From Anaeromyxobacter paludicola (GTDB taxonomy: Bacteria > Myxococcota > Myxococcia > Myxococcales > Anaeromyxobacteraceae): 64,000 nt of DNA. The stretch spans positions 2,976,001-3,040,000 of the forward strand of contig NZ_AP025592.1 of the NCBI RefSeq assembly GCF_023169965.1. Reading direction: 5' to 3'. Within the stretch, counting starts at the first letter, position 1; every line of letters begins with the position of its first letter. This document shows positions 1 through 64,000 of this stretch, in pieces. Both the position numbers and the translations under genes were made by a program. The notes under the pieces were generated by a model. It saw only the letters and a list, made by a program, of their open reading frames with translations. It made no database searches and had not been told where the DNA came from.

Positions 1-63
1 ATCTGCGACCACTTCTGCGGGTCGGGCCACGGCAACATGAAGATGACCTTCGTGGTCGAGTGA
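1..63 (+). CDS. Haem-copper oxidase subunit II, C-terminal fragment (CuA site)
   Basis: Only the last 20 codons and a TGA stop are in the window. They encode CDHFCGSGHGNM, a C-x3-C-x3-H-x2-M set that matches the binuclear copper (CuA) ligands of cytochrome c oxidase subunit II, followed by a very short tail (KMTFVVE). The short tail after the last ligand is more like ba3-type (B family) subunit II than the A-type enzymes. Nitrous-oxide reductase has a similar C-terminal CuA motif and cannot be excluded from this fragment alone. CuA accepts electrons from cytochrome c on the outer face of the membrane. The gene converges on the peptidase gene, with only 7 bp between the two stops. Confidence 0.75.
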   Translation: MCDHFCGSGHGNMKMTFVVE

Positions 64-70
64 CCGGCCG

Positions 71-1999
71 CTACGGCGCCGCCCGCGCCGGCCGCCGCGC
101 CAGGATCCGCTCGATCTCGTCCATGGTGGCGTTCATCTCGGCGATGGCGGCGTCGAACGGCTTCGAGGTGCGCATGTCCACGCCGGCCGAGGCGAGCAGG
201 TCGATGGGGTAGCGCGAGCCGCCGGCCCGCAAGAGGTCGAGGTAGGCGTCGCGCCGGCTCGTCCCGCCCTGCCTCGCCTCCTCGCGGAGGCCGGTCGCGA
301 GCGCGGTCGAGGCCACCATGCTCGTGGCGTACTGCCAGACGTAGAAGTCGTAATAGAAGTGCGGGATGTAGGCCCACTCGATGCGGGCGAGGTCGTCCAC
401 CCGGCAGACGCCCTGGTCGTGGCCGTAGTACTCGCGCACCAGCTTCAGATACAGCGCCGACAGCCCCTCGCCGGTGAGCGTCTCGCCCTGCTCCACCTGC
501 TCGTGGATGCGCAGCTCGAACTCGGCGAAGAGCGCCTGGCGGAAGAGCGTGGTGCGCAGGCCGTCGAGGTTCGAGCCGAGCAGGAAGAGCCGCGTGTCGT
601 CGTCCTTCGCCTTCGCGAGCAGGTGGTGGACGAGCAGGTTCTCGTTGAGCGTGGAGGCCACCTCGGCCACGAAGATGGGGTAGTCGGCCGTCGGGTAGGG
701 CTGCGCGTTCATCGAGAGCCAGGTGTGCATCGAGTGGCCCGATTCGTGCGCCAGCGTGGAGAGGTCCTCGTAGGTGCCGTTGAAGTTGAGGAGCTGGTAC
801 GGGTGCACGCCGTAGACGCCGGTGGAGTAGGCCCCGGTGCGCTTGCCGGGGGTCGGCAGGTAGTCGGTCCAGCGGCTCTCGAAGCCCCGCTGGAGCGCGT
901 CGCGGTAGGGCCTCCCGAGCGGCGCCAGCGCCTCGAGCGTCACCGCCCGCGCCTGGTCGGGCGTGTACGAGAGGGCCACCTCCTTCACCAGCGGGACGTA
1001 GAGGTCCTGGTACTCGAGCTGCGAGACGCCCAGCATCCGCTGCCGGAGCTTCAGGTAGCGGTGGAGGGTCGGCAGGCTGCGCCGCACGTCGCGCAGGAGC
1101 TGGCGGTAGACCTCGGGCGGGATGTTGCCCGGGAAGAGCGCCGCCTCGAGCGCGGAGCCGAAGCGGTGCACCTTCTCGTCGAAGAGGTGGGCCTGCACGT
1201 TGGCGTAGAGCGTGGCGCCCATGGTCCGCTCGTAGCCCTGGAGCGCGCCGAAGAACTCGCGGAACACCAGCTCCCGGTCGGCGCGGGAGCGCGCCTCGCG
1301 GTGGAGCGTGAACGCGGCGTTGTCGAGCCGCACCTCCTCGCCGGTGGAGAGCTTCACCGTCGGGTACGGCAGGTCGGCGTCCTTGAGGACGTTGTAGGCG
1401 GCGCCCCCGGCCCCCTCGAGGATCCCGGCCTGGGCGACGATCCGCTCCTCCGGCGCCGAGAGCGTGTGCGGCTTCCAGCGCAGGGCGTCCTCGACGAAGA
1501 AGCGGTACGGCGCGAGCTTCGGCTCCTGCGCCAGGAACGCGCGCACCCGGGCCGGGTCGAGCGACTGGAGCTCCGGCTTCACCCAGGCGGTGGCGGCGGC
1601 GAAGTCGGTCTGGAGGAGCTCGGCCGACTGCTTCATCTCCCGCGGCTTCGCGGCGCGGGTGTCCTCGTCGGAGAGCGTCGAGGCGTAGACCGAGACCCGC
1701 TGCAGCTCGCGGTCGAAGCCGTAGACGTCGTCGAGGCCGGCGAGGAGCGCCGCGGCCGAGTCGCCGAGGTGGCCCTTGTGGCGGGCGAGCGCCGGCAGCC
1801 GCCGCCCGAGCTCGGCCTTGGCGTGCGCCCAGGCCTGGGCCGAGGGGAAGATGTCGGCCAGGTTCCACTTGTACTGCTCCGGGATCTGGCTGCGGTCCTT
1901 CACCGCGGCGGCGCCGGCCGGCAGGGCGGCGAGGCAGAGCGCCAGGGCGGCGAGGAGGCGGAGCGCGGCGCGAGGCGCGGCGGGCGGCGAAGGGGTCAC
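71..1999 (-). CDS. pepF: Secreted oligoendopeptidase F (M3 family zinc peptidase)
   Basis: A 642-residue M3-family oligopeptidase. The zinc site is HESGH at residues 418-422, inside the M3B-type stretch TLAHESGHSMHTW. The expected third ligand region lies downstream (FVAEVASTLNE). Known PepF enzymes cleave short peptides and are normally cytoplasmic. This one begins with a clear export signal (positive start, LLAALALCLAALPAG, then AAA around residue 32), so periplasmic or secreted action is inferred. The GTG start at 1999 has a GGGAGGA Shine-Dalgarno seven bases upstream. The gene stands alone between the oxidase fragment and the Omp85 gene. Confidence 0.9.
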   Translation of the reverse strand: MTPSPPAAPRAALRLLAALALCLAALPAGAAAVKDRSQIPEQYKWNLADIFPSAQAWAHAKAELGRRLPALARHKGHLGDSAAALLAGLDDVYGFDRELQRVSVYASTLSDEDTRAAKPREMKQSAELLQTDFAAATAWVKPELQSLDPARVRAFLAQEPKLAPYRFFVEDALRWKPHTLSAPEERIVAQAGILEGAGGAAYNVLKDADLPYPTVKLSTGEEVRLDNAAFTLHREARSRADRELVFREFFGALQGYERTMGATLYANVQAHLFDEKVHRFGSALEAALFPGNIPPEVYRQLLRDVRRSLPTLHRYLKLRQRMLGVSQLEYQDLYVPLVKEVALSYTPDQARAVTLEALAPLGRPYRDALQRGFESRWTDYLPTPGKRTGAYSTGVYGVHPYQLLNFNGTYEDLSTLAHESGHSMHTWLSMNAQPYPTADYPIFVAEVASTLNENLLVHHLLAKAKDDDTRLFLLGSNLDGLRTTLFRQALFAEFELRIHEQVEQGETLTGEGLSALYLKLVREYYGHDQGVCRVDDLARIEWAYIPHFYYDFYVWQYATSMVASTALATGLREEARQGGTSRRDAYLDLLRAGGSRYPIDLLASAGVDMRTSKPFDAAIAEMNATMDEIERILARRPARAAP

Positions 2000-2072
2000 G
2001 GGGAGTCCTCCCAGGGAGCCGGGCGCCGGCTCGTCCGAACGTCGATAACCCGGTTCGGGCCGCGGCGCACGT

Positions 2073-3899
2073 TCACCGCGTGGCCGCGGTGCGCGGCGAG
2101 ATCTCGTAGAGCGGGAAGCCCTGGTCGAAGCGGACGAACACCGCCGCCGGGCTCGCGCCGGCCGGGAGGGGGCGCTCGAGCGGGAAGCCCACGTCCACCC
2201 GGAAGGCGATCCGGTCCACCTGCGGGAAGAGGAGCCGAAGCCCGAGCCCGGCGCTCCGGTGGAGCGAGAGCTGGCCGAAGCGGTCGAAGGCGTCGCCCGC
2301 GTCCACGAACGCCACCGCGCCGAGCTGCACCGAGCGGAAGAGCGGGACGGGCGTGGAGCGGGCCTCGAGGTTCACCGCCAGCACGTCGGCGCCGACCAGG
2401 AAGCCGGTCGGGTAGCCGCGCAGCCGGGAGTCGCCGCCGAGCGACGAGGTCTGGTCGAGGTGGTTGCGGAAGCGGTCGAGGAGCACGCCGTCGAGCACGA
2501 GCCGCCCGAGCGCGCCGCGCGGCGAGGCGACGCGGAGGGTGGCCTGCACCGAGCCGTCGGTGACCGTCCCCGCCTCGATCTCGGAGATGAGCTCGACGCC
2601 GGCGCGCAGGAGCCCGTCGCGGAGCGGCAGGGTGTGCGAGGCGCCGGTCGAGATCCCGGTGAAGCTGCGGCTCCCGCCGATGGAGCGCCAGGAGGCGTAG
2701 AGCCGGGCGTAGCCCTCGAAGCCGAGCCGGTGGTCCTCCTGCAGCGCCAGCGTCTCGAGGTCGAGCACGCGCAGGAAGCTCGAGGAGTAGGTGCGGTACT
2801 GGACGAACGGCCCGACCCGGTCGTCGCTCACCGGCACCCGGGTGGTGCGGAACGCCTCCACCGTGGCCGGGTCGTAGGCCGAGAGGTCGGGGAGCGTGAA
2901 GTGGCGCCGGCGCCCCTCGAAGCCGAGGGTGAGGTCCTGCTTGGTGGCCCAGCCGAAGGAGCGGGTCAGGGAGGCGCCGGCGGTGACGAGGTCGCTCTTC
3001 CAGGCGTAGGGCACGCAGCTCCGCGCGTCGGCGCAGCCCGCCGCCGGGTCGAGGCTGAAGGCGGCGAGGTGCGCGTTCTGGTAGAGCCGGGTCACCTCCT
3101 CGAGCCAGGAGACGCTCGCGCCCCACGACCACTCGGTGAGCGAGGTCCAGAGCGGGTTCGAGAGCGAGAGCGCGCCGAAGGAGCCCTCGCGCTGGCCCGA
3201 GCCGTTCGCGAAGATGAGCCCGCCCTCGGCGCTCGCCGAGACGCGGTTGCCGAGCAGCCGCGGCGCCTGGAGCTGCGCCCCCACCGCGAGCGAGAGCGGC
3301 GCCCAGTCGAGGAGCAGCCCGAGCGACTCGTGGGTGCCGAGGAGGTTCGTCTCGGTGGGGTGGACCGAGAGCGACTCGACGCCGCCGCTGGTGTAGGCGA
3401 TGTCCCAGTTGAGCCGCAGGCTCCAGACGTCCTTGGTGATGACCACCATCCGCACCCGGTCCGGCGCGCTGCCCTTCGCCGGGACCACGAGCACGAGCGA
3501 GAGCTGCGGCAGGGCCTCGAGGTTCCGCTGCGACTCGTCGGCGAGCGGCTGCCGCCAGCGGTCGCCGGCCCGGAGCAGCAGCTCGCGCTGCACGACCCCG
3601 GGGCGCGTGACGACGTGGAAGAGGTTGAGGAAGCGGGGCGCCGGGTCGCGCTCCTCGATCACCTCGAGCCGGACGGTCTCGATCGACTCGACCACCTTCC
3701 CCTCGGGGGCGGGGTCGAGCGAGAGCCGGAGCAGCCGGAGCGCCTCCGCGACCGTCTCCTCCTCGTAGGGGGACCAGCCGAAGGCCCGGGTGGAGGGCTC
3801 CGTCCCGCCGGCGGGCGGCGAAGCCTGCGGCGACGGCTGCGCCGCCGCCAGGAGCGGGAGGAGGAGCGCGGCGAGCGCGGCGAGGGCCCCCCGGAGCAC
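2073..3899 (-). CDS. Omp85/BamA-superfamily outer membrane barrel protein
   Basis: 608 residues with a signal peptide (LAALAALLLPLLAAAQ). A POTRA-like segment at about residues 60-150 contains the pattern of a receptor or assembly protein (RELLLRAGDRW, LVLVVPAKG). It is followed by a long beta-rich barrel. The conserved barrel-lock motif is seen as SRLRGYPTG in the C-terminal part, and the last strands contain FVDAGDAF and VDVGFPLERP, typical of the surface-antigen (D15) domain. This superfamily inserts or translocates proteins at the outer membrane; the specific role is unknown. It is not the main BamA, because it has only about one POTRA. The GTG start lies 6 bp after the ACT-protein stop, so it is probably co-transcribed with paaK and the ACT gene. 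Confidence 0.8.
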   Translation of the reverse strand: MLRGALAALAALLLPLLAAAQPSPQASPPAGGTEPSTRAFGWSPYEEETVAEALRLLRLSLDPAPEGKVVESIETVRLEVIEERDPAPRFLNLFHVVTRPGVVQRELLLRAGDRWRQPLADESQRNLEALPQLSLVLVVPAKGSAPDRVRMVVITKDVWSLRLNWDIAYTSGGVESLSVHPTETNLLGTHESLGLLLDWAPLSLAVGAQLQAPRLLGNRVSASAEGGLIFANGSGQREGSFGALSLSNPLWTSLTEWSWGASVSWLEEVTRLYQNAHLAAFSLDPAAGCADARSCVPYAWKSDLVTAGASLTRSFGWATKQDLTLGFEGRRRHFTLPDLSAYDPATVEAFRTTRVPVSDDRVGPFVQYRTYSSSFLRVLDLETLALQEDHRLGFEGYARLYASWRSIGGSRSFTGISTGASHTLPLRDGLLRAGVELISEIEAGTVTDGSVQATLRVASPRGALGRLVLDGVLLDRFRNHLDQTSSLGGDSRLRGYPTGFLVGADVLAVNLEARSTPVPLFRSVQLGAVAFVDAGDAFDRFGQLSLHRSAGLGLRLLFPQVDRIAFRVDVGFPLERPLPAGASPAAVFVRFDQGFPLYEISPRTAATR

Positions 3900-3905
3900 C
3901 CGCCG

Positions 3906-4340
3906 TCAGCCCCCCAGGACCTCTTCCCGGGTGAGCACCTTCACGCCGGCCTCGAGCAGCCGCCGCGCCGCGCCGTCCGGGTCGGCGACGCGGAAGACCA
4001 GCACCGCCCGCCCGTCGCGCGAGCCGGAGGCGAGGGCGTAGCTGTACTCGATCCCCACCCCGGCCCGGTCGAAGCCGGCCAGCACCTCGCCGAGCCCGCC
4101 CGGCCGGTCGGGCACCTCCACCCCCAGCACCTCGGTCTCCTTCACCACGCAGCCGGCCGCCTCGAGCGCGGCGCGGGCGCGGGCCGGCTCGCGGACCAGG
4201 AGCCGCAGGATGCCGAACTCGCGGGTGTCGGCGAGCGAGAGCGTGAGCATGTCCACGCCGGCCTTCCCGAGCACCTCGCAGGGGACGCGCAGCTGGCCGG
4301 GGCGGTTCTCGAGGAAGAGCGAGAGTTGGGTGAGCTTCAC
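3906..4340 (-). CDS. Tandem ACT-domain protein partnered with phenylacetate-CoA ligase
   Basis: 144 residues made of two ACT modules: LSLFLENRPGQL starts the first, and VLGVEVPDRPGGLGEVL starts the second at about residue 70. ACT domains bind small ligands, usually amino acids, and regulate enzymes. Free-standing two-ACT proteins next to paaK-like ligases are a recurrent arrangement, often close to ior genes as here, so a sensing role for an aromatic amino acid or acid is inferred. The start is GTG at 4340, with AAGGAG six bases upstream. The ligase stop is 11 bp upstream, and the Omp85 start follows 6 bp after this gene. Confidence 0.85.
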   Translation of the reverse strand: MKLTQLSLFLENRPGQLRVPCEVLGKAGVDMLTLSLADTREFGILRLLVREPARARAALEAAGCVVKETEVLGVEVPDRPGGLGEVLAGFDRAGVGIEYSYALASGSRDGRAVLVFRVADPDGAARRLLEAGVKVLTREEVLGG

Positions 4341-4351
4341 GGTCGGCTCCT

Positions 4352-5686
4352 TCAGATCTGCCGCTGGTCCAGCACGCGCTTCGCCTTGCCCTCGCTGCGC
4401 GCCAGCGAGCGCGGCTCGACGAGGTGCACCTTCACCCGGATCCCGAGCACGTGCTCGATGCTGCGCGCGAGCGCCTCGCGCAGCCCCTCCAGCGCGGAGA
4501 CGGTGTCGCCGAAGGCCTCCGGCGTGACCTCGATCCGCACCTCCACCTCGTCGAGCCCCCGCTCGCGGGTGAGGACGATCTGGTAGTGCGGCAGCACGCC
4601 CTCGACGGCCAGGATGGCGGTCTCGATCTGCGACGGGAAGACGTTCACGCCGCGGACGATGAACATGTCGTCGGAGCGGCGGCCGATGCGGCGGATGCGG
4701 CGGATGGTCCGGCCGCAGGGGCACGGCGCGGTCTCGAGGGTGGTGAGGTCGCGCGTCCGGTACCGGATCATCGGCATCGCCTGCTTGGAGAGCGTGGTGA
4801 GCACGAGCTCGCCCTCGGCGCCGTCGGGCAGCACGGCGCCGGTCTCCGGGTCGATGATCTCCGGGTAGAAGTGGTCCTCGAAGACGTGCAGGCCGTCCTG
4901 GGCGGCGCACTCGCTCGCCACGCCGGGGCCGGTGATCTCGGAGAGGCCGTAGATGTCGTAGGCCTTGATCCCGCCCTCGGCCTCGATGTGGCGGCGCATG
5001 GCGTCGCTCCAGGGCTCGGCCCCGAAGACGCCGGCGCGGAGCTTGCCGAGATCCACCTTCTCCTCGCGGGCCCGCTCGAGCAGGTGGAGGAAGTAGGACG
5101 GGGTGCAGCAGAGCGCGGTGACGCCGAAGTCCTTCATCACCATGAGCTGCCGCTCGGTGTTGCCGCCCGAGATGGGGATCACGGTGGCGCCGAGCGCCTC
5201 GGCGCCGTAGTGCGCGCCCAGCCCGCCGGTGAAGAGGCCGTAGCCGAAGGCGTTCTGCACCACGTCGCCGGCGTGCAGCCCGCAGCAGGCGAGCGTGCGC
5301 ACCATGGCGCTCTTCCAGACCTCGAGGTCGCCGGCGGTGTAGGCCACCACGATGGGCTTGCCGGTGGTGCCCGAGGAGGCGTGGAGCCGGACGATCTCCT
5401 CCATCGGGCTCGCGAACAGGCCGAAGGGGTAGGCGTCGCGCAGGTCGGCCTTCACCGTGAAGGGGAGCTTCCCCAGGTCCGCCAGCTGCTGCACGGCGGA
5501 GGGGTCGAGGCCGTGCGCCGTCATGCGCTCCCGCAAGAGGGGGACGCGGTCGTAGGCGCGCTTCACGATCGCCTTGAGCCGGCGGAGCTGCAGGTCGCCG
5601 AGCTGGGCGCGGGGCAGGTAGTCCGGGGCGCTCGCCGGGTGGAAGCCCGGGGCGCCCTCGACGGGGTCGGTTCTCACCCGCCGCAT
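4352..5686 (-). CDS. paaK: Phenylacetate-CoA ligase
   Basis: Adenylate-forming ligase that converts phenylacetate (or another aryl acetate), ATP and CoA to the acyl-CoA. The phosphate-binding loop is LHASSGTTGKP, the A5-like motif is YGLSEITGPG, and the hinge and C-terminal lid contain IRYRTRDL and FPSQIETAI. The catalytic lysine region is near the end (SEGKAKRVLDQ). A CPCG motif sits before the hinge, as in PaaK proteins. The ATG at 5686 gives 444 residues, normal for the family; an upstream start at 5722 would add 12 unlikely residues. No strong ribosome site is visible. It heads a three-gene unit with the ACT and Omp85 genes. iorAB, which makes aryl-acetyl-CoA, lies 6 kb upstream. Confidence 0.93.
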   Translation of the reverse strand: MRRVRTDPVEGAPGFHPASAPDYLPRAQLGDLQLRRLKAIVKRAYDRVPLLRERMTAHGLDPSAVQQLADLGKLPFTVKADLRDAYPFGLFASPMEEIVRLHASSGTTGKPIVVAYTAGDLEVWKSAMVRTLACCGLHAGDVVQNAFGYGLFTGGLGAHYGAEALGATVIPISGGNTERQLMVMKDFGVTALCCTPSYFLHLLERAREEKVDLGKLRAGVFGAEPWSDAMRRHIEAEGGIKAYDIYGLSEITGPGVASECAAQDGLHVFEDHFYPEIIDPETGAVLPDGAEGELVLTTLSKQAMPMIRYRTRDLTTLETAPCPCGRTIRRIRRIGRRSDDMFIVRGVNVFPSQIETAILAVEGVLPHYQIVLTRERGLDEVEVRIEVTPEAFGDTVSALEGLREALARSIEHVLGIRVKVHLVEPRSLARSEGKAKRVLDQRQI

Positions 5687-5803
5687 GGTACGCAGAGGGC
5701 GCGCGGGATCACAAGCCGTCACGGCCGCGCCCCGCCCTGGCGGGCGCAGGCGTCACGGCCGCGCCGAGCCCGGCGGGGCGGCGCGAGGCCCCGGCGGGCG
5801 CCG

Positions 5804-7318
5804 TCAGCGCCGCTCGTACCGCTGCGCGCAGAGCGGGCCTGCCAGGGCGGGCGGGCCGACCGGCTCGAAGCCGTCGAGCTCCGGGGGCGGGGGACGGCAG
5901 CCCGGGGCGAGGTCGAGCGCCTCGGGGTCGCCGCGCGCCGGGCGGCCGCGCCGGACGTCGAGCCGCACCCCCTGCTTCGCCGCCTCGAAGGCGAGGTCGA
6001 GGGCGCAGTCCTCGCGGAGCGGCGCCGGCGCGGCGTTGACGAGCGCGCCGTGCACCGGCGGCACGAGGCCGGAGAGCGTGACGCAGGCGTCCTGCACGGC
6101 GACGTCGCCGAAGCCGGCCGAGAGCGCCGCCGGCAGCCGCGCCGGGCTGAAGGCCGGGCCCGCGGCGGCGGCGAGGAGTCCCAGCATCGGCAGGGCCAGC
6201 GCCGCCCGGCCGACCGGGGGGAGCGGCTGGAGCGGCGCCGCGAGGAGGAGCGCCACGAGCGGCACGAGGACCAGCGCCGCCCGGGGCTCGCGCGCCCCGG
6301 CGCCGAGCGCGAGGGCGGCGAGCTCGGCCGCGCCGAAGGCGAGGAGCGGCAGCATCCGCCGGCGCGCCGCGGGCACGCGCAGGGCCGCGGTGAGCGCCGC
6401 CGCGAGCCCCAGCGCCACGGCGACCCGCGCCGGCCGCGGCGCTCCCTCCCGGAGCAGCGCGACCAGCGTCGCGCGGAGCGCGCCGAGGGGACCGGCCGCG
6501 GACGCGTCCCGGGGGGCGGCGAGGAGCGCGGCGACGCGCCAGGGCGGCAGGAGCGCCGCGAGCAGCATGGGCCCGGCGAGAGGGACCCCGAGCCGCCGCA
6601 GCCGGCGCGGGCCCCCCTTCCGCCAGGCGGCGGGCGGGAGCGCGGCCCCCTCGACGGCGAGGACCGAGAGGGCGAGGAGCGCGCCGTCGCGGGGGCTCGC
6701 GAGGAAGAGCGCGTTGGCGAGGAGCGCGAGCGGCCAGATCGGCGCCCCCGCGCCGCCGGCGCGGTACCGGCCCCAGGCGCCGAGCGCGCCGGCGAGGCAG
6801 AGCGCCGCGAGCACCTCGAGCCGGCCGCTCGCGGCGACGCCGAGGAGCCCGGCGTGGGCCAGGAGCGCGAGGGCGGCCACCCCCGCCGCGCCGAGCGGCT
6901 CGCGGGGCGCGAAGGCCCGGACCGCCCAGGCGAGCGCGAGCGGCAGCAGGGCGTAGAGCGCCACGTTCACCGCGCTCTCGGCGGCGGGAGACGGCCCGCC
7001 CAGGGCGAGCGCGGGCGCCGCGAGGAGGCGGCGCAGGGTGGGCCACGGCTCGGGCGCGAGGAGGAGCCGCCCGAGCTCGAGCAGCCGCAGGTGGCGCAGC
7101 GCCTCGGCGGCCGCGAGGTCGCCCGCCGCGCGCGCCGCCGCGCCCGGGCCGAGCGCGAGCCGGTTCTCGACGAGGGGGTAGGCCGCCCAGAGCCGGAGCG
7201 CCGCGAGGCCGCCGAGCAGGGCCGCCGCGCCGAGCGCCAGCCGGCCCTCGAGGCGCGGCGCCTCGCCGGGGGGCTCCCGCCCCCGCTCCCCGTCCGCCGC
7301 TTCGCGCGCCTCGCCCAT
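5804..7318 (-). CDS. Polytopic GT-C-like membrane protein, paralogue of the 9281-11044 gene
   Basis: About 504 residues and mostly hydrophobic (a dozen or so Ala/Leu-rich membrane segments), ending in a soluble extracytoplasmic tail of about 110 residues. It is a paralogue of the 9281-11044 protein: both carry a PEPWPTLRR/PETWPTLRM segment after the first membrane span, an FSPARL/LSPGFN junction, LVN-x7-9-EDCAL/QDCAL in the tail, and end in C(A)xRYxRR. The topology and acidic first loop suggest a polyprenyl-phosphate-dependent (GT-C fold) glycosyltransferase. However, the Asp of GWDAARR in the paralogue is Gly here (GPGAAAR), so this copy may be inactive. ATG 7318 is preferred to GTG 7363, which lacks a spaced ribosome site. 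It is divergent from the 7450 gene. Confidence 0.6.
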   Translation of the reverse strand: MGEAREAADGERGREPPGEAPRLEGRLALGAAALLGGLAALRLWAAYPLVENRLALGPGAAARAAGDLAAAEALRHLRLLELGRLLLAPEPWPTLRRLLAAPALALGGPSPAAESAVNVALYALLPLALAWAVRAFAPREPLGAAGVAALALLAHAGLLGVAASGRLEVLAALCLAGALGAWGRYRAGGAGAPIWPLALLANALFLASPRDGALLALSVLAVEGAALPPAAWRKGGPRRLRRLGVPLAGPMLLAALLPPWRVAALLAAPRDASAAGPLGALRATLVALLREGAPRPARVAVALGLAAALTAALRVPAARRRMLPLLAFGAAELAALALGAGAREPRAALVLVPLVALLLAAPLQPLPPVGRAALALPMLGLLAAAAGPAFSPARLPAALSAGFGDVAVQDACVTLSGLVPPVHGALVNAAPAPLREDCALDLAFEAAKQGVRLDVRRGRPARGDPEALDLAPGCRPPPPELDGFEPVGPPALAGPLCAQRYERR

Positions 7319-7449
7319 CGCCGGGCGGAAGGTTACTCCGGGACCGGGCCGGGCGCCGTTCACCTCTCGAAGGGGGCTGGCCGCTCGCCCTGCCGCGACG
7401 GCGCGGATCTCGGCTGTCTCCGCTTTCGGCCGATGATAGGAAGTCCCCG

Positions 7450-9060
7450 ATGCTGGCGCTGCTCTGGATCTTCCCCGCCCTGGCCGCCGCCGCGGCCGCG
7501 GCGCTCGTGGCGCGGCTCGACCGCGCCGGGCGCTGGGTGATCCTCGGCTTCGCGGCGCTCTTCGCCGCCTCGGCCCTGCTCTCGCCCGAGGCCTACGTCC
7601 ACGATCACCTGACCCACTTCCGCCACGCCCGGGCGGTGCTGGACGACCCGCGCCTCCTGCTCCACACCTGGGACCGGCCGGCGTTCCTGCTGCTCTACGC
7701 CGCCCCGGCCCGCCTCGGGCTCCGCGCCGCCCGGCTCTTCAGCCTCGTGCCCGCCGCGGTCGCGATGGCGGCCACGATGCTCGCCGCCCGCCGGCTGGGG
7801 CTCGCCCGGCCCTGGCTCGCCGGCGTCTTCCTCGCCACGCAGCTCGACTTCTTCGGTCAGGCCTCCTCCACCATGACCGAGCTCCTCTTCGCCGCCGGCT
7901 TCGGCGTGGCGCTGCTCGGGCTCGCCGAGGACGCCCCGGCGCTCGCGGCGGCGGGGCTCGGGCTGGTGGGGATCTCGCGGCCGGAGGGGCCGCTCTTCGT
8001 CGCCCTGGGCGCGGCGCTGCTCGTCCAGCGCCGCCGCCTCGCCGCCGCCGCCGGCGCCTTCCTGCCCTTCGCCGCGTACCTCGCGGCGGGCGCGCTCGCG
8101 TACGGCGACCTGCTCTGGTTCGTGCACCTGAACGCCTACCAGGGCGGGAACGTGGCCCCGCGGCTCGAGCTGCGGCAGCTCTGGCGGAGCTACTTCTACA
8201 CGGCGGCGGCGGAGACCCAGCCGGCGGTGCTCCTCGCCCTCGAGCTCGTGGCGCTGGCCGCCCTCGCCCGGCGGGACGCGGCGCGGCCGCGCTGGCTCGC
8301 CTGGGCGCTCGCGCCGCTCGCGGTGGAGTGGCTCCTCCTCACCTTCCTCCGGATCGGGCCCGCCGACTGGTGGCGCCAGAGCCGGTACCTGGTGTCGTTC
8401 GGCCCGGCGCTGGCGCTCCTCGCCTGCGAGGGGCTGGCGCGCCTCGAGCGCTGGCTGCCGGCGGCGGCGCCCCGGCTCGCGGTGGCGCTGGCCGGCGCGA
8501 GCGCGGCGGCGACGCTGCTCGACCGCCGGCGGCTCCCCGGGGTCCACGGCCCGGCGCTCGCGGGGGCGGTGCTCCTGGCGGTGCTGGCGCTCACCGCGGT
8601 CCTGGTCCTCGCCCACCGCCGCGTCCCGCCGCTCGCCGCGCTCACCGGGCTCCTGGTCCTCCCGCTCGCGCTCGCGCCGCCCGGCGCCTTCGCCCGGCAC
8701 CGGCCCATCCCCGGCGAGCGGCTCGACCTGGCGGCGGCCCGCTGGCTCGTGGCCCGCCGGCCGCCCCCGCCGGTGGTGGGCTTCGACTCGCCCGCGCTCG
8801 AGCCGGCCTGCGCCGCCGAGCTCGCCGACCCCTGCCCGCTGCCGCTCGGCCCGGTCCGGCTCGACGACGCGCCGCCGGGCGCGCTCTTCGTGAAGCAGTT
8901 CGCCGAGGGGGCGCCGGCCGAGCCGCCGCCGCCGGGCTGGCGCGAGGTCTGGACCGGCGTGGACGGGCGCGTGCGCGGGCCGCAGCTCTCGCCGCGCTGG
9001 GTGGAGACGCGGGCGACCATCTGGGAGCGGGTCGGGCCGGGGACGCAGGCGGCGCGCTGA
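7450..9060 (+). CDS. GT-C-like polytopic membrane protein (ArnT/PMT-type architecture)
   Basis: 536 residues with about 12 hydrophobic segments. The first outside loop contains HDHLTHFRHAR and HTWDRPAF, the acidic/His-rich loop expected of dolichyl- or undecaprenyl-phosphate-sugar glycosyltransferases of GT-C fold. The C-terminal 100 residues are soluble and Pro-rich. It probably transfers a sugar from a lipid carrier on the outer face of the inner membrane, but neither substrate nor acceptor can be read from the sequence. AGGAAG lies six bases before the ATG. It converges on a second GT-C-like gene across a repeat-filled gap. Its neighbours on both sides are GT-C-like, although it is only distantly similar to them. 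Confidence 0.65.
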   Translation: MLALLWIFPALAAAAAAALVARLDRAGRWVILGFAALFAASALLSPEAYVHDHLTHFRHARAVLDDPRLLLHTWDRPAFLLLYAAPARLGLRAARLFSLVPAAVAMAATMLAARRLGLARPWLAGVFLATQLDFFGQASSTMTELLFAAGFGVALLGLAEDAPALAAAGLGLVGISRPEGPLFVALGAALLVQRRRLAAAAGAFLPFAAYLAAGALAYGDLLWFVHLNAYQGGNVAPRLELRQLWRSYFYTAAAETQPAVLLALELVALAALARRDAARPRWLAWALAPLAVEWLLLTFLRIGPADWWRQSRYLVSFGPALALLACEGLARLERWLPAAAPRLAVALAGASAAATLLDRRRLPGVHGPALAGAVLLAVLALTAVLVLAHRRVPPLAALTGLLVLPLALAPPGAFARHRPIPGERLDLAAARWLVARRPPPPVVGFDSPALEPACAAELADPCPLPLGPVRLDDAPPGALFVKQFAEGAPAEPPPPGWREVWTGVDGRVRGPQLSPRWVETRATIWERVGPGTQAAR

Positions 9061-9096
9061 GCGGGCCGCTCGGACCCGCTGGCCGCCCCTCCCCTG

Positions 9097-9120
9097 CCCT
9101 CCCCGCCCGAGCGGGGAGGG
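9097..9120. repeat. GC-rich palindromic intergenic element, copy 1
   Basis: A perfect 10-bp stem (CCCTCCCCGC / GCGGGGAGGG) with a 4-base loop, preceded by GGCCGCCCCTCCCCTG. The same core recurs at 13313-13335 after an almost identical GGCCGCCCCTCCCC lead-in, so this is a dispersed element rather than a chance hairpin. Lying between two convergent genes, it could also terminate transcription of either. Confidence 0.7.
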
Positions 9121-9124
9121 AGTG

Positions 9125-9218
9125 CAGCGAGGCACTCCTCGCGGCGTGCGCCAGGGATTCCAGCGAGGCACTCCTCGCGGCGTGCGCCAGGGATTCCAGC
9201 GAGGGGCTCCTCGCGGCG
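9125..9218. repeat. 36-bp tandem repeat, 2.6 copies
   Basis: Two identical 36-bp units (9125-9160 and 9161-9196), each beginning CAGCGAGGCACTCCTCGC, are followed by a partial third unit to 9218 in which two bases differ. Each unit has an internal small palindrome (GCGAGG..CCTCGC). The repeat lies between two palindromic elements in the gap between convergent GT-C-like genes and is not inside either gene. Confidence 0.85.
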
Positions 9219-9229
9219 AGCCCGGCGGT

Positions 9230-9274
9230 CCCCTCTTCCCCTCTCCCGCGGAGCGGGGGAGGGCCAGGGAGGGG
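9230..9274. repeat. GC-rich palindromic intergenic element, copy 2
   Basis: CCCCTCTTCCCCTCTCCC, then GCGGAGC, then GGGGGAGGGCCAGGGAGGGG forms an imperfect hairpin. The same arrangement with minor changes is at 13374-13417 and, shortened, at 39076-39109. It forms the right-hand partner of copy 1, with the tandem repeat between them. Confidence 0.65.
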
Positions 9275-9280
9275 CGCGGC

Positions 9281-11044
9281 TCACCTCCGGTAGCGCCGCG
9301 CGCAGACCCCGCGATCCAGCGCCGCCGGCCCGTCCGGCCGGAACCCGGCGAGCGCGGGCGGCGTGCGGCTGCAGTCGTGGCCGACCTGGATCGCCTCGCG
9401 GTCGGCGGGCGCCGGGCGATCGCGCTCGGCGTCGTACGGCGCGCCGCGGCGCCGCGCCTCGGCGAAGAACGCGAGCGCGCAGTCCTGCCGCCAGGGCACG
9501 GCGGTCTCGTTCACGAGGAACCCGCCCGCGGGCGGCACGGCCCGAGCGACGGCGGCGCAGCCGGCGCCGATCTCCTCGAGGTTGAACCCCGGCGAGAGGA
9601 GCGCCTCGAGCCGGGGCGCGCGCCAGCGCGGGGCGGCCCCGGCGAGCGCGAGGGCGAGGAGCCCCACGCCGGCGGCGCGGCCGGCGAGCGGCGGCAGGAG
9701 CGAGAGCGCCGCCGGGGCCGCGGCGGCGAGCGCCGGCGCGAGGTTGAGCGAGAAGCGGGCCTGGTAGTTGGCGCGGGTGCCGAGCCCGAGCGCCGCGAGC
9801 TCCACCGCGGCGAGCGCCGCGACGGGCGCGAGCCGCCGCCGCAGCTCCGGGCGGAGCGCCGCGCCCGCCGCGGCCGCGCCGAGCCCGAGCAGCAGCCCGG
9901 CCCGCGCCGGCCCGCCGAACCCCTCGACCACCGCCCGCGCGTGGAAGGCAAGCCCGCCGAGCGGCCCGAGCCGCGCGGCGCCGCCGGGCTCGAAGGTGGT
10001 GGAGGTGACGAGCATGGTCCGCAGGCGCCAGGTGAACGGCACGAGGGTCCAGGCCGCCATGGGCAGGGCCAGCCAGACCACGAGCCCGCGCAGCCGGCGC
10101 GGCACCTCGCGCCGCAGCAGCGCCCGCGAGCGCCAGAGCTCCAGGCCGCCGCCGGCGAGGAGCGCGAACGCGGCCCAGAAGACCGGCCCGTCGGCGGTCC
10201 GGGCGATCACGTGCAGGCCGAGGACCGTGGCCTCGACACCGCCGGTCGCCGCCACCACCGCGGCCGCGAGGGCGCAGGCGAGCGCGGCGGCCGCGAAGGC
10301 GGCGAAGGCGCGCCGGCGCAGGGCGGTGAGGAGCGCCCGGGCGGCGCTCGCCCGGGCCGCGCCGTCGAGCCCGGCCACCTCGACCGCGAGCGCGGCGAGC
10401 GCGAGGAAGATCCCGTGCTGCCACTTCGCGTGGAAGAGGAGGTTGCCGGCGAGCGCCAGCGGCCAGAGCCGCGCGCCCGCGCCGCCGTCGCGCAGCCGGA
10501 CCCAGGCGAGGAGCGCGACGGTGGTGAGGAGCGCGGAGAGCGGCTCCAGCATGGGCGTCGCCGCGTACCCGAGCAGCCCCTCGTGCGCCGCGACCAGCGC
10601 GGCGGCGGCGGCCCCGGCGAGGAGCGGGCGCGCCGGCGCGAGCGCCGCGGCGAGCAGGAAGGTCGCGCCGAGGAGCGCGCCGGAGAAGGCGCAGGAGAGG
10701 AGCCCCTCGACCGCGAAGGACGGGCCGGTGACGGCGAGGAGCGGCGCCGCCAGGGCCATCCGCAGCGTGGGCCAGGTCTCGGGGCCGGCCAGGAGCCGCA
10801 GCAGCGTGAGCGGCCGCAGCTCGCGGAGCGCCTGCGCCGCCTCGAGGTTGAGCACGGCGCGCCGGGCGGCGTCCCAGCCCAGGGAGGCGCGGTTCGGCAC
10901 CTCGCCCCAGGCGAGGGCCAGCCGGGCGGCGCCGGCGAGGGCGAGGAGCGCCGCCGCCGCGAGCGCGCGCCGCGGCAGGCCAGGCGCGCCGCGCGGGGCC
11001 GGGTCCGCCGCCGGCCGGGCCGCCGCCGGCTCGGCCAGGCTCAC
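9281..11044 (-). CDS. Polytopic GT-C-like membrane protein overlapping iorB
   Basis: 587 residues with about 12 Ala/Leu-rich membrane spans and a soluble C-terminal tail containing four cysteines (GAGCAAVA, QDCALAF, HDCSRT, GVCARRYRR). The first external loop contains NRASLGWDAARR, whose Asp is the best candidate for a GT-C catalytic acid. It is paralogous to the 5804-7318 protein. A glycosyltransferase role is inferred from topology only. The GTG start forms a GTGA overlap with the iorB stop, and no separate ribosome site is visible, so translation is probably coupled to iorB. That coupling is odd for an envelope enzyme and a soluble oxidoreductase. Confidence 0.6.
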   Translation of the reverse strand: MSLAEPAAARPAADPAPRGAPGLPRRALAAAALLALAGAARLALAWGEVPNRASLGWDAARRAVLNLEAAQALRELRPLTLLRLLAGPETWPTLRMALAAPLLAVTGPSFAVEGLLSCAFSGALLGATFLLAAALAPARPLLAGAAAAALVAAHEGLLGYAATPMLEPLSALLTTVALLAWVRLRDGGAGARLWPLALAGNLLFHAKWQHGIFLALAALAVEVAGLDGAARASAARALLTALRRRAFAAFAAAALACALAAAVVAATGGVEATVLGLHVIARTADGPVFWAAFALLAGGGLELWRSRALLRREVPRRLRGLVVWLALPMAAWTLVPFTWRLRTMLVTSTTFEPGGAARLGPLGGLAFHARAVVEGFGGPARAGLLLGLGAAAAGAALRPELRRRLAPVAALAAVELAALGLGTRANYQARFSLNLAPALAAAAPAALSLLPPLAGRAAGVGLLALALAGAAPRWRAPRLEALLSPGFNLEEIGAGCAAVARAVPPAGGFLVNETAVPWRQDCALAFFAEARRRGAPYDAERDRPAPADREAIQVGHDCSRTPPALAGFRPDGPAALDRGVCARRYRR

Positions 11045-11544
11045 GCCGTCCGCGCCCGGGCCGCGGCCGCGCCGGCGGCCCGCCCGGCCGCGAAGGCCGC
11101 CTCGTTGACCGCGTGGAGCCGCTCCGGCAGCGCGGCGCGCACCGCCTCGAGGAAGAGCGCCTCGGGCAGGTCGAGGTGCGCCGAGAGCGCGCCGAGCAGC
11201 GCCACGTTCAGGCTGCGCTTGTTCGCGAGCTGGTCCTCGGGGACCAGGTCGGGGGCGAGCAGGACGCCGCCGGCCCGGAGCGAGGGGCGGTTCACCTCCA
11301 CCTCGGAGGGCGCGAGCACCAGGAGGAAGTCGGCCTCGCCCGGCGGCACCATGGGCGAGAGCACCTCCTCGCCGAAGCGGACGTCGCTCGACACCGAGCC
11401 GCCGCGCTGGCTCATGCCGTGGACCTCCGCCTTCTTCACGTCGAGCCCGGCGCGCAGGGCGACGTCCGCGAGGATGTCGGAGGCCTTGATCACGCCCTGG
11501 CCGCCGAGCCCGGCGACGATGACGTTGGTCACGGTGGGCTTCAC
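11041..11544 (-). CDS. iorB: Indolepyruvate:ferredoxin oxidoreductase, beta (gamma-domain) subunit
   Basis: 167 residues of the 2-oxoacid:ferredoxin oxidoreductase gamma domain. The nucleotide-binding-like start NVIVAGLGGQGVIKAS and the HGMSQRGGSV motif are characteristic of IorB. It pairs with IorA to oxidise aryl-2-oxoacids (indolepyruvate, phenylpyruvate) with CoA to aryl-acetyl-CoA, passing electrons to ferredoxin. The start is GTG 11544 in a GTGA overlap with the end of iorA, and the end overlaps the next gene in the same way. The length is slightly below the usual size of about 190 residues. Confidence 0.93.
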   Translation of the reverse strand: MKPTVTNVIVAGLGGQGVIKASDILADVALRAGLDVKKAEVHGMSQRGGSVSSDVRFGEEVLSPMVPPGEADFLLVLAPSEVEVNRPSLRAGGVLLAPDLVPEDQLANKRSLNVALLGALSAHLDLPEALFLEAVRAALPERLHAVNEAAFAAGRAAGAAAARARTA

Positions 11545-13232
11545 TGGGCGGCCCCCTCTCCCTCGCCCTCGCCCCCGCTGGGGGAGAGGGGATCCGGCGC
11601 GCAGCCGAGGCACGCGGCCGCGCAGGCGCTCGCGGCCCGCTTCGCCTCGGCCGCCTTCTCCCACTTGCGGATCTCGGGCGCCGCCAGGATGCAGGGGCGG
11701 CGCGCCACGATGAGCGACAGCGCGGTCTCGCCGAGCCGCCGGCGCAGGAGCGCCTCGAAGCCGGCCGGATCGGCCACCGGGTCCACCACGTCCACGTTCG
11801 CGACCCCCATGGCGCGGGCGACCCCCTCGATGGAGAGGCGCCCGGTCGGCTCGTGCTCGAGGGTGCGGCCGGTGCCCGGGTGCTCCTGCTGGCCGGTCAT
11901 GGCGGTGGTGCCGTTGTCGAGCACCAGCACCACGTGGCCGGTCGGCGGCGGGTTGTAGACCATCTCGGCCACGCCGGTGAGCCCGGAGTGGACGAAGGTG
12001 GAGTCGCCGATCACCGAGACCACCCGCCGCGCCTCCGCCTCGGGGAGCGCGTGGCGCAGGCCGAGGCCGACGCCGAGCGCGGCGCCCATGTCCACGAGCG
12101 TGTCCATGGCCTGGTAGGGCGGGAGCACGCCGAGCGAGTAGCAGCCGATGTCGCCCGCCACGATGCAGTCGAGCTTCTGGAGCGTGCCGTAGACCGGGTG
12201 GTAGGGGCAGGCGGGGCAGAGCTCCGGCGGCTTGCCGCGCGGGGGCGCGGGCTCGGGGCGGGCGTCCCCGGCGAGGATGCGCCGGACGCGGTCCACGTTG
12301 AGCTCGCCGAAGCGGAAGGGCTCGGCCTTGCCCTCCACCTGGATCCCGGCGGCCCGCAGCGCCTCGACGAGGCACGGATCGCCCTCCTCGACCACCACGC
12401 ACCGGTCCACGCTGTCGGCGAAGGCGCGCACCCTGGCGAGCGGGAGCGGGTGGACCATCCCCAGCTTGAGGACGCTCGCGTCGGGGGCGGCCTCGCGCAC
12501 GTGCAGGTAGGAGACGCCGGCGGTGATGACGCCGAGCCGCGGGTCGCCGCGATCGACGCGGGTGAGGGGCGCCGACTCGGCCCAGTCGGCGAGCGCGGCG
12601 AGCTTCTCGCGCAGCCGCCGGTGGGCGGGGCGGGCGTAGGCCGGGATCATCACCCGGCCGGCGATGTCGCGACGGAACCGCTCCGGGCGCGGCGCGGGCA
12701 CGGCGGGGCGGCGCTGCAGGATCGACTTGCCGTGGCAGACGCGGGTGGTCATCCGGAGCAGCACCGGCAGCTTGAACCGCTCCGAGAGCTCGATGGCCGC
12801 GAGGGTGAGGTCGTAGGCCTCCTGCGAGTCGGAGGGCTCGAGCGCGGGCAGGCCGGCGGCCACCGCGTAGCGCCGGTTGTCCTGCTCGTTCTGCGAGGAG
12901 GCCATGCCCGGGTCGTCGGCCGAGACCACCACCAGCGCGCCGTCCACGCCGGTGTAGGCGGCGGTGAAGAGCGGGTCGGCGGCCACGTTCAGGCCCACGT
13001 GCTTCATGGTCACGAGGGTGCGGGCGCCGGCGTAGGCGACGCCCAGGCCGACCTCGAGGGCCACCTTCTCGTTCGGCGCCCACTGCGCCTTGCCGCCGGC
13101 GGCGTCGAAGGCCTCGAGGATCTCGGTGGAGGGGGTGCCCGGGTAGCCGGTGCCGAGCGCGACCCCGGCGTCGAGGGCCGCGAGCGCCACCGCCTCGTCG
13201 CCGCTCGCGAGCGTTCTCTCTGGGAGGGACAT
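11541..13232 (-). CDS. iorA: Indolepyruvate:ferredoxin oxidoreductase alpha subunit lacking its ferredoxin domain
   Basis: 563 residues. The N-terminal pyrimidine-binding domain has GTGYPGTPSTEILE and NEKVALE at about residues 27-60. CPACPYH is at 339-345. The thiamine-diphosphate domain has DIGCYSLG, GDSTFVHSG (409-417) and LDNGTTAMTG. These parts match IorA closely up to RRPCIL (511-516). Family members then normally carry about 75-90 residues with two [4Fe-4S] ferredoxin motifs. Here only 47 residues follow, with three cysteines (C537, C541, C544) and a tail PLSPSGGEGEGEG that is encoded by a dispersed palindromic element. No other frame restores the missing domain. The ATG at 13232 has no Shine-Dalgarno sequence. 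Confidence 0.92.
   Translation of the reverse strand: MSLPERTLASGDEAVALAALDAGVALGTGYPGTPSTEILEAFDAAGGKAQWAPNEKVALEVGLGVAYAGARTLVTMKHVGLNVAADPLFTAAYTGVDGALVVVSADDPGMASSQNEQDNRRYAVAAGLPALEPSDSQEAYDLTLAAIELSERFKLPVLLRMTTRVCHGKSILQRRPAVPAPRPERFRRDIAGRVMIPAYARPAHRRLREKLAALADWAESAPLTRVDRGDPRLGVITAGVSYLHVREAAPDASVLKLGMVHPLPLARVRAFADSVDRCVVVEEGDPCLVEALRAAGIQVEGKAEPFRFGELNVDRVRRILAGDARPEPAPPRGKPPELCPACPYHPVYGTLQKLDCIVAGDIGCYSLGVLPPYQAMDTLVDMGAALGVGLGLRHALPEAEARRVVSVIGDSTFVHSGLTGVAEMVYNPPPTGHVVLVLDNGTTAMTGQQEHPGTGRTLEHEPTGRLSIEGVARAMGVANVDVVDPVADPAGFEALLRRRLGETALSLIVARRPCILAAPEIRKWEKAAEAKRAASACAAACLGCAPDPLSPSGGEGEGEGAAQ
11553..11591. repeat. Palindromic element forming the 3' end of iorA
   Basis: CCCCTCTCCC (11553-11562) and GGGAGAGGGG (11582-11591) pair across a 19-base loop that itself contains CCCCC/GGGGG. 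The composition and layout match the intergenic palindromes at 9.1-9.3, 13.3-13.4 and 39.1 kb. Here it lies inside the reading frame and encodes PLSPSGGEGEGEGAAQ, the extreme C-terminus of IorA. Confidence 0.65.
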
Positions 13233-13242
13233 GGAGGCCGTG

Positions 13243-13248
13243 AGTGTA
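13243..13248 (-). promoter_or_regulatory. Candidate -10 box of iorA (short or no leader)
   Basis: TACACT inside GCTACACTCAC, ending 10 bases before the iorA ATG. The same GCTACACTC string is upstream of nifJ. A start about 6-7 bases downstream would leave almost no untranslated leader, which fits the absence of a ribosome site. No good -35 box is seen. Confidence 0.3.
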
Positions 13249-13312
13249 GCGGGTCCGGGGCGCGACCGGGAGGGGCGCTGGTAGCGCGGGGCCGCTGGCC
13301 GCCCCTCCCCGC

Positions 13313-13335
13313 CCCTCCCCACGCCGTGGGGAGGG
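13313..13335. repeat. GC-rich palindromic element, copy 3
   Basis: CCCTCCCCAC / GTGGGGAGGG, a perfect 10-bp stem with a 3-base loop, preceded by GGCCGCCCCTCCCC as at copy 1. It lies between the 5' end of iorA and the 3' end of nifJ. Confidence 0.7.
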
Positions 13336-13381
13336 AGAGACCTCCGGGACGCCTTCGATGGCGACGCGGGGACCCCTCCTC

Positions 13382-13406
13382 CCCTCCCCCGCGGAGCGGG
13401 GGAGGG
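13382..13406. repeat. GC-rich palindromic element, copy 4 and possible nifJ terminator
   Basis: CCCTCCCCCGC / GCGGGGGAGGG, a perfect 11-bp stem with loop GGA, flanked by CCCCTCCT and ACAGGGAGGGG. It is nearly the same as copy 2. It lies 37 bp beyond the nifJ stop, so it may also end that transcript. There is no T-tract. Confidence 0.7.
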
Positions 13407-13442
13407 ACAGGGAGGGGGTGAAACGTGAAGCGTCCGGCGGCG

Positions 13443-16400
13443 CTACGCCTTCGGCGCCCCGTTGGCCTTGCCGGGGACCAGGTTCTCGGGGTGCAGCGCG
13501 CGGGCGAGCTGCTCGTAGAGCGCGTACCGCTCCCGGACCTGCTTCTGCGCCTCGGCGATGAAGTGGTCGAACGCCGCCGGGTTGGCCTGCTGCACCTGGC
13601 GGTACCGGTTCTCGTTCGACACGTAGTCGAGGAGCGTGGTCTTGGGCGCGCCCGAGTCGAGCTTGAGCGGGCTCTCGCCCTGGGCGGTGCGGCGCGGGTC
13701 GAAGCGGAAGAGCGGCCAGTAGCCGGAGCTCACCGCGGCGGTCTGCTGCTCGAGCCCGAGCCCCATGTCGTAGCCGTGCGCGATGCAGTGGCTGTACGCG
13801 ATGACGAGCGAGGTGCCGGGGAAGGCGTCGGCCTCGCGGAGCGCGTTGATGGTCTGCGCGTCCTTCGCGCCCATGGCCACCCGGGCCACGTACGCGTTGC
13901 CGTAGGTCATCGCCATCATGGCGAGGTCCTTCTTGGCGAGGGCCTTGCCGGAGGTGGCGAACTTGGCCGCGGCGCCCATGGGCGTGGCCTTGGAGGCCTG
14001 GCCGCCGGTGTTCGAGTAGACCTCGGTGTCGAGCACCAGGATGTTCACCTTCTTGCCCTGGGCGAGCACGTGGTCGAGGCCGCCGTAGCCGATGTCGTAG
14101 GCCCAGCCGTCGCCGCCCACGATCCAGACGCTCTTCTTCACGAGGTAGTCGGCGAGCACGAGGAGCCGCCGCGCGTCGGGCTCGGCCAGCCCGGCGAGCT
14201 TCTCCTTCAGCGCCTTCACCCGCTCGCGCTGCGCCGCGATGCCGGCCTCGGTGGACTGGTCGGCCTGGACGAGCCCGTCCACGAGCGCGTCGCCGAGCGC
14301 CGGCGCGAGCCGCTTCAGGAGCTCCGTCGCGTACTCGGACTGCTTGTCCACCGCGAGCCGGAGGCCGAAGCCGAACTCGGCGTTGTCCTCGAAGAGCGAG
14401 TTGGCCCAGGCCGGGCCGCGGCCGCTGACGTCGGTGGTGTACGGGGTGGTCGGGAGGTTCGCGCCGTAGATCGACGAGCAGCCGGTGGCGTTGGCGATGA
14501 GCATCCGGTCGCCGTAGAGCTGCGTCAGGACCTTGAGGTACGGCGTCTCGCCGCAGCCGGAGCAGGCCCCCGAGAACTCGAAGAGCGGCTCGAGGAACTG
14601 CGTGCCCTTCACGTCGAGCTTGAGCTTGGTCCGATCGGCGTCGGGGATGCCGAGGAAGAACTCGAAGTTCTTCTTCTCCTGCTCGCGGAGCGGCGGCATC
14701 GGCACGAGGTCGAGCGCCTTGTGGCCGGCCTGGGTCTTCGACTCGGCCGGGCAGATGGCGACGCAGAGGTTGCAGCCGGTGCAGTCCTCGGGCGCCACCT
14801 GGATGGTGTACTTGGCGCCCTTCACCTCGGCGCTCTTGAAGTCCATCGCCTTGAACGCCGCCGGGGCGGAGGCGAGCGCGTCGGCCGGGTAGAACTTGGC
14901 GCGGATGGCGGCGTGCGGGCAGATGAGCGCGCACTTGTTGCACTGGATGCAGAGCGAGGAGTCCCAGGTCGGGATGTCGAGGGCGATGCTCCGCTTCTCC
15001 CAGCGCGTGGTGCCCATCGGCCAGGTGCCGTCCACCGGGAAGGCCGAGACCGGGAGGAGGTCGCCCTTGCCGGCCATCATGAGCGAGGTGACCCGCTTCA
15101 CGAACTCGGGGGCCGCCTCGGAGACCGCCGGCGGGCGCGGCGCGCCGCCGAGCCGCTTCGGCACCTCCACCGGGTAGAGGTGGGCGAGGGTCTGGTCCAC
15201 CGCCTCGAAGTTCTTCTGCACCACCTCGGCGCCCTTGCGCGAGTAGGTCTTCTCGATCGCCTTCTTGATGTGGGCGATCGCCTCCTCGCGCGGGAGCACG
15301 CCGGAGATGGCGAAGAAGCAGGTCTGCATGATGGTGTTGATGCGCACCCCCATGCCGGTCTTCTTGGCCACGTCGTAGGCGTCGATGACGTAGAGCTTGA
15401 GGTGCTTCTCGAGGAGCTGCTGCTGCACCTCGAGCGGCAGGTGGTCCCACACCTCCGCGGGCCCGTGCGCCGTGTTGAGGAGGAAGGTCGCGCCCGGCGC
15501 CGCCAGCTCGAGCATCTCGTACTTCTCGAGGAACTGGGACTGGTGGCAGGCGACGAAGTTGGCCTTGGAGACGAGGTAGGCCGAGTGGATCGGCCTCGGC
15601 CCGAAGCGCAGGTGGCTGATGGTCACCGACCCGGACTTCTTCGAGTCGTAGACGAAGTAGCCCTGCGCCCAGTTGTCGGTGTCCTCGCCGATGATCTTGA
15701 TCGAGTTCTTGTTCGCGCCCACGGTGCCGTCGGCGCCGAGGCCGAAGAAGACGGCGCGGACCACCGCGTCGGGCTCGATGTCGAAGGTCGGGTCCCAGGG
15801 GAGCGAGAGCTTCGTGACGTCGTCGTTGATGCCGACGGTGAAGTGCCGGTGCGGGCGGTGCTTCGCGAGGTCGTCGTAGACGGCCTTCACCATCGCCGGC
15901 GTGAACTCCTTGGAGGAGAGGCCGTAGCGGCCGCCGGTGACCACGATCTCGTGGTGGAAGCGGTCGATGTGGGCCTGCTGCGCCTCGCGGAGCGCGGTGA
16001 CCACGTCCTGGTAGAGCGGCTCGCCGATGGCGCCCGGCTCCTTGGTCCGGTCGAGGACGGCGATGCTCTGGGTGGTGCGCGGCAGCGCCTTCATGAAGTC
16101 GCCCACCGCGAACGGCCGGTAGAGCCGCACCTTCACCAGGCCGACCTTCTCGCCCCTGGCGACCAGCCAGTCGATGGTCTCCTGGATGGTCTCGCAGGCC
16201 GAGCCCATCGCCACCACCACCCGCTCCGCCTCCGGGTGGCCGTAATACTCGAAGAGCCGGTACTGGCGGCCGGTGAGCTCCGCGAAGGCGTCCATCGCCG
16301 CCTGCACCGCGTCGGGGCAGTCGAGGTAGTAGCCGTTGCAGGCCTCGCGGGCCTGGAAGAACGCGTCGGGGTTCTGGGCGGTGCCGCGGACCACCGGCGC

Positions 16401-17036
16401 CTCCGGCGAGAGCGCGCGGGCGCGGTGCGCCGCCACCAGCTCGTCGGTGATGAGCGCGCGGAGGTCGTCGTCCTCGAGCAGCTCGATCTTCGAGACCTCG
16501 TGCGAGGTGCGGAAGCCGTCGAAGAAGTGGAGGAAGGGCACGCGCGACACGAGCGAGGCGCGCTGCGCGATGAGCGCGAAGTCGTGCGCCTCCTGCACCG
16601 ACGCGGAGGAGAGGAGCGCGAAGCCGGTCTGGCGCACCGCCATCACGTCGGAGTGGTCGCCGAAGATCGAGAGCGCGTGCGTCGCCACCGTGCGCGCCGA
16701 CACGTGCATGCAGAACGGGGTGAGCTCGCCCGCGATCTTGTACATGTTGGGGATCATGAGCAGCAGCCCCTGCGACGCCGTGAAGGTCGTCGTCAGGGCG
16801 CCGGCCTGCAGCGCGCCGTGGACCGCGCCCGCGGCGCCGCCCTCCGACTGCATCTCGGAGACGCTCGGCACCGAGCCCCAGATGTTCTTCCTGCCCTTCG
16901 ACGACCACTCGTCGGCCCACTCGCCCATGTTGGAGGAGGGCGTGATCGGGTAGATCGCGATCACCTCGTTGATGCGGTGGGCGACCGAGGCGACCGCCTC
17001 GTTCCCGTCCATCGTCACCATGCGCCGCTTCGACAT
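13443..17036 (-). CDS. nifJ: Pyruvate:ferredoxin (flavodoxin) oxidoreductase, single-chain
   Basis: 1,197 residues, full length for the one-chain enzyme that converts pyruvate and CoA to acetyl-CoA, CO2 and reduced ferredoxin. Domains in order: pyrimidine-binding domain (IYPITPSSNMGEW at 29-41); CoA/transketolase-like and gamma domains (GLGADGTVGANKNSIKII at about 432-449); two [4Fe-4S] ferredoxin motifs (CIQCNKCALICP at 696-707, CTGCNLCVAICP at 752-763); and a thiamine domain with the proximal-cluster cysteines (CSGCGE at 825-830, C853), GGDGWAYDIG (about 973) and NTGGQ (about 1009). The ATG has a GAGGAGG ribosome site five bases upstream. It is transcribed alone, divergent from the 13-haem cytochrome. 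Unlike IorA nearby, all of its clusters are intact. Confidence 0.97.
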   Translation of the reverse strand: MSKRRMVTMDGNEAVASVAHRINEVIAIYPITPSSNMGEWADEWSSKGRKNIWGSVPSVSEMQSEGGAAGAVHGALQAGALTTTFTASQGLLLMIPNMYKIAGELTPFCMHVSARTVATHALSIFGDHSDVMAVRQTGFALLSSASVQEAHDFALIAQRASLVSRVPFLHFFDGFRTSHEVSKIELLEDDDLRALITDELVAAHRARALSPEAPVVRGTAQNPDAFFQAREACNGYYLDCPDAVQAAMDAFAELTGRQYRLFEYYGHPEAERVVVAMGSACETIQETIDWLVARGEKVGLVKVRLYRPFAVGDFMKALPRTTQSIAVLDRTKEPGAIGEPLYQDVVTALREAQQAHIDRFHHEIVVTGGRYGLSSKEFTPAMVKAVYDDLAKHRPHRHFTVGINDDVTKLSLPWDPTFDIEPDAVVRAVFFGLGADGTVGANKNSIKIIGEDTDNWAQGYFVYDSKKSGSVTISHLRFGPRPIHSAYLVSKANFVACHQSQFLEKYEMLELAAPGATFLLNTAHGPAEVWDHLPLEVQQQLLEKHLKLYVIDAYDVAKKTGMGVRINTIMQTCFFAISGVLPREEAIAHIKKAIEKTYSRKGAEVVQKNFEAVDQTLAHLYPVEVPKRLGGAPRPPAVSEAAPEFVKRVTSLMMAGKGDLLPVSAFPVDGTWPMGTTRWEKRSIALDIPTWDSSLCIQCNKCALICPHAAIRAKFYPADALASAPAAFKAMDFKSAEVKGAKYTIQVAPEDCTGCNLCVAICPAESKTQAGHKALDLVPMPPLREQEKKNFEFFLGIPDADRTKLKLDVKGTQFLEPLFEFSGACSGCGETPYLKVLTQLYGDRMLIANATGCSSIYGANLPTTPYTTDVSGRGPAWANSLFEDNAEFGFGLRLAVDKQSEYATELLKRLAPALGDALVDGLVQADQSTEAGIAAQRERVKALKEKLAGLAEPDARRLLVLADYLVKKSVWIVGGDGWAYDIGYGGLDHVLAQGKKVNILVLDTEVYSNTGGQASKATPMGAAAKFATSGKALAKKDLAMMAMTYGNAYVARVAMGAKDAQTINALREADAFPGTSLVIAYSHCIAHGYDMGLGLEQQTAAVSSGYWPLFRFDPRRTAQGESPLKLDSGAPKTTLLDYVSNENRYRQVQQANPAAFDHFIAEAQKQVRERYALYEQLARALHPENLVPGKANGAPKA

Positions 17037-17130
17037 GCTGGCCTCCTCGAGAGTGGGCGGCCACCGGGCCGTGACAGCTAAACGGCGGATTACAGGATGG
17101 ATATTCCCTGTGGTGGACCGAGGGTTGGCG

Positions 17131-17161
17131 AGTGTAGCAGAGCGGAGCCCGGGATCGGCAA
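17131..17161 (-). promoter_or_regulatory. Candidate nifJ promoter
   Basis: TACACT (17131-17136, within GCTACACTCGC) as -10 and TTGCCG (17156-17161) as -35, with a long 19-base spacer. The -10 context is shared with iorA. The predicted leader is about 90 bases and contains the strong nifJ ribosome site. Confidence 0.3.
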
Positions 17162-17200
17162 GGCGCGAGGGGCGGAAAGGAGGGCCGCTCCGGCGTGGGC

Positions 17201-17212
17201 TGATGTAGGTCA
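17201..17212. promoter_or_regulatory. CRP/FNR-type near-palindrome between nifJ and the 13-haem cytochrome
   Basis: CTGATGTAGGTCAAG contains TGA-N6-TCA with a partly symmetrical centre, the shape expected for a CRP/FNR-family regulator. It lies 39 bp before the cytochrome ATG and upstream of the nifJ promoter region, so it could control either gene in response to anaerobiosis or redox state. This is based on one site only. Confidence 0.3.
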
Positions 17213-17250
17213 AGGAAGCACACGCGCCGACCGCGCCAGGATCCCGCGGC

Positions 17251-18966
17251 ATGTCACGCTGCGTCATCGTCGCCGCGCTCGCCTGCTCTGCCGCCCTCCT
17301 CGCCTGCGGCAGCGGGCGCCACGCCGAGAGCGCCGGCGGTGCCCAGGGCGCCTGCGAGCGCTGCCACGGCGACGGGACCACCTCCCCGGTGTTCGGGCTC
17401 TCCAACACCTCCGACCCGCGCGTCGGCGCGCACCTCGCCCACGTGCAGGACGGCCCCGTCCGCCAGGGGCTCGGCTGCGACGCCTGCCACGCGGTGCCGC
17501 ACGCCGTCGGCGACCCGGGCCACTTCAGCGGCACGGGGCTCCTCGCCTTCGGCCCGCTCGCGACCGCCAACGGGAGGCTGACGCCCCGCTTCCTCCCCGG
17601 CGACGCGAGCACGCCGCCGTCCTGCAGCCAGGTCTACTGCCACGGCGCCACGCTGCAGGGCGGCCGCTTCACGCAGCCGGTCTGGACGCGGGTGGACGGC
17701 GCGCAGTCGGCCTGCGACGCCTGCCACGGCTACCCGCCCCCGCCGCCGCACCTCGCGGCCACCCGCTGCGAGGGGTGCCACGGCCGCACCGTCCGCCCGG
17801 ACGGCACCGTCGACGTGGCGGGCGGGTATCACGTGAACGGCCGGCTCGACGTCACCTTCAGCGCCGACGTGCCCTGCGGCGGCTGCCACGAGGTCCCGCC
17901 GGCCACCGGCTCGCACGCGGTCCACTTCGCCCTGCAGGGCGCGCCGCCCGTCGCCACCTACGGCGACCTGCGGATCCTCCAGGACTACGCGCCGCAGGGC
18001 GGTCCGGGCTACGCCTTCGGCTGCGGCAACTGCCACCCGCTCGACGCGGCCAAGCACGGCGACGGCGCGGTGGAGGTGGAGCTCCACGACCCCGCCGCGC
18101 CGGCCGGGAGCCTCAAGGCGCGCAACGGCCCCGGGGCCACCTACGCCGCCGACCGGACCTGCGGGCAGGTCTACTGCCACGGCTCCGGCCAGGACGCGCC
18201 CGCGTTCCAGCCGACGCCGGCCTGGGACTCCGGCGCGCGGCTCGGCTGCGACGGCTGCCACGGCAACCCGCCGCGCTACCCGAGCGGCGGGGCCGGCACC
18301 GCCACCGCCAACAGCCACCTCGTGCTCGGCGACGACGGGTGGGAGCTGGGCCACTTCCTCGGGATGCCGGGCGCGTGGCACCCCGGCGGCACCAAGCACG
18401 GCGGCGCGCTCGCGGCCGGGCAGGACGCGGCCCCCATCACCTGCCAGGCCTGCCACGCCGGGACGGTGGACCCGGGCCACACCGGCCCGTCGGGCTTCTA
18501 CTGGCTCGACACGAGCGGCAGCTACCAGCTGCCCGGCGGCGACCCGGCCCGCCTCACCACCCGCACCTACGCCGACCTCGCCTGCACCGCCTGCCACGGC
18601 ACGGCGGGCGGGCCCGCGGCCGAGGGCGGCGCGGTGCTCCCGCGCCTGCACGTGAACGGCCGGCGCGACGTGGTCTTCGACGCGCGCACCGCGCTCCCGG
18701 GGAGCATCCCCTGGCTGCCCGCCGCGCCCGACCGGCCCACCCGGCCGTACTGGGTGACGAGCGCGGCCACGCTGGTGGACCCGGCGCAGGTGCCGGGCGC
18801 GGTGATGGACGGCACCACGCTCTCCGTCCACCTCGCCGACGCGCGCTGGGACCCGGCGACGAAGACCTGCACGTCGGTGGGGTGCCACCTCGCGCAGACC
18901 TCGGTGCGCTGGGGCACGACGCCCGTGGGGAGCGCCACCTGCGGCGCCTGCCACGGGCTGCCGTGA
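17251..18966 (+). CDS. 13-haem c-type cytochrome lipoprotein (CxxCH and CxxxxCH)
   Basis: 571 residues. A lipobox-like LLACGS puts the lipidated Cys at residue 19, so it is probably an outer-membrane or surface lipoprotein. Ten CxxCH motifs (CERCH, CDACH twice, CEGCH, CGGCH, CGNCH, CDGCH, CQACH, CTACH, CGACH) and three CxxxxCH motifs (CSQVYCH, CGQVYCH, CTSVGCH) give 13 potential haems in 571 residues. The repeated pairing of CxxxxCH with a following CxxCH is the pattern of a Geobacter-type family (GSU-type C4xCH/CxxCH). There is no membrane anchor or enzymatic domain, so it is probably an electron conduit to extracellular acceptors. AGGA lies nine bases before the ATG. It is divergent from nifJ. 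Confidence 0.9.
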   Translation: MSRCVIVAALACSAALLACGSGRHAESAGGAQGACERCHGDGTTSPVFGLSNTSDPRVGAHLAHVQDGPVRQGLGCDACHAVPHAVGDPGHFSGTGLLAFGPLATANGRLTPRFLPGDASTPPSCSQVYCHGATLQGGRFTQPVWTRVDGAQSACDACHGYPPPPPHLAATRCEGCHGRTVRPDGTVDVAGGYHVNGRLDVTFSADVPCGGCHEVPPATGSHAVHFALQGAPPVATYGDLRILQDYAPQGGPGYAFGCGNCHPLDAAKHGDGAVEVELHDPAAPAGSLKARNGPGATYAADRTCGQVYCHGSGQDAPAFQPTPAWDSGARLGCDGCHGNPPRYPSGGAGTATANSHLVLGDDGWELGHFLGMPGAWHPGGTKHGGALAAGQDAAPITCQACHAGTVDPGHTGPSGFYWLDTSGSYQLPGGDPARLTTRTYADLACTACHGTAGGPAAEGGAVLPRLHVNGRRDVVFDARTALPGSIPWLPAAPDRPTRPYWVTSAATLVDPAQVPGAVMDGTTLSVHLADARWDPATKTCTSVGCHLAQTSVRWGTTPVGSATCGACHGLP

Positions 18967-18980
18967 GCGGCCCGGGCCGC
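18967..18980. terminator. Palindrome between convergent cytochrome and rsfS genes
   Basis: GCGGCCCGGGCCGC, a perfect 14-bp palindrome filling almost the whole 16-bp gap between two convergent stops. It could act as a short bidirectional terminator. There is no T-tract and the loop would be tight. Confidence 0.3.
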
Positions 18981-18982
18981 GC

Positions 18983-19657
18983 CTACCCCTCGACCGGGAA
19001 CCGCGGCGCGTCGGCCCAGAGCCCCTCGAGGTCGTAGAACTGCCGCGCCTCGCGGCTGAACACGTGGGCCACCACGTCGCCGTAGTCGATGAGCACCCAG
19101 CGGCCGCCGGAGTAGCCCTCCGAGCCCACCTTGCTCTGCCCCGCGGCCTTGAGCTTCTCGTCGATGGCGTCGGCGATCGCGCCCGCCTGCCGGTCGCTGT
19201 CGGCGGTCATGAGCACGAACCAGTCGGCGTAGCTCGTGAGCCCGCGGACGTCGAGGAGGAGCACCTCGTTCGCCTTCTTGTCGAGGCCGGCCTGCGCGAT
19301 CACCATGGCGGTGTCGCGGGCCGGATCGGGGCGGGCCTCCTCCTGCGGCGCGGCCTGCGCGGCGGCGGCGACGGCCTCCGACGGCTCCGGCGCCTCGAGC
19401 GCCCGGCGCTGCCGCCCGCCGAGCGGGGCGACCTTGGCGGCCTTCTTCGGCTTGCGGGTGGTGCCGACGGCGTCGGGCTTCTCCGCCTTGAAGCGCTTGG
19501 CCGGCTTGGCGCCGCGCCCGCGGTTCGCCGGGCTGGCGCGCGAGAGGTCGCGCTTCTTCGCGGCCGGCTTGCGGGCCGGCTTCTTCGCGTCGGGCCTGCG
19601 GGCCGGCTTGAGCTTCCTCTTGGCAGGGGCCTTCTTCGCGGTCTTCTTCGTCGCCAT
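18983..19657 (-). CDS. rsfS: Ribosomal silencing factor RsfS with long basic N-terminal tail
   Basis: The C-terminal 110 residues are a normal RsfS (DUF143) domain: LDVRGLTSYADWFVLMTA, SDRQAGAIADAID, WVLIDYGDVVAHVFS and ARQFYDLEGLW. RsfS binds ribosomal protein uL14 on the large subunit and blocks subunit joining in starvation. Before it are about 110 residues rich in Lys, Ala, Pro and Arg (TKKTAKKAPAKRK, KKPARKPAAKKR), resembling the tail of histone H1, which ordinary RsfS proteins of about 110-130 residues lack. The ATG is immediately after the proA TAG, with GAGGA five bases upstream inside proA. It is the third gene of proB-proA-rsfS. Confidence 0.92.
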   Translation of the reverse strand: MATKKTAKKAPAKRKLKPARRPDAKKPARKPAAKKRDLSRASPANRGRGAKPAKRFKAEKPDAVGTTRKPKKAAKVAPLGGRQRRALEAPEPSEAVAAAAQAAPQEEARPDPARDTAMVIAQAGLDKKANEVLLLDVRGLTSYADWFVLMTADSDRQAGAIADAIDEKLKAAGQSKVGSEGYSGGRWVLIDYGDVVAHVFSREARQFYDLEGLWADAPRFPVEG

Positions 19658-20944
19658 CTAGATCCTCACTTGTCCTTCGCCCTGCACGACGTACTTCTGC
19701 GCCGTCAGCTCCTGCAAGCCCATCGGTCCGAAGGCGTGCAGCTTGGTGGTGGAGATGCCGATCTCGGCGCCGAGCCCGAGCTCGCCGCCGTCGTTGAAGC
19801 GGGTGGAGGCGTTCACCACCACCGCGCTCGCGGTGACCTCGCGCTCGAACCGCCGGGCGCTGTCGAGGTCGCGGGTGACGATCGCCTCGGTGTGGAGCGA
19901 GCCGTAGCGCGCGATGTGGTCGAGCGCGCCGTCGAGGTTCGGGACCACCCGTACCGCGAGCACGAGGTCGAGGAACTCGCGCCCGAAGTCGTCCGGCGCG
20001 GCCGCCTTCGCCTTCACGCCGGCGCGGGTCAGCACCGCGAGCGAGGCCGGGTCGCAGCGCAGCTCCACGCCGGCCTTGGCGAGCGCGCCGCCCACCGCGG
20101 GCAGGAGCTTCGCCGCCGCCCCCCGGTGCACGAGCAGGCACTCGAGCGCGTTGCAGACGCCGGGGCGCTGCACCTTGCCGTTGAGGGCGATGGCCACCGC
20201 CTTCTCCACCGGCGCCGACTGGTCGAGGAAGAGGTGGCAGACGCCCTGGTAGTGCTTCACCACCGGCACGCGCGAGCGCTCGGCCACGGCGCGGATGAGC
20301 GACGGCCCGCCGCGCGGGATGGCGAGGTCGATGAGGTCGTCGAGCGCGAGGAGCGCGAAGGTGGCCTCGCGGTCGGGCGTCGGGACCACCTGCACGGCGG
20401 CGCGCGGCAGCCCGGCCCTGGCGAGCCCGTCGGCGAAGGCGTCGGCGAGCGCGAGGGAGGAGTGGAGCGCGTCGGAGCCGGGCCGGAGGATCGCGGCGTT
20501 GCCGCTCTTGAGGCAGAGGCCGGCCGCGTCGGTGGTCACGTTGGGGCGGGCCTCGTAGACCATCAGCACCACGCCGAGCGGGATGCGGACCTTCCTGATG
20601 GCGAGCCCGTTCGGGCGGCTCCAGCTGGCGGTCACCTCGCCCACCGGATCGGGGAGGCGGGCCACCTCGCGCAGCGCGCCGGCGATGCCCTCGAGCCGCT
20701 TCGGGTCGAGCGCGAGCCGGTCGAGGTAGGCGGCGTTCTGGCCCGCCTTCTTCGCCGCGGCGAGGTCGTGCTTGTTGGCGGCGAGGATGCCGCGGCTGCG
20801 CCGGATCACCGCGTCGGCGGCGGCCAGGAGCGCGGCGTTCTTCCTCGCGGTGGGCGCGCGCGAGAGCTCGCGGGCGGCCTCCTTCGCCGCGACCGCCAGG
20901 GCCCGCATCCGCTCCGCGATCGACGCGGGCTCGCGCTTCTTCAC
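19658..20944 (-). CDS. proA: Gamma-glutamyl phosphate reductase
   Basis: 428 residues of the aldehyde-dehydrogenase-fold ProA, which reduces glutamyl-5-phosphate with NADPH to glutamate-5-semialdehyde in proline synthesis. Visible signatures are [30 protein letters not shown] and the catalytic cysteine region [10 protein letters not shown]. The C-terminus includes [20 protein letters not shown]. The GTG start overlaps the proB stop as GTGA, giving coupled translation of the two enzymes, whose intermediate is unstable. Confidence 0.97.
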
Positions 20945-22101
20945 CGCCGTGCCTCCGCCTCTTCCTCTTCGAGGAGCACCAGGTCGTTCCGGTGCACCAC
21001 CTCGTCGAGGTACTTATAGCCGAGCGCCCGCTCGATCTCGCCCGATTTCAGGCCCGCGATCCGGCGCACCTCGTCGGCGCCGTAGCCGGCGAGCCCGCGG
21101 GCGAAGGGGCGGCCGTCGCGGACGGCGATGTCCACCGGATCGCCCACGCGGAAGTGGCCCGCCACCGCCTTCACGCCGGAGGGGAGCAGGCTCTTGCCCC
21201 GCTGCTCGAGCGCGCGGCGGGCGCCGTCGTCCACCAGCAGCACGCCGCGCCCCTTGGCCGCCGAGAGGAGCCAGCCCTTGCGCCGGGAGAGCTGCTCCAC
21301 CGCCGGGGTGAAGAAGGTGCCCACCGGCTCGCCGGCGAGGAGCGCCGCGAGCGCGCCCGGCGCGCGGCCGGAGAGGAGCGCGGTGGCGGTGCCCTGCGAG
21401 GCGAGCCGCTTCGCCGCCTTCACCTTGGTGATCATCCCGCCGGTGCTCCGCTCGGTGCCCGCCCCGCCCGCCATCCGCTCCACCTCGGCGGTGATGCGCG
21501 GCACGTCGCGCAGCGCCCGCGCCCCCGGCTCGCGCGGGTCGCGGTCGTACATGGCGTCCACGTCGGTGAGCATGACCACCAGGTCGGCCTCGACGCAGGT
21601 GGCGACCAGGCCGGCCAGCGAATCGTTGTCGCCCACCTTGATCTCCTCCACCGCCACGGTGTCGTTCTCGTTGACCACCGGCAGCACGCCCAGCTCGAGG
21701 AGCCGGCTGAAGGTGCGGCGCGCGTTGAGGAAGCGCTTGCGGCTCGCGAGGTCGTCGGCGGTGAGGAGCACCTGCGCCACCTGGAGGCCGTGCGGGGCGA
21801 GCGCCTCGCGCCAGGCGCGCATGAGGTGCGGCTGGCCGGCCGCGGCGCAGGCCTGCTTGGTGGCCATGTCCCAGGGCTTGCCCTTGGTGCGGACGAGCCC
21901 GAGCTCCCGCGCGCCGAAGGCGATGGCCGCCGAGGAGACCAGCACCACCGGCCGCGCCCGCGCCGCGTGGGCCAGCTCCGCCCCGAGCCGGGCGCAGTTC
22001 TGCCGGTCGAACCCGCCGTCCGGGGTGGTGAGCGTGCCGGTGCCGACCTTCACCACGAGCCGCTTCGTCTTCGAGAGCTGGGACCGCTGCACCCGCCGCA
22101 C
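20941..22101 (-). CDS. proB: Glutamate 5-kinase with PUA domain
   Basis: 386 residues. The amino-acid kinase domain begins [16 protein letters not shown] and includes [33 protein letters not shown] and the [16 protein letters not shown] segment. A C-terminal PUA domain occupies about residues 285-375. It phosphorylates glutamate as the first step of proline synthesis, and proline normally feeds back on the kinase domain. GTG 22101 is taken as the start, with GAGG 11 bases upstream; an in-frame GTG at 22092 is possible. It is the first gene of the pro operon. Confidence 0.96.
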
Positions 22102-22165
22102 TCTAGACGACCCCTCGGGATTCCGGAACTGCCCTCCCCCCGGCGCCCCGCACGCGCCGCGGGCC

Positions 22166-24868
22166 TCAGCCCCCGTCGATCGCCTGCCGCACCCGCGCGG
22201 CCAGGTCGGCCGCCGTGAACGGCTTCTGCAGGAACCCCACCGCGTCGCCGTCGTCCTCCACGCCGTGCCGGCCGATCACGTCGCTCGCGTACCCCGACAT
22301 GAAGAGCACCTTGAGGCCGGGGCGCCGCTCCCGGAGCCGCTCGTAGAGCTCGCGCCCGTTCATCCTCGGCATCACCACGTCGGTGAGGAGCAGATCCACC
22401 GGGGTGGCGCCGTCTCCCATCCGGGCGAGGCACTCCTCGCCGCCCTCGGCCGTCCGCACCTGGTAGCCGAACCCGCGCAGGAGGCGGCTCACCAGGGACC
22501 GGACGATCGGGTCGTCCTCCACCACCAGCACCACCTCCGTCCCGCGGCCGGCCGCGCGCGCGCAGGCGGGCGGGGCGGCGGGCACGGGCTCCTCGGCCAC
22601 CCGCGGCAGGTGGACCCGGAAGACCGTCCCCTCCCCCCGGGCCGACTGCACCGTGATCGAGCCGCCGTGCTGCTCCACGATGCCGTAGACCGTCGAGAGC
22701 CCGAGGCCGGTCCCGCGCCCCAGCTCCTTGGTGGTGAAGAAGGGCTCGAAGACGTGCTCGAGCGTGCGCGGGTCCATGCCGGCGCCGGTGTCGCTCACCC
22801 GGAGCAGCACCCAGGCGCCCTCGCCGGGGGGCTGGTCGGCGCCGGCGAGCGCGTCGCCGGGCCCCACGTCCCGCGCCTCGATCTGGAGGCGGCCGCCCTC
22901 GGGCATCGCGTCCTGGGCGTTGATGGCGAGGTTGAGGAGCACCTGCTCGAGCTGCCCGGGATCGGCCCGCACCTTGCCGAGCTGGTCCGGCAGCGCGACC
23001 TCGATCTGCACGCTCTCGCGGATGGTCCGGCGCAGCATGCGCTCGGCGCCGCGGACGAGCTCGCGCAGGTCGAGCACCCGCGGCTCGATCACCTGCTTGC
23101 GGCTGAAGGTGAGGAGGCGGCGGGTGAGGTCCTTGGCCCGCCCGGCGGCGTCCTGGATCGCCGTCACCATCTCGCGGTCGGGGTGCTCCGCCGGCATCGC
23201 CTCGAGGAGCAGCGGCGCGTACCCGAGGATCGGCGTGAGCAGGTTGTTGAAGTCGTGGGCCACCCCGCCGGCGAGCAGCCCGACCGTCTCCATCTTCTGC
23301 GACTGCCGGAGCCGCTCCTCGAGCCGGCGGGCCTCGGTCACGTCGCGGATGATGCCGACGATGAAGATGTCGCCGCGCTCGTCGGCGTAGAGGGTCTTCT
23401 TGGTGACGATGACGTGGGTCTCGCCGTCGGCCGAGGTGAGCTGCTCCTCGTTGACGTTCTCCTCGCCGGTCGTGAAGACCAGCTCGTCCTTCTCCCAGAA
23501 GACGTCCACCTCCGCCTTGGGCAGGAAGTCGTAGTCGGTCCGCCCGAGGATGTCGGCGCGGTCGCGCCCCAGGAGCCGGCTCAGCGCGTCGTTGACCAGC
23601 ACGAGGCGGTGCTGGCGATCCTTCACGAAGACCGGGTCGGCGACCGCGTCCACGATCTTCTCCAGGTAGCGGCTCGACTGCGCCAGCTTGGCCTCGGCGT
23701 GCACCAGCCGGGAGCTGCGCTCCTGCGCGTGGCGCTGCAGCTCGTCGCGCGCCCGCTGGAGGTCGCCGGCGGTGGCCTGCAGCTCGCGGTTGCGGGCCTC
23801 CAGGCTCCCGAGCGCGCGGCGGAGCTGGCCCACGAGCTGGTCCGGCGAGAGGCGCGACGCCGGGAGGATCCGGCCGCGCGAGATCAGGAGGGCCTCCATC
23901 CAGGCCGGCCAGACGAGCCGGCTCTCGCCCAGCGAGGGCAGCGCCTGGACCAGCGCCTCCATCCCGGTGATCCCCTGCTCCACCAGGAGCTCCCGGGTCA
24001 CGAGGCGCGGCTCCAGCAGCAGGTGCCTCTCCACGGGCGCGCCGGCGAGGAGCGCGGCGGCGGCCCGCACCGCGAGGCGCCCGATGGCGCGGGCGTCGGT
24101 CGCCGCGGTGGCCACCCAGGGAGAGCCGGGCTCGCGCATGCGCCGGATGTCGCGGTCGGCGACGTCCACCGAGTAGACGCGCACCTTCCCGCGCAGCCCC
24201 GCCCGCTCGACGGCGCGGACGGCGCCCTCGGCGAACTCGTCCCACAGGGCCAGGATCGCGGTGGTCTCGGGGTGCGCCCGCAGGGCCTGCCCGACCCGCG
24301 CCTCGGCGTCGGCGGCGGCGTTCGCGGCGTTCGCCTCGATCCGGGCCACCTCCCGCAGGCCGGGGTGGCGCCAGCGATGCGCCTCCCAGGCCCGCTCGCG
24401 CCGCGCGAGGGGCGCGAAGCCGTCGGCGGTGACGTGGATCACCGCCGCCCGGCCCGCGGTGTCCTGCGCGAGCCGGGTGCAGATGACATGACCGATCAGG
24501 AAGTCGTCCTGCTCGACCTCGGGGACCTCGGGATGGTCGATGGCGGTGTCGAAGGCGACCACCCGCACCCCCTGCGCCAGCACCTCCTCGACCGCGCTTC
24601 GCAGGCGCTCTCCCTGCCCGTGATCCACGACCAGCGCCTGCGCCCCGCCCCGCGCCGCCGCCCGGACGAGGTCCGGCAGCGCGCCCGGGTCGCCGCGGGC
24701 GTCCCAGGTGACGAGCTCGATGCCGAGGTCGTCCGCCATCTCCTCGGCCCCACGGCGGTACCGCTCGAGGAAGCTGCCCTCGCTCACGCCGCGCACCAGC
24801 GCCACCCGCGGACGCGGGCCGGCGCCGCCGAACGGGCGGGGGATCGGGCAGGGGGTGAGCGCTTCCAT
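22166..24868 (-). CDS. Soluble hybrid histidine kinase with periplasmic-binding-protein-like sensor
   Basis: 900 residues. Residues 15-310 are a type 1 periplasmic-binding/LacI-like sensor (VVDHGQGERL, VVAFDTAIDHPEV, AILALWDEFAEGAV, SVDVADRDI). About 340-405 is a coiled coil. About 405-515 is PAS (DPVFVKDRQHRLVLVN, TDYDFLP). HisKA has the phospho-His at 538 (GGVAHDFNNLL). The HATPase has NLAINAQDA, SDTGAGM and GTGLGLSTVYG. The receiver at 778-895 has its acceptor Asp at 830 (LLLTDVVMPRMNG) and Lys at 882. There is no signal peptide or membrane span, so the binding domain must sense a cytoplasmic ligand, perhaps a sugar. The ATG has GAGG eight bases upstream. No response-regulator partner is adjacent. 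Confidence 0.9.
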   Translation of the reverse strand: MEALTPCPIPRPFGGAGPRPRVALVRGVSEGSFLERYRRGAEEMADDLGIELVTWDARGDPGALPDLVRAAARGGAQALVVDHGQGERLRSAVEEVLAQGVRVVAFDTAIDHPEVPEVEQDDFLIGHVICTRLAQDTAGRAAVIHVTADGFAPLARRERAWEAHRWRHPGLREVARIEANAANAAADAEARVGQALRAHPETTAILALWDEFAEGAVRAVERAGLRGKVRVYSVDVADRDIRRMREPGSPWVATAATDARAIGRLAVRAAAALLAGAPVERHLLLEPRLVTRELLVEQGITGMEALVQALPSLGESRLVWPAWMEALLISRGRILPASRLSPDQLVGQLRRALGSLEARNRELQATAGDLQRARDELQRHAQERSSRLVHAEAKLAQSSRYLEKIVDAVADPVFVKDRQHRLVLVNDALSRLLGRDRADILGRTDYDFLPKAEVDVFWEKDELVFTTGEENVNEEQLTSADGETHVIVTKKTLYADERGDIFIVGIIRDVTEARRLEERLRQSQKMETVGLLAGGVAHDFNNLLTPILGYAPLLLEAMPAEHPDREMVTAIQDAAGRAKDLTRRLLTFSRKQVIEPRVLDLRELVRGAERMLRRTIRESVQIEVALPDQLGKVRADPGQLEQVLLNLAINAQDAMPEGGRLQIEARDVGPGDALAGADQPPGEGAWVLLRVSDTGAGMDPRTLEHVFEPFFTTKELGRGTGLGLSTVYGIVEQHGGSITVQSARGEGTVFRVHLPRVAEEPVPAAPPACARAAGRGTEVVLVVEDDPIVRSLVSRLLRGFGYQVRTAEGGEECLARMGDGATPVDLLLTDVVMPRMNGRELYERLRERRPGLKVLFMSGYASDVIGRHGVEDDGDAVGFLQKPFTAADLAARVRQAIDGG

Positions 24869-25092
24869 CCAGGGGCCTCGGATCGTGAGGCTCGGACCGG
24901 GAGCGAAGAGCGTGCCAGCCCTCCCCCGAAGTAGGGCCTGTGTTTTTCTCTCCGTGTGCCTGGGTCGTTACGCACCCGGGTCCGTCTAAACTCGGCGCGC
25001 GGACGGTCGCGCCCGCGGCATCGGCCGGACCCTGCGTCGCGCCCCGGGCGGACCCTGCGTGCTAGCATCCCGGGCTCGGGGGGGGGGAGCTC

Positions 25093-27753
25093 ATGCACAC
25101 CTGGCGCCGCGCGCTCGCGGCCGCATCGATCGCGATCTCGACGTGGGCCGGCGTCGCGGCGGCGGCCGCCCAGCCTCCGCTGCCGCCCGTGCCGTACGGC
25201 GGTCACTTCGCCCCCTTCCCGACCGGGCTGCGGGCGCTCGCGTACCAGTTCAAGGGGCTGGGGGTATCCTCCTTCACGGCCTCGTACGTGGGCGGCTCCG
25301 CCGACGATCCTCCTGGAAAGGAGGGGCTCGCGGCGCTGGCGGTGCGGCTGGTCGAGCGCGGCGCGGGCGGCGCGCGGACCTACCAGCAGCGGATGTTCCA
25401 GCAGACCCCGCGCTTCGGCGCCAGCGTCGAGCGGGACAGCCTCGAGCTCTGGGCGGCGGCGCTGCCGTCCCGGGTGGCCGGGCTCCTCGCCGTGGAGGCG
25501 GATCGACTCCGGGATCCGCTGGCCGGGATCACGGAGGCGCAGTTCGCGGCGGCGAAGGCCGAGCAGCTCGGCGCGGCCCAGCGGGCCCTCGAGGAGCCCG
25601 ATGCGGAGTGGGCCCTGGAGCACGCCTTGGCGGGGACGCCGCCTGGCCGGCCCGCGCTCGGCACACCCGCCTCCCTCGCCGCGATCACCTTCGCCGACGT
25701 GCGCGCCTTCTGCGCCGATCACTTCAGGCCCGAGCGGCTCGTGCTCGCGGTCACCGGCCCGGGCGCCCCGCCCGCCTTCGCCGCGGAGGTCGCGCGGGCC
25801 TTCGGCGACCTCGCCACCGGCGCGCGCCGCGATCCCGCCGGACCCCCGAAGCCGCTCCGGAAGCCTCCGGACGGCTCCCCGGAGCTGGCGGTGCGGCGCG
25901 GGCTGGCCGAGGGCCCTCAGCTCTGGCTCACCTGGGCCCTGCCCGGGTTCGCCGGGCAGGACGACGTGGGGGTGGAGGTCGCGGCGGAGGTCGTCCGGCG
26001 GTGGCTCCCGGGCGCGGTGGGCTCGACCGGCCGGCTGAAGGAGATCCTCGTGCGCCACGAGGTCGCCGCGAACGTGCTGGCCGTCCGGCTCGACCTGGCG
26101 CGCAAGGAGGACGCCGGCCCGCTCGTGGCCCGCCTCCGCGCCCGGGACCCGAAGCTTCGGGCCCGCCCGGCGGAGGTCCGCCGCGTCCGGCGCGCGTCGT
26201 TCTGGTGGATGGAGGACCCGCGTCCTGGAGAGATCGTGCAGATGCTCCGGGTCACGGGCGAAGCCGACGCGCTCGGCACCTGGAGGCGCAGGCGCGTGGA
26301 TCGGCTGCTCGAGGACCTCGGACCGTACCTCGAGCGGTGGCTCACGCCGGCGCGGATGGGCGCGCTGCTCGTCGAGCCGCTGCCGGGCGCGTCCATCCCC
26401 GAGCGGCCGGCCGAAGTCCCGATCGATGGCCCGCCCGTGGGACTCCTCCGGCTCCCGCCCGGCGGCACCTACGACGCCCGGAGCGTCGCGCCCGCTCCCG
26501 GGCTCGACACGGCGCACCGCTTCCGGCTCGCCAGCGGTCTCGAGGTGGTCGTCTACCGCCGGCCGGGGTTCCCCAAGGTCAGCGCGGCGCTGGCGGTGCG
26601 CGCGGGACCCTCGCCGCGCGGGCTGGCGGAGCTCGCCCTGGCCGCCGCCGCGCCGGACGCGAACTTCATCGGCGCGGGGTCGGGCTGCACCGCGCCGAGC
26701 CCGCGCCACCTTCCGCAGGGCGTGGTCTTCCACTCGCAGGGGCTCTCGAACGAGCTCGCCCTCGTCCTCGACGAGCTCGCCTGCGTCTCCGAGAAGCAGG
26801 CCACCCGCGCCTCCGACCTCTCCACCCACCGCAAGCAGTGGGCGGACGCCCTGGAATCGATCCCTACCGCCACGGCGGCCGCCGTGGAGTCCGTCGAGAG
26901 GCTGTTCCCCGGCAGCGCGGAGCAGGTGGTGCTCCGCAAGAAGACCCTGGCGGCCATCACGGCGAGCGACGCCGACGCCTGGCTCGCGACCGAGTTCCGG
27001 CCGGACCACGCCACCCTGGTGCTCGGCGGGGACCTGCCGGCGGACTCCGAGCTGGTGCCGCTCGTCCGCCGGAGGTTCGAGGCCTGGCAGGCGGGCGACG
27101 CTCCTCGCGGCCCGCTGCCTGCGGCGCGCTCCTCGCGCTTCCCGGAGCGGCGAGCGATCCTGCTCGTCCCGGCGAAGGACGCCACGCGGGCGCTGACGTT
27201 CGTCTGGACCCGGATGCCGCCCCCGGTCGCGTCCTCCGACGTCGTCGCGGCCGGGGCCGTCGAGCTCGATCTCCAGCTGCGCCTCGAGCGCGAGGCGGGG
27301 AGCGGGGTCGCGACGCCGCTCGTCTCGCCCCGAGGGTCGGCGGCGGGTGGAGCGCTGCAGCTCTCCTACTGGTCGGCGCCGGACGCCGCCGGCCGGGCGC
27401 TCTCGGCCGTGCTCGAGGGGCTGGCCGACGAAGCGGCGGCGCCGGTGATGCCGGAGCACGCCGAGTTCCTGCGCTGGAGCATCGCGGGCCACCAGCCGTT
27501 CCGGTTCTCCACCGTGCAGGACGTCGTGGACCGGCTGGTCGAGGCCGCGCTCGACGGCGCCGACCCCGACGTCTACGAGCGGCAGGCCGCCGCGGTGGCC
27601 TCGCTCGACCCCGAGCGGATCGAGCGGGCCGCCCGGTCGCTGGGGACGGGGCGCGAGGTGATCGCCGTGGTGGGGGACGAGGCGCGCGTGCGCCCCTCGC
27701 TCGAGAAGGCCGGTTACCAGGTGGAGGTGCTGCCCTCCCCAGGGCCCCGGTGA
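25093..27753 (+). CDS. Exported M16-family protein without zinc site (pseudo-peptidase)
   Basis: 886 residues with a signal peptide (RALAAASIAISTWAGVAAAAAQ). Two M16 (insulinase/pitrilysin) halves are present. The first has YVGGSADDPPGKEGLAALAVRL, where active enzymes carry HxxEH directly after the PPGKxGLAH-like turn; no His or paired Glu is present here. The usual downstream M16 features remain (ITEAQFAAAKAEQL, FCADHFRPERLVLAVTG). The second half starts at about residue 475 (HRFRLASGLEVVVYRR) and also lacks the motif. It may act as the inactive partner of a missing active subunit or as a peptide-binding chaperone. GGGGAG lies just before the ATG. The next gene starts in a GTGA overlap. Confidence 0.75.
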   Translation: MHTWRRALAAASIAISTWAGVAAAAAQPPLPPVPYGGHFAPFPTGLRALAYQFKGLGVSSFTASYVGGSADDPPGKEGLAALAVRLVERGAGGARTYQQRMFQQTPRFGASVERDSLELWAAALPSRVAGLLAVEADRLRDPLAGITEAQFAAAKAEQLGAAQRALEEPDAEWALEHALAGTPPGRPALGTPASLAAITFADVRAFCADHFRPERLVLAVTGPGAPPAFAAEVARAFGDLATGARRDPAGPPKPLRKPPDGSPELAVRRGLAEGPQLWLTWALPGFAGQDDVGVEVAAEVVRRWLPGAVGSTGRLKEILVRHEVAANVLAVRLDLARKEDAGPLVARLRARDPKLRARPAEVRRVRRASFWWMEDPRPGEIVQMLRVTGEADALGTWRRRRVDRLLEDLGPYLERWLTPARMGALLVEPLPGASIPERPAEVPIDGPPVGLLRLPPGGTYDARSVAPAPGLDTAHRFRLASGLEVVVYRRPGFPKVSAALAVRAGPSPRGLAELALAAAAPDANFIGAGSGCTAPSPRHLPQGVVFHSQGLSNELALVLDELACVSEKQATRASDLSTHRKQWADALESIPTATAAAVESVERLFPGSAEQVVLRKKTLAAITASDADAWLATEFRPDHATLVLGGDLPADSELVPLVRRRFEAWQAGDAPRGPLPAARSSRFPERRAILLVPAKDATRALTFVWTRMPPPVASSDVVAAGAVELDLQLRLEREAGSGVATPLVSPRGSAAGGALQLSYWSAPDAAGRALSAVLEGLADEAAAPVMPEHAEFLRWSIAGHQPFRFSTVQDVVDRLVEAALDGADPDVYERQAAAVASLDPERIERAARSLGTGREVIAVVGDEARVRPSLEKAGYQVEVLPSPGPR

Positions 27754-28247
27754 CCGCCGTGCCCGACGACCTCTCGCGCCCCATGCGCCGCATCGTGCTG
27801 TACGCCGCCGTCGCGGTGGGGCTCGCCTTCGGCCTCGCCAAGGTGGCGGAGCACCAGCTCGCCCCCGCGAGCCCGTCCGCGCAGGCGACGCCCGACCCGC
27901 AGCCGGCAAAGCCGGTCCTCTCCGAGGCCGAGCAGGCCGAGGTCCGGCGCGGCTGGGAGCGGAGCAGCACCATCGCCCCGCGGTCCGAGCAGCGCGATCC
28001 CGCGACCGGGGAGGTGACGCTGCCGTTCCACGGCTTCGGCCTGTCGGTGGACTCGACCCCACCCGGCGCCCGGGTCCTCGTGGACGGGCGCGACCTCGGC
28101 GAGACGCCGCTCCTCGCCTCGGTGACCTGCGCGCCGGGGGCCCAGGTCGAGGTCCGCGTGGAGAAGCCGCCGCTCGCCGCCGCGCGCCGGACCACGACCT
28201 GCCGCAGCGACACGCTCGTGAAGCTCGCGGTCACCCTCGCGCGGTGA
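27750..28247 (+). CDS. Membrane-anchored PEGA-domain protein
   Basis: Up to 165 residues. An uncleaved signal anchor ([20 protein letters not shown]) is followed by a Pro/Ala-rich linker and a C-terminal PEGA domain (LSVDSTPPGARVLVDGRDLG, ETPLLASVTCAPG) with two cysteines. PEGA domains are short beta modules of cell-surface proteins. The preferred start is the GTG at 27750, which gives a GTGA overlap with the M16-like gene; ATG 27783, just before the Arg-Arg of the anchor, is the alternative (154 residues). Tight coupling suggests the two proteins work together in the envelope. Confidence 0.75.
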   Translation: MTAVPDDLSRPMRRIVLYAAVAVGLAFGLAKVAEHQLAPASPSAQATPDPQPAKPVLSEAEQAEVRRGWERSSTIAPRSEQRDPATGEVTLPFHGFGLSVDSTPPGARVLVDGRDLGETPLLASVTCAPGAQVEVRVEKPPLAAARRTTTCRSDTLVKLAVTLAR

Positions 28248-28428
28248 GCGGCCGCGGGCGCGCCCGCGCGGGCCGCGCCGCCCCGTTTCGCCACACCCTC
28301 GCGCGAGCGGGGCATCCCAAGTGCCCGAAACTCGGCGCGGGCGGCGGGCGTACCGTCGGGCACGCCGTTTGCTCAGCGTCACCGTCGTCCGCTGCCGCAC
28401 CGACCCCACGAAACCAGGAGCTCCCGCC

Positions 28429-28932
28429 ATGAAGACCGCTGCCGCCCTCGCCGCTTCCTTCCTCCTCTCCGCCCCCGCGCTCGCGCAGGTGCCGTCCGCC
28501 AGCGCCCTCCAGGACCAGGCCAACCAGGCCAAGGGCGCCGTCGCCGCCGAGTCCGCCGCCGTGAAGACCGCCACGGCGACCGAGGCCGCCAAGGCCCAGA
28601 CCGCCGCCGGCGCCGAGGCCACCAAGGTGAAGACCGCGACGGCCACCGAGGTCTCGACGAAGACCGAGGCGGCCAAGGCCGCCGGCGAGCAGAAGGTCAC
28701 CGCCGTGAAGGCGAAGGTGGCCGAGCAGTCCCAGCCCAAGACCGACGTCGCGGCGCAGAAGGCGGCGCTCAAGGCGAAGGCGCACGACAAGGCCTCGAAG
28801 GTGAAGGCCAAGGCGCACCAGAAGGCCGCCGCCGCGAAGGCCAAGGCGGCCGAGAAGGTGGACGCCGGCGCGCAGAAGGCCGACGCGGCCGCCGACCAGG
28901 CGGGCGCCAAGGTGGACGCCGTCCTGAAGTAG
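28429..28932 (+). CDS. Exported Lys/Ala-rich helical protein (LEA/apolipoprotein-like)
   Basis: 167 residues. A signal peptide (MKTAAALAASFLLSAPALAQ) is followed by about 145 residues almost wholly of Ala, Lys, Glu, Thr, Val, Gln and Asp in repeats such as KTATATEAAKAQTA and KAKAHDKASKVKAKAH, with no aromatic residue and no Cys. The pattern predicts a long amphipathic helix and resembles late-embryogenesis-abundant or histone-H1-like low-complexity proteins. Function is unknown; desiccation protection or envelope binding of nucleic acid or polysaccharide is speculation. AGGAG lies nine bases before the ATG. A terminator-like hairpin follows. Confidence 0.8.
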   Translation: MKTAAALAASFLLSAPALAQVPSASALQDQANQAKGAVAAESAAVKTATATEAAKAQTAAGAEATKVKTATATEVSTKTEAAKAAGEQKVTAVKAKVAEQSQPKTDVAAQKAALKAKAHDKASKVKAKAHQKAAAAKAKAAEKVDAGAQKADAAADQAGAKVDAVLK

Positions 28933-28944
28933 CGCCTCGGCCGC

Positions 28945-28973
28945 CCGGGTGAGGGGCCAGCCTCCTCACCCGG
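28945..28973 (+). terminator. Terminator-like hairpin after the Lys/Ala-rich protein
   Basis: CCGGGTGAGG / CCTCACCCGG, a perfect 10-bp stem with a 9-base loop, 13 bp after the stop codon. There is no T-tract, as is usual for this GC-rich genome. Confidence 0.55.
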
Positions 28974-29085
28974 ATCGGCGCGGCCGCCGGGGCCGCCGGC
29001 GCGGCGAGAGGTCCCCTCGCCCCCCGCCTGTGGCTGGCGCCCAGGACGCATGCCCGGCAAGTGAGCGGCCTCGTCGAGGTCGCGC

Positions 29086-29214
29086 GTGCGCTGGAAGGGA
29101 CTGCTCGAGCTCGAGTACATCTTCCGCGTGCAGCAGCACTCCGAGCTCGTGCCCCGGCTCGCGGAGCTCGACCGGCAGTGCCGCATGCGGCGGGATCCCG
29201 CCGGGGAGCCCTAG
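29086..29214 (+). CDS. Possible 42-residue helical protein
   Basis: A small reading frame from GTG 29086 with a well-placed GAGG six bases upstream, ending in TAG 29214. The peptide (MRWKGLLELEYIFRVQQ...LAELDRQCRMRRDP) is amphipathic and charged, with one Cys, and does not look like a random GC-rich translation. No family is recognised. It lies alone between the hairpin at 28945 and hflX. Confidence 0.35.
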   Translation: MRWKGLLELEYIFRVQQHSELVPRLAELDRQCRMRRDPAGEP

Positions 29215-29315
29215 CGAGCGGGCGAGGGCCGGGGCGCCCCCCCGCCCTCGGCGCGCGCCACCCACCCGGATGGGCTCGCCCCCGAGGGCGCGGCCCGCTA
29301 TGTTTCGGTCACCGC

Positions 29316-31010
29316 ATGCAAGAAGTCTCCGGCAACACCCTCGGACTCAAGCCCTCGCAGCTCCACGCCCTCCGCCGCACCTACCGCCGCCGCGTCCCGG
29401 CGGAGGACATCGTCTCGCCGGAGCTGGCCCGTCACCTCACCGAGATCTCCCGGGAGACCGGACGCCAGGTCGGCGTCCTGCTCGATCGCAAGGGGGACGT
29501 GCAGAGCGTCGTCGTCGGCGACGCCCGCAAGCTCGACCTCCCGGACATCGGCCGCGCCCGCGCCGGCAGCTACCGCCTCCGCGGCCTGCGGCTCGTGCAC
29601 ACCCACCTGAACGGCGAGGCCATCACCCGGGACGACCACACCGACCTCGCGCTCTTGCGGCTCGACCTCGTGGCCGCCATCGAGGTGCTCGACTCCGGGC
29701 TCCCCGGCAAGCTCCACTTCGCCCACCTGCTCCCGGGCGCCTCGGGCGAGATGTGGAAGGACGAGACCGTCCCCACCGTCTTCGACGCCGGCTTCTACGA
29801 CGCGCTCCAGAACACCCTCGCGCTCGAGGACGAGCTCGCCCGGGCCAGCTCCGCCCTGCGCAAGACCTCCGGCCGCGAGCGGGCCATCCTGGTGGGCGTG
29901 GGCGGCAGCACCAAGGGGCGCGGCAAGGGGCGTGGGCGCGCCGAGGCCGAGTCCTCGCTCGAGGAGCTGAAGGAGCTCTCGCGCACCGCCGGCGTGGAGG
30001 TGGTGGACGCGCTCCTCGCCATGCGGCGCGAGCCCGATCCGCGCTACCTCATCGGCAAGGGGAAGCTCGACGAGATCCTGCTGCGCTCGATGCAGCTCAT
30101 GGCCGACGTCATCATCTTCGACGCCGACCTCTCGCCCTCGCAGGCCATCAACATCGCCGACGCCACCGCGCTCAAGATCCTCGACCGCACCCAGCTCATC
30201 CTCGACATCTTCGCCCAGCGGGCGCAGAGCGCCGAGGGCAAGCTCCAGGTGGAGCTGGCGCAGCTCAAGTACCTCTACCCGCGCCTCGTCGGCCGCGACG
30301 ACTCGCTCTCGCGCCTCGCCGGCGGCATCGGCGGCCGCGGCCCCGGCGAGACCAAGCTCGAGATCGATCGCCGCCGCGTGCGCGACCGGATCACCGCACT
30401 CGAGCGGCGCATCGACCAGGTGTCGGCGAGCCGGCAGGTGCGGCGCAAGCAGCGCAACGCCAACGGCCTGCCCATCCTCTCGATCGTCGGCTACACCAAC
30501 GCCGGCAAGTCCACCCTGCTCAACGCGCTCACCGCGTCGGACGTGCTGGCGGAGAACAAGCTCTTCGCCACCCTCGACCCGACCAGCCGCCGGCTCCGCT
30601 TCCCGCGCGACCGCGAGGTGATCATCACCGACACGGTGGGCTTCATCCGCGACCTGCCGGAGGACCTCGTCACCGCCTTCCGCGCCACGCTCGAGGAGCT
30701 CGAGGACGCCGACCTCCTGCTCCACGTGGTGGACGCCTCCGATCCGAACCTCGACGCGCAGGTGGCGGCGGTGGAGAAGATCCTGGCCGAGCTCGAGCTC
30801 ACCGGGAAGCCGCGGCTCCTGGTCCTCAACAAGATGGACCGGCTGCCGCCCGGCACCCCGCCCCCGCTCGCCGAGGGCGTCCCGGTCTCGGCGGTCACGC
30901 GCGAGGGGCTCCAGGCCCTGCTCCACGCCTGCGACCGGATCCTCTGGTCGGGCGGCCGGGTCGGGTTCGACGAGGTCGCGGCCGGCGCGCCGCGGCGCGA
31001 GATCGTCTAG
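29316..31010 (+). CDS. hflX: GTPase HflX, long form
   Basis: 564 residues. The C-terminal GTPase has a P-loop GYTNAGKST (392-400), G3 DTVGF (439-443) and G4 NKMD (505-508). The HflX-specific Gly-rich segment is GGIGGRGPGETKLEIDRRRV (about 336-355), and the nucleotide-binding N-domain lies at about 215-330 (YLIGKGKLDEI, FDADLSPSQ). HflX splits or rescues stalled 70S ribosomes. The first 190 residues are an extra domain not found in the E. coli-type protein (about 430 residues); it contains VHTHLNGEAITRDDHTD, resembling the HxH...D core of JAB/RadC domains. ATG 29316 has no evident ribosome site. Confidence 0.93.
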   Translation: MQEVSGNTLGLKPSQLHALRRTYRRRVPAEDIVSPELARHLTEISRETGRQVGVLLDRKGDVQSVVVGDARKLDLPDIGRARAGSYRLRGLRLVHTHLNGEAITRDDHTDLALLRLDLVAAIEVLDSGLPGKLHFAHLLPGASGEMWKDETVPTVFDAGFYDALQNTLALEDELARASSALRKTSGRERAILVGVGGSTKGRGKGRGRAEAESSLEELKELSRTAGVEVVDALLAMRREPDPRYLIGKGKLDEILLRSMQLMADVIIFDADLSPSQAINIADATALKILDRTQLILDIFAQRAQSAEGKLQVELAQLKYLYPRLVGRDDSLSRLAGGIGGRGPGETKLEIDRRRVRDRITALERRIDQVSASRQVRRKQRNANGLPILSIVGYTNAGKSTLLNALTASDVLAENKLFATLDPTSRRLRFPRDREVIITDTVGFIRDLPEDLVTAFRATLEELEDADLLLHVVDASDPNLDAQVAAVEKILAELELTGKPRLLVLNKMDRLPPGTPPPLAEGVPVSAVTREGLQALLHACDRILWSGGRVGFDEVAAGAPRREIV

Positions 31011-31052
31011 GACACGGCTCCCACCCCACGGCACCTTCCTTTCGCGGTGATC

Positions 31053-31082
31053 GGCGCCCCAGGACGCCTCTCGCGGGGCGCC
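31053..31082. terminator. Hairpin downstream of hflX
   Basis: GGCGCCCC / GGGGCGCC, an 8-bp stem with a 14-base loop, in the 122-bp gap after hflX. It may separate hflX from the decarboxylase unit. There is no T-tract. Confidence 0.35.
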
Positions 31083-31132
31083 CGGAGACGGGATCTCGCG
31101 CCGGCCGCCCCGACCGGCTATGACGGCCGGCG

Positions 31133-32581
31133 ATGGCCGACCCGTTCGCGCGCTTCGAGGCCGACGCCCACGCCGCCGTCGAGGCGCTCGCCCGTTACCT
31201 GCGCGAGTCCGCCGAGGGCCGGGGGCCCGTGCTCTCGCAGCCGCCCCTGCGCGAGCTCGCGGCCGGCCTCGAGGTGGCCCGCTGGATCCGGGAGGGAGGG
31301 CTCTCCGGCGCGCCCTTCCGGGAGTTCCTCGCGCGCTACCTCGGCGCCACCACGCGGCTGCACCACCCGGGCTACTTCGCCCACCAGGTGGCGGTGCCCG
31401 AGCCGCTCGGCGCCGTGGGCTCGCTCGTGGACGGCGTCACCGGCAACGCGATGGCGATCTACGAGATGGGGCCGGCCGCGGCGGCCATCGAGTTCGCCGT
31501 CCTCGACTGGATGCTCGCCAAGGTCGGCTTCACGCCGGCGCCCCTGCCCCCCGCGCCGCCCTCCCCGGCGCCGCACGGCGGGGGCGTCCTCACCCACGGC
31601 GGCTCCCTCGCGAACCTCACCGCGCTCGCCGCCGCCCGCGCCCGCGCCGCCCCGTCGGCCTGGCGCGACGGCGTGGGCGCCCGCCTCGCCGTGCTGGCGC
31701 CGGAGGCGGCGCACTACTCCATCAGCCGGGCGGTGGGGATCCTCGGCCTGGGCCAGGGCGCCCTCCGCGCCGCCCCCTGCGACGCCGACGGCCGGCTCGT
31801 GCCCGACCGGCTCCCGGCCGCCCTCGACGCCCTCCGCGACGAGGGGCGCGCCGTCATGGCGGTGGTGGCGAGCGCGTGCAGCACCGCGGCCGGGCTCTAC
31901 GACCCCCTGCGCGAGGTGGGCGCGCTCTGCCGCGAGCGCGGCCTCTGGCTCCACGTGGACGGCGCGCACGGCGCCTCGGCGCTCCTCTCCGAGCGGCTGC
32001 GCCACCGGCTCGACGGGATCGCGCTCGCCGACTCGGTGGTCTGGGACGCGCACAAGATGCTGCGCACGCCGACCGTCTGCGCGGCGGTGCTGGTGCGCGA
32101 CCACCGGACCCTCGACGGCGCCTTCCAGCAGGACGCGAGCTACCTCTTCCACGAGAAGGACGAGCCCGGCTTCGACTTCCTCCACCGCACCGTGGAGTGC
32201 ACCAAGGCGGCGCTCGGGCTGCGGCTGTTCCTCGCGCTCGCCGCCGAGGGCGAGGGGGCGCTGGCGCGCTACGTGGAGCGGCAGACCGCGCTCGCCGCCG
32301 AGGCGGCGGCGCTCCTCGCGCGCACCCCCGGCTTCGAGGTGGCGGTGGCGCCGGAGAGCAACATCGTCTGCTTCCGGGTGGCCGGGAGCGACGAGCGGCA
32401 GCTCGAGCTCCGGCGGCGGCTCCTCGCGCAGGGGCGCCACTACGTCTCGAGCACCCTGTTCCGCGGCCGGCGCTGGCTCCGGCTCGCGCTCATGAACCCC
32501 GCCACGCGCCTCGAGGACGTGGCGGCCATGGCGGACGAGCTCCGCGCCCTCCTCGGCGCGGCGGAGGGCGGCGCATGCTGA
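31133..32581 (+). CDS. PLP-dependent group II amino acid decarboxylase
   Basis: 482 residues of the fold-type I, group II decarboxylase family (relatives act on 2,4-diaminobutyrate, glutamate, aspartate or aromatic amino acids). The PLP-binding lysine is K308 in VVWDAHKML, the cofactor Asp is D276 in LHVDGAHGA, and the stacking His is H194 in EAAHYSIS. The N-terminal HHPGYFAHQVAVPEPLG and AIYEMGPAAAAIE segments are closest in style to the diaminobutyrate/glutamate decarboxylase branch. The substrate cannot be fixed from sequence alone. ATG 31133 is used. Its last codons overlap ppnP by 7 bp. Confidence 0.85.
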   Translation: MADPFARFEADAHAAVEALARYLRESAEGRGPVLSQPPLRELAAGLEVARWIREGGLSGAPFREFLARYLGATTRLHHPGYFAHQVAVPEPLGAVGSLVDGVTGNAMAIYEMGPAAAAIEFAVLDWMLAKVGFTPAPLPPAPPSPAPHGGGVLTHGGSLANLTALAAARARAAPSAWRDGVGARLAVLAPEAAHYSISRAVGILGLGQGALRAAPCDADGRLVPDRLPAALDALRDEGRAVMAVVASACSTAAGLYDPLREVGALCRERGLWLHVDGAHGASALLSERLRHRLDGIALADSVVWDAHKMLRTPTVCAAVLVRDHRTLDGAFQQDASYLFHEKDEPGFDFLHRTVECTKAALGLRLFLALAAEGEGALARYVERQTALAAEAAALLARTPGFEVAVAPESNIVCFRVAGSDERQLELRRRLLAQGRHYVSSTLFRGRRWLRLALMNPATRLEDVAAMADELRALLGAAEGGAC

Positions 32582-32856
32582 AGCACAACGTCTACTTCGA
32601 CGGGCTGGTGCAGAGCCTCGGCTACGAGCGGCTCGGCCAGCGGCAGACCATCGGCGTCATCTCGCCGGGCGAGTTCCACTTCGGCACCGACGCCGCCGAG
32701 CGGGTGACGCTCGTGTCGGGCGAGCTCTTCGTGCGCCCGCCGGGCGAGGCGAGCTGGCAGCTCTACCCGGCCGGCACCACCTTCGAGGTGGCCGGCAAGA
32801 GCGGCTTCGACGTGAAGGCGCTCGGGCCGGTCGCCTACCTCTGCGAGTACCTGTAG
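32575..32856 (+). CDS. ppnP: Pyrimidine/purine nucleoside phosphorylase PpnP
   Basis: 93 residues, a complete cupin-fold protein of the YaiE/DUF1255 family (NVYFDGLVQSLG, GVISPGEFHFGTDAAERVTLVSGEL, FEVAGKSGFDVK, YLCEYL). E. coli PpnP cleaves many nucleosides with phosphate. The start ATG overlaps the decarboxylase stop (ATGCTGA), with GGAGG seven bases upstream, so the two genes are translated together. A metabolic link to the decarboxylase is not obvious. Confidence 0.93.
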   Translation: MLKHNVYFDGLVQSLGYERLGQRQTIGVISPGEFHFGTDAAERVTLVSGELFVRPPGEASWQLYPAGTTFEVAGKSGFDVKALGPVAYLCEYL

Positions 32857-32863
32857 CCGCCGC

Positions 32864-33736
32864 TCACCCCGCCCGCGCCGGCGTCGCCGCCTCTCTCCCC
32901 GGCAGCCGCGCGAGCCCGGTGGCGAGCGCCGTGCCGGTGAAGATCACCGCCGACCCGAGGACCATCCGGGAGGTGAGCGGCTCGCCGAGGAAGACCGCGC
33001 CCCAGAGCACCGCGAAGGGGGGGATGAGGAAGGTCACCGAGACGGCCCGGGCCGGTCCCACGTGGGCGATGAGCCGGAAGAAGAGCACGTACGCGAAGGC
33101 GGTGCAGAGCACGGCGAGGAGCGTCACCGAGATCCAGGCCCGCGCCGAGACCGGGTGCGCCGGCCAGGCCCAGAGCGCCGCCGGCAGGAGCAGGAGCGCG
33201 GCGGCGGCCTGGCTGCCGGCGGCCACCGCGAGCGAGTTCACGCCGGCGAGCCGCCGCTTGGTGAAGCTCGCCGCCACGCCGTAGGAGAGCGTGGCGAGGA
33301 GCGCCGCCACCACCGCCAGCCCGGCGCCCCCGGGCTTGAACGAGGCCCGCCCCCAGACCAGGAAGGCAACCCCGGCGAACCCGACCGCGAGGCCGGCGGC
33401 GCGGCTCCGGTCGAGCCGGTCGCGCAGCCAGAAGTGGGCCACGAGCCCGCCCCAGAGCGGCGTGGTGGCGTTGAGGATGGAGGCGAACCCGGCCGTCACC
33501 GAGAGGGTGGCGTAGGTGAGCAGGCAGAACGGGAGCGCCGAGTTGAGCGCGCCCACCACCAGCACCGGCCAGAGCCGCCCCCGCAGATCGCCGAAGCCGC
33601 GGGTGGCCGCGAGCAGCGGCACGATGACGAGGGCGGCGATCCCGAGCCGCAGGCCCGCGAGCGTCACCGGCCCGAGCTCCGGGGCGGCCACCCGCATGAA
33701 GAGGAACGACCCGCCCCAGAGGGCGGCGAGGATCAC
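32864..33736 (-). CDS. EamA/DMT-family transporter (10 membrane spans)
   Basis: 290 residues as read from GTG 33736, with two repeated EamA halves and about ten membrane helices. Family marks are LWGGSFLFMRVAAPELGPVTLAGLR, TPLWGGLVAHFWLRDRL and, in the second half, PPFAVLWGAVFLGEPLT. Such proteins export or exchange metabolites such as amino acids; the substrate is unknown. The first helix begins at the chosen start. The frame stays open upstream (NAVEL...) with no ATG or GTG, so a rare CTG start cannot be excluded. It converges on ppnP with 7 bp between stops. Confidence 0.85.
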   Translation of the reverse strand: MILAALWGGSFLFMRVAAPELGPVTLAGLRLGIAALVIVPLLAATRGFGDLRGRLWPVLVVGALNSALPFCLLTYATLSVTAGFASILNATTPLWGGLVAHFWLRDRLDRSRAAGLAVGFAGVAFLVWGRASFKPGGAGLAVVAALLATLSYGVAASFTKRRLAGVNSLAVAAGSQAAAALLLLPAALWAWPAHPVSARAWISVTLLAVLCTAFAYVLFFRLIAHVGPARAVSVTFLIPPFAVLWGAVFLGEPLTSRMVLGSAVIFTGTALATGLARLPGREAATPARAG

Positions 33737-33845
33737 CAGCTCGACGGCGTTGCGCAGGCCCAGGCGAGGCTCCCTTCCATCGTGGATGGGCTCCTCTTTA
33801 CTCCGCGCGGAGCGACGCCTCCATCCGTTCCTCGCGCCTCCGCCC

Positions 33846-35834
33846 CTACGCCAGCAGCCGCTCGATGTCGGCCGGGTCGGCCGGCTTCGAGAGGTGGGCG
33901 TCGAAGCCCGCCTCGGCCGAGCGCTGCAGGTCGCCGGGCTGGGCGTAGCCGGAGAGCGCGATGAGCCGGGTCCGATCGCCGCACTCGCGCCGCAGCGCCC
34001 GCGCCACCTCGTAGCCGCTCATCCCGGGCAGCCCGAGGTCGCAGAGGACCGCCTCGGGCGGGCGGGCGCGCGCCTTCTCGATGGCGCTCGGCCCGTCGAA
34101 GGCCACCTCCACCTGGTGGCCGAAGAGCACCAGCAGCTCCGCCAGCGACTCCGCCGCGTCCACGTTGTCGTCCACCACCAGCACCCGGCGGCCGAGCAGC
34201 GCCCGCACCTGCGACGCCTCCCGCGAGCGCGCTCCCGCCTCGCCCGGCGGCTCGAGCGGCAGCTCCACGCGGAAGGTGCTGCCGCGCCCCGGACCCTCGC
34301 TGGAGGCGGAGGCGGTCCCGCCGTGCAGCTCGGCGAGCCCCTTCACGAGGGCGAGCCCGAGCCCCAGCCCGGCGCGCCCCTGCGCCAGCGCCTCCTCGGC
34401 CTGGACGAAGGGCTCGAAGACGCGCCCCAGGAGCTCCGGCGCGATCCCCACGCCGGTGTCGCTGACCGCGAGCGCCGCCTGCTGCGCGCCGCCCGTGACC
34501 GTGAGCCCGACGCGGCCGCCGGCCGGCGTGAACTTGGCCGCGTTCTGGAGCAGGTTCCCGACGAGCTGGGCGAGCCGGGTCGGGTCGGCGTGCATCCAGA
34601 GCGGCTCGGCGGGCAGCCGCACCTCGAGCGCCAGCCCCCGCTCCTCGAAGACCGCGCGCAGGTCCTCGGCGCTCCGCCGGGCCACCTCCACCAGGTCGAG
34701 CCGCTCCCGCCGCAGGCTCACCTTCCCGTGCACGATGCGGCTCACGTCGAGCAGGTCGTCCACGAGGCGGGTGAGGTGCTCCACCTGCCGCCCGATGACG
34801 TCCACGGCGCGGCGCGACTGCTCGCCGCCGGGCGGGGCGCGCCGCAGGAGGAACACCGAGTTGCGGATCGGCGCGAGCGGGTTGCGCAGCTCGTGCGAGA
34901 GCACGCCCAGGAAGTGGTCCTTCCGGCGGTCGGCCTCGCGCAGCGCCTCCTCGGCGCGGACGCGCTCGGTCTCGTCGCTGAAGAGGACGGCGAAGCGGCC
35001 CGGGGACGGGCAGTAGCAGCTCACGTTGAAGTGCCGGTCGAGGTCGCGGTTGTACATCCGGAACCGGACCGGCTGGCCGGTGAGCGCCACGCGGCCGTAG
35101 GTGTCGATCCAGCTCTGCTCGATCTGGGGGAGCACCTCGCGGATGGTGCCCGCGAGCGCCCGCTCCCGCGAGAGCCCGGACTGCCGCTCGAAGGCCTCGT
35201 TCACCTCGAGCAGCCGGAAGTCCACCGGCACCCCGCGCTCGTCGAGGATCGTCTCCCCGAGCGTGAACCCCTCGGTCATGTTGGCGAAGAGCGACCGGTA
35301 GCGCGCCTCGCTCTCCCGCAGCGCCTCCTCGTCCTGCTTCCGGGCGGTGACGTCGCGCGAGATGCCGAACAGGCCGACGATCCGGCCGCTCGCGTCGCGC
35401 CAGGGGCGCTTCTGGGAGAGCCAGAGGCGGCGCGTGCCGTCCGGCAGCGGGACCTCCTCGAGCAGCTCCTCGGTCGCGCCGGTCTCCATGATCCGGCGGT
35501 CGTTCTCCATCACCCGCCGCGCCGCCTCGGCGTCGTCGAGGAGCTCGGCGTCGGTCTTGCCGAGCGCCGCCTCGAGCGGCTTGCCGATGAGGGCGAGCGT
35601 GGCGGGGTTCGCGAACCGGAGCCGGCCGGCGCGATCCTTGGCGTAGATGACGTCGTCCGAGGAGTCGCTGATGGCGCGGAGGAGCGAGCCGCTGTCCACG
35701 GCCTCGGGCGCGGCGCCGCCAGGGCGTTCCGGGGCGGGCGCGGCGTCGGCCTCGCGTCGCGAGCGCGGGGAGATGGTGTCGTGGCCCGGCAACGTAGGGC
35801 AGCATACCGGCGCGCCCTCGGGGGCGCTCCGCAT
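33846..35834 (-). CDS. Hybrid sensor histidine kinase, PAS-PAS-HisKA-HATPase-REC
   Basis: 662 residues with no membrane span. PAS 1 is at about 48-165 (DDVIYAKDRAGRLRFANP) and PAS 2 at about 175-295 (NMTEGFTLGETILDERG). HisKA has H314 in VLSHELRNPLAPIRNSVFLL. The HATPase has NLLQNAAKF (428-436), SDTGVGI and GLGLGLALVKGLAELHGG. The C-terminal receiver has D599 (LCDLGLPGMSGYEVA) and Lys 650. It is closely related to the kinase at 41624-43525, especially from the His box to the end. ATG 35834 is used; ATG 35882 is an in-frame alternative. It is divergent from the OPT transporter gene. Confidence 0.9.
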   Translation of the reverse strand: MRSAPEGAPVCCPTLPGHDTISPRSRREADAAPAPERPGGAAPEAVDSGSLLRAISDSSDDVIYAKDRAGRLRFANPATLALIGKPLEAALGKTDAELLDDAEAARRVMENDRRIMETGATEELLEEVPLPDGTRRLWLSQKRPWRDASGRIVGLFGISRDVTARKQDEEALRESEARYRSLFANMTEGFTLGETILDERGVPVDFRLLEVNEAFERQSGLSRERALAGTIREVLPQIEQSWIDTYGRVALTGQPVRFRMYNRDLDRHFNVSCYCPSPGRFAVLFSDETERVRAEEALREADRRKDHFLGVLSHELRNPLAPIRNSVFLLRRAPPGGEQSRRAVDVIGRQVEHLTRLVDDLLDVSRIVHGKVSLRRERLDLVEVARRSAEDLRAVFEERGLALEVRLPAEPLWMHADPTRLAQLVGNLLQNAAKFTPAGGRVGLTVTGGAQQAALAVSDTGVGIAPELLGRVFEPFVQAEEALAQGRAGLGLGLALVKGLAELHGGTASASSEGPGRGSTFRVELPLEPPGEAGARSREASQVRALLGRRVLVVDDNVDAAESLAELLVLFGHQVEVAFDGPSAIEKARARPPEAVLCDLGLPGMSGYEVARALRRECGDRTRLIALSGYAQPGDLQRSAEAGFDAHLSKPADPADIERLLA

Positions 35835-35865
35835 GTCCGATGGCCTGTCTGGGGCGTCCCCGTTC

Positions 35866-35894
35866 TGGCCACACCGCGTCATCCGTTCTAGATT
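35866..35894 (+). promoter_or_regulatory. Candidate sigma-70-type promoter of the OPT transporter
   Basis: TGGCCA (35866-35871), a 17-base spacer and TAGATT (35889-35894). The predicted start is about 20 bases before the ATG, leaving room for the GGGAG ribosome site. Confidence 0.45.
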
Positions 35895-35921
35895 CGGGCC
35901 ATTTCCGTTCAGGGAGACCGA

Positions 35922-38045
35922 ATGAGCGACCCGCGCCACACCTCCTCCCCCACCTCCGATCCGCTCGCGAGCGGCGTCGCCGAGGCGGCCGCCGCCAGGC
36001 CGGCCGCCGCCGCCTTCAAGCCCTACGTGGCCGCCGACCGGACCCTGCCCGAGCTCACCCTGAAGGCGGTGGTGGCCGGGGCCTGCTTCGGCATCCTCTT
36101 CGGCGCGGCGACCGTGTACCTCGCGCTCAAGGCCGGCCTCACCGTGTCGGCCTCGATCCCGGTCGCGGTGATCGCCATCTCGCTCGGCCGCAAGTTCCTC
36201 AAGACCACCATCCTCGAGAACAACATCATCCAGACCGCCGGCTCGGCCGGCGAGTCGATCGCGGCCGGCGTGGTCTTCACGCTCCCCGGGTTCCTGTTCC
36301 TCTCGGCCGACCCGGCCACCGGCTCCTCCATCGGCGCCGGCTACTTCAGCTACGTCACGCTCTTCGCGCTGGCGCTGGTGGGCGGCATCCTCGGCGTGCT
36401 GATGATGATCCCGCTGCGCCGGTCGCTCATCGTGAAGGAGCACGGGCAGCTCACCTACCCCGAGGGCGCCGCCTGCGCCTCGGTGCTCATCGCCGGCGAC
36501 AAGGGCGGCGACTTCGCCCGCACCGCCTTCCAGGGCGTCGGGTTCGCGCTCGGCTACGCCGTGCTGCAGAAGGTCTTCCACGTCATCGCCGAGGTGCCGG
36601 CCTACGTCACCCGGCAGGCGAACAAGTGGCTCCCCTCCGCCACCGTGAACGGCGAGATCACCCCCGAGTACCTGGGCGTGGGCTACATCATCGGCCCGCG
36701 CATCGCCGGCGTGCTGGTCGCGGGCGGCGTGCTCGCCTGGCTCGGCCTCATCCCGCTGCTCGCGGTGCTGGTCCCGGGCGACGCCATCGCCACCCAGCTC
36801 CCCAAGGTCGGCTACCAGCCGGCGCAGTTCGGCTGGGATCCCGCCACCCACGCCTTCGCGAGCACCGCCCGCGCCGTCTACTACGCGTACATCCGCCAGG
36901 TCGGCGCCGGCGCGGTGGCGGCGGGCGGCTTCATCACCCTGCTCAAGACCGCCCCCACCATCTGGTCCTCGCTGCGCGACGGGCTCAAGTCCATGGGCGA
37001 CAAGACCGCCGCCGCGTCGGTCTCGCGCACCGAGCGCGACCTCTCCTTCGGCACCGTCATCGCCGGCAGCCTCGGCCTGGTGGTGCTGCTCACCCTGCTG
37101 CCGCAGGTCCCGGGCCGGACCCTCCTCAACAAGGTCTTCATCGCCGTCCTGATCATCGCCTTCGGCTTCATCTTCGTGACCGTCTCCTCGCGCATCGTCG
37201 GCATCATCGGGTCGTCGTCGAACCCGATCTCGGGCATGACCATCGCGACGCTGATGGCGACCGCCATGGTCTTCGTGGGCCTGGGCTGGACCGGCAGCGC
37301 CTACGAGCCGATGGCGCTCGTGGTGGGCGGCATGGTCTGCATCGCCGCCGCCAACGCCGGCGCGACCAGCCAGGACCTCAAGACCGGCTTCCTGGTGGGC
37401 GCCACGCCGCGCTACCAGCAGCTCGCGCTCTTCGTGGGCGCCATCGTCTCGGCGCTGGTCATCGGCGTCACCGTGAAGGTGCTCGACACGCCGACCGGCG
37501 ACCTCGCCCGGCAGGGCGTGGTGCACATGATCGGCACCGACAAGTTCCCGGCCCCGCAGGCGACGCTCATGGCCACGCTCATCAAGGGGCTCCTCTCCCT
37601 CAACCTCGACTGGACCTTCGTCCTGGTCGGCGCCTTCTTCGCCATCACCATGGAGCTCTGCGAGGTGAAGTCGCTCTCCTTCGCGGTCGGCCTCTACCTG
37701 CCGCTCTCCACCACGCTCCCCATCTTCGCGGGCGGCGCGATCAAGGGGATCGTGGACTGGGCCGCCGCGCGCAAGGGCGAGCCGGCGGAGGAGGGGGAGC
37801 TCGGCGGCGGCAGCCTCTTCGCGACCGGCCTCGTGGCCGGCGGCGCGCTCGCCGGCGTGGTGGTGGCGCTGCTCCAGGTGAACGACAACGTGGACGCGTT
37901 CATGAACCGCGTGCTCAACCTCCAGCCGGCGCTCGAGCGCGCGCTCGGGCAGGGCGGCTACCAGGTCCTCGGCGTCGGCGCCTTCGCCCTGCTCGGGGCG
38001 ATCCTCTTCCGGGTGGCGCGCCGCTCCTCGAGCAGGTCGGCGTGA
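35922..38045 (+). CDS. OPT-family oligopeptide/metal-chelate transporter
   Basis: 707 residues with about 14-16 membrane spans. The N-terminal cytoplasmic leader (about 35 residues) is followed by the OPT core: TLPELTLKAVVAGACFGILFG, NNIIQTAGSAGESIAAGVVFTLPG (the NxxQTxGSAGExxAxG signature) and YPEGAACASVL. OPT carriers use the proton gradient to import small peptides, glutathione or metal chelates; the prokaryotic type has this shape. The GGGAG ribosome site is seven bases before the ATG. It is followed 35 bp later by a lipoprotein gene, which may be co-transcribed. Confidence 0.92.
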   Translation: MSDPRHTSSPTSDPLASGVAEAAAARPAAAAFKPYVAADRTLPELTLKAVVAGACFGILFGAATVYLALKAGLTVSASIPVAVIAISLGRKFLKTTILENNIIQTAGSAGESIAAGVVFTLPGFLFLSADPATGSSIGAGYFSYVTLFALALVGGILGVLMMIPLRRSLIVKEHGQLTYPEGAACASVLIAGDKGGDFARTAFQGVGFALGYAVLQKVFHVIAEVPAYVTRQANKWLPSATVNGEITPEYLGVGYIIGPRIAGVLVAGGVLAWLGLIPLLAVLVPGDAIATQLPKVGYQPAQFGWDPATHAFASTARAVYYAYIRQVGAGAVAAGGFITLLKTAPTIWSSLRDGLKSMGDKTAAASVSRTERDLSFGTVIAGSLGLVVLLTLLPQVPGRTLLNKVFIAVLIIAFGFIFVTVSSRIVGIIGSSSNPISGMTIATLMATAMVFVGLGWTGSAYEPMALVVGGMVCIAAANAGATSQDLKTGFLVGATPRYQQLALFVGAIVSALVIGVTVKVLDTPTGDLARQGVVHMIGTDKFPAPQATLMATLIKGLLSLNLDWTFVLVGAFFAITMELCEVKSLSFAVGLYLPLSTTLPIFAGGAIKGIVDWAAARKGEPAEEGELGGGSLFATGLVAGGALAGVVVALLQVNDNVDAFMNRVLNLQPALERALGQGGYQVLGVGAFALLGAILFRVARRSSSRSA

Positions 38046-38080
38046 GCCCGGCGCGGCGGGGCGCTAGATCCCGTCCACGC

Positions 38081-39070
38081 ATGCCGCGCCTCCCGCTCGC
38101 CGCGCTCCTCGGCGCGCTGGCGCTCCTCCCCGCCGCCTGCCGCTCCCGCGCGGAGCGCGGCGCGGAGGCGCCCGGCGCCGCGACGTCCCGGCCGCCCGCC
38201 CCCTTCGACTGGTCCCGCCCCGCGGCCTCGCTGGCGATGGACGCCGGGGAGGTGGCGGCGCGCCTCGGCCCGTTCGAGTGGGAGGCCACGGCGACCTGGA
38301 CGGTGGTGAAGGCGAGCGACCCCGAGCACCCGATCCACGTCTCGGAGCGGCACCTGCTCCGGCAGCAGGCGAAGGGCGCCTTCCGGGTCTCGACCGAGCT
38401 CGACCCCGGGACCTGGCAGGGCGCCGAGACCGGCCGGACCCTCGTGTTCGACGGCGCGCGGACCTTCGCGCGCGGGCGCTGGTCGCCGGCTGGCGGGGCC
38501 TTCCGCGCGCGGCCCAACGACCGCGGCGAGGAGGCGCGGCGCCACCGCGAGGAGAGCTTCGGCCTCGCCGAGCAGGTGGCCCGGCTCTGCGGGCCGGCGC
38601 TGGAGCTCGCGCCGGCCGGCGAGCTCCGGGTGCTGGCGCGCGCCGCGCGGCGGTACGAGCTCCGGCTCGGCGCGGCCCGCCCGTCCCCGGCGACGCCGCC
38701 CGCGGGCCTCTCCTCGGACGACGACACCCGGCGCCGGCTCGGGCTGCTCGAGGGGAGGGTCCCGCAGGCGCTCGAGGGCGAGCTCGTCGCCGACGCCGAG
38801 ACCGGCGCGCCGCTCGCGGTCCACCTCCGCGCGACCTTCGGCACCCGCGACGACCCGGGCGTCCGGGTGGACCTGTCGCTCGACGCCGCCGTGACCGGGG
38901 TGGGCGACCGGGTGCCGGCGGTGCAGGCGCCCGCGAAGCTCGCGCCCGAGCCGAAGGCCCACGGCGTCGCGCGCGCGCTCGAGGCGGTGGGGCTGCGCAA
39001 GAAGGGCGAGCCGCCCGCGGAGCGCGCGGAGCCCGGCGAGCCCGAGCCGGCCGAGCCCGAGGCGCCGTAG
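38081..39070 (+). CDS. Putative lipoprotein of unknown function
   Basis: 329 residues starting MPRLPLAALLGALALLPAACRS, a lipoprotein-type signal with the candidate lipidated Cys at residue 20. The mature part is a soluble domain (about 60-300) with alternating short strands (WEATATWTVVKASD, FRVSTELDPGTWQG, LVFDGARTFARGRW). The tail is very rich in Pro, Glu and Ala (GEPEPAEPEAP). No family is recognised; the pattern is loosely like LolA-type or DUF-type lipid-binding sheets. It may share a transcript with the OPT gene. Confidence 0.65.
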   Translation: MPRLPLAALLGALALLPAACRSRAERGAEAPGAATSRPPAPFDWSRPAASLAMDAGEVAARLGPFEWEATATWTVVKASDPEHPIHVSERHLLRQQAKGAFRVSTELDPGTWQGAETGRTLVFDGARTFARGRWSPAGGAFRARPNDRGEEARRHREESFGLAEQVARLCGPALELAPAGELRVLARAARRYELRLGAARPSPATPPAGLSSDDDTRRRLGLLEGRVPQALEGELVADAETGAPLAVHLRATFGTRDDPGVRVDLSLDAAVTGVGDRVPAVQAPAKLAPEPKAHGVARALEAVGLRKKGEPPAERAEPGEPEPAEPEAP

Positions 39071-39075
39071 CCCCC

Positions 39076-39098
39076 CCCTCTCGCGCGGAGCGGGAGGG
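39076..39098. repeat. GC-rich palindromic intergenic element, copy 5
   Basis: CCCTCTCGC / GCGGGAGGG with a 5-base loop and one G-T pair, followed by CCGGGGAGGG. It is a shortened relative of copies 2 and 4, placed just after the lipoprotein stop. The rest of the gap to 39267 shows no other feature. Confidence 0.55.
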
Positions 39099-39267
39099 CC
39101 GGGGAGGGTGCGCGGCGCGACCACGCGACGCCGTCGCGCCACACCGTGCCTCCCCGGCCCGCCGGCCGGGAGCGCGAGAACATCGCTGCGGCGCTGGGTT
39201 TTCCTCGCGGAGGGCCCCCCGGCACGGCTCTCGCACCGCTCTGGCGGGCACAGCCCGGAGCCCCGCC

Positions 39268-39861
39268 ATGATCCTCCTCCCCCTCCTGCTCGCGACCACC
39301 CTCGGCCAGTACGACCCGGACTACCCGCCGCCGCCCCCGCCGCCGCCGCCGCCCAGCTGGCGCTACCGGCCGGCGCCGCCGGCGCAGGGCGGCTACGAGC
39401 CGGCGCGCGGCGGCCTCGGCCTGGTCTGGATGCCGCTCGGCGTCACCGGCTTCAGCGAGGCCACCGGCAACACCGGCAGCTTCCCCGAGGGCCAGCTCAA
39501 CGTCGAGCTGCGCCCGCCCACCGGCGGCGCGCGGCTGCGGGCCGGGTTCGAGTACGCCGAGGTGGCGCGCTCGGTCGAGGTCGGGCTCAAGTACGACTTC
39601 AACGATCGCGGGCAGGTCCGGCCGTTCGTCGGGGTGGCGCTCGGAGCCGGGTCGATCGACCCCCTGTCCGACTGGCACGCCACGCTCGGCGCCTCGGTGG
39701 GCGTGGACCTGTTCGTCACCCGCGACTTCTTCTTCAGCATGGAGCTCAAGGGGAAGCGCTTCAGCGGCGGCGACCGGCGCAGCGACGGCTGGTTCTACGA
39801 TCCCTTCGGCTACACCGCGAGTCAGACCTCGTTCCAGCTCGGCTTCGGCATCTACCTCTAG
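39268..39861 (+). CDS. Small outer-membrane beta-barrel-like protein with polyproline N-terminus
   Basis: 197 residues. A signal-like start (MILLPLLLATTLGQ) is followed by a run of ten prolines after DPDYP. A glycine-rich beta domain then follows, with alternating strands: RLRAGFEYAEVARSVEVGLKYDF, VRPFVGVALGAG and ATLGASVGVDLFVTRDFFFSMEL. It ends TSFQLGFGIYL, whose last residues fit an outer-membrane barrel C-terminus. Function is unknown. GGAG lies eight bases before the ATG. Confidence 0.7.
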   Translation: MILLPLLLATTLGQYDPDYPPPPPPPPPPSWRYRPAPPAQGGYEPARGGLGLVWMPLGVTGFSEATGNTGSFPEGQLNVELRPPTGGARLRAGFEYAEVARSVEVGLKYDFNDRGQVRPFVGVALGAGSIDPLSDWHATLGASVGVDLFVTRDFFFSMELKGKRFSGGDRRSDGWFYDPFGYTASQTSFQLGFGIYL

Positions 39862-39947
39862 CCTCCGAGGCGCGGTCGCGCGCCGCCGGCCCGCCCTGCC
39901 CCGTCGCGCCGAGGCGACATAGCTTCTGTCCAAGGGAGGATGGACAC

Positions 39948-40631
39948 ATGAAGCGAGCGATCATCGCGGGGCTCGCCCTGCTGGCGGGCGCCTGCGCCGG
40001 GAGCCGGGGGGAGCGGGGCGGCGACACGGTCTCGGAGGCCGACTACGGGCGGCTTCAACCGAACCAGACGCAGCAGGTGGACGACGCGCGGCAGCAGCAG
40101 CTGCAGGCGCAGGACGAGCTGGCCCGCGCGAAGCTGCGCATGACCGACGTGCAGCACGAGCAGGATCTGGCGAAGGCCGACCAGACCGCGGCCGACGCCG
40201 ACATGAAGCGGGCCCAGGCCGAGACCAAGATCGCGGGCGACAGCAACGACCCCGGCCAGAAGCAGCGCGGGCAGGAGCTGACCCAGACCGCGACGCTCCA
40301 CAAGAACGCGGCCGACGCGCACCTGGACTACGCCAAGTCGCTCGTCGAGGCCCGCCAGGCCGAGGTGGACGCGGCGCAGAAGCGGGTGGACCTCATGGCG
40401 GCGCGGGTGAACCACGCCAAGCTGCAGGCCATGCAGCAGTCGCAGATCCCGGCGGCCGGCAAGTACGACGCCGCGGCCATCACCAACAAGGTGACCAAGG
40501 CCGAGAACGACTACACGCAGGCGATGCAGAAGGCGCGGGACCTCGACACCCAGGCCACCGCGGCCCAGGGGCGCTGGCAGGACCTGAACCGGCAGCTCCA
40601 GGCCCGCATGGGCGGGACGAACCGCGGGTGA
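39948..40631 (+). CDS. Coiled-coil lipoprotein
   Basis: 227 residues with a lipoprotein-type signal (LALLAGACAGSRG) and then long heptad-like helices rich in Gln, Ala, Asp and Lys (DDARQQQLQAQDELARAKLR, AEVDAAQKRVDLMAARV). There is no Cys after the lipidation site. It may act as a periplasmic spacer or peptidoglycan-associated fibre; this is inferred only from the coiled coil. A strong GGAGGA lies eight bases before the ATG. Confidence 0.75.
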   Translation: MKRAIIAGLALLAGACAGSRGERGGDTVSEADYGRLQPNQTQQVDDARQQQLQAQDELARAKLRMTDVQHEQDLAKADQTAADADMKRAQAETKIAGDSNDPGQKQRGQELTQTATLHKNAADAHLDYAKSLVEARQAEVDAAQKRVDLMAARVNHAKLQAMQQSQIPAAGKYDAAAITNKVTKAENDYTQAMQKARDLDTQATAAQGRWQDLNRQLQARMGGTNRG

Positions 40632-40656
40632 GGTCGCGGCGCGGCCCGCGTCCGCG

Positions 40657-41100
40657 TCAGCCGCGGTGCCGCGCCCACTCCACCTTGAGGCAGCGATCCT
40701 GCACGACGCGGATGCCGGCGCGGGCGAGCCGCTCGGCCGCCGCGTCGTTCCTGATCCCGAGCTGGAACCAGACCGCCCGCGGCCGCTTCGCGAGCAGGTC
40801 GTCCACGTGCGCCGGGATGTCGGCCGGGCGGCGGAAGACGTCGACGACGTCGAGGTCCCCGGGCACGTCCGCCACCCTCCGGTAGACCTTCTCGCCCAGG
40901 ATCTCCGTCGCCTCGGGGTAGTAGACCGGCACCGGGACGATCTCGACCCCGCGCGCCTGCAGCACCGCCGGCACGTCGTGGGCCGGCTGCCCCGCCGCCA
41001 CCTCGGTCTTGATCCCCAGCACCGCCACCCGCTTCACCGAAGCGAGCAGCGCGCCGATCCCCTCGTCCGTGTCGATCAGGTTCTCGCGCCAGTCGGCCAT
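40657..41100 (-). CDS. CoA-binding (YccU-type) Rossmann protein
   Basis: 147 residues of the CoA_binding/YccU family: VKRVAVLGIKTE, VPVYYPEATEILGEKVYRRVADVPGDLDVVDVFRR, AVWFQLGIRNDAAAERLARAGIRVVQDRCLKVEW. The C-terminal DRCLKxE is a family mark. Members bind acyl-CoA or CoA; a cellular role is not established. ATG 41100 is chosen, as the longer frame adds a basic tail without family similarity. It converges on the coiled-coil lipoprotein. Confidence 0.88.
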   Translation of the reverse strand: MADWRENLIDTDEGIGALLASVKRVAVLGIKTEVAAGQPAHDVPAVLQARGVEIVPVPVYYPEATEILGEKVYRRVADVPGDLDVVDVFRRPADIPAHVDDLLAKRPRAVWFQLGIRNDAAAERLARAGIRVVQDRCLKVEWARHRG

Positions 41101-41218
41101 GCCGGTCTCTTTACGGCGCCGCCCCCGGGGCGCAAGACGCCCGCTCGGCCGGTGAACGCACATGTAGGCAAGCGCGCGATATCACTTGGGTTCCGATCCT
41201 CCCGCCGGCGACGAAAAC

Positions 41219-41246
41219 TGGACGGGGCCCGGCGGCCGCCTAGCAT
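41219..41246 (+). promoter_or_regulatory. Candidate promoter of the 119-residue protein gene
   Basis: TGGACG (41219-41224), a 16-base spacer and TAGCAT (41241-41246). The start codon is 22 bp downstream, with GGGAG in between. The TGGAC -35 core matches that of the aroH promoter. Confidence 0.4.
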
Positions 41247-41267
41247 GGCTCTCGGAAAGGGAGAGCG

Positions 41268-41627
41268 ATGGAAAAGAAGCGGTCCGCGACGGCGGTGGTC
41301 ACCGAGGGACAGGCCCAGGCCGCGCTGCGGAAGGGGGCGCTGCGGGCGCTCGACAAGACCGAGGAGAGCGTGCTGCGCATGCGGCTCGGCGCCTCGCTGC
41401 CCGGGGCCGCGCCGCTCACGCGCGTCGAGCTCCTGTCCGACGCCCAGATCGAGCTGCTCTCCTACGAGATCGAGGCCTACCTCGAGCTGCGCGCGCGCGG
41501 CCTCGCCCCTCGCCGCCGGGCGCGGGCGGCCGCGGCGCCGGCCAAGGCGCCGCCTCGCACGGTCGCGCCCGCGGCCGTGCCGGAGCGCAAGGCCAAGATC
41601 CTCTCGGCCCTGAAGCGCAAGCGCTAG
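41268..41627 (+). CDS. Small basic protein of unknown function
   Basis: 119 residues. The first 75 form a helical domain (QAALRKGALRALDKTEESVLRMRLG, LLSDAQIELLSYEIEAYLELRARG); the last 45 are Ala/Pro/Lys/Arg-rich and end LSALKRKR. No family is recognised; the basic tail would suit nucleic-acid or ribosome contact. GGGAG lies before the ATG. Its TAG stop shares bases with the stop of the kinase gene on the other strand (CTAG). Confidence 0.7.
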   Translation: MEKKRSATAVVTEGQAQAALRKGALRALDKTEESVLRMRLGASLPGAAPLTRVELLSDAQIELLSYEIEAYLELRARGLAPRRRARAAAAPAKAPPRTVAPAAVPERKAKILSALKRKR

Positions 41628-43525
41628 GCGCGCGCGGGCTCCCGGCTCGCCGCCACCCGCGCCAGCAGCCGCTCGAGCGCGGCGGGATCGGGCGGCTTGG
41701 CCACGTGCTCGTCGAAGCCGGCCTCGGCCGCCCGGCGCCGGTCCTCCGGCTGGGCGTAGCCGCTCACCGCCACCAGCCGGGCGCCGCGGAGCGCCGGGTC
41801 CGCCCGGAACGCGCTCGCCACCTCGTACCCGCTCATCCCCGGCAGCCCGATGTCGCAGAGCAAGACGTCGGGCGGCGCCGCGCGCGCCTCGGCCAGCGCG
41901 TCCGGACCGGCGTGGGCCAGCCGGACCTCGTGTCCGAAGGCCTCCACCAGCTCCACGAGCGAGTCCGCCACGTCCCGGTTGTCCTCGACCACCAGCACGC
42001 GCAGCCGGCGCGGCGCCGCGGTGTCCGCCAGCGCCGCCTCCGCCCGGGCGGCGGCCGGCGCGGACAGCGGCAGCCAGACCGTGAACTCCGCGCCCATCCC
42101 CGGCCCGGCGCTGGCGGCCGCGACCCTGCCCCCGTGCATCTCGGCGAGCCCCTTCACGAGCGCGAGGCCGAGCCCCAGCCCACCCGCCGAGCGCGCCAGG
42201 GTCCGCTCCGCCTGGACGAACGGCTGGAACACCCGCGCCAGCAGCTCGGGCTCGATGCCCGCCCCGGTGTCGCGGACCCGGAGCTCGGCGCCGTCGCCGG
42301 CCCGGGCCAGCGACAGCGTCACCGCGCCGCCGGACTTCGAGAACTTGACCGCGTTCTGGAGCAGGTTGCCCGCGATCTGGGCGATGCGGGTCGGATCGGC
42401 GTCCACCCACAGCGGCTCGCCGGGCGCCTCGATCCGGAGCTCGAGGCCGGCCTGCTCGGCCATGGCCCGGTGGTCCTCCCCGGCGCGGCGCACCAGCGCG
42501 CCGAGCTCGAGCGGCTCCCGGCGGAGCTCGACCCGTCCCCGGGTGATGCGCGTCACGTCGAGCAGGTCGTCCACCATGCGCGCGAGGTGCTCCACCTGCC
42601 GATCGATCACCCCGAGCATCCGCTCCAGGCGGGCGGGATCGGCGGCGGCGCCGCGGTTCAGCAGGTAGACCGCGTTTCGGATGGGCGCGAGCGGGTTGCG
42701 CAGCTCGTGCGAGAGGACGCTCAGGAACTCGTCCTTGCGCCGATCCACGCTCTCCAGCTCTCCGGCCAGCGTGCGGTAGCGCGCCTCGCTCTCCTCGAGG
42801 GCGCGCCGCGCCTCCTTCTCGGCCGTGAGGTCGAGCACGAAGACCGCCACCCCGTCGGCCTGACGCGTGCTCCCGACCAGCACCGGCACCCGCGTGCCGT
42901 CTGGCCGCACGTGCCAGCGCTCGTGGCGCGGGCCGAGCCCTGGCTGCGCCCACTCCGGCGCCGGGCCGCGCTGGAGCCGGAAGCGCTCCGCCTCGAGCTC
43001 CGCGCGCGAGCGGCCCAGGATGCGCAGGTACTCGTCGTTGGCGAACTCGAGCCCGCCGGCGCCGTCGAGGAAGGCGATGCCGATGGGCGCGTCGCGCGCG
43101 AAGCGCTGGAACCGCGTCGCCTGCGCCTCGAGCGCGGTCAGCCGGAGCTGCCGCCCGAGCAGGCTGCCCGCCCGCGGAGCCTCCGGCCCCGCCGCCCGCT
43201 TGCGCCGCGAGGCGTGCACCACCCAGGCCGAGGTCAGGCCGACGAGGACCAGCCCGGCCAGCGCCACCGGATCGAAGTTCGCGCCGGGGAGCAGCAGCCA
43301 GGCCGCGGCGCAGGCCAGCCCCGAGAGGGCGGCCGCCAGGAGCCCGGGCCACAGCCCCCCGAGGTACGCGGCCACCAGGGCCGGCGGGACGAACAGCAGG
43401 AGCCTGAGCCCGGCCGCCCGGGGCCCGACGGCGGCCGCGGCGAGCCAGGCGGCGCCGGTGAGCGCGAGCGGGATCAGGGACGCTCTCGCGCATCGGGGCG
43501 CGGTGGCGGCGGCGGCGGACGTCAT
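41624..43525 (-). CDS. Membrane-bound hybrid sensor histidine kinase, PAS-HisKA-HATPase-REC
   Basis: 633 residues. About four N-terminal membrane spans (residues 15-105, LIPLALTGAAWLAAAAVG to LVLVGLTSAWVV) have almost no outside loop, so sensing is probably within the membrane. PAS is at about 125-240 (APIGIAFLDGAGGLEFANDEYL). HisKA has H273 in VLSHELRNPLAPIRNAVYLL. The HATPase has NLLQNAVKF and DTGAGI. The receiver has D558 (LCDIGLPGMSGYEVA) and Lys 610. It is a paralogue of the kinase at 33846-35834. ATG 43525 is used. It is divergent from the FIST-like gene, which may be functionally linked. Confidence 0.9.
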   Translation of the reverse strand: MTSAAAATAPRCARASLIPLALTGAAWLAAAAVGPRAAGLRLLLFVPPALVAAYLGGLWPGLLAAALSGLACAAAWLLLPGANFDPVALAGLVLVGLTSAWVVHASRRKRAAGPEAPRAGSLLGRQLRLTALEAQATRFQRFARDAPIGIAFLDGAGGLEFANDEYLRILGRSRAELEAERFRLQRGPAPEWAQPGLGPRHERWHVRPDGTRVPVLVGSTRQADGVAVFVLDLTAEKEARRALEESEARYRTLAGELESVDRRKDEFLSVLSHELRNPLAPIRNAVYLLNRGAAADPARLERMLGVIDRQVEHLARMVDDLLDVTRITRGRVELRREPLELGALVRRAGEDHRAMAEQAGLELRIEAPGEPLWVDADPTRIAQIAGNLLQNAVKFSKSGGAVTLSLARAGDGAELRVRDTGAGIEPELLARVFQPFVQAERTLARSAGGLGLGLALVKGLAEMHGGRVAAASAGPGMGAEFTVWLPLSAPAAARAEAALADTAAPRRLRVLVVEDNRDVADSLVELVEAFGHEVRLAHAGPDALAEARAAPPDVLLCDIGLPGMSGYEVASAFRADPALRGARLVAVSGYAQPEDRRRAAEAGFDEHVAKPPDPAALERLLARVAASREPARA

Positions 43526-43676
43526 GACCCGGGCGCGCCGACCGTGACGTGCCGGCGACGCCCGCTCTCCTTTAGCGCGGGACCGCCGCGGCGGCAGCGG
43601 CTCGCCCGGGCGTGGCACCCCGGAGGACGAGGGGCCGGCCTGGTGGCGCGGGGGGGCGGGCCGTTATGTCAGCCGG

Positions 43677-44672
43677 ATGCCACGCCGGCAGCTGCTCGAG
43701 GTCGGGGAGGTCGCCGCGCTGCTCGGGCGCGACGAGCCGCTCCTGCTCGCCGGCGACGAGGCGCTCCTGCGCCGGCTGCCGCCGGGGCGCTGGATCGCGG
43801 GCACCATCCCCTACTTCATGACCGAGGCCGGCGGGGTGGTGGACCGGGAGCGGATCTTCGTGGAGCACCTGCCGCCCGGCGTGGACTGCCTCGGGATCCG
43901 CCGGTACGGCGAGGAGGAGATCTCGCGCGTCTACGCCGACCTGCCCGAGGGCGCGCTGGCCGCGATGATCGCCCCGTGCTGGAGCCGGGTCCACCTCGCC
44001 TTCGCGCTCCACGCCCCGCGCTACCCGGGGTTCGCGACCGCGCCGCTCTTCGGCTGGATCGCCGGCGTCCACCTGTCGGAGCTCGGCGCGTCCGCGCCGC
44101 GCGTCTTCGACGGCAGCGCCGCCGAGCCGCTGTCGGACCAGGCGATCGTGATGCAGCTCTCCCTCGCGCCGGGCAAGGTGCCCGACCTCGGCATCGTCAA
44201 CGTCTTCGAGAGGGGGGACGGGCCGACCCTCACCTTCCCCGAGACCGGGTTCACGGCAGCGACGGTCGCGGTGGACGGCCGTCCGGAGCCGCTGGTCGGG
44301 TACCTGGAGCGGAGCGGGCTCGACACCCGGTTGCCCCTGGTGGCCGACTACGCCGGCGCCTCGATCAACGTCAGCTTCCAGTCGGTGGACCGGGAGCGCG
44401 GCGAGGTCCGCTTCTTCGCGCCGGTGTTCGCCGGGGTGGAGTACCAGCACGCGCGGCCGCTCCCCGACTCCGTCCGCGCCTTCGCCTCGGCGCTGCCCAC
44501 CGGGCTGGGCCGGCGCGTCGCCTTCTCCTGCAACTGCGTCCTGAACTACGTGAACCTGGAGCTCGAGGGCCGGCGCATCGGCGACGTGGTGGGCCCGATG
44601 ACCTTCGGCGAGATCGCCTACCAGCTCCTCAACCAGACCCTGGTCTACCTCTGCATCTCGGAGGGCGACTGA
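43677..44672 (+). CDS. FIST-like protein of unknown function
   Basis: 331 residues, no signal peptide. The C-terminal end has GPMTFGEIAYQLLNQTLVYLCI, which resembles the end of FIST_C domains (GEI, then L-N-Q-T-L), and the central FFAPVFAGVEY and N-terminal WIAGTIPYFMTEAGG would fit a divergent FIST fold. FIST domains are thought to bind small ligands and often accompany histidine kinases in bacteria; a hybrid kinase is divergently adjacent here. It contains a CNC motif near the end (FSCNCVLNYVN). The assignment is an inference from motifs; the gene is clearly real from its length and codon pattern. Confidence 0.6.
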   Translation: MPRRQLLEVGEVAALLGRDEPLLLAGDEALLRRLPPGRWIAGTIPYFMTEAGGVVDRERIFVEHLPPGVDCLGIRRYGEEEISRVYADLPEGALAAMIAPCWSRVHLAFALHAPRYPGFATAPLFGWIAGVHLSELGASAPRVFDGSAAEPLSDQAIVMQLSLAPGKVPDLGIVNVFERGDGPTLTFPETGFTAATVAVDGRPEPLVGYLERSGLDTRLPLVADYAGASINVSFQSVDRERGEVRFFAPVFAGVEYQHARPLPDSVRAFASALPTGLGRRVAFSCNCVLNYVNLELEGRRIGDVVGPMTFGEIAYQLLNQTLVYLCISEGD

Positions 44673-44746
44673 CGCCGGCAGGGAGGTCGCCCCGAGCGAG
44701 GCACGTCCGTCCGGATTACGATGGGGCTCCAGGAAGGGGGCCTCCC

Positions 44747-46039
44747 ATGGACGTCGAGCTGAGCTACGGCCGCGGCACCTTGCCGGTCCGGCTGCCGGAG
44801 GGCGTGGAGGCGACGGTCCTCCGCAAGCCGGAGATGCCGGTGCTGCCCGACCCCGAGGGCGCGGTGGCCGAGGCGCTCCGCGCGCCGGTGGAGGCGCGGC
44901 CGCTCGAGGAGGAGGCGCGCGGCGCCCGCTCGGCCTGCGTCCTCGTCTGCGACATCACCCGCCCGGTGCCGAACCGGCTCATCCTCCCGGCCGCGCTCCG
45001 CGCGCTGCTCGCGGCCGGGCTCGCGCCGGAGGACGTCCGCGTGCTGGTCGCGACCGGCCTCCACCGGCCCAACCTCGGCCAGGAGCTCGAGGAGCTCATC
45101 GGCGATCCCTGGGTGCTGCGGACCTTCCGCGTCGAGAACCACGACGCGCGCGACGACGCGGCGCACGTGGACCTGGGGCGCACCGCCGCGGGCACGCCGG
45201 TGAAGCTCGACCGGCGCTTCGCCGAGGCCGACCTCAAGCTCGTGACCGGGCTCGTGGAGCCGCACTTCATGGCGGGCTACTCGGGCGGCCGCAAGGTGAT
45301 CGCGCCGGGCGTGGCGCACCGGGACACCATCACCACCTTCCACAACTTCCGCTTCATGTCCCACCCCCGGGCGGAGAACTGCGTCCTCGACGGGAATCCG
45401 CTCCACTCGGAGCAGCTCGCCATCGCCGGGATGCTGGGGCGGGTGCTCGCCGTGAACGCCGTCCTCGACGAGGCGCGGCGCCTCTCCTTCGTGAGCTACG
45501 GGGAGCTCGCCGCGAGCCACGCCCGGGCGGTCGCCTTCGTCGAGCGCTACGCGGTGGTGCCGGTGGGGCGGCGCTTCCAGACCGTCGTCACCAGCGCGGC
45601 CGGCTACCCGCTCGACAAGACCTACTACCAGACGGTGAAGGGGATGGTGGCGCCGATGGACATCCTCGCGCCCGGCGCCGACCTCGTCATCGCCTCGGAG
45701 TGCTCGGAGGGGATGGGCTCGCGCGAGTACGTGGACGCGCAGCGGCGGCTCGTGGAGCTGGGCGCCGACGGCTTCCTGCGCGCCATCTCCGGGAAGCCGT
45801 TCGCCGACGTGGACGAGTGGCAGACGCAGATGCAGCTCAAGCCGATGCGCGGCGCGCGCGTTCTCCTCTACGCGCCGCGGCTCTCCGCGAAGGACCAGGC
45901 GCTCACCGGCGTGGAGGTCGTCGCCTCCGTCGAGGAGGCGGTGCGGCGGAGCGTGGCGCGGAGCGGCGACCGGCACGTCGCGGTGATCCCAGAGGGGCCC
46001 TACGTGGTCCCCGTCTACCGCGCCGGCGCCGATTCCTGA
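44747..46039 (+). CDS. larA: Nickel-pincer-dependent lactate racemase family protein LarA
   Basis: 430 residues. Residues known in LarA to hold the nickel-pincer cofactor and do catalysis are present at nearly the same positions: H106 (ATGLHRP), H173 (VEPHFMAGYSGGRK), K183, H199 (TTFHNF), Q295 and K298 (YYQTVKGM). D69-R72 (CDITRPVP) fits the N-terminal active-site strand. The family racemises lactate or other 2-hydroxy acids; the substrate is not fixed by these residues. The cofactor makers LarB, LarC and LarE are not in the window. GGAAGGGGG lies before the ATG. The gene is 74 bp after the FIST-like gene in the same direction. Confidence 0.9.
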   Translation: MDVELSYGRGTLPVRLPEGVEATVLRKPEMPVLPDPEGAVAEALRAPVEARPLEEEARGARSACVLVCDITRPVPNRLILPAALRALLAAGLAPEDVRVLVATGLHRPNLGQELEELIGDPWVLRTFRVENHDARDDAAHVDLGRTAAGTPVKLDRRFAEADLKLVTGLVEPHFMAGYSGGRKVIAPGVAHRDTITTFHNFRFMSHPRAENCVLDGNPLHSEQLAIAGMLGRVLAVNAVLDEARRLSFVSYGELAASHARAVAFVERYAVVPVGRRFQTVVTSAAGYPLDKTYYQTVKGMVAPMDILAPGADLVIASECSEGMGSREYVDAQRRLVELGADGFLRAISGKPFADVDEWQTQMQLKPMRGARVLLYAPRLSAKDQALTGVEVVASVEEAVRRSVARSGDRHVAVIPEGPYVVPVYRAGADS

Positions 46040-46142
46040 ACGGCCGGGTCGTCGTGACCCCAGTTTCGTGGCCCTGGGTCCACGCTGCGCGTAGGCGCAG
46101 GTGCGCCCCGGGATCGGCTTGTCGAGCGAGATCCGGTGTTTT

Positions 46143-46193
46143 CACCCAATGGGTGGGGCATATGCCCGATCAAAGGGTCACCCCATGTGGGTG
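46143..46193. promoter_or_regulatory. Cluster of CACCC/GGGTG inverted repeats and GGGCATATGCCC
   Basis: Three consecutive dyads lie in the 297-bp gap before the giant cytochrome: CACCC-AAT-GGGTG (46143-46155), the perfect 12-bp palindrome GGGCATATGCCC (46156-46167) and CACCC-N5-GGGTG (46179-46193). The repeated GGGTG/CACCC unit suggests multiple sites for one DNA-binding protein, or a folded leader RNA. This stretch is also less GC-rich than its surroundings. Confidence 0.45.
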
Positions 46194-46285
46194 CCTCACG
46201 GGTGCGCAGTTTCTGCATACTCAAAAAACGCAGTCCCAACCGGACCGGTAAGCTTTCGACCCCGTCCGGCGCCCGACCGCGCGGT

Positions 46286-46305
46286 GCTCCCTCCATGGAG
46301 GGAGC
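46286..46305. promoter_or_regulatory. 20-bp perfect palindrome upstream of the giant cytochrome
   Basis: GCTCCCTCCATGGAGGGAGC is perfectly symmetrical and lies just 4 bp before the candidate -24 element. It could be an operator or activator site, or, as RNA, a hairpin. It differs from the dispersed GC-rich elements in having no loop and an AT centre. Confidence 0.45.
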
Positions 46306-46309
46306 AACC

Positions 46310-46324
46310 GGAATGTGACTTGCA
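46310..46324 (+). promoter_or_regulatory. Candidate sigma-54 promoter of the giant cytochrome
   Basis: GGAATGTGACTTGCA has GG and GC exactly 10 bases apart and the TTGCA of a -12 element; the -24 half (CGGAAT) is weaker than TGGCAC. Transcription would begin at or just before the ATG at 46337, where no ribosome site is seen, so a leaderless message would be required. A weak call. Confidence 0.25.
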
Positions 46325-46336
46325 CTCCGTGCCGGC

Positions 46337-49300
46337 ATGTACCGATTCGAGTCGTGCGCCTCGGGGGGCGACGATGCGCGGCGTTCCGCGCTCCACCTAC
46401 TCCGCCGCACACTGCTCGTCGCCCTGGGCGCGCTCGTCCTGTGGGCCGGGCCGGCCGGCGCCCAGACCAAGACCTACCGCTGGCAGCCCAACGACAACAC
46501 CGGCACCTTCGGCGGCTACACGGTGAGCTACGGGGCCTGGTACAACTCCTGGGGGTGCAGCGCCGCCTCGAACGTCGTCCAGCGGCGCGTCACCTCGATG
46601 AACACCAGCAGCACCTTCGCCTGCAACACCGGCACGTACGTCTCGACGTCCCAGAGCGGTCCGTTCGAGCTGCTGCTCGCCATCAGCGACGCGGCCTACG
46701 CGGCGGACACCCTCGTCACCGGCAAGAGCACCGGCACCCGGATCGCGCTCAACAAGAGCGTCAGCCTGCCGGTCACCGTTCGGATCACGCTCGGCTACGC
46801 GTCGGGCGGCTACCTCTACCCGTGGGGCTACACCGAGGTGCCGGTCAACGGGGCCGGCGTCATCACCCCCGACCTCTCCCGGATCTCGGGCGTGGCCCCG
46901 GCCGGCACCAACCTCGCCATGCAGGTGGCCCTGGTCACCAACAGCGGCGGCGACTCGGTCACCGTCTACGTGGGCGACTCGCGCGCGACCGGCGACGCCT
47001 CGGGCACGCTGGTGGTGGACGAGGGCACCTCGGGCACCGTCACCATCGCCGACGTCGCCACCAAGGAGGCGAACAACGGCCTCGTCGTGGCCCCCGGCAG
47101 CGGCGCCATCGTGCTCGACGGCTTCCTCGTCTCGACCACCTCCAACACCAGCCCGTCGATCTTCACCGTCACCCTCGCCTTCGACGCCGGCACGGCCGAG
47201 GCGGTGAGCCTGGTCGAGGTGACCGACTCGACGGGCGCCACCGTCTACGGCTCGGTCTCGAACCCGGGGGTGGACACGTTCGACGTCGCGCTCAACCCGG
47301 CCATCTTCGCCACCACCACGCCGACCGAGTACCGGGTGCGGGTCACGCCCAAGAGCCAGACCGCCCTGCCGAGCGTGAAGAACTGGACCGTCCGCGGCGT
47401 CGTCTACGGCGCCATGAGCGCGCTCCCGGCCACCATCACCGACGCGGACAGCGCCCGCATCGTGATCGACAACCTGCCGCCGTCGCCGCCGAGCGGCCTC
47501 GTCGCCCAGGCGGGCGCCAGCCAGGAGAGCCTGGGCTGGACCAACCCGCTCAACGTGGACCTCAGCCAGGTGGTGGTGGTCCGCGGCACCTCGGCCACCT
47601 TCACCGGCGCGCCGGTGGACGGGACCACCTACGCCGTGGGCAACGCCATCGGCAACGGCACGGTGGCCTGCGTGGTGGCGAAGCCCGGCGCGACCTGCAC
47701 CGACACGCAGGCGAGCGGCGCCTGGTACTACCAGGCCTTCGCGGTGGACCTGTACGGCAACTACTCGGCCGCGAGCAACGTGGCCGGGCCGGTCGCGCCC
47801 GGCGCGACCACCACCCTCGCCGACGGCGCCCCCGCGGCCGCGAGCGTCTCCCCGCTCTGCCCCGGCAGCGCCATGACCTTCGCCGACGCCTTCAGCCTGC
47901 AGGCGAGCAGCGGCGCGGCCGACACCGTCACCGGGCTCACCGTGCGGCTCGCGGCGGGCACCTCCCCGCAGGTGGCGGCCGTCACCCTCACCGACGCGAA
48001 CAACGTCGTCCTCGCCACCGGGACGCGCCCGTCCGCCGGCGACGACTGGACCTTCACCGGCCTCTCGCTCCCGGTGCCGGTGTCGCCGGCCGCCGCGGGG
48101 CAGTACCGGATCCAGCTCACGCCGCAGCCGCACACGCTGCTCCCCGAGGTCCCGGGCGCCACCTACGCGCTCACGGCCCGCGTGGTCGGGGCGACCAAGG
48201 CGCTCTCGACGAACCTCCTCGTCACCGACACCGCCGAGGCGACCCTCAGCCTCGACAACTCGTCGCCCGCCGCGGTGACCGGCCTCACCGCGTCCAGCCC
48301 CGGCTCCGGCCAGATGACCGTGAGCTGGACCAGCACCGGCGGGTACACCCTGCTGGCGCGCAGCACCGCGCCGATCACGCGCGGGGCGCCGGCCGAGGGC
48401 ACCGCCACCTACAACCCCGGCGACGCCCTCGCGACCAACGTCGCCGTGGCCTGCACCGGGAACATCGCGACCTGCACCGACACCGGCCTCGTGAACGGCA
48501 CCACCTACTACTACCGGGCGTTCACCCGGGACTCCTGCGCCAACTGGTCGCTGGGCGCCGACGTGTACGGCGGCCCCTCGGTGACCCTGCCGACCGGCAC
48601 CGTCGCGACCGTCACGACCCAGCCCACGGGGTCGATCACCCGCGGCGGCGCGCCGGTCATCGCCGGCTACGTCAAGCTCACTGCCGGCGCGAGCGGCAGC
48701 GTGACGCTCGGGCAGATCGCCGTCGCCAACGCGGCGGCGACCTCTCCCGCGGCGGCCGACACCGACATCGCGAGCGTGGTGATCGCGAACGACACCACCG
48801 GCGCGGTCCTCGGCGTGGCCACCTGGAACGCCAGCGCCGCCCGCTACGTGCTGTCCGGGCTCTCGACCACCGTCCCGGCGGGCAGCACCCTGACCCTGCG
48901 GGTGACGGTGGCCGCGGCGCGCGCCGCGACCATCGGCGCGCAGTTCCAGCTCCGGGTGGCGCCCGCCGACGTCACGCTCGCGGCCCCCGCCGCGACCGCC
49001 GGCTCGACCGTGACCGGGAACGCCTTCGCCATCGTCGCCGGCGCCATCGCCGAGGGCAGCACCACCGGGTACTCGCTCCTGCCGCAGGTGTCGATCGTGA
49101 ACCCGTCCGACAACAAGGTGCTGAGCGGCGGGTTCCGGCTCCAGGTCCACGTCTGGAGCCCGACCGCCAACGGCGTGGCCGACCTGCTCTCGTACACCTA
49201 CTCGACCAACGGCTCCGCCCCGGACTGCACCGGCACGGCCAAGACCCTCACCCAGAGCGGCAACTACCAGCTCGGGCAGCGCGCCGGGATCTTCGAGGCG

Positions 49301-52105
49301 CAGGTCTCCACGCTCCCCCAGGGCAGCTACATCCTGCGGGCCTGCGCCCGGACCAGCGACGGCGTGGTGCAGGCGCGCGCGGTCAACTTCGTGGTGAAGG
49401 CCGGGAACGCCGGGGACGGCAACCTCCTCGTCCGCGACAACTCCGAGCAGCTCTGCACCGACTGCCACAACCTGCGCTCCCACTCCTCCGAGACCACGAG
49501 CCGCAAGTACGGCTCCTTCGCCATCGGCTGCCGCGACTGCCACGCGCCGCACGGCAGCAAGAACACCTACCTCGTGAAGGGCCAGATCACGCCCCCGGCG
49601 GTGAACGGCGTGCAGGCCCCGCGGACGGTCAACTTCAAGAAGACCAGCGGCGACTCCGGGGTGAGCGGCAGCGATCCGAACGCCTCCTTCATCAACTCCG
49701 ACGGGACCGGCCCCTGCCAGACCTGCCACACCCGCACCTCGAACCCGTGGGACTCGACGGTGCCGCGCTGGCGCAACACCGGCAACTCCGACAGCCACTA
49801 CTCCCAGAAGGCCGGGACGACGTCCTGCTTCAACTGCCACAAGCACAAGAACGGCTTCAGCCCGGAGAGCCGCGGCGGCGACTCCTGCGACCAGTGCCAC
49901 CAGAAGATCTGGGAGCGCATGAGCGGCACCGTGGCGAAGGTCTCGCGCCACCCCATCGGCAACGTGCCCGGCACGAACACCTCGCCGGTGGACAACAACA
50001 TCTCCTGGACCACCGGGCCGCTCAAGACCGCCAACGACCCGTCGGTGCGCTCCTGCCTCAACATGTGCCACCCGGACAAGCGGCACAACGAGCCGGGCGG
50101 CTGGACCCACGCCTTCGGCGTCTACGGCGACCCCACCACCGGCACCAGCCGGGCGGTGACGCGCGGCAGCGACGGCGAGATCGTGACCGGCAACGTCTCC
50201 GACAGCGACTTCGACGCCACCAAGACCGGCGGCGGGCTCTGCGCCGGGTGCCACCAGCAGCCCATCAACTCCGGCGGCTACACCATCTCGAAGGACACCT
50301 TCGGCGGCACGGCGCACGACTTCGACTCGGACGTGGTCTGGGGCACCTGGGGCTACACCATGCGCGACGGCTCGCGCTTCCGCCGCAACTGCACCAAGTG
50401 CCACTCGGATCGGGCGGACAAGCAGCCCACCGACGACACCTACCCCTTCGGCGCGGTCCACTACTCCGACTACCCGAAGCTCCTCGCCGGCTCGCTCAAG
50501 CCGGGCACCGACGGCCAGGCCGTCTTCCTCTGCTTCAACTGCCACGGCAACGGCGTCATCGGCGTGAACCGCTCGAACGACCTCGCCTCGCCCACCAACA
50601 AGTTCTACGCCCACCCGGTCGCGACCGACACGCAGCACCAGCTCGGCGACGCCGAGTACAACGCCGCCGCCTGGGGCAACGAGCTCGGCAACGGGCCGGG
50701 CACGCGCCACGCGAGCTGCCTCGACTGCCACGTCACCCACCTCGCCAAGCGCGGCGGCCACTCGTACATCAGCGGCACGGTCTCGGTGGCGGCGGGCAGC
50801 ACCGCGGTGACCGGGGTGGACACCCGCTGGACCTCCTTCTACGTCGGCGGTCGCATCAAGTTCGGCTCGACCACCTTCGACACCGGCCGCACCGCCACCT
50901 GGTACACCATCGCCTCGGTGGCGAGCCCGACCTCCCTCACGCTCACCGCGGCCCCCAGCACGGCCTACTCCGGCGTCCCCTACCGCATCGAGCAGATGAC
51001 CAACAAGGCCGGCCCGGCGGTGGACGGCGCCTGGGGCGTGGTGCCGAACTGGGCTCGCATCGCCGCCGGCGCCAAGGCCGCGAGCGACCTCGACGTCACC
51101 AAGAAGAAGCTCGCCTACAACTCGGACCTCGAGGCGTACCTCTGCATGAAGTGCCACTCCAGCTACTGGTGGGGGAGCGCCACGCCGCCGGTGTCGCGGT
51201 CCGGCTTCAGCTACTACATGGGCACGGCCTCGTTCACCAACGGGAGCACCACGGTGACCGGCCAGAACACCACCACCACCTACACGTACGGCTCCACCAG
51301 CACCACCTCCGGCTGGCTGCCCACCGCCAACCCCGGCCGCTACGTGGGCGCCCTGATCCAGAACGCCGCCGACGGCACCTGGTACAAGATCGTGAGCGTC
51401 CAGAGCAACACCCAGCTCACCATCGACCGGGCCTACGCCGGGACCACCGTGAGCGCGCAGCCGTACGCCATCCAGATGGCCCACACCGACCAGCTGCAGG
51501 AGTTCAACCCGGCCAACAAGGGCTACCACCCGGTGTTCCAGTCGCGCACCACCCAGACCGGCTACGGCACGGGCTCCATCGGCGATCCCAGCGTGGCGGG
51601 CAAGTACTGGCCGGTGACGCAGAACATCCTCTCGCCCTGGACCATGACGAGCACCATGACCTGCAGCGACTGCCACGAGGCCGACACCCCGAACGACGCG
51701 GGCGGCCCGCACGGCTCCTCCTACAAGTTCATGCTCAAGGGGCCGAACCGGATCTGGGACGAGAACGTGAAGAACTCGAGCTCGGGCATGCCGGCCGGGA
51801 CCTTCTGCGCCAACTGCCACGACGCGACCTTCCCCACCTCCGGCACCACCAAGAGCCGCTTCCCGGAGCACCGGATCGGCGACCACGCCGGGAAGATCTG
51901 CTTCGACTGCCACAACGCCATCCCGCACGGCTCCTCGAGCGTCGGCATGCTCAACAACGGCAGCGGCACCGGGTTCAGCGACCACGTCTACCCGTACGAC
52001 CAGTCGGTGAGCGGCAAGCGGCTCTACATCAACTCCGTCCCCTCCAGCGGCTACTTCGACCAGCAGAGCTACTGCGGCTGCAGCAGCCCCTCGCAGCACG
52101 GCTAG
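46337..52105 (+). CDS. Giant multihaem c-type cytochrome with N-terminal beta-sandwich repeats
   Basis: 1,922 residues, one of the largest cytochrome chains expected in such genomes. A signal peptide (LLVALGALVLWAGPAGAQ) ends near residue 46. Residues 50-1030 are Ser/Thr/Gly-rich beta domains with fibronectin-like features (DNLPPSPPSGLVAQ, SSPAAVTGLTAS, YYYRAF). Haem motifs run from residue 1040 to 1855: 13 CxxCH (CTDCH, CRDCH, CQTCH, CFNCH twice, CDQCH, CAGCH, CTKCH, CLDCH, CMKCH, CSDCH, CANCH, CFDCH) and one CxxxCH (CLNMCH at 1240). Two further beta modules (1477-1555, 1626-1715) lie between haem motifs. It is probably an exported or surface electron-transfer protein. ATG 46337 is the only in-frame start before the signal. 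Confidence 0.9.
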   Translation: MYRFESCASGGDDARRSALHLLRRTLLVALGALVLWAGPAGAQTKTYRWQPNDNTGTFGGYTVSYGAWYNSWGCSAASNVVQRRVTSMNTSSTFACNTGTYVSTSQSGPFELLLAISDAAYAADTLVTGKSTGTRIALNKSVSLPVTVRITLGYASGGYLYPWGYTEVPVNGAGVITPDLSRISGVAPAGTNLAMQVALVTNSGGDSVTVYVGDSRATGDASGTLVVDEGTSGTVTIADVATKEANNGLVVAPGSGAIVLDGFLVSTTSNTSPSIFTVTLAFDAGTAEAVSLVEVTDSTGATVYGSVSNPGVDTFDVALNPAIFATTTPTEYRVRVTPKSQTALPSVKNWTVRGVVYGAMSALPATITDADSARIVIDNLPPSPPSGLVAQAGASQESLGWTNPLNVDLSQVVVVRGTSATFTGAPVDGTTYAVGNAIGNGTVACVVAKPGATCTDTQASGAWYYQAFAVDLYGNYSAASNVAGPVAPGATTTLADGAPAAASVSPLCPGSAMTFADAFSLQASSGAADTVTGLTVRLAAGTSPQVAAVTLTDANNVVLATGTRPSAGDDWTFTGLSLPVPVSPAAAGQYRIQLTPQPHTLLPEVPGATYALTARVVGATKALSTNLLVTDTAEATLSLDNSSPAAVTGLTASSPGSGQMTVSWTSTGGYTLLARSTAPITRGAPAEGTATYNPGDALATNVAVACTGNIATCTDTGLVNGTTYYYRAFTRDSCANWSLGADVYGGPSVTLPTGTVATVTTQPTGSITRGGAPVIAGYVKLTAGASGSVTLGQIAVANAAATSPAAADTDIASVVIANDTTGAVLGVATWNASAARYVLSGLSTTVPAGSTLTLRVTVAAARAATIGAQFQLRVAPADVTLAAPAATAGSTVTGNAFAIVAGAIAEGSTTGYSLLPQVSIVNPSDNKVLSGGFRLQVHVWSPTANGVADLLSYTYSTNGSAPDCTGTAKTLTQSGNYQLGQRAGIFEAQVSTLPQGSYILRACARTSDGVVQARAVNFVVKAGNAGDGNLLVRDNSEQLCTDCHNLRSHSSETTSRKYGSFAIGCRDCHAPHGSKNTYLVKGQITPPAVNGVQAPRTVNFKKTSGDSGVSGSDPNASFINSDGTGPCQTCHTRTSNPWDSTVPRWRNTGNSDSHYSQKAGTTSCFNCHKHKNGFSPESRGGDSCDQCHQKIWERMSGTVAKVSRHPIGNVPGTNTSPVDNNISWTTGPLKTANDPSVRSCLNMCHPDKRHNEPGGWTHAFGVYGDPTTGTSRAVTRGSDGEIVTGNVSDSDFDATKTGGGLCAGCHQQPINSGGYTISKDTFGGTAHDFDSDVVWGTWGYTMRDGSRFRRNCTKCHSDRADKQPTDDTYPFGAVHYSDYPKLLAGSLKPGTDGQAVFLCFNCHGNGVIGVNRSNDLASPTNKFYAHPVATDTQHQLGDAEYNAAAWGNELGNGPGTRHASCLDCHVTHLAKRGGHSYISGTVSVAAGSTAVTGVDTRWTSFYVGGRIKFGSTTFDTGRTATWYTIASVASPTSLTLTAAPSTAYSGVPYRIEQMTNKAGPAVDGAWGVVPNWARIAAGAKAASDLDVTKKKLAYNSDLEAYLCMKCHSSYWWGSATPPVSRSGFSYYMGTASFTNGSTTVTGQNTTTTYTYGSTSTTSGWLPTANPGRYVGALIQNAADGTWYKIVSVQSNTQLTIDRAYAGTTVSAQPYAIQMAHTDQLQEFNPANKGYHPVFQSRTTQTGYGTGSIGDPSVAGKYWPVTQNILSPWTMTSTMTCSDCHEADTPNDAGGPHGSSYKFMLKGPNRIWDENVKNSSSGMPAGTFCANCHDATFPTSGTTKSRFPEHRIGDHAGKICFDCHNAIPHGSSSVGMLNNGSGTGFSDHVYPYDQSVSGKRLYINSVPSSGYFDQQSYCGCSSPSQHG

Positions 52106-52113
52106 GACGAGAC

Positions 52114-52145
52114 GGCGGCGGCGCCCGGGAGGGGGCGCCGCCGCC
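52114..52145. terminator. Strong bidirectional hairpin after the giant cytochrome
   Basis: GGCGGCGGCGCCC / GGGCGCCGCCGCC, a perfect 13-bp all-GC stem with a 6-base loop, starting 8 bp after the cytochrome stop and lying between two convergent genes. No T-tract. Best reading is a terminator for both transcripts. Confidence 0.65.
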
Positions 52146-52184
52146 GGCCGTTCGCCCGCGCGAGGTCCTGCTCGCGCGCGACGG

Positions 52185-53684
52185 CTACCCGAGCAGCGCG
52201 AGGAGGCGGGCCGCGCCGAGCGCCGCCGGAGGCTCCTCCCCGCCCCGCTCGCCGCCCGAGACGAACAGCTCGGCCGCGCCCTCGGCGGCGCGCGGGTGGC
52301 GCCGAGCGCCCCGCTCGCCGCCCGAGACGAGCAGCTCGGCCGCGCCCTCGGCGGCGTGCGGGTGGCGCCGAGCGCCCCGCTCGCCGCCCGAGACGAGCAG
52401 CCCGGCCGCGCCCTCGGCGGCGCGCGGGTTGCGCCACCAGTCCTCGTCGTAGCGCTCGAGCCACTCGCGCCGCAGCGCCTCGGCGCGCGCGGCCCCGGCG
52501 AGCCGGGCGGCGTGCCGTTCGGCGCCGCCGTCGCGGGCGGCGAGGACGTCCGGCCAGTCGGCCAGCGTGGCGCGGGCGAAGGCGTCGCGGTGCGCCTCGC
52601 GCAGGGCGGCCCCGGAGCAGCCCCGGTCGGCCTCGGCGGCCAAGCGCAGCGCGGCGGCGGCGCAGCGGAGCTGGAAGAGCTGCCGGAGCGCGAGCAGCCG
52701 CTGGGCGTCGCGCAGGCGCCCCCGCTCCACCCCGAGCCGCTTCTCGAGGACGGCCGGCTCGAGGAGCAGGCCCGCGAGGAGCGACCCGAGCTGGGCCGGG
52801 AACGGCAGCGGCCGCCGGTGCGGCGGGAGCGGCCCCGCGGCGGCGAGGGCGGCGCCCGCGGCGAGGAACAGGTCCTGCCAGTCGCCGGCCCCTCCGCGCG
52901 GCCGGAAGGAGACGCGCGCCCCGTGCGCGTGGGCGCCGGGCCACTTGGCCGGGCGCGGCTCGGCGTCCACCCGGATCCGGGCGAGCGGCAGCCCGAGCGG
53001 CGAGGCGAGCCCCTCGAGCTCGCGGGCCAGCATCCCGGGCCGGAAGGCGCCCTCGAGCGGACGCAGCGCGAGCAGGTGCAGGAGGTCGGCCCGGGCGAGG
53101 TCGCCCTGCGGGCGCGGCGAGAGCCCCAGCTCGCGCCGGGCGAGCCAGCCGAGCACGTCGGCCCAGGCGTCGTCGGTGGCGGCGAGCAGCTCGTCGCCCC
53201 CCACCACGGCGTCCCAGTCGGGCGCGAGGCCGACCTCGGCGCGCGCCCGAGCCCGCTCCTCCACCCAGGCCTCGCGGTCGGGGGCGGCGGCCTCGCAGGC
53301 CTCGGCGAGGGCGCGACCGAGCCAGCGGCGGCGCTCGCGGTCGGGCTCGGCGAGGAGCCGCAGCGACGCGTCGGCGAGCCCGATCGGGCCGTCCGGCCCG
53401 AGACCGGTGGCGCGCGCCTCGGCGGCCCGCCAGCGCTCCTCCCGCCCGGCGGCGGCCCGCTCGGCGCGGAGGGTGGCCACCCGCGCGGCGAGCGCGCCCT
53501 CGCCGGCCTCGCGCAGCCGGCGCACCGTCTCGCGGTGCGCGGCCGCGGGGCGGCGCGCGAAGGCGCCCGAGAGGTCGGGCTCGAGGTCGATGCCGGCCAC
53601 GTGCCGGTGGCGCGCCTCGTCGAGCGCCGCCGCGAGCGCGTCCACCTCCGCCGCCACCTGCACCGGCTCGAGCCGCTCCTCCAT
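52185..53684 (-). CDS. Unknown 499-residue Ala/Arg/Leu-rich protein with C-terminal 22-residue repeats
   Basis: 499 residues, no signal peptide and no membrane span. It is helical and rich in Ala, Arg, Glu and Leu (RRLREAGEGALAARVATLRAER). The middle contains RVSFRPRGGAGDWQDLFLAAGAAL and PHRRPLPFPAQLGSLLAGLLLEP, and a helical block ends at WLERYDEDWWRNPRAAEG. The last 75 residues are degenerate copies of RHPRAAEGAAELLVSGGERGA. The terminal copy (EEPPAALGAARLLALLG) probably represents the ancestral C-terminus. The block layout loosely recalls M3-like peptidases, but no HExxH is present. AGGAG lies nine bases before the ATG. Confidence 0.65.
   Translation of the reverse strand: MEERLEPVQVAAEVDALAAALDEARHRHVAGIDLEPDLSGAFARRPAAAHRETVRRLREAGEGALAARVATLRAERAAAGREERWRAAEARATGLGPDGPIGLADASLRLLAEPDRERRRWLGRALAEACEAAAPDREAWVEERARARAEVGLAPDWDAVVGGDELLAATDDAWADVLGWLARRELGLSPRPQGDLARADLLHLLALRPLEGAFRPGMLARELEGLASPLGLPLARIRVDAEPRPAKWPGAHAHGARVSFRPRGGAGDWQDLFLAAGAALAAAGPLPPHRRPLPFPAQLGSLLAGLLLEPAVLEKRLGVERGRLRDAQRLLALRQLFQLRCAAAALRLAAEADRGCSGAALREAHRDAFARATLADWPDVLAARDGGAERHAARLAGAARAEALRREWLERYDEDWWRNPRAAEGAAGLLVSGGERGARRHPHAAEGAAELLVSGGERGARRHPRAAEGAAELFVSGGERGGEEPPAALGAARLLALLG
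52251..52436 (-). repeat. 66-bp in-frame tandem repeat, about 2.8 copies
   Basis: Units begin GCCGCCCGAGACGA at 52251, 52317 and 52383, exactly 66 bp apart, and differ at only a few bases, which implies a recent duplication. Being a multiple of three, each adds 22 residues to the C-terminus of the 52185-53684 protein. The partly related sequence at 52201-52250 is the final degenerate copy. Confidence 0.9.
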
Positions 53685-53804
53685 TCCCGTTCGCTCCTCG
53701 TGCCCTTTTCCCGCGGCGCCCGCGGTGGTATGCCAGCCTCGACGGCCCCAGGGGACCGCGCCGCCGGGTCTGCTTCGCCCGCGGCCGCCCTCGCGGACGC
53801 CCGC

Positions 53805-53832
53805 TTGACAGCGTGCCAGCGGGCCTTAGGTT
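53805..53832 (+). promoter_or_regulatory. Sigma-70-type promoter of fmdB-rluA
   Basis: TTGACA (53805-53810), a perfect -35, a 16-base spacer and TAGGTT (53827-53832). It lies 25 bp before the fmdB ATG, with GGAGA between them. This is the best -35 match in the window. Confidence 0.6.
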
Positions 53833-53856
53833 CGACAACCGGAGAGTCTCACCACC

Positions 53857-54114
53857 ATGCCCATCTACGAGTACGACTGCCCCAAGTGCGGGCGCTTCGA
53901 GGTCCTGCAGAAGATGTCGGCCGCCCCGCTCAAGAAGCACGACGTGTGCGGGTCGAAGGTCACCAAGGCGATGAGCGCCAGCTCCTTCGCCTTCAAGGGC
54001 TCGGGCTTCTACATCACCGACTACAAGAAGGGGAGCGCCTCCCCGTGCGCCAGCGCCTCGCCCAAGAGCCAGGCCTGCGCGAGCTGCCCGGCCAAGGACG
54101 GCAAGGCGGCCTGA
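53857..54114 (+). CDS. FmdB-family zinc-ribbon protein
   Basis: 85 residues. MPIYEYDCPKCGRFE and FKGSGFYITDY are FmdB signatures. The first zinc knuckle (CPKCG) is intact. The second, normally CPxCG, is HDVCG here, so only one Cys remains, with His three residues earlier as a possible substitute. The Ser/Ala-rich tail adds three cysteines (SPCAS, ACASCPA). FmdB proteins are small regulators of uncertain function. The gene follows the TTGACA promoter and precedes the pseudouridine synthase by 4 bp. Confidence 0.9.
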   Translation: MPIYEYDCPKCGRFEVLQKMSAAPLKKHDVCGSKVTKAMSASSFAFKGSGFYITDYKKGSASPCASASPKSQACASCPAKDGKAA

Positions 54115-54118
54115 CCGC

Positions 54119-55030
54119 GTGAGGTCCCTCGAGCTGCGCGCCACCCGCGCCGACGACGGCGAGCGGCTCGACCGGTTCATCGCCGCCCGCGGCGGCATCT
54201 CGCGCGGCCTCGCCCGGCGCGCGCTCGAGGCCGGCGGCGTCTTCCTCGAGGGGAAGCGCTGCAAGGTCGCCTCGCGGCAGATCTGGGCGGGGCAGGCGGT
54301 CACGGTCCACCTCGAGGAGGGCGGCCGCGCCGCCGGGGCGCCCGCGCCGCTCGCCCCGGCGCGCCTCCTCTTCGCCGACGCCGACCTGTGCGTCGTGGAC
54401 AAGCCTGCCGGCGTGCCGGCGCAGCCCACCCTCACCACCGACCGGGGCGCGCTCCCCGAGCTCGCCGCCGCGCTCCTCGGCGCGCCGGTGACGCTGGTGC
54501 ACCGGCTCGACCGCGAGACCTCGGGCGTGACCGCGTTCGCGCGGACCGCCGAAGCGGCGCGGGCGCTCGCCGAGCAGTTCCGGACCGGCGTCCCGGAGAA
54601 GACCTACCTCGCCCTCTGCGCCAGGGCGCCCTCGCCGCCGGAGGGGCGGATCGACGCCCCGCTCGGCCCCGACCCGCTGCGCAAGGGGATGCGGAAGGTC
54701 GATCCGCGCGGCGAGCCGGCCGCCACCCGCTACCGCACGCTCGCGGTCGGCCCGGGCGGCGAGGCGCTCGTGGAGGCGCGGCCGGAGACCGGGCGCACGC
54801 ACCAGATCCGCGTCCACCTCGCGCACCTCGGCGCCTCGCTCCTCGGGGATCCGCGCTACGGCGGGCCGCGCCGGGTGGGCGAGCTGCGCGTGCCGCGGGT
54901 GATGCTGCACGCGAGGCGGCTCGAGCTGCCCCACCCCGCCGGCGGCGCGCCGATGGCGTTCGAGGCGCCGGTGCCGGACGACCTCGCCGGGCTGGCGACG
55001 GCGCTCGGGCTGGCGCTCCCGGCGCGCTGA
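54119..55030 (+). CDS. RluA-family RNA pseudouridine synthase
   Basis: 303 residues. The N-terminal S4-like RNA-binding domain spans about 1-75 (ERLDRFIAARGGISRGLARRALEAG). The catalytic domain has VHRLDRETSGV with the nucleophilic Asp, VVDKPAGVPAQPT, and the C-terminal ARPETGRTHQIRVHLAHLG and LLGDPRYGG. It converts specific uridines in rRNA or tRNA to pseudouridine; the target site (RluC/RluD/TruC-like) cannot be told from sequence alone. The GTG start is 4 bp after fmdB, with AAGGCGG upstream. Confidence 0.93.
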   Translation: MRSLELRATRADDGERLDRFIAARGGISRGLARRALEAGGVFLEGKRCKVASRQIWAGQAVTVHLEEGGRAAGAPAPLAPARLLFADADLCVVDKPAGVPAQPTLTTDRGALPELAAALLGAPVTLVHRLDRETSGVTAFARTAEAARALAEQFRTGVPEKTYLALCARAPSPPEGRIDAPLGPDPLRKGMRKVDPRGEPAATRYRTLAVGPGGEALVEARPETGRTHQIRVHLAHLGASLLGDPRYGGPRRVGELRVPRVMLHARRLELPHPAGGAPMAFEAPVPDDLAGLATALGLALPAR

Positions 55031-55162
55031 GCGCGCCCCCCTGGACAAGGCCCGCCCGATGCAACTGCGGGTGACCGGCCGCCGCGCGTCACCTTTGCGA
55101 TTCACCGTGCGTGAGCTTGCAGGCACCGGCGGGTGGGCGCGGGTGGGCGCGCCTCGCCCCCG

Positions 55163-56167
55163 CTACGCCACGCACCGGAAGTCGCGCACCTCCACGAAGC
55201 CCTGCTTCGCGAGCTCGGCGCGGATGAGCGGCCGCGCGCCGGGCGCGCCGACCGCGACGAGGAGCGGCAGGCCGCGGGCGCGCGCGGCCTCCTCGTAGCC
55301 GACCACCTCGGCGCCGGCGACCCGCCGGCCCAGCTTCTTCCGGTCCACCTCGAGGAAGAGCGCCGGCCGGATGCCGTGCGGCGCGAGGGCGCGGGCGAAG
55401 GCGCGCCCGGTCTCGCCGGCGCCCCAGATCGCCACCTCGGCGCGGCCGGCGAGCGGGCCCGCCGCGAGGTGGTGCGCCTTGAGCGCGAGGTGGCGCGGGA
55501 GGGCGTAGCGCGGGTCGGTCCGCGTGAGCCGCCCCGCCGACTCCCGCCAGTCGAGGAGCGTGGCCGGGAGGTTGGTGAGCCGGCCGCCGGCGGCGGCGAG
55601 GCGGAGCCAGAGGTCGTAGTCCTCGGGGAAGTCGCCCTCGCGCCAGCCGCCGGCGGCGCGGAGCGCGGTCGCCCGGATCGCCGCCGCCGGGTGGACGAGC
55701 GGCGCCTCGACGAAGAGGTCGCGCGCGCAGAGCGCGGGCGAGGTGAGCCCGTTCAGCCACGCCGCGTAGCGCGCCATCCCGGGCCGGACGTCGCGGCGCG
55801 GGAAGAGGCGCACCCGGCTCCCGGCGGCGGCGAGCCCGGGGTCCTCCGCCAGCGCCGCCAGCTGCCGCGCGAGCCGCGCCGGGTGGGCCACGTCGTCGGC
55901 GTCCATCCGCGCGATCACCTCGGCGTCCGCGGCCGCGAGGGCCCGGTTGAGCGCGCCGGCGATCCCCTCCCCCGGCCCGCGGAGCAGCTTCAGCCGGCGG
56001 TCGCGCCCGGCGACCCGCTCGAGCGCCTCCGCCGTCCCGTCGCGCGAGCCGTCGTCCACGGCCACGAGCGCGAGGTCGCGGAAGGTCTGGCGCAGGATGG
56101 AGGCGGCCGCGGCGCGCACCGTGCGCGCGGCGTCGCGGGCCGGGAGGAGGACGGCGACCCGGGGCAC
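55163..56167 (-). CDS. Family 2 glycosyltransferase fused to a PglD-like Rossmann domain
   Basis: 334 residues. The N-terminal 215 residues are a GT-A family 2 glycosyltransferase: VAVLLPARDAARTVRAA, VDDGSRDGTAEAL, the metal-binding MDADDVAHPARL and the acceptor-side DFPEDYDLWLRL. From about 235 comes a nucleotide-binding-like domain (AEVAIWGAGETGRAFARAL, VVGYEEA, LPLLVAVGAPGARPLI) resembling the N-terminal part of PglD-type sugar acyltransferases. The start is taken as GTG 56167, which shares one base with the aroQ stop. It is the last gene of the shikimate operon, although its product has no direct link to that pathway. Confidence 0.88.
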   Translation of the reverse strand: MPRVAVLLPARDAARTVRAAAASILRQTFRDLALVAVDDGSRDGTAEALERVAGRDRRLKLLRGPGEGIAGALNRALAAADAEVIARMDADDVAHPARLARQLAALAEDPGLAAAGSRVRLFPRRDVRPGMARYAAWLNGLTSPALCARDLFVEAPLVHPAAAIRATALRAAGGWREGDFPEDYDLWLRLAAAGGRLTNLPATLLDWRESAGRLTRTDPRYALPRHLALKAHHLAAGPLAGRAEVAIWGAGETGRAFARALAPHGIRPALFLEVDRKKLGRRVAGAEVVGYEEAARARGLPLLVAVGAPGARPLIRAELAKQGFVEVRDFRCVA

Positions 56168-56601
56168 TACGCGCCGGCGATCCGGCCGAGCAGCCAGCGG
56201 GCCGCGAGCAGGTAGCCCTGCACGCCGAGCCCGACGATCTGCCCGTCCATGGCCGGGGCGAGCACGCTCTCGCGCCGCCACGCCTCGCGGGCGTGGACGT
56301 TGGAGATGTGCACCTCCACCTTGGGGAAGGCGAGCGCCCTGAGGGCGTCGTGGAGGGCGTAGCTGGTGTGCGTGAAGGCGCCGGGGTTGAGGACGAGCCC
56401 CTTCGCGATCTTCCGGTGCTCGTGCAGGAAGTCGATGAGCGCGCCCTCGTGGTTCGACTGGAACGCCTTCACCTCCACGCCGGCGGGCGCGCAGGCCTCG
56501 CGCACCATCCGCTCCACGTCGGCGAGGGTGGTCGCGCCGTAGACCTCCGGCTCGCGCTCGCCGAGCAGGTTCAGGTTCGGTCCGTTGACGAGCAGGATCA
56601 T
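56167..56601 (-). CDS. aroQ: Type II 3-dehydroquinate dehydratase
   Basis: 144 residues of the small dodecameric dehydratase. [19 protein letters not shown] carries the catalytic Tyr, [15 protein letters not shown] follows, [16 protein letters not shown] binds substrate, and the catalytic His is in [14 protein letters not shown]. It dehydrates 3-dehydroquinate to 3-dehydroshikimate. ATG 56601 overlaps the aroB stop as ATGA. Confidence 0.97.
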
Positions 56602-57680
56602 GTCCCCTCCGCGATGTCGGCGAGCGCCGCCCGGAGCGCCGCCGGGTCGGCCTCGACGTCCCACTCCACGCCCCAGGACTCGCCCACCGCCTGCGGCAGC
56701 ACCCAGCGCAGGCCGGCGGCGGTCCGCTTCTTGTCGGTCGCCATGAGCGCCGCCGCCTTGCGCGCCACCGCCGAGGGCACGCGCACCGGCAGCCCCGCGC
56801 CGGCGAGCGCCTCGTCGAGGGCGAAGGCCTGCTCGGCGCCGACCCGGCCCATGCGCGCCGCCAGCCGGAAGGCGAAGGCGAGCCCGACCGCGACCGCCTC
56901 GCCGTGGGTGTAGCGCCGGAAGCCGCCGGCCGCCTCGACGCCGTGGCCGAAGGTGTGGCCGAGGTTGAGGAGCTTCCGCTCGCCGCGCTCGAAGGGATCG
57001 CGCGCCACCACCTCGAGCTTGATGCGGGCGCACTCGGCGACCAGGCCGGCGTCGGCCTTGCCGCGGGCGGCGGCGCGGGCGGCCGCCGGGAGGAGCGAGG
57101 GCCGGAGGGCCGCGTACTTGAGCACCTCGCCGAAGCCGCTGCGCAGCTCGCGGAAGGGGAGCGTGGCGAGCCCCGCCGGGTCCATCAGCACCGCCATGGG
57201 CGGGTGGAAGGCGCCGACGATGTTCTTCGCCGCGGGCAGGTTCACCGCCGTCTTGCCGCCGAGGGCGGCGTCCACCATCCCGAGGAGCGTGGTGGGGACC
57301 GCGAGCCAGTCCACCCCGCGCATGAAGGTGGCGGCGAGGAAGCCGGCGGCGTCGGTCACGGCCCCGCCGCCGGCGGCGATCACCAGCGAGCGGCGGGTGA
57401 GGCCGGCGCGCAGGAGCTTCTGGGCGGCCCGCTCGATCTCGGCGAGCCGCTTGCCCTTCTCGCCGTCGGGGAGCACGTGGACGAGCGCCAGCCGGCCGGT
57501 CCGCGCGAGCTGCCGCTCGAGCCGCTCGACGAGCGGCGTCGCCCGCACCGGCGCGGCGGTGACGAGCGCCACCGCGTCGCGCTCGGAGGCGAGCTCGGCG
57601 GCGGCGGCGGCCGCGCCCTTGCCCACGCAGACCGGGTACTCGCGCCCTTCCTGGCGCGCTTCCAGGATCTCGATGCTCAC
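56598..57680 (-). CDS. aroB: 3-dehydroquinate synthase
   Basis: 360 residues. AroB marks: NAD-binding [53 protein letters not shown], and the zinc-site Glu/His residues in [11 protein letters not shown] and [15 protein letters not shown] plus HGEAVAVGL. It forms 3-dehydroquinate from DAHP. GTG 57680 is used, with AGGCGG upstream. The next gene aroQ overlaps its end; aroK is 19 bp upstream. Confidence 0.97.
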
Positions 57681-57699
57681 GGTCGACCGCCTTTGCTCG

Positions 57700-58188
57700 T
57701 CACAGGAGCCCCAGGATACGCCGGGCGACCGCCTCGGGCGCCTTTCCGTCCACCGCGACGGTGAGGTGGGCGCGGCGGTAGAGCGGCAAGCGGCGGCGCA
57801 GGAGCGGCTCCCAGCTCGCCGCGAGCGGCCGGTGGCCGGTGGCGCCGATGCGCCGGGCGGCCTCGGCCGCCGAGACATCGAGGAAGACCACGCGGCCGCG
57901 CCGGAGGAGGTGCTCGGCCGAGGCCTGCGCGCAGAAGGCGCCGCCGCCGAGGTCCACCACCAGCGGGCCCGCGAGCGAGGCCACCACCTGGCGCTCGAGG
58001 GCGCGGAAGGCGGGCTCGCCGTCCTCGGCGAAGATGCGGGCGATGGGCTTGCCGGCCCGGGCCTCGATCACCGCGTCGGTGCAGACGAAGCGGCGCCCGA
58101 GGAGGCGCGCGAGCTCCCGCCCCACGGTGGACTTGCCGGCGCCCATCATCCCGGCGAGGGCCAGCGTCTCAGCGGAGCCGAGCGGCAT
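57700..58188 (-). CDS. aroK: Shikimate kinase
   Basis: 162 residues. P-loop GMMGAGKST (13-21); shikimate-binding Asp in [25 protein letters not shown] with the Gly-rich loop; the lid Arg in ATGHRPL; and the C-terminal [11 protein letters not shown]. It phosphorylates shikimate with ATP. The start overlaps the aroC end by 20 bp, so translation is coupled. Confidence 0.96.
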
Positions 58189-59314
58189 AGGCCTCGAGCG
58201 CGGCCGCCACGTCGCCCACGGTGTCGCCGCCGAACTTCTCGAGCAGCGCGTCGGCGAGCACCCAGGCCACCACCGCCTCGCCCACCACCGCCGCCGCCGG
58301 CACCGCGCAGACGTCGCTCCGCTCGTACTTCGCGGAGACCGGCTCGCGGGTGGCGATGTCCACCGAGGGGAGCGGGGTCATCATGGTCGGGATGGGCTTC
58401 ATGAAGCCGCGGACCACCACCGGGGCGCCGTTGGTGACGCCGCCCTCGAGCCCGCCGGCCCGGTTGGTCTCGCGGTAGAAGCCCTGCTCGGCGCCGTAGC
58501 GGATCGGGTCCTGGAAGCGGTCGCCGGGGAGGTCCACCCGCGTGCCCTCGCCGATCTCGGCGGCGCGGATGGCCTGGATGGCGCAGAGCGCGCCGGCGAG
58601 CCGGCCGTCGAGCCGCCGGTCCGGGTGGACGTAGCTGCCGAGCCCCGCCGGCAGCCCCTCGGCGTAGACCTCGAAGGCGCCGCCGATGGCGGAGCCGCGG
58701 GCCTTCTCGCGGTCGATGATGCCGCGCCAGAGCGCCGCCGCCGCCTCGTCGTCGGTGTGGACGTCGGAGGCCTCGATGGCGGCGCGCTGCGCGGCGGTGG
58801 GCGGGACGCCGCTGCGGCGCAGCTCCTCGCCGATGGCCACCACCCGCGAGCTCACGGTGACGCCGAAGCGGGCCAGGAGCTGGCGCGCCAGCGCGCCGAG
58901 CGCGACCACGGTGGCGGTGCCGCGGGCGCTGGCGCGCTCGAGCACGTCGCGGGCGTCGTCGAGCCCGTACTTCTGCACGCCGGCGAGGTCGGCGTGGCCC
59001 GGGCGCACCTGCGTGAACTTGCGCCCGCCGCGGGCGTAGGGGGAGACGAGCTCCTTCCAGTTCTCGTGGTCCTTGTTCCAGACCAGCAGCGCGATGGGCG
59101 AGCCGGTGGTGACGGCGCCGCGGATCCCGGAGAGGAACTGGGCCTCGTCGGTCTCGATCTTCATGCGGCCGCCGCGGCCGTAGCCCTTCTGGCGGCGGCG
59201 CAGGTCGCGGTTCACGGCGTCGAAGTCCACCGCGAGGCCGGCCGGGAAGCCCTCGGCGATGGCGCAGAGGGCGGGGCCGTGGGACTCGCCGGCGGTGAGG
59301 TAGCGCAGGGGCAT
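58169..59314 (-). CDS. aroC: Chorismate synthase
   Basis: 381 residues. [16 protein letters not shown], the FMN-contacting [56 protein letters not shown] and the C-terminal [32 protein letters not shown] are all family signatures. It makes chorismate from EPSP with reduced FMN. The ATG directly abuts the aroE stop (TAGATG), and the end overlaps aroK by 20 bp. Confidence 0.98.
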
Positions 59315-60154
59315 CTAGGGGGCTCCGTTCAGCGCCGCCCGCATCGCCGCTTCGGGCGCGGGGCGGCCGGTCCAGATCTCGAGGGCGAGGGCGCCCTGCC
59401 GGAGCAGCACCTCCTCGCCGCTCACGAAGGCGGCGCCCGCGTCCCGCGCCGCGCGGGCGAAGGGCGTGTCGCCGTAGACGAAGTCGAGCACCACCTGGCC
59501 GGAGCGCAGCGGCACCGGGCAGGTGGTCTTCTCGTGCAGGCCGATGGAGGTGCCGTTCACGACGGCGTCGAAGCTCTCCGAGTCGTGGCGGGCCTCGGCC
59601 CAGGGCAGGACGCTCACCGGCGCGCCCCCTCCCGTGCCGGCTCCCGCGGCAGGCGCGGGCGGCACCGCCGCGAGCTCGCGCGCCTTCTCCTCGCGGCGCG
59701 CCGCCACCGCGACCTCGAGCCCGAGCTGCCGCAGCGCCCAGAGCGCCGCCCGGGCCGCGCCGCCGGCCCCGAGGAGGAGCGCCCGCTGTCCCGGCTTCAC
59801 GCCGGCGCCGGCGAGGAGCGACACGCAGGCGGGGGCGTCGGTGTTGGCGGCCTCCCAGCCGGACGGGCCGCGCTTCAGGGTGTTGGCGGCGCCGACCGCG
59901 CGCGCCACCTCGTCGGCCGAGGCGGCGGCGGCGAGGGCGTCCTGCTTGTGCGGCACGGTGACGTTGAGCCCCTGGAACCCGAGCGCGAAGGCGCCGCGCA
60001 GCGCCTCCTCGATCCGGGCCGGCTCGGCCGGGAGCGCCACGTAGGCGGCGTCGAGGCCGAGCGCGGCGAAGGCGGCGTTCTGCATGGCGGGCGAGCGGCT
60101 GTGGGCCACCGGCCAGCCGACGACGCCGTAGAGGGTGGTGCGGCCGGAGATCAC
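59315..60154 (-). CDS. aroE: Shikimate dehydrogenase
   Basis: 279 residues. [21 protein letters not shown] is the shikimate-binding start, followed by [12 protein letters not shown] with the catalytic Lys, ANTDAPA, the NADP-binding [16 protein letters not shown] and [10 protein letters not shown]. It reduces 3-dehydroshikimate. The start is set at GTG 60154, which forms a GTGA overlap with the aroA stop and has GGAGG exactly six bases upstream. The longer start at GTG 60169 would place that ribosome site inside the gene. Confidence 0.96.
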
Positions 60155-61443
60155 CTTTCGCCTCCGCACAGCCGGTCGAGCAGCTCGAAGAAGCCGGGGA
60201 AGCTGGTGCGCACGCAGCCGACGTCGTCGAGCGCCACCGCCTCGCCGCGGGTGAAGAGCTGGGCCACCGCCATGCTCATCGCGATCCGGTGGTCGAGCTT
60301 GGTCTCCACCGCCACCCCGGAGAGCGGCGTCGGCCCCTCGATGGCGCAGCCGTCGTCGAAGAGCTCGATCCGCGCGCCGGCCCGGTGGAGCAGCTCGCCC
60401 ATGGTGGCGAGCCGGTCCGACTCCTTCACCCGGAGCTCCTTCGCGTCCCGGATCACCGTCCGGCCGCGGGCCTGGGTGGCGAGGACCATCAGCACCGGCA
60501 GCTCGTCGATGAGCCGGGGCACGAGCGGGCCCGCGATCTCCGTCCCCGCGAGGGCGCCCCCCTCCACGGTCACGTCGGCGCGGGGCTCGCCGGCGCTCTC
60601 GCGCCCGTTCGCGAGGGTCACCCTGGCGCCCATGGCCCGCAGCACGTCGAGGAGCCCGGTGCGGGTGGGGTTCACGCCCATGCCGAGCGCGGTGACGCGC
60701 GAGCCCTCGAGGCCGGCGGCGGCGCAGAGGAAGAAGGCGGCGGAGGAGATGTCGCCGGGGACGTCCACCTCGCCGCCCGCGGGGCGGCCGGGGCGCACCG
60801 CGACGCGGGGGCCGTCGGCGCGGAGCGCGACGCCGCGGCCGGCCAGCATCCGCTCGGTGTGGTCGCGCGACGGGGCCGGCTCCTCGACCACCGTCTCGCC
60901 CTCGGCGAAGAGGCCGGCGAGGAGGAGCGCGCTCTTCACCTGCGCGCTCGCGACCGGGAGCACGTGGGTGGCGCCCCGGAGCCGGGCGCCCTTCACCACC
61001 ACCGGCGGGAGCCGGTCGCCGTCGCGGGCGGAGAGGTCGGCCCCCATGCGCCGGAGCGGGTCGAGCACGCGCCGCACCGGGCGGCGCCGCAGGGAGGCGT
61101 CGCCGGTGAGGACCGAGAGGCCGGGGACGGCGGCGAGCACGCCGCAGAGGAGGCGGAGGCTGGTGCCGGAGTTGCCGCAGTCGATCACGTCGGCCGGCTC
61201 GACGAGCGCGGCGGGGGGCTCCACCACGACCGCCGCGCCGTCGCGCGACACCCGCGCCCCGAGCGCCTCGACCGCCTTCCAGGTGGAGTGGACGTCCTCC
61301 GCCTCGAGCAGCCCGGTCACCCGCGAGGGCGAGGTGGCGAGGGCGCCGAAGAGGAGGGCGCGGTGCGAGATCGACTTGTCGCCCGGCACGGCGAAGCTGC
61401 CGCGGAGCGGTCCCTTGCGGCGGCAGACGAGCGGCGTTTTCAT
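60151..61443 (-). CDS. aroA: EPSP synthase (3-phosphoshikimate 1-carboxyvinyltransferase)
   Basis: 430 residues. [55 protein letters not shown] (a phosphoenolpyruvate-binding region), the [17 protein letters not shown] motif, [28 protein letters not shown] and [12 protein letters not shown] are all present. ATG 61443 is chosen because the upstream extension has no family similarity and includes the leader hairpin. It lies 144 bp after tyrA, the only sizeable gap inside the operon. Confidence 0.97.
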
Positions 61444-61526
61444 GGCGGCACCCCGTTCACTCGATCTTCCCGGCGTCAGCACCGCCGCCATGAATCGAGA
61501 TCCGGCGCCTTCCGGCGCCTCTATCA

Positions 61527-61545
61527 GGGGGAGAGACTCTCCCCC
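61527..61545 (-). promoter_or_regulatory. Hairpin in the tyrA-aroA gap
   Basis: GGGGGAGA / TCTCCCCC pairs perfectly around a 3-base loop, about 85 bp before the aroA start. Two tandem TCCGGCGCCT copies (61501-61520) are next to it. It may attenuate or stabilise the message between tyrA and the downstream aro genes, or mark a processing point. No leader peptide rich in aromatic residues was found. Confidence 0.35.
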
Positions 61546-61587
61546 CGAACCCCCCATCCCGGGGCTCAATGCAGTTTCCCCGCACCA

Positions 61588-62433
61588 TCAGAACAGCTCC
61601 TCCCGGAAGGCGCGGGCCTCCTCGAGCGCGGCGCGGGCGCCGTCGGGCGAGGTGGCGATGTCGGCGAGGATGCGGGCGAGCCGCTCCTGGAGGCGGCGGG
61701 CCGTCTCGGGCAGGTGGGCGTTGCGGCGGGCCACCTCGCCCTGGATGTCGAAGGCGAAGCCGGCGAGGCGGGTCATCCCGTCGAGGCCGGGGCCGGCGAG
61801 CGCGGCGGCGAGCGGCCCCGCCTCCTTGACCGCGAGCGTGAGCGCGCAGGCGACCAGGTACGGCAGGTGCGAGACCATCGCCACCGCGGCGTCGTGCTCG
61901 GTGGCGGTGCAGCGGAGCACCTCCGCCCCGAGGCCGCGGTGGAGGGCCTCGACGCGGCCGAGCGCCTCCGGGGAGGCGTCGTCGGTGCAGAGCGCCACCG
62001 TGCCGCCCTGCCAGCGGTCGGCGCGGGAGCTGTCGAAGCCGCCGCGGCCGCCGAACATCGGGTGGCCGCCCACGAACTCCACGCCCGGCCGGACCTCGCG
62101 CCGCGCCGCCGCCAGCACCCGCTCCTTGGCGCCGCCCACGTCGGTGAGCACCGCGCCGTCGGGGAGGAGGCGCGACACCGGGCCGAGCAGCCCCTCGATG
62201 GCGGCGATGGGGGTGCAGAGCGCGACCAGATCGCACTCGGCGAGCGCCGGGCCGGCCTCGGCGAGCGCCAGGTCGGCGACGCCCTCGGCGAGGGCCCGGG
62301 CGCGGACGGACCCGTCGGGCTCGACCGCGACCACCCGCGCGCCGGGCGCGGCGGCCTTGAGGCCGCGGGCGAGGCACCCGCCCATGAGCCCCAGCCCGAC
62401 GACGCCGAGCGAGCGCGGGAAGGGCCCGGTCAC
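61588..62433 (-). CDS. tyrA: Prephenate dehydrogenase
   Basis: 281 residues. The NAD-binding start is VVGLGLMGGCLARGLK. CTPIAAIEGLLG, LTDVGGAKERVL and GGHPMFGGRGGFDSSR follow, and the catalytic His region is AMVSHLPYLVACAL. It oxidatively decarboxylates prephenate to 4-hydroxyphenylpyruvate for tyrosine. There is no ACT or mutase domain; the mutase is the separate aroH just upstream. The GTG start forms a GTGA overlap with aroH. Confidence 0.95.
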   Translation of the reverse strand: MTGPFPRSLGVVGLGLMGGCLARGLKAAAPGARVVAVEPDGSVRARALAEGVADLALAEAGPALAECDLVALCTPIAAIEGLLGPVSRLLPDGAVLTDVGGAKERVLAAARREVRPGVEFVGGHPMFGGRGGFDSSRADRWQGGTVALCTDDASPEALGRVEALHRGLGAEVLRCTATEHDAAVAMVSHLPYLVACALTLAVKEAGPLAAALAGPGLDGMTRLAGFAFDIQGEVARRNAHLPETARRLQERLARILADIATSPDGARAALEEARAFREELF

Positions 62434-62807
62434 GCCGGGGCTCCGGCGGGGCCGGTGAAGAGGTCGGGCCGGAGCGCCCGCGCGCCGCCCAGGTACACGT
62501 GGCGGACGCCGGCGCCGCTGCCGCCCTCGACGTGCAGCAGCACCCGCACCACGCGCGGCAGCGAGCCCGGTACCGGGATCTCCTGCGAGCAGATCATGGG
62601 CACCCGGGACCAGCCGCCCGCCTCGCGGGCGGCCCGGGCGGGGAAGTCGGCGTCGAGGTCGTGGGTCACGGTGAAGATCGCCCAGACGATCTCGTCCTGG
62701 GAGAGCCCGTTCTCCTCGTTGAGCGCGCGGCAGAGCTCGACCACGCCGTCGTAGATGGCCTCGACGGTGTTGGACGCGATCTGCGTGGCGCCGCGGATTC
62801 CGCGCAT
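62430..62807 (-). CDS. aroH: Chorismate mutase, AroH type
   Basis: 125 residues of the Bacillus-type trimeric chorismate mutase: MRGIRGATQI, NEENGLSQDEIVWAIFTVTHDLDADFPARAAR and VPMICSQEIPVPGSLPRVVRVLLHV. The Arg at the start (RGIRGAT), the Glu of SQEI and the Arg of PRVVRVL fit the known active site. It rearranges chorismate to prephenate and is the first gene of the operon. No ribosome site precedes ATG 62807, and the promoter lies so close that the message should be nearly leaderless. Confidence 0.96.
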   Translation of the reverse strand: MRGIRGATQIASNTVEAIYDGVVELCRALNEENGLSQDEIVWAIFTVTHDLDADFPARAAREAGGWSRVPMICSQEIPVPGSLPRVVRVLLHVEGGSGAGVRHVYLGGARALRPDLFTGPAGAPA

Positions 62808-62818
62808 GGGGGTCGGGC

Positions 62819-62847
62819 AGTATACCGGCGCGCGCGAACCGGGTCCA
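62819..62847 (-). promoter_or_regulatory. Promoter of the aroH-tyrA-aro operon
   Basis: TGGACC (62842-62847) as -35, a 17-base spacer and TATACT (62819-62824) as -10, an excellent match in a region of high GC. The predicted start is about 5 bases before the aroH ATG. Confidence 0.65.
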
Positions 62848-62880
62848 CGCGGGAGGGCGGCAGCACGAGTCAGGGAGGGG

Positions 62881-63066
62881 CCCCGCCGGATAGCGTGCAA
62901 GCGACGAGCGGAGCGAGGCGCGCAGCGCGCTCGGCTCCGGCGCAGCAGGGTGGGGCCCCGCCGGGCTTTGCCTGGCGGGGCGGGGCGCAGCCCCGTTTCA
63001 CCGGCCGGGGCAGCGCCCCTCCCCGCCGGATAGCGTGCAAGCGACGAGCGGAGCGAGGCGCGCAGC
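62881..63066. repeat. 46-bp direct repeat pair flanking a GC-rich segment
   Basis: Identical 46-bp sequences at 62881-62926 and 63021-63066 (each starting CCCCGCCGGATAGCGTGCAA and ending GCGAGGCGCGCAGC) enclose 94 bp that are themselves rich in short inverted GC repeats (GCCCCGCC...GGCGGGGCGGGGC). They lie between aroH and the HIT gene with no coding potential. It may be a small non-autonomous mobile or REP-like element, or the product of slippage. Confidence 0.8.
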
Positions 63067-63073
63067 CCCCTTT

Positions 63074-63418
63074 CTAACCAGGAGGCCAACCGAACGCGCG
63101 CCCGCCGAGCAGGTGCAGGTGGAGGTGGAACACCGTCTGGCCGGCGTCGCGGTTGCAGTTCATCACCGCCCGCCAGCCGCGCTCGGCGAGGCCGCGCTCC
63201 TTCGCGATCTTCGCCGCCACCCGGTGGAGCTTTCCCACGACGGCCTCGTCCTCGGGCGCGAGGTCGTTGAGGGTCGCGACGTGCTTGCGCGGGACCACGA
63301 CCACGTGCGTGGGCGCCTGCGGGTTGATGTCCTCGAAGGCGACCGTGTCGGGGTCCTCGTGGACCAGCTTCGCCGGGAGCTGCTTCGCCGCGATCTTGCA
63401 GAAGAGACAGTCGGACAT
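63074..63418 (-). CDS. HIT-family nucleotide hydrolase/transferase
   Basis: 114 residues. CLFCKIAAKQLPA with a CxxC-type zinc start, FEDINPQAPTHVVVVPRKHV, and the histidine triad VFHLHLHLLGGR. This is the bacterial Hint/HinT-like branch, which hydrolyses adenosine phosphoramidates. ATG 63418 is used in place of an upstream ATG at 63430 that adds four residues. It is in the same direction as dtd, 73 bp downstream of it. Confidence 0.93.
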   Translation of the reverse strand: MSDCLFCKIAAKQLPAKLVHEDPDTVAFEDINPQAPTHVVVVPRKHVATLNDLAPEDEAVVGKLHRVAAKIAKERGLAERGWRAVMNCNRDAGQTVFHLHLHLLGGRAFGWPPG

Positions 63419-63491
63419 GCGGCGGAGCATAACGCGGCGCCGGCGCGCCGGCGGGGCGCATCGGCGGCGCCCCGGCGCGGGCGGGGCCGGC

Positions 63492-63941
63492 CTAGAACAG
63501 CTTGCCCGAGTCGAGCAGGATCGTGACCGGGCCGTCGTTCACGAGCTCCACCTGCATCTCGGCGCGGAAGACGCCCTGCGCGACCGGCAGCCCCTTCTCG
63601 CGCAGGAGGGCGCAGACCCGCTCGTAGAGCCCGTTCGCCGCCTCGGGCTGCGCGGCGTCGCTGAAGCCGGGGCGGTTCCCCTTGCGCGCGTCGCCGAGCA
63701 GGGTGAACTGCGAGACCACCAGCAGCCCGCCGCCCACGTCGGCCACCGAGCGGTTCATCTTGCCGGCCTCGTCCTCGAAGATCCGCAGCGCGGCGAGCTT
63801 GTCGGCGACGAAGCGCGCGTCCTCCTCGAGGTCGCCGGCGGCGACGCCGAGGAGCACCAGCAGCCCCCGCTCGATCCGGCCCACCACCTCGCCCGCCACC
63901 CGCACTTCCGCCCGGGTCACCCGCTGGACGACGACGCGCAT
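63492..63941 (-). CDS. dtd: D-aminoacyl-tRNA deacylase
   Basis: 149 residues, full length. [44 protein letters not shown], the catalytic [10 protein letters not shown] and the cis-Gly-Pro motif NDGPVTI are all present. It removes D-amino acids or glycine mischarged on tRNA. No clear ribosome site precedes the ATG. The 59 bases from here to the window end hold nothing recognisable. Confidence 0.97.
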
Positions 63942-64000
63942 GCGGTCTGGATGGCACGTCCGGGGGCGCGCGGCAACCGCGGCGCGGGGGGCCGCAGGCC

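Follow-up and report, generated by a model that had tools for sequence, protein, structure and literature searches.

Predicted beta-barrel modules of phage-tail-fibre type inserted between the haem motifs of a giant c-type cytochrome

Multihaem cytochromes that carry surface-binding beta domains are already established, both in the ANME MHC proteins and in OetF. In the sections of Chadwick et al. 2022 (PMC9012536) consulted, MHC-A, MHC-B and MHC-C are giant archaeal chains in which haem arrays are joined to domains of cell-surface or adhesion type; the pectin-lyase-like domain of MHC-C is related by the authors to phage tail spikes, and the S-layer domain of MHC-A/B carries one haem motif in an internal linker. 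Those sections describe no tail-fibre barrel repeatedly inserted in inter-haem loops. OetF of syntrophic sulfate reducers, in the portions of Murali et al. 2023 (PMC10553843) used here, is a fibronectin-domain cytochrome with a proposed contact to a conductive matrix or partner, and those portions describe no inter-haem modules for it. Porin-cytochrome (Pcc) components of Anaeromyxobacter are multihaem c-type proteins implicated in extracellular electron transfer (PMC4245776).

Here we describe P0001, our label for the 1,922-aa protein encoded at 46337..52105 on the forward strand of the window, the whole 64,000-nt stretch of DNA that was analysed. The ANME proteins, as far as the sections consulted describe them, are archaeal and bear S-layer, peptidase M6-like and pectin lyase domains, with C-terminal transmembrane helices in MHC-A/B, whereas P0001 has no Pfam match to an S-layer, peptidase M6 or pectin-lyase domain. 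Its likeness to OetF, going by the same portions of that paper, is one of domain type, with fibronectin domains there and an fn3/Ig-like N-terminal half here. The Pcc cytochromes come from the same family of organisms but are compact (338-344 aa), periplasmic and encoded beside a porin, whereas P0001 is giant; the flanking ORFs examined include no recognised porin family, though several match no family. For the nanowire cytochromes OmcS, OmcE and OmcZ, the P0001 sequence matched no PDB chain at all at E up to 0.01, and a profile gave generic haem-protein matches alone and no nanowire subunit. Repeated insertion of a tail-fibre-type barrel inside a haem array was not found in those parts of the literature that our search covered.

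The P0001 ORF begins with ATG in a reading frame that is open from 46318. Scans upstream of the gene gave no riboswitch at the Rfam gathering score and no sigma-70 promoter match. A putative Sec signal peptide, read by eye from the sequence, spans residues 1-42 (46337..46462), with the Sec-like segment RRTLLVALGALVLWAGPAGA followed by QT, so that cleavage between AGA and QT would place the mature start at 46463. Residues 43-1004 (46463..49348, ~960 residues) are predicted to form tandem beta-sandwich domains of fn3/Ig-like type. A model of residues 44-1008 (m685611659dbf, nine-sequence alignment) is all-beta with mean pLDDT 70.7, and most of its best PDB fold matches are chains of consecutive fn3 and Ig domains; a profile of this half matches the bacterial Ig domain 9kvu (E 1.7e-4), and Pfam gives weak fn3-type signals. 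An estimate of about 980 residues of beta-sandwich repeats in the first-pass annotation was thus a fair one.

The haem half (residues 1005-1922, 49349..52102) is conserved in paralogues and in other phyla. It contains 14 haem motifs (13 CX2CH and one CX3CH), as had been counted before, all within residues 1040-1859 and starting at residues 1040, 1065, 1127, 1164, 1184, 1240, 1302, 1352, 1399, 1461, 1603, 1776, 1824 and 1855. Shuffles of P0001 contain a mean of 0.013 CX2CH motifs against the 13 observed. Pfam recognises Paired_CXXCH_1 (E 1.7e-16), Cytochrome_C7 (E 2.3e-13) and Cytochrom_NNT in this half, and with its 14 motifs and recognised cytochrome domains P0001 is a multihaem c-type cytochrome. 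The atypical motif, CLNMCH of haem 6 (residues 1240-1245, 50054..50071), is nearly invariant in the family alignment (C236, C240 and H241 there). A smaller multihaem cytochrome of the Geobacter CxxxxCH/CxxCH type is encoded at 17251-18966 of the window, 27 kb upstream of P0001.

Two Ser/Thr-rich modules, related to each other, interrupt the haem array on either side of haem 11 (CMKCH, residues 1603-1607, 51143..51157). Module 1 (residues 1477-1553, 50765..50995) follows haem 10 (CLDCH, residues 1461-1465, 50717..50731) and is a predicted six-strand barrel of tail-fibre type. Module 2 (residues 1626-1714, 51212..51478), of the same type with a Thr/Ser insertion, precedes haem 12 (CSDCH, residues 1776-1780, 51662..51676). 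The first-pass annotation had recognised this pair, with boundaries that prove slightly too long, and its general picture of a giant exported cytochrome with beta modules between haem motifs agrees with the ORF, the motifs and the HMM matches.

Several sequence comparisons connect the modules to each other's relatives and to phage proteins. An HMM built solely from modules of other genera finds both P0001 modules (E 1.2e-7 and 7.4e-6), where the best of 1,000 composition-preserving module shuffles reaches E 0.034. When full-length P0001 is scanned against PHROGs, the sole matches are to tail-fibre families and fall exactly at the two modules (module 1 with PHROG_1980, E 4e-10; module 2 with PHROG_2712, E 2.2e-9), so the signal does not reflect a general Ser/Thr-rich beta composition. 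PHROG_1980, annotated as ‘tail fiber protein’, is matched by 9/13 family modules, with a best E of 1.1e-14. Pfam, in contrast to PHROGs, gave no match to the two modules alone even at E 10. Single-module searches of the PDB were nearly empty, with 25ve as the only match (E 0.014, to module 2), and a module profile was therefore needed; it matches the F2-pyocin side fibre 25ve (residues 6-72, E 4.6e-8) and the distal tail protein 23gd (residues 3-70, E 4.8e-7). Hydrophobic and Gly/Trp positions of the modules are kept across genera at 29-46% identity. Both P0001 modules lack Cys and His, and they therefore bring neither haem attachment sites nor axial histidine ligands.

Predicted structure agrees with these assignments. 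An AlphaFold model of residues 1005-1922, made without haems from a 29-sequence alignment, has a mean pLDDT of 49, and the haem core is mostly below 50, as is usual without haems. The modules are the most confidently predicted parts of this half (pLDDT 63-91 for module 1; 67-86 for module 2 outside its Thr/Ser-rich insertion). With six strands and pLDDT up to 91, they are modelled as small beta-barrels, and the alternative that they are disordered linkers finds no support in the prediction. In VIA-align comparisons, module 1 matches the phage decoration protein 8eci (Z 8.4) and tail or tailspike domains of lambda, Mystique and LKA1 (Z 7.5-7.9). For module 2 the matches are a virion protein of a gene transfer agent (Z 7.7, 3% identity) and domains of tailspikes or lyases (Z 6.3-6.8, including K1 lyase 7w1d at Z 6.8), with similar scores for Uba1-type barrels. 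Values of Z below 8 are not strong alone; here the sequence evidence points independently the same way, as do viral tail-fibre models from BFVD, which match the modules at rmsd 2.2-3 Å over ~80 residues. The related folds also include the P22 coat I-domain and the Uba1 barrel, both of which we take to be loop-inserted domains.

Comparison within the genome indicates how the modules sit in the haem core. Besides a paralogue that is 82% identical to P0001 and bears the same modules, the genome encodes six others that are more distant; four of the six have the same 14-haem array and no tail-fibre modules, another (L014) has divergent barrels at both module sites, and the last (L015) is shorter. 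With their modules, the P0001 loops measure 142 residues (haems 10-11) and 173 residues (haems 11-12), and without them 65 and 84, beside corresponding loops of 60-71 and 64-75 residues in the module-free paralogues and Anaeromyxobacter terrae. The core motifs flanking the insertions (EA.LC.KCH, EFNP.N and GPHGS) are equally conserved with and without modules. By these alignments the modules of P0001 are clean loop insertions. Homologues either lack the segments, with their flanking loops intact, or carry homologous modules; ordinary cytochrome loops do not stand in their place.

A second barrel-like module type, with the pattern GxxxGQxRxI...LTV...Y.I, occupies the site-1 loop (haems 10-11, the position of module 1) in L014, L179 (haem 10-11) and L070. 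DNA similarity between P0001 (window 46412-52105) and the 82% paralogue (L009, 4426-11568) covers the gene and ends exactly at the stop codon. A ResB-like gene lies 3' of the paralogue and not of P0001. With similarity ending at the stop and differing neighbours, the copy appears to have moved without its neighbours, and the two different neighbourhoods offer no operon clue.

The insertions extend across phyla, where limited candidates were scored per genome and counts are therefore lower bounds. Among 195 Myxococcota genomes, 8 have the module, in 7/8 of them within a multihaem cytochrome. Site 1 and site 2 (the haem 11-12 loop, that of module 2) are both filled in uncultured Anaeromyxobacter MAGs, and in one of these proteins site 2 holds two modules in tandem. 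A genome from a different Myxococcota family, which lies outside the order, has a module at site 1 only, and G012 has one at site 2 and none at site 1. In Anaeromyxobacter oryzisoli SG63 the module lies between haems 3 and 4, and G022 encodes a different multihaem protein with one module between haem motifs. In Acidobacteriota we found at least 12 module-bearing cytochromes from at least 10 genomes. At least 11 of these are 13-haem proteins with 1 or 3 copies at the equivalent of P0001 site 2, before the last three haems, followed as in P0001 by EF...N.S.HPV and GPHGS signatures; a 14-haem protein (G440) has its module between haems 5 and 6. Tail-fibre-type modules are present in at least 10 of the 11 Acidobacteriota genomes with a related C-terminal core. 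Across Myxococcota and Acidobacteriota, then, a loop may hold 0, 1, 2 or 3 copies, and at least four inter-haem loops are used. On the core tree, carriers of both modules are scattered over at least three distinct positions. On the module tree, which is poorly resolved, site-1 and site-2 modules fall mostly in separate groups, and this suggests, from sequence, old insertions followed by loss, duplication and fresh gains, not repeated copying of one recent module.

Four Anaeromyxobacteraceae MAG relatives (L045, L046, L048 and L051) have 43-58 haem motifs per chain in up to 2,932 aa, and share the C-terminal haems of P0001. In two Binatota homologues (L095 8890-12642 and 1058-5158), the loop between haems 11 and 12 holds an unrelated ~200-residue beta domain, at the position of module 2. 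A pentahaem protein (spacing nearly constant at 24/62-74/125-149/70-92, last haem 17-19 residues from the C-terminal end) adjoins many giant cytochromes in Myxococcota and Acidobacteriota, at loci that include L010 15759-16964, L044 6579-7739, L049 2063-3154, L086 4244-7540 and L161 1-1485.

The suggestion that the modules resemble phage-tail beta domains is borne out by the PHROG, F2-pyocin side-fibre and decoration-protein matches. The likeness to phage tail and side-fibre modules (PHROG_1980, 1591, 2712 and 24607; 25ve; 8eci) is one of profile-level sequence and of fold. In phage fibres, however, the module is mostly N-terminal and is followed by fibre or receptor-binding domains, whereas in P0001 it lies between haem motifs of a c-type cytochrome and no fibre domains follow, and the protein as a whole is not a tail fibre. 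We use ‘phage-tail-fibre type’ for the resemblance, with no direction of transfer implied. A tblastn search of phages and plasmids with one module of a relative gave no match, and module 2 found only partial, weak matches in Pseudomonas phages (E 0.04 and above), so no recent phage donor is visible. Among 141 Geobacterales genomes surveyed, the module occurs in fibre-like N-termini and long surface proteins, with no haem motifs in the stretches read, and Acidobacteriota likewise have non-cytochrome carriers. Its presence in such surface and fibre-like proteins means that its function in P0001 need not be a phage one. A phage origin of the module was considered and is not claimed, given the haem-free Geobacterales and Acidobacteriota carriers and the poor resolution of the module tree.

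What might the modules do? The most likely reading, which we hold at slightly better than even confidence, is that they are side-mounted docking or binding barrels. P0001 would be an exported extracellular electron-transfer protein in which a long beta stalk of fn3/Ig-like type forms the N-terminal half and the 14-haem array the C-terminal half. The barrels in the 10-11 and 11-12 loops would project sideways, leaving the fold of the haem core unchanged, and by docking or binding would keep the C-terminal haems in contact with a mineral, the matrix or a partner protein. They would supply no haem ligands and would not make the haem chain longer. This docking role is suggested by the side-mounted position of the fold in solved proteins (the decoration protein, the P22 I-domain and the Uba1 barrel), by copy numbers that vary at fixed loops, and by the fn3/Ig stalk. 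Long fn3/Ig stalks are of the sort used on cell surfaces. One suggestion in the first-pass annotation was that the modules space the haems out along a fibre. They do lie inside the array and about double its loops (142 and 173 residues against ~65-75), yet a spacing role is disfavoured and we consider it very improbable: the modules are clean insertions free of Cys and His, the flanking core motifs are as well conserved in module-free relatives, and one versus three insertions at the same site would leave the haems at widely differing distances. Hopping of electrons requires haems no more than ~14 Å apart, and a barrel is ~30 Å across.

Two other explanations are harder to set aside, though we regard both as unlikely. 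The barrels may be assembly interfaces, whose barrel-barrel contacts link one cytochrome chain to another, or to a partner cytochrome, so as to build a polymer or a complex on the outer surface, much as N-terminal fibre modules might attach fibres to the tail. In solved phage proteins (the F2-pyocin side fibre, a distal tail protein, a depolymerase) the matching domain occupies the N-terminus (residues ~3-75), a position that we take to be an attachment end, and the pentahaem gene beside many family members could encode such a partner. At L010 and L044, however, paralogues without modules adjoin this same pentahaem gene, so such a partnership does not require them, and P0001 has no pentahaem neighbour within the window; we give an assembly role a modest chance at best. 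About as doubtful, and a shade more so, is the idea that these loops are simply permissive, with common small barrels inserted, duplicated and lost to little functional effect. Presence does vary between close relatives, with carriers in several places on the core tree, and the same loops accept other barrel types (L014, G369) and, in Binatota L095, an unrelated beta domain. Against mere tolerance stand the near-constant occurrence in Acidobacteriota genomes with a related core, the hydrophobic and Gly/Trp positions conserved across genera, and the recurrence of insertions in inter-haem loops.

More tentatively, the inter-haem loops could be an exchange site for small beta-barrel binding modules, namely the tail-fibre type, a second one of GxxxGQxRxI type, and unrelated beta domains. 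Such modules would have been exchanged and multiplied separately in Myxococcota, Acidobacteriota and Binatota, and would direct the haem tip to different surfaces; P0001 would then belong to a family of modular conductive adhesins, a proposal we advance as a possibility. The family bears on target recognition by extracellular cytochromes, whether of minerals, matrix or partner cells, and the same loop with 0-3 defined, excisable barrels in homologous proteins makes such recognition directly testable. It also shows that an entire folded domain can be accommodated between adjacent haem motifs of an array, a point of use in protein engineering and in annotating giant cytochromes.

P0001 ends in a further family-conserved motif, CGCx5H (residues 1913-1921, 52073..52099). 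Its CxC and His (C626, C628 and H634 in the alignment) are invariant in 17 sequences; the motif might bind a metal, attach a haem in an unusual way or act as a sorting signal.
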